A stretch of DNA of 25,456 nucleotides from a virus: IMG/VR virus record IMGVR_UViG_3300010371_000106, positions 1 through 25,456 of that record; one strand, written 5' to 3'. Of this stretch, positions 1 through 25,456 are shown one piece after another; the stretch's first letter is position 1; each line of letters begins with the position of its first letter. The notes under the pieces are model-generated. The model ran no database searches and was not told the origin of the DNA. It saw only the letters and a list, made by a program, of their open reading frames with translations. The translations under genes were made by a program, and so were the position numbers.

Positions 1-37
1 CCTCGCCTCCTTTCGCGCGCGATCTGCGGATTCTCGG

Positions 38-1501
38 ATGCTTCCGAGCGAATTGGAGCGCGACGTTCTGGATTTGCCCTGGATTAAGGAATTGGGGCCT
101 ATTCCGGATGATGAGCGTTTGCCACGGATTATGAGTGCTCCGCATCCGCGTGCTGTGTATTCGTGGGTGACGGAGTGGGAGCAGTTTTGTCGTGTGGAGT
201 TAATGTGGATTCCGTATTGGTGGCAGAGACTTGTTGCGGCGCGCATTCTGGAATTCGATATTGAGGGTCAGCCGGTGTGGCTGAGTGCGTTTCTGAGCAC
301 GACGCGTCAGGTGGGGAAGAGCGCGCTGCTGCGTTCGCTTGCTCTGTTCCGCGTGAGGCGTCCGGATTTGTTCGGTGGTGCGCCTCAGACGTGCTATCTC
401 GCGTCCACGACGCTTAAGCAGGCGGACGAGGTAATGCGTCCTGCGTTGCTGTGGGCGGACGGAGCTGACGGGTGGAAGGCTCATCGCGCTGCGGGCAATA
501 CGCGCGTCGAGGCGCTGGATTCCGGGCGGTGGCTTGTGGGTCCTGCGGGCTCGTCTCACTCATTCAGTATCAATATGCCGATGACGGATGAGGCGTGGGG
601 CATTGAGCAATTGACTGTTGAGGATCACCTAGAGCCGACGATGCTTGCGGCGGATTGCCCGCTGCTGCTTATCACGAGCACAGCGCACCCGGAAGCGACA
701 ATGTTTGTGCCTAATGTGCGTGCGCGTGCAATTGACGAATTGGAGGAGCCGGAGGACAGGCTCATTATTGAATGGTCCGCTGACGCAGCGTTTACGGACC
801 CGCTGGACGAACGCCTGTGGCGCGTCGCTTCCCCGCGCTGGACGGCGCAGCGGCAGCGTCTTTTGCGCAGCAAGACGGGAGCAGCGGATTTCTCGCCTGT
901 GTCGTTCCGTGCCCAATACATGAATCAGTGGCTCGACCGTGCAGAACTGAATATGCGCGTGAAGCTGGCGGACCCGACACTCTTTGCGCGCTGTCAGGGT
1001 CCGGGCGTCACGGGCATGGGCTCACCTGTCGTTGTGAGCGTCGAAGATTGGTTCGGGCAGGAAGGAAGCGTGGCCGTCGCAGAAGTGCGAGAGGGGCGAA
1101 TCTACGTGTCCGGAGAGACGTTCCCAACGCGCTCCGCTGCGTTCGATTACGTCGATTGGTTCGTCCGCGCGTTTGACTCATCGGAACTGCGCGTGCTCGT
1201 CGGAGCCACGCTTTCATCCGACCCGCGCATTGAGCAATTGCCGCTTTCCGTTGAGCGGCGCGGATTCCGGGAAACGCGCACAGCAATTGGTCTCTATCGC
1301 TCATTGCTCCGCGACAGGATTCTGGTACATGATGCGGAGGCAACGGACCTCACAACGCAGATTCTCGGAACGCGTCTCGCGTCTAGCTCCACGACAGGAG
1401 CACGCCTAGATATGCACGCTCAGCGCAATGACCTGACCGTGGCGGCATTGTGGGCTGTGCAGGAAGCGGCAACAGCGTTCGGAATGGTGGTCGACGAATG
1501 A
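38..1501 (+). CDS. terL: Terminase large subunit (ATPase/nuclease)
   Basis: This 487-residue protein is the motor that packages phage DNA into the prohead and cuts it. The N-terminal ATPase shows a Walker A motif TTRQVGKS at residues 88-95, a Walker B-like MPMTDEAW with D184 and E185, and a TST coupling motif at 213-215. The C-terminal half fits the RNase H-like nuclease, with candidate acidic residues D337 and D466. Length is normal for the family. The ATG at 38 has only a weak ribosome site (CGGA), and the frame is open upstream to base 2, so the true start could lie before the window or across a joined end. The stop overlaps the portal start (ATGA). No small terminase gene is visible. The family call is strong; the nuclease residue assignment is tentative. 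Confidence 0.93.
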   Translation: MLPSELERDVLDLPWIKELGPIPDDERLPRIMSAPHPRAVYSWVTEWEQFCRVELMWIPYWWQRLVAARILEFDIEGQPVWLSAFLSTTRQVGKSALLRSLALFRVRRPDLFGGAPQTCYLASTTLKQADEVMRPALLWADGADGWKAHRAAGNTRVEALDSGRWLVGPAGSSHSFSINMPMTDEAWGIEQLTVEDHLEPTMLAADCPLLLITSTAHPEATMFVPNVRARAIDELEEPEDRLIIEWSADAAFTDPLDERLWRVASPRWTAQRQRLLRSKTGAADFSPVSFRAQYMNQWLDRAELNMRVKLADPTLFARCQGPGVTGMGSPVVVSVEDWFGQEGSVAVAEVREGRIYVSGETFPTRSAAFDYVDWFVRAFDSSELRVLVGATLSSDPRIEQLPLSVERRGFRETRTAIGLYRSLLRDRILVHDAEATDLTTQILGTRLASSSTTGARLDMHAQRNDLTVAALWAVQEAATAFGMVVDE

Positions 1502-2898
1502 CGCAGCCAATGAGTCGGCAACTGCGCACAGCACGCTCATTGCCGCATCCGACTCCGGACCCGCGTTCACAGCCTCCTAACGACAATATCCCCGGCGTGA
1601 ATCCCCCGCCGGTCACAGCCAATCCGCCCGGTGACTTCTCCCCCGTGAGCGTCGGTCCTAACGCGTCCGACGGTTTCGGCAATGACAACATTACGGTTTT
1701 CGGGCAGAACGCACCGGCTCCTGTTTCCGCGTGGAGCGGTTGGCCGAATCAGTGGAACACGCCGCTTTGGAATTCAACGGCGGACAATGGTTCTCCGCTT
1801 TCCATGTGGACACGACTGGCCGATATCGTCTTTGCGTGCCTGGATTTGAACACGTCGATTCTGTCGAGTATGCCGCCGTATCTTGTGAACAACGGGGACA
1901 AGCAGGGCGGACGAAGCTGGCTCGTCAATCCGGAACCAATGGCGTATGTGTCGTGGGCTGAATTCGCTAAAGAGGCGTTCTGGTCCTACTTTGCAGCAGG
2001 CGAAACAATCCTCTATGCGACGGACCGTTTTGCCGACGGGTTCCCGTCGCGCTTCATGGTGCTGAATCCCGCATATGTGAATGTGGAGCGCGTCGCCGGA
2101 CGCATTGAATACTCAGTGGCCGGCGCGCCCGTAAACTCTGACGACATTCTGCATATCAAATACACATCATGGCCGGGTGACTTGCGCGGACACTCGCCGC
2201 TAGAAGTAGCAGGCGCACGGCTGCTCACGATTGCTGCGCTACAGAAATACGCCACGAATCTCGCGACCACGGGTGGACTCCCACCGGCAATCATTAAGTA
2301 CCCGCGTCGCGCCTCACGCGCTCAAATGCGACAGATGCAGATTGACTGGATAGAGGCGCGCGCGTCGCTCATGGGCGTTCCTGCGGTGCTTGCAGACGGT
2401 GCAGAGCTGGACGTGCTGAATCCGCAACTGCAAGACGCAGCGCTAGCGGACCTGTCGAAATTCTCAGAGTCGCGGATTGCAACGCTGCTGAGCGTTCCGC
2501 CGTTCCTTGTCGGGCTCGCCTCCGAGGGCGGCACAACGTATATCAATGCGACCAACGTCTTTGACTTTCATTGGAGAGCGGAACTGCGACCCAAAGCGCA
2601 GGCGTTCGCCGCCGCTCTCGCGGGCTGGCTTCTGCCGCGCGGCTGGACAATGGAACTGGATAGAGACGATTACATTAAGCCGGGAATGTTCGAGCGCGCG
2701 CAGGCGTACTCGATGCTCATTCAAAGCGGCGTGCTTTCCCCGGTCGAGGTCCGCACAATGGAACGTTACGACACAGTACCGGGCGACAATGACCCAATCC
2801 TGCCCGATAGCGACGCGGGAAATCAGACGTACGGAACGCCGGGACGACCGACGCAAACGAATACCGGCGCAGGAGTACAGGAGGCAGTGACGCCATGA
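1498..2898 (+). CDS. Portal protein (HK97-type)
   Basis: The 466-residue product is the dodecameric portal through which DNA enters and leaves the head. The first ~85 residues are Pro/Asn-rich and low in complexity. The core then shows typical HK97-type portal segments: VFACLDLNTSILSSMPPYL, DILHIKYTSWPGDLRGHSPLE, and FSESRIATLLSVPPFLVGL followed by TTYINATNVFDF. The C-terminus is again Gly/Thr/Pro-rich. I chose the ATG at 1498 because it overlaps the terminase stop as ATGA; an open frame extends upstream to 1450 but only inside terL. The next gene, the protease, also overlaps by ATGA, so terminase, portal and protease are translationally coupled. Confidence 0.92.
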   Translation: MTQPMSRQLRTARSLPHPTPDPRSQPPNDNIPGVNPPPVTANPPGDFSPVSVGPNASDGFGNDNITVFGQNAPAPVSAWSGWPNQWNTPLWNSTADNGSPLSMWTRLADIVFACLDLNTSILSSMPPYLVNNGDKQGGRSWLVNPEPMAYVSWAEFAKEAFWSYFAAGETILYATDRFADGFPSRFMVLNPAYVNVERVAGRIEYSVAGAPVNSDDILHIKYTSWPGDLRGHSPLEVAGARLLTIAALQKYATNLATTGGLPPAIIKYPRRASRAQMRQMQIDWIEARASLMGVPAVLADGAELDVLNPQLQDAALADLSKFSESRIATLLSVPPFLVGLASEGGTTYINATNVFDFHWRAELRPKAQAFAAALAGWLLPRGWTMELDRDDYIKPGMFERAQAYSMLIQSGVLSPVEVRTMERYDTVPGDNDPILPDSDAGNQTYGTPGRPTQTNTGAGVQEAVTP

Positions 2899-3560
2899 GC
2901 ACAGAGCCGCGCGCTTTCTACGTCCGCGAGCTGGCACACGTTGACGTGGACGCTGAGCACGGCACAGCAGAAGCGTTGCTAGTGCCCTACGACCGACCGA
3001 CGCCGATTATCGAAATGCAGCCACAGCGCGGGCGCGTGTCCTACGTGGAGGTATTCCGCAAAGGCGCATTTGAGCGCGCCATGCGTGCCGGTGCTGGGCG
3101 CATTCCGCTTGTCTACAATCACAGCGAATCATTCGGCGACCGAATGGGCGTGCTTACGCGCTTCTGGGAAGAGGACGACGGATTGCACGGCGCTCTCCGC
3201 TTCGACCGGTCGAAACTAGAGGCAGTGCAAGACGCTGTGACGACCTCACACAACGGCATATCCATTGCGTTTATCAGCGTCGTTCCTAAGGCGTTCTCTG
3301 AGCGCGACGGAAGCACCGTGGAGCGGCGCTCCGTGATTCTGGAACACGTCGCTGCTGTGAACACGCCTGCTTACGCTGACGCGCGTGTGCTCGCTGTGCG
3401 CAATCTCGCGGACGAGCTGGAAGACGTAGAGCCGACTGCTGCGGATATCTCCGAGCGCGAGCGGCAGGCGCAGATTGACGCGCTCCTGAGAGAAGCACAC
3501 GACCTGATTTCGGCAGGAAATCGCTGGGCGTCCTTCCGGAAAGATGAGCCGCAGGTGTAG
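2895..3560 (+). CDS. Prohead protease (HK97 family, S78-like)
   Basis: The 221-residue product is a head maturation protease that trims the capsid scaffold domain during assembly. The family pattern is visible: GAFERAMR near residue 57, the His region LVYNHSE near residue 75, the Ser region NGISIAF near residue 118, and the downstream LEHVAAVNTPAYADARV segment. The His and Ser fit the catalytic dyad known for this family. The tail after about residue 175 is charged and helical (ERERQAQIDALLREAHDLI). It starts on an ATG that overlaps the portal stop and is followed by a 100-base gap before the capsid gene. Confidence 0.92.
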   Translation: MSTEPRAFYVRELAHVDVDAEHGTAEALLVPYDRPTPIIEMQPQRGRVSYVEVFRKGAFERAMRAGAGRIPLVYNHSESFGDRMGVLTRFWEEDDGLHGALRFDRSKLEAVQDAVTTSHNGISIAFISVVPKAFSERDGSTVERRSVILEHVAAVNTPAYADARVLAVRNLADELEDVEPTAADISERERQAQIDALLREAHDLISAGNRWASFRKDEPQV

Positions 3561-3585
3561 CGTCTGAATTCAGCGAGGACCACCC

Positions 3586-3651
3586 GCCGCAAAGGCTTCC
3601 CCCGCTCCGTTTTCTAGGAGTCATTGAAGCCGCAAAGCCGGGGCCGCTCCG
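3586..3651 (+). repeat. Pair of imperfect direct repeats before the capsid gene
   Basis: Two copies of a GCCGCAAAG...CCGCTCCG unit (3586-3609 and 3629-3651) lie in the short gap between protease and capsid. The first nine and last eight bases match; the middle differs. Between them sits TTTTCTAGGAG. They may be part of the capsid mRNA leader or a remnant of local duplication; no function is assigned. Confidence 0.5.
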
Positions 3652-3688
3652 CCTCCAAAGTGCAATGGCGTATTTGGGAGGGGTCGCT

Positions 3689-4972
3689 GTGGGCGACGTA
3701 ATGATTGACCGGCTGCTTCATGAGCGAAACGCCGTCGAGGGCAAGATTAAGACGGTCGAGACGGTCGCAATTGACGAGAAGCGCGACCTGCGCCCGGAGG
3801 ACCTGGACACTATCCGGACCTACTCCGAGCGCCTTAAGACAATTGACTCTCAGCTGGAGGTTGTTACTAACAACGTCCGCCTGAATGACAGTATTGCCGA
3901 TCGCATTGCCGCTGTGAATGTTGACCGTCCGGTCGGCGGGCACACGTACCGGAGCGCGTCGGAACTTCTGTGGGACGCTCTGCGCCCGAATGACAATGAC
4001 GCCCGTCTGCGTTACGCGCCTGTTCTTAAGCGTGCTGCTGAGCACATGGGAACGAAGGCAGAGAACACCGTTGCCGTTGCGGGTGGATTTGGCGGACTGT
4101 GGGTAGCTGGCCCGCAGGGTCCTGTCATTGACCTTCACCCCAAGGGCCGCCCGTGGCTTTCTGCGATTGGCGTTCGCCCTGCTCCTTCGTCCTTCTCCTT
4201 CACGCGTCCGCGCATTGTTGACCCCAACTTTGCAACCGCCGCCGCCGTGCAGGACAAGGAAAAGCAGGAACTGTCGTCAAAGAAGTTTGACATTGCCGCT
4301 GACACGCTCACGCTGGTTACGGTCGGAAACTACCTGAATGTTTCCCTCCAGGCGGAGCAGTTCATTTCCGGCTCTCTCGACATTGTGATTAACCAACTGC
4401 TCGCGCGCGTCGCATATGCGGAAGAGACGGCGCTCGCTGTTGAGGTCGCAAAGACGAATTCGACAGTAGACCTCGCAGCAGATGCGGACGGCGCTGCCGT
4501 GCGCGCTGCAATCTTCGAGGCTGCGGCGCTCGTCTATGACCAGACCGGCGCGCTTCCGGAATGGATTGCCATGGGGCCGCAGGGCTGGGCGCGGCTCGGT
4601 TCTCTTGTGGACCTCGCTAACCGTCCGCTGTTCCCGTACGTGAATCCTGTCAACGCTGACGGCTCTATGTCCCCGTCTTCGTTCTCGATTTCCGGAATCG
4701 GCCTCACGGGCATTGTCACGCCCGGGATTAAGGACGGCTCCTTCTTCGTCGGCAACGAGCTGGGCGTTGAGGCGTACGAATACCGATACCCCGTTCTGCA
4801 GGCTGTTGAGCCGTCGCTTCTCGGCCGTCAGGTCGCTGTTGCTGCGTCGATGGTTGTTTACCGCCCGACGACTCTGGAGTCCCCGGACAATGGTGTGACG
4901 CCCGGAGAAGGAAACGGCGTCGTCAAGATTGCCCCTGCGGGCGCTGCTGCTGCGTCCGCGCGGCGTCGGTAG
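3689..4972 (+). CDS. Major capsid protein (HK97 fold)
   Basis: This is the main shell protein. The first ~65 residues form a charged helical region (MIDRLLHERNAVEGKIKTVE onward) like the HK97 delta/scaffold domain that the neighbouring protease removes. The rest fits an HK97-fold capsid: the GGLWVAGPQGPVIDLHPKGR segment, a central beta-rich part with SLQAEQFISGSLDIV, and a late segment ending with VAASMVVYRPTTLE. The C-terminus is an Ala/Arg tail. I place the start at GTG 3689 because GGGAGGGG lies five bases upstream, giving 427 residues; an in-frame ATG at 3665 would give 435 residues but has no ribosome site. Gene order after portal and protease supports the call. Confidence 0.92.
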   Translation: MGDVMIDRLLHERNAVEGKIKTVETVAIDEKRDLRPEDLDTIRTYSERLKTIDSQLEVVTNNVRLNDSIADRIAAVNVDRPVGGHTYRSASELLWDALRPNDNDARLRYAPVLKRAAEHMGTKAENTVAVAGGFGGLWVAGPQGPVIDLHPKGRPWLSAIGVRPAPSSFSFTRPRIVDPNFATAAAVQDKEKQELSSKKFDIAADTLTLVTVGNYLNVSLQAEQFISGSLDIVINQLLARVAYAEETALAVEVAKTNSTVDLAADADGAAVRAAIFEAAALVYDQTGALPEWIAMGPQGWARLGSLVDLANRPLFPYVNPVNADGSMSPSSFSISGIGLTGIVTPGIKDGSFFVGNELGVEAYEYRYPVLQAVEPSLLGRQVAVAASMVVYRPTTLESPDNGVTPGEGNGVVKIAPAGAAAASARRR

Positions 4973-4978
4973 GAAACA

Positions 4979-5518
4979 ATGACAACGCTCTGGGACGAGA
5001 GTTACCCGCCGTCGCTCTTTGCGCCCGTAATCATTCCGATTGCGAGCGTGGCGGCGGGTACTCCCGGCGCGTTTGCGCCGGGGAACGCGCCCATTCCCGC
5101 GACCATTGCGGCGCTGCGTGCTGACGCCGTTGTGGGGAATGCAGGCACGAATAAGCCCGGCGCAGCGTGGACGACAGGGCAATATGTTGTTCTCGGCGAT
5201 GCGTCGCACGCGTATTGGGATGGCGCAGCGTGGCAGACAGGCAATGCGCCTGCTCCGCTTCCGCCTGCTCCGACGCTCACGGGCGTTGCTCCGAATACAG
5301 GAGCAGCAGCCGGAGGAACCGTCACAGCGCTGACAGGAACCAATTTCACGGGCGCTACGGGCGTCACATTCGGCGGTGTAGCTGGAACAGCATTCGCCGT
5401 GACGAACGCAACGACAATCGCCGTCACTTCTCCTGCGCACGCTGCGGGAGCCGTTGCGGTTGTTGTGCAGCACCCGAGCGGCAACGCGACACAGGCAGGA
5501 GGATTCACCTACGCATGA
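4979..5518 (+). CDS. Ig-like (IPT/TIG) domain protein, probable capsid decoration
   Basis: The 179-residue product has a Pro/Ala-rich N-terminal half, a tryptophan segment (AYWDGAAWQTGN) near residues 78-89, and a C-terminal IPT/TIG Ig-like domain from about residue 95, recognised by ITGV-like starts (LTGVAPNTGAAAGG), TNFTGATGVTFGG and TTIAVTSPAH. Such domains often decorate phage heads or tails and bind weakly to sugars or host surfaces. It follows the capsid gene by six bases with AGGAAAC as ribosome site, which favours a capsid decoration role. The exact virion location is inferred from position only. Confidence 0.75.
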   Translation: MTTLWDESYPPSLFAPVIIPIASVAAGTPGAFAPGNAPIPATIAALRADAVVGNAGTNKPGAAWTTGQYVVLGDASHAYWDGAAWQTGNAPAPLPPAPTLTGVAPNTGAAAGGTVTALTGTNFTGATGVTFGGVAGTAFAVTNATTIAVTSPAHAAGAVAVVVQHPSGNATQAGGFTYA

Positions 5519-5892
5519 TGCGCGCTAGGAGCCTGCGTGAAGTGTCCTGGGCGGACCCTCAGGCGATTGCGGACGCCGCTATGCAGTCAATGGGCATGGA
5601 CGCAGATACAGACGCTGACGCAGACGCTGTGCTAGTCGCTGCTAACACAGCGCTAGAACTGTTGGACGCGTACATGGGGAATCCGGAATTGCCGGAGCCG
5701 ACGCCGACGCCTGTTCTAGACGCTGCTGTGCTTGTGACAGTCGAAACGTACCGGCGAAAGGATGCAACTTTCGGCGTACTCAACAACTGGACAACGGCTG
5801 ACTTTGGACCCGTCCGCATTTCAACGGACTGGCTAAAGGCCGTGGAGAGCATGGTTCATCCGTGGATGCGCGACAGTTTCGGAATCGGGTAA
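5515..5892 (+). CDS. Head-tail connector (gp6-like)
   Basis: The 125-residue product sits just after the capsid genes, where siphophages encode the adaptor that docks on the portal. It has an Asp-rich helical segment (MDADTDADADAVLVAANTAL) near residues 24-43 and then helices with VLVTVETYRRKDATFGVLNN, like HK97 gp6-type connectors. Starts are ATG 5515, overlapping the previous stop as ATGA, or the next ATG at 5518. The call rests on order, size and a helical pattern; no catalytic motif is expected. Confidence 0.68.
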   Translation: MMRARSLREVSWADPQAIADAAMQSMGMDADTDADADAVLVAANTALELLDAYMGNPELPEPTPTPVLDAAVLVTVETYRRKDATFGVLNNWTTADFGPVRISTDWLKAVESMVHPWMRDSFGIG

Positions 5893-5895
5893 GCG

Positions 5896-6288
5896 GTGGG
5901 AATCGCAACCGCAATGGACGCAGTAGTCGCCGGATTTCATGGCGTATCCGTCGCCGGTAGCGCAACAATGGACGCCTACCCGCTGCGAGCTGTAAGCGAC
6001 CCCGCAGACATTCAGACGCCCACTGTTTGGGTACCGCTCCCAGATATCTCCTTTCAATTCCATAAGCAGCGCGCAGAGGTGACGTGGACTGCTTATCTCG
6101 TCGCTCCAAATTCGCCAAAGCAGAAGACAACGACCGAATGGCTCAGTCAGATGATTGACGCCGTTACAGGACTGTTCCCCTTCACGACAGGAGAACTTTT
6201 CACGCTGACACTTCCCGGTGGCGTCGCCGCACAGGCTTACAAACTCACCTGGCAATCACACATCGCGATTGGAGCAAGCAATGGCTGA
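5896..6288 (+). CDS. Probable tail terminator or head-tail joining protein
   Basis: The 130-residue product begins at GTG 5896, three bases after the connector stop; an ATG at 5914 is an alternative since neither has a strong ribosome site. It contains alternating beta strands (VWVPLPDISFQFHKQRAEVT, WTAYLVAP) and a helix (TEWLSQMIDAVTGLF), consistent with the alpha/beta tail terminator fold. It lies just before the tail tube gene, which it overlaps by eight bases. I did not recognise a specific family, so the function is inferred from position, size and secondary-structure pattern. Confidence 0.55.
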   Translation: MGIATAMDAVVAGFHGVSVAGSATMDAYPLRAVSDPADIQTPTVWVPLPDISFQFHKQRAEVTWTAYLVAPNSPKQKTTTEWLSQMIDAVTGLFPFTTGELFTLTLPGGVAAQAYKLTWQSHIAIGASNG

Positions 6289-6766
6289 CGACGGCACCGG
6301 CACTCTCGGACCGGGCACTCTGACGATTGGCGAGACGGGCACCGAGATTGACGTTTCATGCCTCGTCAACAACGTTTCGATTGTCCCGGACATTAGCGAG
6401 GGCGACGAGAAGACAATGCTGTGCGGCACGACGAAGCGCAGCGCTGACACTATCTCGTGGGCAATCTCCGGCAATGTGGACGTTGACGCAGGCGAGGAAG
6501 CCGGATTCTTTGCGCTCACCTGGAACAACATTGGCGAGGTTGTGCCGTTCACGTACACGCCCAATACGGAGTTGGGAACTGTCGTCACGGGCAACCTGAA
6601 ACTGGCTCCGCTGGAACTGGGCGCAGATAACTACGGCGATTTCCTCAACAGCGATTTTGAATTCGCTCTGGACAATTTCGACCCCAAGACGGCTGTGACG
6701 TACGGAACTCCTATCGTTCCCGGCGCTGCTTCTGCGACCAGGACGAAGAGCACCGTCAGTGTCTAA
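6281..6766 (+). CDS. Major tail (tube) protein
   Basis: The 161-residue product is the likely tail tube subunit. The sequence is beta-rich and acidic, with a pattern of phage tube proteins: an early TIGETGTEIDVSCLVNNVSI segment, DTISWAISGNVDVDAG, EVVPFTYTPN and a late SDFEFALDNFDP. ATG 6281 is preferred because GGAGC lies at good spacing and the upstream part of the frame falls inside the previous gene. It precedes the chaperone and tape measure genes, the normal order for a tube gene. It overlaps the next GTG start by eight bases. Confidence 0.8.
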   Translation: MADDGTGTLGPGTLTIGETGTEIDVSCLVNNVSIVPDISEGDEKTMLCGTTKRSADTISWAISGNVDVDAGEEAGFFALTWNNIGEVVPFTYTPNTELGTVVTGNLKLAPLELGADNYGDFLNSDFEFALDNFDPKTAVTYGTPIVPGAASATRTKSTVSV

Positions 6767-7148
6767 AGCGCCGATTGTCGAAGTGCGCGGCGTTAAGGAG
6801 CTGCGCAAGACGATGAAGCAGGCAGGCGAGGATCTAAGCGACCTCAAAGACGTGAACCAGGCTGTGGGCAATCTCGTCGTCGGCATCGCTCAGGGGATGG
6901 CTCCTAGCGTCTCAGGAGCGCTTGCAGGCTCTATCCGTGCGTCTCGCGCAGCAGGCGGCGTCAGCGTCAAAGCAGGAAGCGCAGGCATCCCCTACGCCGG
7001 TCCTATTCATTGGGGCTGGCCGAGACGCAACATTAAGGAATCGCTGTTCCTCACGAATGCCGCTGCGCAGACCGAGGAACAATGGGTGGCGCTGTATTGG
7101 GAAGGCGTAGACAAGATTATTGACCGCGTGAAGGGCGATGACGCATGA
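6759..7148 (+). CDS. HK97 gp10-like tail/head completion protein
   Basis: The 129-residue product starts at GTG 6759 inside the end of the tail tube gene. It has a charged N-terminal helix (GVKELRKTMKQAGEDLSDLKDVNQAVG), a Gly/Ser/Ala segment with SGALAGSIRASRAAGG, the HWGWPRRNIKESLFL segment, and a C-terminal helix (EEQWVALYWEGVDKIIDRV). This matches the layout of HK97 gp10-like proteins (minor head-tail component), which carry a similar 'ALxxSIRAxRxxG' and 'HWGW' pattern. Placement after the tube gene instead of before it is a little unusual but seen in actinophages. Confidence 0.65.
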   Translation: MSKAPIVEVRGVKELRKTMKQAGEDLSDLKDVNQAVGNLVVGIAQGMAPSVSGALAGSIRASRAAGGVSVKAGSAGIPYAGPIHWGWPRRNIKESLFLTNAAAQTEEQWVALYWEGVDKIIDRVKGDDA

Positions 7149-7456
7149 GCAGTGGACAACTTCAAATCGTGGTGTATCTCGAAGACAGAGACGCATTCAC
7201 CGTGACGACGAAGCTGGTAGATCACAACGTGTGGGATATGACCCGCGCGCGTCATAAGTGGCCGACTGCACAAGACGCGCCGCTCACGTGGATGGGCTTT
7301 CTCGCCTGGTCTGCTGCTCGCAGGACCGGCGCAATTGAACCGTCGTTGACGTGGGAGCAGTTCCTAGAGAAGTGCCTTTCCGTGGAACGTCCGGAAGATG
7401 CGGAGGAAGACGAGAAGACGGCGGACCCTACCCTGCGGGCAGTTGGTCCCGCCTAA
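7145..7456 (+). CDS. Tail assembly chaperone, upstream part (gpG-like)
   Basis: The 103-residue protein overlaps the previous stop by ATGA. It has a helical core with DAPLTWMGFLAWSAARRTG near residues 44-62 and TWEQFLEKC near 69-77, followed by an acidic linker (ERPEDAEEDEKTADP). This is the typical short chaperone upstream of a tape measure gene, like lambda gpG. A second open frame in the -1 phase continues beyond its stop and gives the longer product described separately. The partner is the tape measure protein at 7604. Confidence 0.8.
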   Translation: MSSGQLQIVVYLEDRDAFTVTTKLVDHNVWDMTRARHKWPTAQDAPLTWMGFLAWSAARRTGAIEPSLTWEQFLEKCLSVERPEDAEEDEKTADPTLRAVGPA

Positions 7457-7599
7457 TTGTTGAGATTGCGGTTGCAACAAAGACGCATCCGGGGCCGTGG
7501 TTTCTAGAGGATGAGCAGACCGTTATGACGGTGGTTGACATTCTGGAAAAGCGAGCCGAGGCAGTCGAGAAGGCCACGAAGTCGCCCAAGAGGAGGTAG
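7145..7599 (+). CDS. Tail assembly chaperone -1 frameshift fusion (gpGT-like)
   Basis: A frame in -1 phase relative to the upstream chaperone is open from 7351 to the TAG ending at 7599. Its distal part reads WSRLIVEIAVATKTHPGPWF, then EQTVMTVVDILEKRAEAVEKA and a basic tail. That resembles the T part of lambda-type gpGT fusions, which guide tape measure folding. It lacks a good start codon with ribosome site of its own, so it is best explained by programmed -1 slippage. No classic X-XXY-YYZ heptamer was found; a run CCCT at 7426-7429, where a prolyl-tRNA could slip from CCU to CCC, is one candidate, with GGAGGAAG about 20 bases upstream. Confidence 0.65.
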
Positions 7600-7603
7600 C
7601 GCA

Positions 7604-9274
7604 ATGGCAGGCAAGTCCGCCATTCTGACGCTGAAAATCCTCGCTGACGCGCGCGACGCAATGAAGGGCCTGGACGACACAGCCTCTTCCGCCGACAAAC
7701 TGCAAAGCGGCGTCGGAAAGGCTGCTGTTCCTGCGGCTGCTGCTCTCGCTGCTCTCGGCGCTGCTGGGCTGAAAGCGGCTAGCGCTGCTGCGGAAGACCA
7801 GGCAGCAGCGGACCAACTAGCGCTAGCGCTGCGGAATAGCGCAGGTGCGAGCGACGCCAGCATTAAGAGCACGGAAGATTGGATTACGAAGACAAGCAAG
7901 GCCGCTGCTGTTGCTGACGATGAGCTGAGACCCGCGCTCGGAACGCTTGTGCGTGCTACCGGCGACGTGGAGGAATCACAGAAGGCAATGGGCGTCGCTC
8001 TCGACGTGTCCGCTGCGACAGGAACGGACGTGGAGAGCGTCGCTGGCGCACTCGCAAAGGCGTACGCAGGAAACACGACCAGTCTCGGCAAGATGGTTCC
8101 CGGCATTGATAAAGCGGTGCTCGCGTCCGGCGATATGAACGCGATTATGGCCGAGCTGGCGCGCACCACCGGAGGAGCAGCCGCAACAGCAGCGGACTCC
8201 GCTGCCGGAAAAATGGAGGGCATGAAAATTCAGATGGGCGAGGCCGAGGAAGCAATCGGCGGCGCTCTTCTGCCCGCGTTCGCTGGGCTCGCAACCATTC
8301 TCGCGACGGTCGCTGACTGGATTCAACGGAACACGACACTGTTTCTTGTTGTCGGAGGCGTCATCGCCGCGGCTGCTGTGAGCATTATCGCGCTCAACTT
8401 TGCGCTGAAAGCCTACGCAATCGTTCAGCAGACCGTTGCTGTTGTGACGAAGATTCTAAAGGCCGACACTATCGCGCTTAACCTCGCGTTCCTGTCGTCG
8501 CCTGTGTTCTGGATTATCGCCGCTATCGTCGCGCTCATTGTTGTGATTGTTCTCATCGCAACCAAGACCACATGGTTTCAGGATATCTGGAATGCAGCAT
8601 GGTCCGGAATTAAGGATGCAGCGGAAGCGGTGTGGAACTGGCTACAGGGCGCCGCCGTGGCAACGTTCAATTTCATTAAGTCCGCCGTGCAAGTGTATAT
8701 CAACATTTACATTGCGATTTGGAACGGGCTTGTTGCCGGCGTGGAGGCCGCGTGGAACTGGATTAAGAGCGCGATTAGCGCGGTGCTCAATGTCGTGTCC
8801 GGCATCATTCGCGGCTATATCAATATTTACGTGAGCATCTTTCAGGGCATTGTCAGCGGCGTTAGCTGGGTGTGGGACGCGCTTAAGAGCGCCGCCACCT
8901 CAGCACTTAACCTCATCCTTGTTCCGGTGAACGCCGTCAAAACCGCATTCGATAAAGTGGTCGACGCTATCCGCTCCGTAATCGAATGGCTCGGAAAGAT
9001 CAAAGTTCCCGACGTGCTGGGCAAGATCGGCTCCGCACTCAGCAACCTGAATCCGTTTAGCGCAACAGCAGCAGCGAGCAGCACAGCGCCGAGCGTCGTC
9101 GGAGCGCGTGGGCTCTCCGCATTCGCTGGCGCTCCCGCACTCACGAATGCGCGCAGCGTAAGCGCTCCAACAATAGTCATTCAGGGTGCGCTTGACCCGG
9201 TTGCCGTCGCTCGGCAAATCCGTCTGATTCTGAGAGCTGACGAGAGGCGGCAAAGCGGGGTGATTCTCCGATGA
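7604..9274 (+). CDS. Tape measure protein
   Basis: The 556-residue product sets tail length and may help DNA cross the membrane. The N-terminal ~240 residues are Ala-rich and helical, with the LGKMVPGIDKAVLASGDMNAIMAELARTTGG segment common in actinophage tape measures (residues 161-191). Two hydrophobic stretches follow (about 246-280 and 301-320). Residues 323-430 carry three Trp-rich repeats with a 40-residue period, ending NWLQGA, NWIKSA and DALKSA. The start ATG has AGGAGG upstream. By the rule that tail length scales with this protein, the tail should be short, roughly 80 nm; that figure is an inference from the general relation, not measured. Confidence 0.93.
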   Translation: MAGKSAILTLKILADARDAMKGLDDTASSADKLQSGVGKAAVPAAAALAALGAAGLKAASAAAEDQAAADQLALALRNSAGASDASIKSTEDWITKTSKAAAVADDELRPALGTLVRATGDVEESQKAMGVALDVSAATGTDVESVAGALAKAYAGNTTSLGKMVPGIDKAVLASGDMNAIMAELARTTGGAAATAADSAAGKMEGMKIQMGEAEEAIGGALLPAFAGLATILATVADWIQRNTTLFLVVGGVIAAAAVSIIALNFALKAYAIVQQTVAVVTKILKADTIALNLAFLSSPVFWIIAAIVALIVVIVLIATKTTWFQDIWNAAWSGIKDAAEAVWNWLQGAAVATFNFIKSAVQVYINIYIAIWNGLVAGVEAAWNWIKSAISAVLNVVSGIIRGYINIYVSIFQGIVSGVSWVWDALKSAATSALNLILVPVNAVKTAFDKVVDAIRSVIEWLGKIKVPDVLGKIGSALSNLNPFSATAAASSTAPSVVGARGLSAFAGAPALTNARSVSAPTIVIQGALDPVAVARQIRLILRADERRQSGVILR

Positions 9275-11745
9275 CGACAGGAACAAGCGTCACGGTTCTT
9301 GTTGACGGCGTAGAGGCTGCGGACGGCTGCAACAGCGAGGATTACGACCAGCCCGTCATTCTCGACAACCTCTCCGTCACGTGGGGCCGCTCCGACACGA
9401 TGAGTCAGCCGGAAGCCGACACGTGCTCCTTTGAAATCATGGACCCGACAGGAGAAGGATTCTCCGGAGCGGTCCGCACAGGCTCACGGATTGACGTTCT
9501 CGCGCGCGGCGTCGTGGACGAATCAGCGAGCACACCCACATTTGTCAATCCCGGATTTGAAACAGACACGGTGACGTGGGCGACGACAGGAGGAACAGCA
9601 GCACGGACCACCGTCCGCTCTGTGTCCGCGCCCTACTCGCTCAACGTCCGCCCAAGCGTCTCTAGCGCTCCGGTCGCTCTCCTACTCGCGCCCGCTCCTT
9701 TCGTCGCTCCTGGGACGGACCCAGACGCGTGGGACGACATTCCAACGGTCGAGCTGGGAGAGACGTGGACGCTCAGCGTTGCTCTCTGGCTTCCGCGCGG
9801 AGCAACAGCACAGATTCAGCCGATGCTCTTTACCGGCCCGTATTCCGCTGCTGCGACGCCGACGCCTGACGCTCCACGCATCGTCACAGGTGAAGCGCGC
9901 TGGATTAATTACACAATCGCTTACACCGTTGCTGCGGACGTAACGCGCTGGCTCGGAATGCAAATCACGCTCTCGCCTGCCGGGCTCGCATGGGACGAAA
10001 TGCCGCCCACGCTGACGTGGGACACAGTTGACCCCACATGGAATTGGGACGACCTCGGCACAATGTATGTCGATGACGCGCAGGTCACGTCGCCTGCTTC
10101 TCCGAGCGCTGCAACAGTGCTCGTCTTCTCCGGGCGCGTCACGGAACTATCAGCGTCCTGGGACGACGCTGCGGACGCTCCTGTCGTCGCCGTCACCGCA
10201 AGCGGATTCACAGCCGATTTGGAGAACCGGCGCGTAGGCGATGAGCCGTGGAATGTGGAGAGCGTGGACGCGCGCTCTAACAGAATCCTGAGCCTCGCCG
10301 GACTGCCAATCAGCATTGATATCGACACGTCGATTGACCAAACGCTGTTGAGCTGGCGCGACGTAGACACGCAGGGCGCACTAGGACTGCTGCAATCCAT
10401 CGCCGTTTCTGTAGACGCTGTGCTGTGGCCTGCTGTGCATTCAGCCATCGGCGCTTACCTGCGTATGGAAGATCCGGCAATGCGGCCGTCGCTGCTGAAA
10501 CTCACGGAGTATCTAGGCTCGCCGCCCGTGGTCGAGCGGACAAACACCGTCATTAATCCAGACTTTGAGACGAGCCCGACAGTTGGGTGGGCGTCGTTCT
10601 TTTCGCCGACGGTCACGCGTGACACGACGGAGAAGCATTCCGGCGCTGCGTCAATGAAGGTCGTGAAGACGAACGCGACGCAGGCGCAGGGGCGCATTGC
10701 GGGCTCGCAGCCCGTGCCAGTTCCGGGCGACACATTGCACGCCGTCGCGTGGGTCAAGGGCGCCGCTGGAATCAATATGCGTCTCTCCTTTAAGAAGGAT
10801 GGCGGCAGCGTCGGCTCAGGCAGTTTCGCATTCACTACTAACGGAGCGTGGCAGCGAGTCGAAACGCGCTTTACTGTTCCGGACCCTGCTGCTGCGTATT
10901 ACCAACCGATGATTATTACCGCAGGAAACTCGGACCCTGTGGGCACAACGTTCTGGGTTGACGATGTTTTCTGCGAGCACAACACAGACGGGGACCCATT
11001 CACCGGTGATACCCCGGACACTGCAACTAAGAATTTTGCGTGGACGGGAACTGCACACGAAACAACCTCCACGCAGAGCACCGTGCAGACGCGCCTAATC
11101 GTCATTGTGCAGAGCGACCCCGACGAAGGAGTCAACGTCTCGGCGTGCGACGTGCTCCGCGACCCCGTGACGTGGATTCAGAGCGTCGCGGATATCGCCA
11201 CACGCGCTTACGTGTCATGGAAACAACAGGGCGTAGACGAAGAGGGATTGCCCACAACGACGGACATTACAGAGGTAGAGATTGACGCGCCGCTAGAGCA
11301 GCGACACGGCACGCGCACCGTCTCTATCTCCACGGAGCTGCAATCACAGGCTGACGCCCAGGACGTTGCTTCTCGCGTTCTCGCTCGCACATCTTCTGAC
11401 GCGTGGAGAGCGGGCGGAGTTACTATCGACGATGACGATTTAATGCCCGGCGACGATACGGAAATGCTGCTGTTCCTGCTGGACGGCACAAGCCGAATTG
11501 GAAGCCCGGTGGTGCTTACTGATATGCCGGAATGGGCCCCGGGCGGAACGCGCACAGGGACATATCTCGAAGGAGGCACGTACTCCTTTACCGGTGGACG
11601 CTGGGTGCTGCAATTGGTTGTTTCGTCAGCAGGTAGCGGCGTAGGACAGTCCGCACAATGGGACGAGCTGGACCCGTCGTGGACGTGGAATGAATGGGAC
11701 CCGTCGCTGACGTGGAATGACCTAAGAGGCGTTGCAGCACCCTAG
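9271..11745 (+). CDS. Large tail-tip protein with two carbohydrate-binding-like modules
   Basis: The 824-residue product starts on ATGA overlapping the tape measure stop. Residues 1-85 and about 280-400 plus 605-760 look like the scaffold of a minor tail protein of the actinophage kind (VLVFSGRVTEL, TADLENRRVG, VADIATRAYVSW, VTIDDDDLMPGDD). Two beta-sandwich modules are inserted: one from about 91 to 272, starting FVNPGFETDTVTW, and one from about 428 to 568, starting INPDFETSPTVGW and ending FWVDDVFCEH. These resemble CBM_4_9/CBM6-type sugar-binding domains. Short motifs DPTWNWDDL, DPSWTWNEW and DPSLTWNDL occur near residue 254 and at the C-terminus. It probably combines distal-tail and receptor-binding functions, since no other large tail-tip gene is present. 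Confidence 0.8.
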   Translation: MTTGTSVTVLVDGVEAADGCNSEDYDQPVILDNLSVTWGRSDTMSQPEADTCSFEIMDPTGEGFSGAVRTGSRIDVLARGVVDESASTPTFVNPGFETDTVTWATTGGTAARTTVRSVSAPYSLNVRPSVSSAPVALLLAPAPFVAPGTDPDAWDDIPTVELGETWTLSVALWLPRGATAQIQPMLFTGPYSAAATPTPDAPRIVTGEARWINYTIAYTVAADVTRWLGMQITLSPAGLAWDEMPPTLTWDTVDPTWNWDDLGTMYVDDAQVTSPASPSAATVLVFSGRVTELSASWDDAADAPVVAVTASGFTADLENRRVGDEPWNVESVDARSNRILSLAGLPISIDIDTSIDQTLLSWRDVDTQGALGLLQSIAVSVDAVLWPAVHSAIGAYLRMEDPAMRPSLLKLTEYLGSPPVVERTNTVINPDFETSPTVGWASFFSPTVTRDTTEKHSGAASMKVVKTNATQAQGRIAGSQPVPVPGDTLHAVAWVKGAAGINMRLSFKKDGGSVGSGSFAFTTNGAWQRVETRFTVPDPAAAYYQPMIITAGNSDPVGTTFWVDDVFCEHNTDGDPFTGDTPDTATKNFAWTGTAHETTSTQSTVQTRLIVIVQSDPDEGVNVSACDVLRDPVTWIQSVADIATRAYVSWKQQGVDEEGLPTTTDITEVEIDAPLEQRHGTRTVSISTELQSQADAQDVASRVLARTSSDAWRAGGVTIDDDDLMPGDDTEMLLFLLDGTSRIGSPVVLTDMPEWAPGGTRTGTYLEGGTYSFTGGRWVLQLVVSSAGSGVGQSAQWDELDPSWTWNEWDPSLTWNDLRGVAAP

Positions 11746-11759
11746 AAGGAAGGGAAGTC

Positions 11760-12218
11760 ATGGCAACAACACCGGGTGGCCTGCCGTATCCCGTGGGCAC
11801 AGACAAAGTGGTCGACGGCGACGACGCAATTAAGGCCCTCGCGACAACGCTGGATGACTTCAACACGCCTCGGTCGGCGATCGGTTCCAGTGGTGGACTC
11901 TCCGGAGCCGACACAGCAATTGCGACACTCGCATTGCCCGTCGGGAAGTGGGCGCTGCTCCTGACCGTCACCTGCGACTGGTCGGTTACCGGAGCGGCGC
12001 GCTACCTCATGACCATTCATGGAACCGATTGGGCAACGCTCGCCTCGACACAGGTTTATATTGCGACGACGACCGGGACGATTCCTGCGGTAATGCAGGT
12101 TGTTCGCTACGTCGTCGCCACTGCCGGGAATGTGACGTTCACCGCATATCAGCAAGGCGTGACGGGCGGGCAGGCGACTCTTGTCTCGGCAATCCTGACG
12201 GCGCGACGCGTGGCCTAA
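11760..12218 (+). CDS. Small tail fibre / receptor-binding protein candidate
   Basis: The 152-residue product has a strong ribosome site (AAGGAAGGGAAG) before ATG 11760. Its N-terminus GGLPYPVGTDKVVDGDDAIK is a signature shared by many actinophage tail fibre proteins, where it likely anchors to the tail tip. The remaining ~100 residues are beta-rich (WALLLTVTCDWSVTGAARYL, TQVYIATTTGTIPAVMQVVR) and could form a trimeric head domain. It is short for a fibre, so it may act as an adhesin tip alongside the large tail protein upstream. Confidence 0.7.
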   Translation: MATTPGGLPYPVGTDKVVDGDDAIKALATTLDDFNTPRSAIGSSGGLSGADTAIATLALPVGKWALLLTVTCDWSVTGAARYLMTIHGTDWATLASTQVYIATTTGTIPAVMQVVRYVVATAGNVTFTAYQQGVTGGQATLVSAILTARRVA

Positions 12219-12245
12219 GAAACAAAAACGGAGAGAGGAACGCAC

Positions 12246-12542
12246 ATGAGTTACCAGGACATGTACGACCTGACGGTCGAGCCGTCATTTCAGCAGCGAC
12301 TCACCGCAGCAGCCAGCGAGCAGGCGCTCATTTTCGTGAATGACGCGCGCCCGGAATTCGTCGCCCCGTCGCAACTCATCATTCTCAACAACGGCAACGC
12401 GCGTCCGCTTTTCAGTCTCGTAGCTGCACAGCCTGATATCTCCCAGGAGTCAGACGACCTGGAACTACTCGCGGCGTTGCAGTACGTGTGGCCTCTGTAC
12501 GGCGCAGCCATTCTCGCGGCGAACGAAAGCCCAGCAGCGTGA
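12246..12542 (+). CDS. Hypothetical protein in tail module
   Basis: The 98-residue product has GAGAGAGG upstream of ATG 12246. It contains a helical start (EPSFQQRLTAAASEQALIFV), a central beta part (APSQLIILNNGNARPLFSLV) and a hydrophobic helix (AALQYVWPLYGAAILAANE) at the C-terminus that is not long enough to call a membrane segment with certainty. I do not recognise the family. Its place between fibre and lysis genes suggests a minor virion or assembly role. Confidence 0.7.
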   Translation: MSYQDMYDLTVEPSFQQRLTAAASEQALIFVNDARPEFVAPSQLIILNNGNARPLFSLVAAQPDISQESDDLELLAALQYVWPLYGAAILAANESPAA

Positions 12543-12808
12543 CTATGCAAGATGCAGGAGTGCGACACGTTCGCGTGCGTCTCGCGCTTGTGCTCACATT
12601 CCTGCGCTCACTCGCAGGGCGTCGAGGCTGGGCGCATGTGACGTGGCACGGACAAGGATTCACGTACACAATCTTTGCCGTCCGCGACCCGCTCGGAAAC
12701 ACAGCCGTCGTAACCGTGGACGATGACACGAGCGGAGAAGGAATAGGCGCAGAAGACACGACGCCTCTCCGTAAGCGTCTCGCCGAGCTGCTGGGGATAC
12801 AGCCATGA
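12539..12808 (+). CDS. Hypothetical protein before the lysis genes
   Basis: The product is 89 residues from GTG 12539, which overlaps the previous stop as GTGA, or 87 from ATG 12545; neither start has a clear ribosome site. After a basic helix (RHVRVRLALVLTFLRSLAGRRG) it has a beta hairpin with AHVTWHGQGFTYTIFAV and AVVTVDDDTSGEG and ends PLRKRLAELLGIQP. No family was recognised. It overlaps the CHAP-like lysin start by ATGA, so it is co-translated with the lysis cassette. Confidence 0.65.
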   Translation: MTMQDAGVRHVRVRLALVLTFLRSLAGRRGWAHVTWHGQGFTYTIFAVRDPLGNTAVVTVDDDTSGEGIGAEDTTPLRKRLAELLGIQP

Positions 12809-13425
12809 GCCTTCCGATTGCGCCGCTCACAGGACAGGCAGCGATTGACAAGGCGCGCTCACGCGTCGGAGGCACAATGCCCGCTAGCGGCTACTGTCTC
12901 CAATTCACGCGTGAATGCTTTGCCGTGCCCGCTGTTTACGCGTCCGCGCGTGACGCTGGTCTAGCCGTCAATGTGGGGCATCGCGATAGAGAGCCTGCGC
13001 CGGGATCGCCCGTGTGGTTCCTTACGTCCAGCGTGTATGACCACGTGTGCTTTTACGTCGGGCCCAACGAAGTGATTAGCACCTTCAATGAGCAGATTCG
13101 CAGTTTCAACGGCATTAGTTCCATCGAGGCAAACTTTAGTGGGACGTATGTCGGATGGGGCGAGGACCTCAACGAATATCAGACGCTCGTCGGCGGCGAG
13201 ACTCCGCCAGAGCCGATTCCGGAGGAGAACGATATGCCGTGGTTCATTCGTCGCAGCGACGGAGCGATTGTCATTGTGAGCCCTACGGGCGTTCGCACTG
13301 TTACCTCTGTGCAGTGGGACGTGTATAACAATCTCGGGCTCGCCGTCTTCCCGCCGGGAATGGGCTCGATGGACCCAGGCCCGTTTAACGAAATCGTCAA
13401 CTCTCTGGGTGGAATCGTCGGCTGA
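12805..13425 (+). CDS. CHAP/NlpC-like endolysin with duplicated C-terminal domain
   Basis: The 206-residue product is a likely cysteine amidase or endopeptidase that cuts peptidoglycan. The catalytic pattern is GYCLQFTRECF with C31 and a His in YDHVCFYVG (H80), matching the Cys-then-His order of CHAP and NlpC/P60 enzymes. APGSPVWFL at residues 65-73 is the usual strand before the His. A Pro/Glu linker (TPPEPIPEEND, about 133-143) leads to a ~62-residue C-terminal domain starting PWFIRRSDG. The same domain ends the next gene. It may bind the cell wall, but this is inferred from its place after a linker. Confidence 0.8.
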   Translation: MSLPIAPLTGQAAIDKARSRVGGTMPASGYCLQFTRECFAVPAVYASARDAGLAVNVGHRDREPAPGSPVWFLTSSVYDHVCFYVGPNEVISTFNEQIRSFNGISSIEANFSGTYVGWGEDLNEYQTLVGGETPPEPIPEENDMPWFIRRSDGAIVIVSPTGVRTVTSVQWDVYNNLGLAVFPPGMGSMDPGPFNEIVNSLGGIVG

Positions 13426-13428
13426 CTC

Positions 13429-14094
13429 ATGGCCGTTGCTGGAATGCCAATCTCCGCGCGCAACGGAAGACTCCGCGCGGACGAGCTGGCGCGCGTCCGC
13501 ACAGGGCAGCCGCTCGGCATTGCGTGCGCTCTGTCCTATGCGCGGCTAGACCACGCAATGCGCGTAGCGGGTCAGGGCGCATTGACGCTCACGGCTGGAC
13601 TCTCCGGATATCGGACGCTCGCTGAGCAGCAGCACCTACGCAATATCGGACTCACGACAATTGCAGTAGGTCGCTCCGTCCACGGAGAAGGACTCGCCGC
13701 AGATTTCCAGCAGTTGGGCGGAATGAACGGCACGCGCTATCGCTGGCTTGTGAATCACGGGCGCGCGTTCGGATGGTTCCACCCGTCCTGGGCCACGCCC
13801 GGTTCCCCGCATCATTGGGAATACAACATTGCGCTAGACAGGCATCGCACACAAACCCCTGCGCCGCCTCCTGAGCCTGAGCCGCCCGCTGAGTCCGGCT
13901 TTCCGTGGTTCATTCGTCGCAGCGACGGACTCATTGTGATTGTGTCGCGAGCTGGCGGCGTGCGCGGACTCAGCGCTGCCGCGTGGGCGACATACGGGAA
14001 TCTGGGCATGGCCGGATTTGAGCCAGGTTTCAGCAACATGGACCCAGGACCGTTCGCAGAAGTGATTGCATCGCTCGGCGGGATGCGTGGCTAA
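13429..14094 (+). CDS. M15-type D,D/L,D-peptidase endolysin with shared C-terminal domain
   Basis: The 221-residue product fits the peptidase M15 (VanY-like) family, zinc enzymes that cut stem peptides in peptidoglycan. The metal motif SVHGEGLAADF (S83, H85, D92) and the second His region PHHWEY (H128-H129) are visible, with SGYRTLAEQQHL before them. A linker of Pro and Glu (about 144-156) leads to the same ~62-residue domain as in the upstream lysin: about 38 of 62 aligned positions are identical by eye. It starts four bases after the upstream stop and its stop overlaps the holin ATG as TAATG. Confidence 0.88.
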   Translation: MAVAGMPISARNGRLRADELARVRTGQPLGIACALSYARLDHAMRVAGQGALTLTAGLSGYRTLAEQQHLRNIGLTTIAVGRSVHGEGLAADFQQLGGMNGTRYRWLVNHGRAFGWFHPSWATPGSPHHWEYNIALDRHRTQTPAPPPEPEPPAESGFPWFIRRSDGLIVIVSRAGGVRGLSAAAWATYGNLGMAGFEPGFSNMDPGPFAEVIASLGGMRG

Positions 14095-14357
14095 TGTTCA
14101 AAGACAGAAGCGTTGTGGGCGTCGTCATCATTCTGTTTGCGCTCACAACGTGTCTCGTCCTGCTGCTGACCGGCGCAGCAGTCGCAATCATCGCCGTGTT
14201 TCAGATTGACGTTCCAGCGGCGCAGACGGGCGCAACAACGTCGTTCCTGCGTCACAGCGTGGACCTCATCCTGGCTGGACTGCTCGGGCTGCTCGCTGGC
14301 TCCGGGCGCGGCTGGAAGAGCGACGAGCAGCCCAGCGCGCTGCCGCCCGCTGCGTGA
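14094..14357 (+). CDS. Holin
   Basis: The 87-residue product has two hydrophobic segments: about 8-37 (VVGVVIILFALTTCLVLLLT onward) and about 55-69 (SVDLILAGLLGLLAG). A charged, Pro-rich tail follows (GRGWKSDEQPSALPP). Small size, two membrane segments and position right after the lysins fit a holin that opens the membrane to lysin at the end of infection. The stop TGA is also part of the first TGACTAG repeat. Confidence 0.8.
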   Translation: MFKDRSVVGVVIILFALTTCLVLLLTGAAVAIIAVFQIDVPAAQTGATTSFLRHSVDLILAGLLGLLAGSGRGWKSDEQPSALPPAA

Positions 14358-14564
14358 CTAGAGCGTGACTAGAACCGCTCTCTGGTCCTAGTCATCTGAC
14401 TAGCGGACGCGTGCGCCACGCTCAGCGCGAGCGCGTCTCGTGCGCTGTAATGCACCGTCTTGTCCGGATTTGAGCGTGCGCGCAGGCATCCAGAAGATGA
14501 GAGCGACGCTGTAAAGGTGCACGTCAGAGCGCTGCGATTGACCGGTGACTAGCAGATTGACTAG
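14355..14564 (+). repeat. TGACTAG heptamer array (5 direct, 1 inverted)
   Basis: TGACTAG occurs on the + strand at 14355, 14366, 14397, 14546 and 14558, and its complement CTAGTCA at 14388. Two pairs are 11-12 bases apart, about one helix turn, and the copy pair at 14388/14397 forms the palindrome CTAGTCATCTGACTAG. I did not find this heptamer elsewhere in the window. The array looks like binding sites for a regulator, or arm-type sites for the integrase encoded downstream. Confidence 0.75.
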
Positions 14565-14614
14565 ATTCTCTTTCGCACGAGTACTCCAAACAACGCGAGA
14601 GAGCAGGAACGAAC
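14358..14614 (+). promoter_or_regulatory. Non-coding gap between late genes and the integrase operon
   Basis: No convincing gene lies in these 257 bases. The left end and the right end hold TGACTAG copies; the middle (about 14404-14537) is G+C-rich with two GCTGTAA copies followed by partly similar sequence (near 14444 and 14509). A promoter near the right end drives the downstream operon, and a terminator for the late transcript may be here but no clear hairpin plus U-run was seen. Confidence 0.6.
14538..14567 (+). promoter_or_regulatory. Candidate promoter for the integrase operon, overlapped by TGACTAG sites
   Basis: TTGACC (14538-14543) and TAGATT (14562-14567) are separated by 18 bases, close to the sigma-70 pattern (5 of 6 and 4 of 6 matches). 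One TGACTAG copy lies in the spacer and another overlaps the -10 box, which is where a repressor would block polymerase. The next gene starts at 14615 with an AGGAAC ribosome site. Confidence 0.5.
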
Positions 14615-15163
14615 ATGGCTAGGAACACGCGCAAGAGCACGCAGGAAGAGCCGAGCTGGACGGAGCCGACGCCGCTGCTGGACGAGGGGACGCTCTACCT
14701 CGCGCACGACCGTTACGTCTGCGGACGGATGGAGTGCTGCGGGGTGACGGCGCTCTACACGCGTCAGACGCTCGGCGGCGCTCCGGTGCTGGACGTGACT
14801 CCGGAGGAGGTCGCTGCGTGGCAGACGCTCCACGACGGAGCGCCGCTCGTCTGCCAGTGCGGCAAGGTCGTTGCGACGTTCGAGGCGCTGCGTCCGCTCG
14901 CAGAGATTGAGCGCGACGCTGAGAGCGCTGGGCTCATGAAGAAGAAGCGCGCTCCGCGTGCGCGGAAGGCTCCGACGCTGACGCTCGTCCCTGCTCCTGT
15001 GAGCGCTCCGGAGACGACGGACGCACGCGAGGAGCGGAAGCCCGAGAAGAGCGCTCAGCGACGCGGCCTGACGTGTCAGTGGGTCGCCTGCGACAAGCGC
15101 GCGACGAGCGTTCGCGCGCTCGCCGGGCAGAAGTGGTCTGTCTGCTCGGAGCACTCCGCATGA
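14615..15163 (+). CDS. Hypothetical Cys-rich (zinc-binding?) protein
   Basis: The 182-residue product is first in the integrase operon. It has two Cys clusters: CGRMECCG near residues 36-43 with CQCG near 80-83, and a C-terminal CQWVACDK with WSVCSEHSA (C-x5-C ... C-x2-H). These could bind zinc. Between them lies a basic, Pro/Ala-rich linker (KKKRAPRARKAPTLTLVPAP). I do not recognise a family. Its stop overlaps the next ATG by ATGA, and that gene overlaps the integrase likewise, so the three are one unit. Confidence 0.7.
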   Translation: MARNTRKSTQEEPSWTEPTPLLDEGTLYLAHDRYVCGRMECCGVTALYTRQTLGGAPVLDVTPEEVAAWQTLHDGAPLVCQCGKVVATFEALRPLAEIERDAESAGLMKKKRAPRARKAPTLTLVPAPVSAPETTDAREERKPEKSAQRRGLTCQWVACDKRATSVRALAGQKWSVCSEHSA

Positions 15164-15324
15164 GCGCGCACATTCCGACGACGGAGACGACGCGCGGCGA
15201 AACGAACGGAGCGTGCTCCTGCGGGTGGAGCATGAACTACGCGTATTCCGGCGACATTCCGTGGAGAGAACAGCAGGCAATGAAGGACGCACAGCAGCAC
15301 GCAGACAAGGAGAACGCGCGATGA
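15160..15324 (+). CDS. Small hypothetical protein with CxC motif
   Basis: This 54-residue protein has ATGA overlaps with the genes on both sides and GGAG before its start. The sequence contains GACSCGWSMNY, an IPWREQQAMKDAQQHADKE helix and ends ENAR. Similar short proteins with a CSCGW motif and a His-containing helix are common beside regulatory genes of actinophages; the motif looks like half of a zinc site. Its function is unknown. Confidence 0.7.
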   Translation: MSAHIPTTETTRGETNGACSCGWSMNYAYSGDIPWREQQAMKDAQQHADKENAR

Positions 15325-16448
15325 AGATTGCAGAAGAGGCACGCATTGACGGCAGCACGCGCTTTCGTGTGCAGCACAAGGACCCGGTAAAGCCGGGTCG
15401 CTACACGACGCGTCGCTTTGACGAGAAGCGCGACGCAGCAGAATTCGTGCGACGCGCAAAGTTGGAACTGTCCGCAGCAATTGCGTGGGACGAAGAGCGA
15501 CGCGGCGGCGTCACTTTCCGTGGACAGGCAGGACGCACGTTCATTGACTACGCAACGGATTACGTCAATGCGCAGACGGACGTTAAGCAGGGCACGCGTG
15601 AAGCAGGACACGCGCAATTGCGCATCATTGCTCAGATTGATTCGTTCGCTCACTTGCAGATGGGCGCAATTACGCGAACGGATTTGGAGACGTTGAAGAC
15701 GAGCCTTTCCGCTCTTCCGTCGCGTCGTGGCGAGTCGCTGAAATCGCGCACAAAGAACGGATTGCTCCGCACCGTCTTTGCCGTCATTCGTCACGCAGCA
15801 GCAGTGAACGACATTCCGCGCGACGTGACTTTCCGGGTGAAGAAGTTCCGCGTTGACGACGCAAAGGAAACGTGCCCCATCACGGTTCCGGAATTCGACT
15901 CCATCCTTATTCACGTCAAGCCTGAGCGGCGCGCAATTTTCCGCTTGCTGCTGGACTCCGGTCTGCGAATCTCGGAAGCACTCGCGATGCAGTGGCGCGA
16001 CATTAGCGAGACGAGCCAGGGCATCTATCAGATTGCCGTTTGGCCGACGGACTCGCAGCGGGGAAAGACTGACAAGGCGCAGCGAATCACGACCATTCCT
16101 GCGGACACATTCAAACTGCTGACGCGCGACGACGAGACGCACGTTTTCACCGCGACGTATTACGCGCTCTCGAACGAATGGCGAAACGCTGTGCAGCGCG
16201 CACAGTCCGGGTTGCACGCGACGGAATTCCCGGTGCTGACGAAGACGCCCAGCATTCACGACCTGCGACACACGCACGCGGGCTTCCTGATTACGGAATG
16301 CGGAATGAACCTCGCGCTCGTCGCTGAGCGTCTGGGTCACTCTGACATTTCCGTGACGCAGAAGTATTACGGGCGTTTGGTCACGGAGCAGGCACACGAC
16401 CTCGGCGTGCAGATTGCACGCAGCATTCCGCGCGGCGTCGTGGAGTAA
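15321..16448 (+). CDS. int: Tyrosine-type site-specific integrase
   Basis: The 375-residue product integrates the phage into the host chromosome. It has an N-terminal arm-binding domain (HKDPVKPGRYTTRRFDEKRDA, residues 19-39), a core-binding helical region (about 70-180) and a catalytic domain with R216 in SGLRISEAL, HDLRHTHA with H313 and R316, LGHSDISVTQ with H340, and the nucleophile Y349 in QKYYGR. K252 could be the beta-hairpin lysine. The start at ATG 15321 is preferred over the longer frame from 15213 because AAGGAG precedes it and it overlaps the previous stop as ATGA. The length is normal and all key residues are present, so it should be active. Confidence 0.95.
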   Translation: MKIAEEARIDGSTRFRVQHKDPVKPGRYTTRRFDEKRDAAEFVRRAKLELSAAIAWDEERRGGVTFRGQAGRTFIDYATDYVNAQTDVKQGTREAGHAQLRIIAQIDSFAHLQMGAITRTDLETLKTSLSALPSRRGESLKSRTKNGLLRTVFAVIRHAAAVNDIPRDVTFRVKKFRVDDAKETCPITVPEFDSILIHVKPERRAIFRLLLDSGLRISEALAMQWRDISETSQGIYQIAVWPTDSQRGKTDKAQRITTIPADTFKLLTRDDETHVFTATYYALSNEWRNAVQRAQSGLHATEFPVLTKTPSIHDLRHTHAGFLITECGMNLALVAERLGHSDISVTQKYYGRLVTEQAHDLGVQIARSIPRGVVE

Positions 16449-16454
16449 GCACTC

Positions 16455-16548
16455 CTGTTCCGGGTGGACGCGTTCCCCGCACTAACTGCGATGCGCAGTG
16501 GGAATGCTTGTCACCTTCCGACGCGGGGAACGCGCCCACCCGGAACAG
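16455..16548. repeat. 26-bp inverted repeat with a 42-base loop holding a nested hairpin
   Basis: The arms are 16455-16480 and 16523-16548 and differ at one position only. In RNA copied from the minus strand that position is a G-U pair, so the stem is unbroken there; in plus-strand RNA it is an A-C mismatch. The loop contains ACTGCG-ATG-CGCAGT (16485-16499), a perfect small hairpin. It may end leftward transcripts or serve a recombination role next to the integrase. Confidence 0.75.
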
Positions 16549-16584
16549 CAGTGAAAAGCACGCTGGCTGCTCGCCAGACGCGAC

Positions 16585-16624
16585 AGAAGCCCGAATGCGT
16601 CCCACACGATGCGTTCGGGCTTCT
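16585..16624 (+). terminator. Strong hairpin downstream of the integrase
   Basis: Arms 16585-16601 and 16608-16624 form a 17-bp stem with a six-base loop (CCACAC). Two pairs are G-U in plus-strand RNA and would be A-C mismatches in the other strand, so selection appears to act on the plus transcript. There is no clear U-run after it, as is common for G+C-rich actinobacterial terminators. Confidence 0.55.
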
Positions 16625-16681
16625 GCTGTCTCTAGCGAGCGCGCAGGGGGAGGGAACGCTGCGCTAGCGACATTTGCGGCT

Positions 16682-16831
16682 CTAGGGTTCCTGCTGCTCT
16701 TCTGCGTCCAGTGATTGCGTCCGTGCGCGCTCGTCCTTGTCCAGCGCGGTGCTCGCAACAGCCTCCACAGCGAGCGGCCACGGAACGCCCCGCTGCAAGA
16801 GCTGGGACAAGAGTTCCGGATTGCTGCTCAT
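16682..16831 (-). CDS. Small hypothetical protein at the end of the leftward operon
   Basis: This 49-residue protein starts MSSNPELLSQLLQRG and continues VPWPLAVEAVASTALDKDER to an acidic end EEQQEP. Its ATG overlaps the stop of the preceding gene in the ATGA manner seen through the whole window, which is the main support. It is helical and soluble. No family was recognised. It is the last gene before the convergent terminator region. Confidence 0.55.
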   Translation of the reverse strand: MSSNPELLSQLLQRGVPWPLAVEAVASTALDKDERARTQSLDAEEQQEP

Positions 16832-17103
16832 CGTGGAGCGCTCTTGTCTACGCCCGGACGCGCTCTGTTCGTAATGACGATGGAGCCATCGTCACGGAGA
16901 TTGATTCGCGATACATCGCCGTTCGTGAGTCGCAATGCTGCCTCCATGATGAGCGGGTCAACGTTCCGCCGATTGACGGGCACAGGCTCAGGAACAACGC
17001 GCATGGGTCGCGGACGATGGAGCACCGTTCTCTCTGAAACAACGCGCGTCACTGTCTGCGGGCTCAGTCGCATTACGTCGCGGATATCCACCTGCTGCCT
17101 CAT
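16828..17103 (-). CDS. Small hypothetical protein, possible DNA-binding
   Basis: The 91-residue protein starts on an ATG overlapping the stop of the Lsr2-like gene (ATGA). The N-terminal MRQQVDIRDVMRLSPQTVTRVVSE looks like a short helix-turn-helix; a Pro/Arg-rich linker follows, and the C-terminal part (DPLIMEAALRLTNGDVSRIN then DDGSIVITNRARP) suggests a helix plus beta hairpin. Coupling with two regulators suggests a part in lysogeny control, but this is inferred. Confidence 0.6.
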   Translation of the reverse strand: MRQQVDIRDVMRLSPQTVTRVVSERTVLHRPRPMRVVPEPVPVNRRNVDPLIMEAALRLTNGDVSRINLRDDGSIVITNRARPGVDKSAPR

Positions 17104-18053
17104 GACGCCTGCTGCTTTGCGTAGCGGGCGCGGATATCCGCGAGCACGCCGAGCGAGTCGCCCAACTGCTCCGCAAAGGTGAAAAGCTGGGGAGTGTGCA
17201 CAGCGTCGTGCTGCTTCCTGCCGTGCATTCCGAGCACCTGCGGAGCCGTGAATACCTCTCCGTCAATGGGGCACGTGAGACCGAGCAGCGTTGCAGGCTG
17301 CACGCCGTGCTCACGCTGGCAATGCAGGTCCCACGCGGACGTGCCGACGATGCTTTCTCCGTCCACAGGGCAGACGCGCGGCACAGCATTCCTTGCGTGA
17401 ACAATCGCGCGTGCTGCCTCCAAACGCGCGCGCTCTTCCTGCGGCACATTCTCCGGAGCCCACCACTTCTGAGCGATGAACTCTCCGCGCGGAGGCTCCT
17501 CCGACGCGAGCAATTGCAGAGCGTTGAGCGCTGCTGCGTCTGACGCGCTCAGACGCTCCGCGACCTCGCGGACGCTCAGACCCTCCGGAGCGTCCCGGAG
17601 CATCGCGAGCACGAGCGGCAGACGCTCTCTCGTCTCCCTCTGCAACTTCTTCCCAGCAGCGATGCTCTCCGCACTCTCCTGCGTTGCTGTGGGCGTCTCT
17701 GAGCGCTCAGGAGACGGCTCCGGAGCACTAGGAGCAGCCTGCTCCTTCCGTCGCGGCTCACGAGCAGCAGGCGTCGTCCGCGTGAACTTCTCACGCTGCG
17801 TGAACGTCTCCGCTCCGTAGAGCTGGCGCAGGTTCTCCGCGACTGCCTCGCGAGGGTCAATCGCTCCGTCCGTGAGCAGGCCGAATGCCTCTAGGAAAGC
17901 GACGAGCGGAGTAAAGCGCTCCTGGTCGCACACGGGGCACAGGTCAATAGCGAACGTGCCTCCGTCCACAGCGATTGTGTGTGCAAAAGCAGCGGGGATA
18001 TCTTCCCCCTTCTGAGAATGCACGTCGCACAGATGAACGATTTTCAGCGCCAT
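17100..18053 (-). CDS. Lsr2-like zinc protein, candidate phage silencer or repressor
   Basis: The 317-residue product begins with a segment like the Lsr2 dimerisation domain (HTIAVDGGTFAIDL, residues 25-38, then TPLVAFLEAFGLL) into which a zinc-ribbon pattern is built: C9-x2-H12 and C39-x2-C42. A disordered Pro/Glu/Arg linker (about 95-135) leads to a winged-helix-like region (about 143-200: LPLVLAMLRDAPEGLSVREVAERLSASDAAA...). Two finger-like repeats follow, CPVDG...H-x4-H (C228, D231, H244, H249) and CPIDG...H-x4-H (C261, D264, H277, H282), with Asp where the second Cys of a C2H2 finger would be. Lsr2-family proteins silence foreign A+T-rich DNA, and phage copies are known to affect lysogeny. 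GGGAGG precedes the start, which is two bases after the upstream stop. Confidence 0.7.
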   Translation of the reverse strand: MALKIVHLCDVHSQKGEDIPAAFAHTIAVDGGTFAIDLCPVCDQERFTPLVAFLEAFGLLTDGAIDPREAVAENLRQLYGAETFTQREKFTRTTPAAREPRRKEQAAPSAPEPSPERSETPTATQESAESIAAGKKLQRETRERLPLVLAMLRDAPEGLSVREVAERLSASDAAALNALQLLASEEPPRGEFIAQKWWAPENVPQEERARLEAARAIVHARNAVPRVCPVDGESIVGTSAWDLHCQREHGVQPATLLGLTCPIDGEVFTAPQVLGMHGRKQHDAVHTPQLFTFAEQLGDSLGVLADIRARYAKQQAS

Positions 18054-18055
18054 TT

Positions 18056-18262
18056 TCACTGCCTCCCGTTGTGGTGGTGCTCCGCAATGTACCGCTCCAC
18101 GCTCTCTGTGACTACGCGCAACATGCCGCGTACCTCCGTCGCGTCTAGCTCGCTCGCGTCGACCATGCGGCGGACTGTCCAGCGCGAGACGCCGAGCATC
18201 CGGCCTGCCTCCTTCATGGACACGTGTTCCGCGCGTCTCGCGGCTGCGTTGTCGCTGGTCAC
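18056..18262 (-). CDS. HTH DNA-binding protein (MerR/excisionase-like fold)
   Basis: The 68-residue protein starts at GTG with GGAGGG upstream. Its centre reads VSMKEAGRMLGVSRWTVRRMVDASELDATEV, a helix-turn-helix with wing of the MerR/Xis type, ending in a C-terminal helix (ESVERYIAEHHH). It is the first gene of the leftward operon and faces the rightward operon across the control region, where a phage repressor usually lies. It may act with the Lsr2-like protein whose gene begins two bases after its stop. Confidence 0.8.
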   Translation of the reverse strand: MTSDNAAARRAEHVSMKEAGRMLGVSRWTVRRMVDASELDATEVRGMLRVVTESVERYIAEHHHNGRQ

Positions 18263-18385
18263 AAGCGCTTTCCCTCCGCGTGTCGGGCCCCGTCACCCGT
18301 TCGAGTGAGTCAATCAGTACCACCCCGACACGTGTTGCGCAAGGGCTCTGCTCCGGAGATGTGACGACGCTCCCTGCGCGTTGTG

Positions 18386-18410
18386 ACTGTCGGACAAATG
18401 TCCAGACAGT
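18386..18410. repeat. Operator-like dyad
   Basis: ACTGTC and GACAGT flank an inner palindrome GGACA-AA-TGTCC; the outer arms are offset by one base. The layout suits a dimeric repressor site inside the divergent control region. Confidence 0.55.
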
Positions 18411-18413
18411 TGC

Positions 18414-18437
18414 CTCGGGGTGTGGCCACACCCGGAG
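18414..18437. repeat. 24-bp near-perfect palindrome
   Basis: The core GGGTGTGGCCACACCC is perfectly symmetrical, and the symmetry continues after one mismatch with CTC/GAG. It lies just before an AGGAGG motif. It could be an operator or, in RNA, a hairpin that hides the ribosome site. Confidence 0.6.
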
Positions 18438-18453
18438 CAGGAGGTAGCAACGC

Positions 18454-18684
18454 GTGCAATGGCGAGCAGCGCGTTGTTCGTGGTGCACAACAAAGCAGCG
18501 CGTAGCCCACGTGTCGTTTAGTGCCGTGCGGCGCAGAAAGAACCGGCGTGTAATTCGTGTTCTGCTCTTGCGTGACTACCGACGACGGTGGTTGCGTCGG
18601 AGACACAACAAAACACGAGCACGGAAGGAGCAATGTGGCGGCAGAAGAGCCGCAGACGCTCACAGTCGCAGATATCGCGAATGA
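18454..18684 (+). CDS. Doubtful Arg-rich ORF behind a strong ribosome site
   Basis: GTG 18454 lies nine bases after AGGAGG, one of the best ribosome sites in the region, and its frame runs 76 codons, overlapping the downstream HTH gene by 50 bases. The product is about one-third Arg (RRRKNRRVIRVLLLRDYRRR), which is typical of a non-coding frame in G+C-rich DNA. A 20-codon frame from ATG 18459 to 18521 (MASSALFVVHNKAARSPRVV) is an alternative leader peptide. I keep the entry because of the ribosome site alone. Confidence 0.25.
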   Translation: MQWRAARCSWCTTKQRVAHVSFSAVRRRKNRRVIRVLLLRDYRRRWLRRRHNKTRARKEQCGGRRAADAHSRRYRE

Positions 18685-18841
18685 CCTCCGAATCTCGCAG
18701 CGAACAGTAATGCTCATGGCGCAATCGCAGGAATTGCCCATGTTTAAGGTTCGCAATCGGTGGCGCATTAGTCGCACTACTTATCTCGAATGGAGAGATA
18801 GGGAAGAGCAGCGATATCGACCCGGAAGGCGCAGAAGGTGA
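18635..18841 (+). CDS. Excisionase/Cro-like HTH protein
   Basis: The 68-residue protein starts at GTG 18635 after GGAAGGAG; a longer frame begins at 18557 without a ribosome site. It reads LTVADIANDLRISQRTVMLMAQSQELPMFKV then NRWRISRTTYLEWRDREE, the standard winged-helix excisionase/MerR N-terminal fold, and ends in a basic tail (RPGRRRR). As the first gene of the rightward operon it could be the excisionase partner of the integrase or a Cro-like regulator. It overlaps the next gene by GTGA. Confidence 0.8.
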   Translation: MAAEEPQTLTVADIANDLRISQRTVMLMAQSQELPMFKVRNRWRISRTTYLEWRDREEQRYRPGRRRR

Positions 18842-19008
18842 GACTGAGAGCGTACAAAGGCAAACCAGAAACCCCACTCCTGGAAATCATGCCGCCAATC
18901 TACGGCAGCATATCGACTGCATTTGAATTCGCGCTATTCAGATTGCAGCACACGCACGACACGACACACGAGATTCTGAATGACTATCTGAGAGAGGTTG
19001 GAGCATGA
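18838..19008 (+). CDS. Small hypothetical protein
   Basis: A 56-codon frame starts at GTG 18838, overlapping the HTH stop (GTGA), and ends overlapping the next ATG (ATGA). GGAAGG lies upstream. The product starts MRLRAYKGKPETPLLEIMPP and ends EILNDYLREVGA, with a hydrophobic middle (STAFEFALFRLQ). An ATG at 18889 gives a 39-residue form. Coupling on both sides makes it likely to be real. No function was recognised. Confidence 0.6.
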   Translation: MRLRAYKGKPETPLLEIMPPIYGSISTAFEFALFRLQHTHDTTHEILNDYLREVGA

Positions 19009-19289
19009 GCCCTAAGAAGAGCGACGACGGCATTACTTTCCTGCCGCCGGATGCAGCACCGCCCGAGGCCACAGCGCGCCAGCGTTACACGCGCTGGGCG
19101 GAGGTTCGCGACCAGTTGGCCGCTAACCCGAATGTGTGGGCCATTGTTCTGGAACAGCAGAACGGCGAGCCCGGATTTAACAGCGTGCACGGAAAGAAGG
19201 TCGCGCTGACGAAGGACCACCCGGAGATTAGCGCGGAGGTCCGCACGGAGAACGGCGTTCGTCGGCTTTACGCGCGCTTCACGGCATGA
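19005..19289 (+). CDS. Hypothetical protein
   Basis: The 94-residue protein starts MSPKKSDDGITFLPP, has a helical RYTRWAEVRDQLAANPN and a beta-rich end (VWAIVLEQQNGEP, AEVRTENGVRRLYARF). The pattern looks like a small alpha/beta domain. Similar proteins sit before recombination nucleases in actinophages, but I cannot name the family. Its stop overlaps the start of the nuclease gene (ATGA), so it may be a partner or regulator of that enzyme. Confidence 0.75.
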   Translation: MSPKKSDDGITFLPPDAAPPEATARQRYTRWAEVRDQLAANPNVWAIVLEQQNGEPGFNSVHGKKVALTKDHPEISAEVRTENGVRRLYARFTA

Positions 19290-20041
19290 ACGCCGACGCG
19301 CTCCCCCTGACGCTCAACGAGAAGAGCCACAGATACACGCTCTTTGGAAAGTGGGTGCCGGGTGTTACGTCCATCGTTGACGCTGGACTGCCTAAGCCCG
19401 CTCTAAAGCGCTGGGGGGAGCGCGTCGTTGCGGAGACTGCTGTTGACCAATTGGAGACGCTAGGGCGCGTTCTCGCGACGATGGGACGGCAGCCAACGAT
19501 TGACGCTCTCGCTGCTGCTCCTTACGAACAGATGAAGACGGCGCAGATTCGCGGCACGACGATTCACGCTCTCGCGGAGCGCGTCATTCACGGCGAGCCC
19601 GTCGAGGTTCCGCCCGAGCTGGCAGAGCACGTGCGCGGATACATCGCGTTTCTCGAAGCATTCGACGTTGAGCCAATGGCAACCGAGGCGATGATTGCGA
19701 ATCGTCATTTCTGGTACGCGGGGAAATTCGACCTGCTCGCCACGATTCGCGGCAAGGTGTGGCTGTTGGATTTGAAAACGTCACGCGCTGTTTACGAAGA
19801 GACGGCGTTGCAGTGCGCTGCATACAGTCGCGCGGATTTGTGCATCGTCAATGGCGTCTCCGTCGGCTTCCCCGTCGTGGACAAAATCGGCGTTGTCCAC
19901 GTCACAGACAACGGCACGCGTCTTTACGACCTGGGAGACATTAACGCGGCGTTTGACGAATTCCTGTCGTGCCTCTCGACGTATAACGGCGCGCGTCGCA
20001 GGAAGAAGGAAATTGACCTGGAGGTGCCTGTTGCGCCATGA
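19286..20041 (+). CDS. RecB/Cas4-like PD-(D/E)XK exonuclease
   Basis: The 251-residue product is a likely DNA exonuclease. Motifs of the PD-(D/E)XK superfamily in the RecB/Cas4 arrangement are visible: RGTTIHALAE (R89, H94), E134, the GKFDLLA motif with D149, LLDLKTS with D162 and K164, and the QCAAYSRA helix (Q177, Y180). It probably resects double-stranded ends to make single strands for the RecT-like protein two genes downstream. There is no Cys cluster as in Cas4 iron-sulphur enzymes, so a RecE/lambda-exonuclease-like role is preferred. Confidence 0.88.
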   Translation: MNADALPLTLNEKSHRYTLFGKWVPGVTSIVDAGLPKPALKRWGERVVAETAVDQLETLGRVLATMGRQPTIDALAAAPYEQMKTAQIRGTTIHALAERVIHGEPVEVPPELAEHVRGYIAFLEAFDVEPMATEAMIANRHFWYAGKFDLLATIRGKVWLLDLKTSRAVYEETALQCAAYSRADLCIVNGVSVGFPVVDKIGVVHVTDNGTRLYDLGDINAAFDEFLSCLSTYNGARRRKKEIDLEVPVAP

Positions 20042-20364
20042 GCGAGATATACGAACAAGACTCATTGTTTGATCCCGCACCCGGAATCGTTGGACACGCA
20101 CACCCGGAAACGTCACACATTGCCGCTAGTGAAGTGGAGCCGCGCACAGGCACACAACGTCGCCGCGTTCTCGATTACCTGCGTGAAGTGGGCGATTTCG
20201 GAGCGACGGATTCAGAGATACAAACGGCGCTAGACATGAATGGAAACACGGAACGTCCGCGACGCATTGAATTAGTTTCAGCCGGCCGCGTTGTGGACAG
20301 CACGAAGCGCCGCATTGTTGACGGTCGCCCTGCAATCGTTTGGGAGGTAAAACCGAATGACTGA
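20038..20364 (+). CDS. Winged-helix-like hypothetical protein
   Basis: The 108-residue protein lies between nuclease and RecT-like genes, overlapping both. The first 45 residues contain a His-containing HAHPETSHIAASEVEPRTG segment, then TQRRRVLDYLREVGDFGATDSEIQTALDM with NTERPRRIELVSAGRVVDST, a classic winged-helix layout, followed by RPAIVWEV. Similar small proteins in phages are annotated as HTH proteins; its target is unknown. Confidence 0.72.
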   Translation: MSEIYEQDSLFDPAPGIVGHAHPETSHIAASEVEPRTGTQRRRVLDYLREVGDFGATDSEIQTALDMNGNTERPRRIELVSAGRVVDSTKRRIVDGRPAIVWEVKPND

Positions 20365-21481
20365 GATTGTGTCGTTCACAGGAAACGACGCAGCCGGAAA
20401 GTTAGTGCAATGGGCGGAAGCGGCGTCAGCAGCACAAGCGCTCGCACAGCAGTTGTGCCGCACTGCGTTTGTCCCGGACTCCTTCCGGCTCACAGCAGGA
20501 GAGAGCGAGGCGGCACAGCGAGACAACGAAATTCGTATCGGCAACGCGACGGCTGCATTGCTTCTCGGCGCTGAGCTGGGACTCGACCCAATCGCGTCAT
20601 TGCGTGCTCTCTACGTCATTCGTGGACAGGTCGCGATTTACGCCCGCATGAAGTTGGCGCTGCTCCTCTCGCGCGGACACAAGGTGTGGACGGAATTTGA
20701 GAGCGACGAAAAGATTGTCGTTGCCGGATATCGCAGGGATGACCCGGAGCACGTCCAGCGCGTTACGTGGGACGTTGCACGCGCGGAGCGTGCGGGCTTC
20801 ACGCGGAACGACCTCTATCGAACCAACCCGCGCGCAATGCTGTTCGCTCGCGCGTCGTCGGAACTGGCGTCGAGGCTCGCGCCCGACGTTCTCGCAGGCA
20901 TTCCGGAGGACACAGCGGAAGAGCTGGGAGCACGCCTGAGCGCTCCTGCGGACGCTCCGGGCGGCAATGTGACTGTCCAACTGTCCCCACGCGCTCAGGG
21001 AGCGCCTGTGCGTGCTCTCGCGCCCGTTGTGGACGTGGAGTTGCCGAGCGTGGACCACGCGGAGCGCGCGGAGAACCGGAAACGCGCACAGCAGCGCGCA
21101 GCGGAGGAGCGCGCAGCACGAGAAGCGCTAGAGCAGGAAGCGGACGCACAAGCGACAGACAACGACACGACGAAAGAGCCGTATGTGCAGCAGGAGCAGC
21201 GCGAGGAGGAACCGATTGCAGATCGTCAGCAGAGCGACGAATTGCCGCTAGAACTACCGGAGGAAGAGCCCAAGATAACCAGCGCACAACGCGCAATCAT
21301 GCACGCGCTATTCCGTGCGCAGGGCTGGAATCAGGACACGTACCGAGAATTCACGCGCAACACTCTCGGTCGGAAACTGGAAACAACGAACGACCTCACC
21401 GTTACTGAGGCGTCTTTCATGATTGAACACATGAAGGAATTGGCGGGCGAGAGCGATGCAGACGAAACAGCGCCTGAGTAG
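20357..21481 (+). CDS. RecT-like single-strand annealing protein
   Basis: The 374-residue protein resembles the RecT-family proteins of actinophages, which anneal complementary DNA strands. The core (about 25-190) has AAQALAQQLCRTAFVPDSFR, ATAALLLGAELGLDPIASLRALYVIRG, ALLLSRGHKVW and TNPRAMLFARASSELASRLAPDVLAGIPE. The C-terminal half is charged and low in complexity (about 190-310: NRKRAQQRAAEERAARE, EEEPIADRQQ) with a final helical piece. GGGAGG precedes the start. With the nuclease at 19286 and RusA-like resolvase at 21755 it completes a recombination set. Confidence 0.82.
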   Translation: MTEIVSFTGNDAAGKLVQWAEAASAAQALAQQLCRTAFVPDSFRLTAGESEAAQRDNEIRIGNATAALLLGAELGLDPIASLRALYVIRGQVAIYARMKLALLLSRGHKVWTEFESDEKIVVAGYRRDDPEHVQRVTWDVARAERAGFTRNDLYRTNPRAMLFARASSELASRLAPDVLAGIPEDTAEELGARLSAPADAPGGNVTVQLSPRAQGAPVRALAPVVDVELPSVDHAERAENRKRAQQRAAEERAAREALEQEADAQATDNDTTKEPYVQQEQREEEPIADRQQSDELPLELPEEEPKITSAQRAIMHALFRAQGWNQDTYREFTRNTLGRKLETTNDLTVTEASFMIEHMKELAGESDADETAPE

Positions 21482-21758
21482 CGCTGAGGTAGTCGAGCTG
21501 GCAGACATTACTTACCGCCAGTTGGATTACTGGACACGTCAACGCTGGGTCACGTGCACACCGCAAATGCCAGGCTCAGGACAGACGCGCACATACACGC
21601 TGGACGAAGCAAAGCGCGTCGCACTCATGGCAAAGATGGTCGACGCAGGAATTCCACCGCTAGACGCACACATGCTGACGCTACGCGGCGAATATGACGC
21701 AGAAGGAGTGTTCCGCGCGTCGCTCTTTGGGCACGTCTACGTGGAGGTGTTCCCGTGA
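21456..21758 (+). CDS. MerR-like HTH protein
   Basis: The 100-residue protein begins inside the end of the RecT-like gene. It reads LSSAEVVELADITYRQLDYWTRQRWVTCTP, then SGQTRTYTLDEAKRVALMAKMVDAGI: a MerR-type helix-turn-helix with the wing and second helix. No effector domain follows, only about 30 more residues. It may tune the early operon or bind DNA architecture-fashion. The next gene overlaps by GTGA. Confidence 0.82.
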   Translation: MQTKQRLSSAEVVELADITYRQLDYWTRQRWVTCTPQMPGSGQTRTYTLDEAKRVALMAKMVDAGIPPLDAHMLTLRGEYDAEGVFRASLFGHVYVEVFP

Positions 21759-22228
21759 GCAACGACAAAGCAGCAGCGACATTCCACCCGGGCACGAGCA
21801 AGGCGCGTCGCTGGATAGTCGCGGTTGACGTTCCGTGGGCGACAGAAGTTGTCAGCATGAATGCACGTTCGCACTGGACGAACACACACAGACAGATTCA
21901 GGCATTGCGTGCGCGTGGAGCAGCCGTCGCGCGAGCTGCAAAGCCTGCAATGCCGCGCTTCGACAAGGCGACCGTCGTTGTCTACATGCTGTTTCCGGAC
22001 CGACGACGCAGAGACATTCAGAATTACCACAAGACACTCAAGGCATTGATTGACGGAATGGTAGACGCCGGGCTATTGCCTGACGACGATTCACAACACC
22101 TGTTCGGCTTCGATGTGCGGACGTGGATTCACGGCGTCGATGAAGAGGTCGATTCGCACATTGTTGTGCGCAATACGTCGCGGCCGTCGCTCTCGCTCGT
22201 CTTCGTGTTTGAAGGATTCTTGCGGTGA
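21755..22228 (+). CDS. RusA-like Holliday junction resolvase
   Basis: The 157-residue protein starts at GTG 21755. It matches the RusA family, which cuts four-way junctions: DVPWATEVVSMNARSHWTNTHRQ at 25-47, the conserved RRRDIQNYHKTLKALIDGMVDAG at 84-106 with D87 and D100, and LLPDDDSQHLF at 107-117 with acidic residues D110-D112, which bind the metal. Length is normal. It would resolve recombination intermediates made by the upstream nuclease and annealing protein before packaging. Confidence 0.9.
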   Translation: MSNDKAAATFHPGTSKARRWIVAVDVPWATEVVSMNARSHWTNTHRQIQALRARGAAVARAAKPAMPRFDKATVVVYMLFPDRRRRDIQNYHKTLKALIDGMVDAGLLPDDDSQHLFGFDVRTWIHGVDEEVDSHIVVRNTSRPSLSLVFVFEGFLR

Positions 22229-22380
22229 AGTTCCGTGAGGTTCGCTCCTATGAATGTGCGACGAGCCAGCACAGCGCTTGTGACGGCTCGGAATGCGGCT
22301 GCTCCTGTCACCCGCTCTACCCACATTGGGACGATGATGATTACTGGGAGGAAGTAGAGCCGCCCGATGCAGACGAATGA
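22225..22380 (+). CDS. Small Cys-rich protein
   Basis: A 51-codon frame starts at GTG 22225, overlapping the RusA stop (GTGA), and ends inside the start of the methyltransferase gene. The product has ECATSQHSACDGSECGCSCH with five Cys and two His in a short run, and a very acidic C-terminal part (HWDDDDYWEEVEPPDADE). The Cys/His cluster suggests a zinc knuckle. The function is unknown. Overlap on both sides supports expression. Confidence 0.6.
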   Translation: MKFREVRSYECATSQHSACDGSECGCSCHPLYPHWDDDDYWEEVEPPDADE

Positions 22381-23353
22381 CGTTTACGAAGAATTCGCCG
22401 GACCCGGAGGCTGGGACGAAGGATTAGCACTCCTCAACAGCAGCGCTCACATAGTCGCAGGCGTGGACATTTCCAATGACGCGTGCACAACAGCAACAAC
22501 GGCAGGGCACAAGCGTTTGTGCGCGGACGTGCGCTCAATCGATCTGGACGAGCTGGGGCGCAACATTGGAGGTCACATCTCGTCGCCGCCGTGCCAGACG
22601 TTCTCTCAGATGGGCAACGGACGCGGGCGCGCGTCATTGAGCGCGCTTGCTGACGCAGCCGCCGTCGTGCTCCACGGTGCGAACACAGACGAAGCATTAG
22701 AGCGTTACGGGCTGGACGAGCGCTCAGCACTGGTTCTGCGTCCGCTCGTCGTCGCCAGAGCGCTTAAACCGCAATGGATAGCACTAGAGCAAGTGCCGCA
22801 CGTGCAAGCGCTCTGGAACGTCTACGCCGTGCTCCTGCGCAGCGTCGGATATCGCGTCGCAACAGGACAGGTGCACGCGGAGCAATTCGGCGTTCCGCAG
22901 ACACGCAAACGCGCTGTGCTCCTCGCACACGCAACGCACAGCGTGTCACTACCGCAGCCGACGCATTCCGCTTACTACTGGCGTTCCCCGGACAAGCGCG
23001 ACCCGTGGGTTAAGCCGTGGCTCAGCATGGGCGACGCATTAGGGCCTAGCTGGACGCCCACATTTCGCGACCAAAGCGGCACGACATATGACCCGGAATG
23101 GCCGTGGAAACGTCCAGCAACAGCAATCGCAGGGCGCGGGCTCGTCCAGAATCCGGGTGAAACAGCAAACCGCTTTAACAGCAGCACGAAGTCACGCAAT
23201 GACGGTGTGCGAATCAGCGTGGAGGAAGCGGCAGTGCTGCAATCATTCCGACGCGACTACCCGTTTGCAGGCTCGCAATCGTCACAGTTCCAGCAAGTGG
23301 GCGACGCAATTCCTCCGCTCCTCGCGGCAGCACTCCTCCGTCAAGTCATCTAA
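22367..23353 (+). CDS. DNA (cytosine-5) methyltransferase
   Basis: The 328-residue enzyme transfers a methyl group to C5 of cytosine. Conserved motifs in order: I EEFAGPGGWDEGL (8-20), IV SSPPCQTFS with catalytic C76 (72-80), VI ALEQVPH with E141 (usual ENV is EQV here), VIII QTRKRAVLL (178-186), a short target recognition region around 200-280 with RPATAIAGRG, IX ISVEEAAVLQSF (283-294) and X QVGDAIPPLLAAALL (310-324). No restriction partner is visible, so it is probably an orphan enzyme that protects phage DNA. The stop overlaps the start of the Mom-like gene. Confidence 0.93.
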   Translation: MQTNDVYEEFAGPGGWDEGLALLNSSAHIVAGVDISNDACTTATTAGHKRLCADVRSIDLDELGRNIGGHISSPPCQTFSQMGNGRGRASLSALADAAAVVLHGANTDEALERYGLDERSALVLRPLVVARALKPQWIALEQVPHVQALWNVYAVLLRSVGYRVATGQVHAEQFGVPQTRKRAVLLAHATHSVSLPQPTHSAYYWRSPDKRDPWVKPWLSMGDALGPSWTPTFRDQSGTTYDPEWPWKRPATAIAGRGLVQNPGETANRFNSSTKSRNDGVRISVEEAAVLQSFRRDYPFAGSQSSQFQQVGDAIPPLLAAALLRQVI

Positions 23354-24039
23354 TGCGCTGGGAGCATCGTTCGCTCTTCGACGTAGAGGACGAGACGCAG
23401 ATTGCACATGTTCGCGACCTCACAACAGCGCACGTCTCGTCAAAGGATATGGAGGAATTCGCGGCGCGCTATCACTACACAGGGCTACCCGGAAACGCGA
23501 GCTGGCGATGGGGCCTGTGGCACGAAATGACACTCTACGGAGTCGTTGCCTACAACCTTCCGACAATGACGCTCTGCGAGTCCATCTTTGGAAAGGAGCA
23601 CTGGTCGCACGTCTGGCACATGAGCCGACTAGCGCTAGCGGAGATTGCGCCGCACAACAGCGAGAGCCGTCTCATCGGAGGCTCACTCCGAGCGATAGAG
23701 AAGGAGTTTCCGCACGTCTGGGCAGTGCTGACATACGCAGCACAGGACGCAGGACACATCGGCTACGTCTACCAGGCAACAAACGCGATTTACACGGGCA
23801 CAGGCGGACAGGCGTATTACTACATCGACCAGAAAGGACACATGCGCCCGACGTATGACGGGCGTTTCATCGGACCGACAGAAGCGGAGTCGCGCGGCTG
23901 GACTGTGCACAAGAGTCTTCCGAAACATCGGTACGTCTACATTCTCGGCAACAAGAAACAGCGACGTGAGCGGCGCGAGCTGCTGCGACTGGACGAATAC
24001 CCCTACCCAAAGCCGGATGACGCGCATGGGCGTATATAA
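23353..24039 (+). CDS. Mom-like DNA modification enzyme
   Basis: The 228-residue protein resembles the Mom family of GNAT-fold DNA modification enzymes. Mu Mom converts adenine to N6-(carbamoylmethyl)adenine and so blocks many restriction enzymes. Family-like segments are FAARYHYTGLPG (36-47), LYGVVAYNLP, HMSRLALAEIAPHNSESRLIGG (89-110), the AAQDAGHIGYVYQATNAIYTG core (129-149) and KHRYVYILG (191-199). The C-terminus is basic. Its place right after a C5 methyltransferase supports an anti-restriction role. The exact chemistry cannot be told from sequence. Confidence 0.75.
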   Translation: MRWEHRSLFDVEDETQIAHVRDLTTAHVSSKDMEEFAARYHYTGLPGNASWRWGLWHEMTLYGVVAYNLPTMTLCESIFGKEHWSHVWHMSRLALAEIAPHNSESRLIGGSLRAIEKEFPHVWAVLTYAAQDAGHIGYVYQATNAIYTGTGGQAYYYIDQKGHMRPTYDGRFIGPTEAESRGWTVHKSLPKHRYVYILGNKKQRRERRELLRLDEYPYPKPDDAHGRI

Positions 24040-24364
24040 CGCGTCTGCTGCTCTGCGTGTGCTGCCCGACAAACTAGGGCCAGCACCGCGACTCACGCTC
24101 ATGGCAATGGCGTTCATGACGCTGGACGCGCCCACAGAGCGTCAACCCGCGCGTCTGTATTACGGAGGTTGGCAATTGGTGTGCATCCGCATGGGCTTTC
24201 TGCCTAGTGACGATATGCGGAAGCGCTTCATTCGCGACGTTGCGACGCTGCGGAAAGCGGGTTTAGTCGAGATTGTGGAGCCTGGATATCGAGGCCACGC
24301 AGCCGTTTACAGGCTCTTGCTTCCTGTGGATAAGTCGCAAGAATCTGTGGACAACGGAGAGTAA
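24026..24364 (+). CDS. Winged-helix protein, possible replication or regulatory factor
   Basis: The 112-residue protein starts at ATG 24026, 14 bases inside the Mom-like gene. It has LRVLPDKLGPAPRLTLMAMAFMTLDAP, then a helix-turn-helix-like RKRFIRDVATLRKAGLVEIVEPGYRGHAAVYRLLL with a wing. Such proteins in actinophages are often described as replication initiation-like HTH proteins whose C-terminus is made of short repeats. Here the frame stops at 24364, and repeat-rich DNA follows in other frames (see micro-ORFs). It is the only replication-factor candidate in the window. Confidence 0.7.
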   Translation: MGVYNASAALRVLPDKLGPAPRLTLMAMAFMTLDAPTERQPARLYYGGWQLVCIRMGFLPSDDMRKRFIRDVATLRKAGLVEIVEPGYRGHAAVYRLLLPVDKSQESVDNGE

Positions 24365-24444
24365 TGGGCTACACACAGCGGACCCAATCCGGAGCGATTG
24401 GGCTACGTGAGCGTGACCCTAATGGGTCCGTTTCCACGTTGTAA
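24364..24444 (+). CDS. Micro-ORF 1 in TAATG chain
   Basis: ATG 24364 overlaps the winged-helix stop as TAATG and gives a 26-residue peptide starting MGYTQRTQSG and ending NGSVSTL. Its stop in turn overlaps the next ATG as TAATG. It may be translated by re-initiation or be the out-of-frame remnant of a longer C-terminus of the winged-helix protein. Confidence 0.35.
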   Translation: MGYTQRTQSGAIGLRERDPNGSVSTL

Positions 24445-24465
24445 TGGGTCCGCTGTGGCGGACCC
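24379..24465 (+). repeat. GGGTCCG repeat cluster with two hairpins
   Basis: GGGTCCG occurs directly at 24424 and 24446 and inverted (CGGACCC) at 24379 and 24459. Stems are CCCAATC/GATTGGG (24383-24402) and GGGTCCGC-TGTG-GCGGACCC (24446-24465). The related GGGCTAC occurs at 24367 and 24400. The cluster could be iterons for the upstream winged-helix protein, a transcription attenuator, or coding repeats. Confidence 0.55.
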
Positions 24466-24578
24466 CAAGAGGTACTAGAGATAACAACCAGAGATACAAC
24501 AGATTGCGCTTAGGCTCACCGTTGACGCTCCTGTGGATATCTCGGAACAGCACTTGCAGATTGGACACAGAGCAATGA
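24444..24578 (+). CDS. Micro-ORF 2 in TAATG chain
   Basis: ATG 24444 overlaps the micro-ORF 1 stop (TAATG) and gives a 44-residue peptide starting MGPLWRTPRGTRDNNQRYNR. Its TGA overlaps ATG 24575 of the next gene as ATGA. Both junctions match the style of true genes in this genome, but the sequence is basic and low in pattern. Confidence 0.35.
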   Translation: MGPLWRTPRGTRDNNQRYNRLRLGSPLTLLWISRNSTCRLDTEQ

Positions 24579-24868
24579 CGGACGCACAACGAATGGCAGC
24601 ACTACTCCGCGACGTGCTCAACGACAGACTAGGGAACAGCACACAAGCGCATTTGGCATTCGAGGTCGCGTCATTGCGTGCATACGTGTTCGCAACACTC
24701 GACGCAATCGACCACGTGAAGCAGCACGTTGAGCGCGACGAGATAAGAGACAAAGCACAAATGCTAGAAGCGCTCACACACATAACCACAGCACTAGAGA
24801 ACCGCATAGCAAATCTAGAAGACGTGCGACTGGAGCTGCGACGCACCGACCCACACACACGCACATGA
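24575..24868 (+). CDS. Helical hypothetical protein (coiled coil)
   Basis: The protein has 97 residues from ATG 24575, or 111 from GTG 24533; the ATG is preferred because it overlaps the stop of micro-ORF 2. It is nearly all helix: MTDAQRMAALLRDVLNDRLG, then FEVASLRAYVFATLDAIDHV and a heptad-like MLEALTHITTALENRIANLEDV. No family was recognised. Its stop overlaps the next ATG (ATGA). Confidence 0.7.
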   Translation: MTDAQRMAALLRDVLNDRLGNSTQAHLAFEVASLRAYVFATLDAIDHVKQHVERDEIRDKAQMLEALTHITTALENRIANLEDVRLELRRTDPHTRT

Positions 24869-25047
24869 ACAACGGTGCTCCTCGCGTCTGGGCGTATGTG
24901 CTCCTACGTCCTCCACGCAATGGCTACTCACGGACGCCTGAGCACGCCTCAGACGCTCTAGCAGGGCCGCTCTGGACTGAGACACGCGGACGTGGACGCT
25001 GGGCCCCTGAGGGGGATTCTGGGCAGGAAGGAAGCAGCGATGCCTAA
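24865..25047 (+). CDS. Small hypothetical protein
   Basis: The 60-residue protein starts on ATGA overlap with the upstream gene and ends eight bases inside the HNH gene, whose ribosome site lies within it. It reads MNNGAPRVWAYVLLRPPRNG, then a Gly/Arg/Glu-rich stretch. No motif was recognised. The Arg and Gly content is high, so a real product is supported mainly by the overlaps. Confidence 0.45.
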   Translation: MNNGAPRVWAYVLLRPPRNGYSRTPEHASDALAGPLWTETRGRGRWAPEGDSGQEGSSDA

Positions 25048-25456
25048 CGATGAGTCACAGCACCCGCGCTTCATACCCAATGGCCCACCCAGCAATGTGC
25101 AGTACAGCAAAGAGAAGAACACCACTGCATACAGGAAAGCGCACAAGCAACTAAGACAACGACTCATCGCACAACTACCCACACCCTGCATTAGATGCGG
25201 CAAAGTCATACCCGCAGGCATAGACAGCAAACTCATACACCTAGACCACTACGTCACAGCAGCACGAGACGGCGGACTCGCAGGAGAAGGAGCACTAGCA
25301 CACAGACGATGCAACGAACAAGACGGAGCAGCATTCACAAACAGCAGACGCCGCACGCCAAAACAAAACGCCATTGAATCGAACAGCAGTGCCGATTCTG
25401 AAAATTCTGCCGAGGCTGCCGACCGCCCGGGTTTTTCTGAGCGCGCCGCTGGGAGC
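25040..25456 (+). CDS. HNH endonuclease (runs off the window end)
   Basis: Read from ATG 25040 with GGCAGGAAGGAAG upstream, 139 codons reach the last base without a stop. The HNH fold is visible: CIRCGK (C50, C53), HLDHYVTAARDGG with D69-H70, and LAHRRCNEQ with H88, C91 and N92. HNH proteins beside the terminase act with it to cut DNA at the ends in HK97-like phages. If the window ends are joined, the frame continues 28 codons to a TAA at 85-87, giving about 167 residues. Its codons avoid T and prefer A and C, unlike the terminase gene at the other end. Confidence 0.85.
   Translation, partial: MPNDESQHPRFIPNGPPSNVQYSKEKNTTAYRKAHKQLRQRLIAQLPTPCIRCGKVIPAGIDSKLIHLDHYVTAARDGGLAGEGALAHRRCNEQDGAAFTNSRRRTPKQNAIESNSSADSENSAEAADRPGFSERAAGS

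What the first reader, a model, noticed from the sequence alone, without database searches (positions are those of the whole stretch)
14355..14567. TGACTAG array overlapping a promoter for the integrase operon
Five direct and one inverted copy of one heptamer lie in 210 bases, in pairs about one helix turn apart. Two sit within a TTGACC-N18-TAGATT promoter. This looks like an operator array for a phage regulator, or arm-type integrase sites placed so that integrase controls its own expression. I did not find it elsewhere in the window, so it is specific to this junction.
Basis: partly seen in the sequence, partly recalled or inferred. Interest (0 to 1): 0.6.

Follow-up and report, generated by a model that had tools for sequence, protein, structure and literature searches.

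The report
Phage integration site with integrase promoter
The repeated seven-letter word is almost certainly the set of docking sites for the phage's own integrase at its integration site, with the outer pair lying across the integrase promoter; it is a well-formed example of a known arrangement, not something new.

Summary
TGACTAG occurs six times in the 25-kb contig, all in 14355-14564 (five direct, one inverted; about one expected in the whole contig). The best reading is the attP site of this temperate phage. Two direct pairs (spacings 11 and 12 bp, inner sites 180 bp apart) flank the centre of a noncoding gap just upstream of a three-gene operon ending in a tyrosine integrase. That geometry nearly equals mycobacteriophages Adephagia (11/182/12), CrimD (11/186/12) and Tweety (12/176/12). 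In CrimD and Adephagia these repeats are published as putative integrase arm-type sites, and Adephagia's int-attP segment integrates in vivo. Only 1 of 300 simulated contigs gave such a double pair. A promoter-like TTGACC-18-TAGATT, one of two such matches in the contig, has one heptamer in its spacer and one overlapping its -10, as in the negatively autoregulated KplE1 intS promoter. Not shown: binding, promoter activity, and the crossover core or attB (searched for, not found). An inverted pair at 14388/14397 has no assigned role. New member of a known kind; low interest.

The parts
14355..14361 (+). heptamer 1 (left arm, direct pair with heptamer 2); overlaps the stop codon of the upstream ORF
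   Evidence: exact match
14366..14372 (+). heptamer 2 (left arm), 11 bp from heptamer 1
   Evidence: exact match; double-pair test
14388..14394 (-). heptamer 3, inverted, role unassigned; Adephagia has a comparable inverted extra copy beside its left pair
   Evidence: Adephagia copy
14397..14403 (+). heptamer 4, forms an inverted pair with heptamer 3, role unassigned
14404..14545 (.). interval expected to hold the attP crossover core; by spacing analogy with Adephagia/CrimD near 14477-14498 (Tweety-like spacing would put it further left)
   Evidence: inference from core positions; no attB match, no RNA-gene match
14538..14567 (+). promoter-like TTGACC-18-TAGATT
   Evidence: activity untested
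14546..14552 (+). heptamer 5 (right arm), in the promoter spacer
14558..14564 (+). heptamer 6 (right arm), 12 bp from heptamer 5, overlaps three bases of the -10 hexamer
14615..15163 (+). 182-aa ORF with Cys pairs, first gene of the operon, no known family
15160..15324 (+). 54-aa ORF, overlaps its neighbours by ATGA, no known family
15321..16448 (+). tyrosine integrase with R216, K249, H313, R316, H340, Y350 and an N-terminal domain alignable to CrimD Int
18056..18262 (-). 68-aa HTH_17 protein, candidate excisionase/RDF
   Evidence: phrog_66 excisionase and transcriptional regulator, E 5.5e-7; PF12728
18557..18841 (+). 94-aa HTH_17 protein, second candidate excisionase/regulator
   Evidence: phrog_66 E 5.8e-7; PF12728

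Best explanation
The array is the set of arm-type integrase-binding sites of this phage's attP. The left sites (14355/14366, with extras at 14388/14397) and the right pair (14546/14558) flank a crossover core somewhere in 14404-14545. The N-terminal domain of the integrase (15321-16448) would bind the heptamers while its catalytic domain recombines the core with a chromosomal attB. Because the right pair covers the spacer and -10 of the one promoter-like site ahead of the operon 14615-16448, integrase bound there would shut off its own synthesis. The promoter lies on the int side of the core, so it stays linked to int after integration. Shown: sequence, geometry, gene order, integrase identity and conserved residues. 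Inferred: binding, repression, core position.
For: Exactly one double-pair word in the window, 1 of 300 simulated contigs. Same layout in phages with published or annotated integration regions: Adephagia 11/182/12, CrimD 11/186/12, Tweety 12/176/12, Pixie, Giles, with the tmRNA core between the pairs in Adephagia and CrimD and arm-site interpretation in PMC3203893. Window 11/180/12. Adjacent intact tyrosine integrase, N-terminus similar to CrimD's and predicted as three strands plus a helix, pLDDT 82. Heptamers overlap the promoter as in KplE1 intS (PMC2951348).
Against: No attB or core identified and no tRNA or tmRNA fragment between the pairs. No relative with the same array. Five other actinophages with similar integrases gave no double pair. 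The fold comparison of the N-terminal domain is inconclusive. The left side has four sites, two of them an inverted pair, which the simple layout does not explain.
Confidence: 0.85

Rival explanations
1. The heptamers are binding sites of an excisionase/RDF (candidates: the HTH_17 proteins at 18056-18262 and 18557-18841), an Apl- or Xis-like protein that binds direct repeats one helix turn apart at att and may repress the int promoter.
For: RDF operators are direct repeats 10-11 bp apart at att and can repress int (PMC7498355); two phrog_66 excisionase-like proteins are encoded.
Against: The sites stand in pairs on both sides of the central interval with the inner spacing seen for arm sites, and there is an inverted copy; no heptamer lies in the early control region 18263-18556, unlike Apl.
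Confidence: 0.08
2. The array is an operator set for a repressor or other phage regulator that controls the integrase operon, unconnected with recombination.
For: Two heptamers overlap the promoter; 14388/14397 form a short dyad.
Against: Four of six sites are direct half-sites in pairs; the left four lie 130 bp or more upstream of the promoter; none is at the early promoters; the geometry matches attP regions.
Confidence: 0.05
3. The left part is a transcription terminator hairpin behind the lysis genes and the repeats are incidental to it.
For: 14366-14394 forms an 11-bp imperfect inverted repeat; minus-strand fold z -2.6.
Against: No T-run and no terminator match on the array; plus-strand z only -1.7; does not explain the right pair.
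Confidence: 0.02

Closest known systems
attP of cluster K1 mycobacteriophages CrimD and Adephagia (PMC3203893)
   Same: Two pairs of short repeats, 11 and 12 bp apart within pairs, inner sites 182-186 bp apart (180 here), just 5' of a tyrosine integrase gene; an extra inverted copy beside the left pair in Adephagia
   Different: There the right pair is inverted relative to the left; here it is direct. There a tmRNA core is recognisable; here no core was found. Here two small ORFs separate the site from int, and the repeat word differs
attP of mycobacteriophages Tweety, Pixie and Giles
   Same: Direct-orientation pairs flanking the core region (Tweety 12/176/12; Pixie has an extra inverted site)
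   Different: Different repeat words; tRNA-like core present in Tweety and Pixie
intS promoter/attL of prophage KplE1 (PMC2951348)
   Same: Integrase arm sites overlap the -10 region of the integrase promoter
   Different: Repression by integrase and TorI was measured there; here it is only predicted. KplE1 sits in a tRNA gene
Apl sites of phage 186 (PMC7498355)
   Same: Direct repeats about one helix turn apart at att
   Different: Apl sites also occur at the early promoters; the heptamer does not

Membership tests
attP with arm-type sites for a tyrosine integrase | Adjacent tyrosine integrase with catalytic residues | tested here: met
   PF00589 E 3.5e-16, phrog_1 E 1.6e-41; R216 K249 H313 R316 H340 Y350 aligned
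attP with arm-type sites for a tyrosine integrase | Paired short repeats about one helix turn apart on both sides of a central interval | tested here: met
   11/180/12 layout, unique in window, 1 of 300 simulations; matches control phages
attP with arm-type sites for a tyrosine integrase | Integrase has an N-terminal arm-binding domain | tested here: inconclusive
   Similar to CrimD N-terminus, 35% over 52 aa; predicted three strands plus helix; fold search without a significant match, AP2 domain 1gcc Z 4.9 tied with others
attP with arm-type sites for a tyrosine integrase | Core sequence shared with a chromosomal attB | tested here: inconclusive
   395 Acidimicrobiia genomes gave only weak scattered GC-rich matches; host unknown; no RNA-gene fragment
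attP with arm-type sites for a tyrosine integrase | Integrase binds the repeats | not testable with these tools
   needs gel shift or footprint
Negatively autoregulated int promoter (KplE1 type) | Arm sites overlap the int promoter | tested here: met
   By sequence only: heptamer 5 in the spacer, heptamer 6 over the -10; promoter activity untested
Negatively autoregulated int promoter (KplE1 type) | Integrase represses the promoter | not testable with these tools
   needs a reporter assay
Dual RDF/regulator operators (186 Apl type) | Direct repeats one helix turn apart at att | tested here: met
   pairs 11 and 12 bp apart
Dual RDF/regulator operators (186 Apl type) | Same sites also at the early control promoters | tested here: not met
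   No exact heptamer outside 14355-14564; one-mismatch copies at chance level

The most novel reading that the evidence does not exclude
Integrase bound at the attP right arm controls not only itself but an operon whose first two products (182-aa Cys-rich and 54-aa proteins, no known family) are new accessory factors of recombination, and the inverted heptamer pair at 14388/14397 is a separate regulatory module.
Probability: 0.12. Interest if true: 0.4.

Novelty: new member of a known kind. Interest (0 to 1): 0.2.

Why it matters
It places the probable integration site of a phage group with almost no sequenced relatives and predicts the word its integrase recognises, so integration and autoregulation become directly testable. 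It also extends the actinophage attP geometry to a phage whose only capsid relatives found in bacterial genome assemblies are in Acidimicrobiia. It does not change general understanding.

Tried and rejected
Relatives by integrase or by the 182-aa protein in IMG/VR: none. Scan with the C-terminal integrase segment: four distant integrases, no double pair near them. Array patterns in IMG/VR: four unrelated hits, namely a tandem 11-bp repeat (L002), palindromic TGACTAGTCA sites (L003) and repetitive, probably coding, stretches (L081, L082). Capsid relatives L004-L012: fragments with no detectable integrase; Acidimicrobiia L013/L014: no integrase match in the fetched prophage-like loci. attB search in 395 Acidimicrobiia genomes: GC-rich noise, matches in mostly unrelated places. 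Rfam on the region: nothing. Whole-integrase single-sequence model: low confidence beyond residue 47 (pLDDT 39). Foldseek with the N-terminal domain: no significant match; integrase structures did not appear in the list, which excludes nothing. Raw 7-mer density as a statistic: rejected, inflated by GC-rich repetitive words. The double-pair detector also fires on periodic repeats far from int in Pixie and Tweety, so it needs gene context.

Full report
What is there. The window is a 25,456-bp linear viral contig. It carries terminase, portal, protease, capsid, tail and lysis genes, then a 257-bp gap, then a rightward operon of a 182-aa Cys-rich ORF, a 54-aa ORF and a tyrosine integrase joined by ATGA overlaps, followed by leftward and rightward HTH genes. 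TGACTAG occurs six times, all in 14355-14564; the expected number for the whole contig is 1.05. The conserved block is exactly seven bases.

Is it more than chance? A raw count of a 7-mer in about 215 bp is a poor statistic in this GC-rich DNA. A layout test is better: the same word in two same-orientation pairs 9-14 bp apart, the pairs 60-350 bp apart. The window has exactly one such case, this one, and 1 of 300 order-2 Markov contigs has any. The detector was written after seeing the array, so this figure is a guide rather than a formal probability; the controls below are the stronger evidence.

What it is. The same test, with mismatches allowed for CrimD and Tweety, finds equivalent pairs in actinophage integration regions. 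Spacings (pair / inner-to-inner / pair) are Adephagia 11/182/12, CrimD 11/186/12, Tweety 12/176/12, Pixie 12/211/13, Giles 12/209/12; the window is 11/180/12. In Adephagia and CrimD the tmRNA core sequence lies between the pairs, and in Tweety and Pixie a tRNA T-arm-like sequence does. PMC3203893 interprets such repeats in the cluster K phages as putative arm-type sites, cites the same for Giles and L5, and reports that an Adephagia int-attP plasmid integrates in vivo. Adephagia also has an inverted extra copy beside the left pair, resembling the 14388 copy here. Morkie, Pickett, Footloose, LilSpotty and TreyKay gave no double pair. PMC3203893 notes that arm sites differ even between close relatives, so the lack of an identical array in IMG/VR is not surprising.

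The integrase. It has R216, K249, H313, R316, H340 and Y350. Its N-terminus aligns with that of CrimD (35% over 52 aa) and is predicted as three strands and a helix with mean pLDDT 82. The AP2 domain 1gcc is among the best structural matches, but Z is only 4.9 and tied with unrelated chains, so the fold assignment is inconclusive.

How it would work. Integrase binds the heptamers with its N-terminal domain and the core with its catalytic domain. The right pair lies over the spacer and -10 of TTGACC-18-TAGATT, one of two promoter-like matches in the contig. Occupancy should block transcription of the operon, as shown for KplE1 intS, where arm site P'1 overlaps the -10 box (PMC2951348). PMC3706429 raised integrase self-regulation for cluster J phages from arm-like sites at the int start. 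The promoter is on the int side of the core, so it stays with int after integration. Binding, repression and the core are inferred.

Open points. No attB or core was found; by analogy the core would be near 14477-14498. The host is uncertain: the two genome-scan capsid relatives are in Acidimicrobiia assemblies (43% and 40% identity), and these could be phage contigs binned with a bacterium. The RDF rival (PMC7498355) is kept at low probability because the sites flank the centre on both sides and are absent from the early control region.

Verdict.

Noticed in passing
23353-24039 (+) and 22367-23353 (+): A Mom-family DNA modification protein (PF25680, E 2e-30) follows a C5 cytosine methylase (PF00145); the phage may modify its DNA in two ways.
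   Followed up: partly
L003 6641-8779 (IMGVR_UViG_3300037722_000284): An unrelated 59-kb viral contig carries 15 TGACTAG words, many as the palindrome TGACTAGTCA; they could be repressor operators.
   Followed up: no
14615-15163 (+): A 182-aa ORF with several Cys pairs and no detectable relative is the first gene of the integrase operon.
   Followed up: partly
14009-14023 and 14461-14475: A 15-bp near repeat (14 of 15 identical) is shared by the end of a lysis gene and the putative attP centre; probably chance.
   Followed up: no
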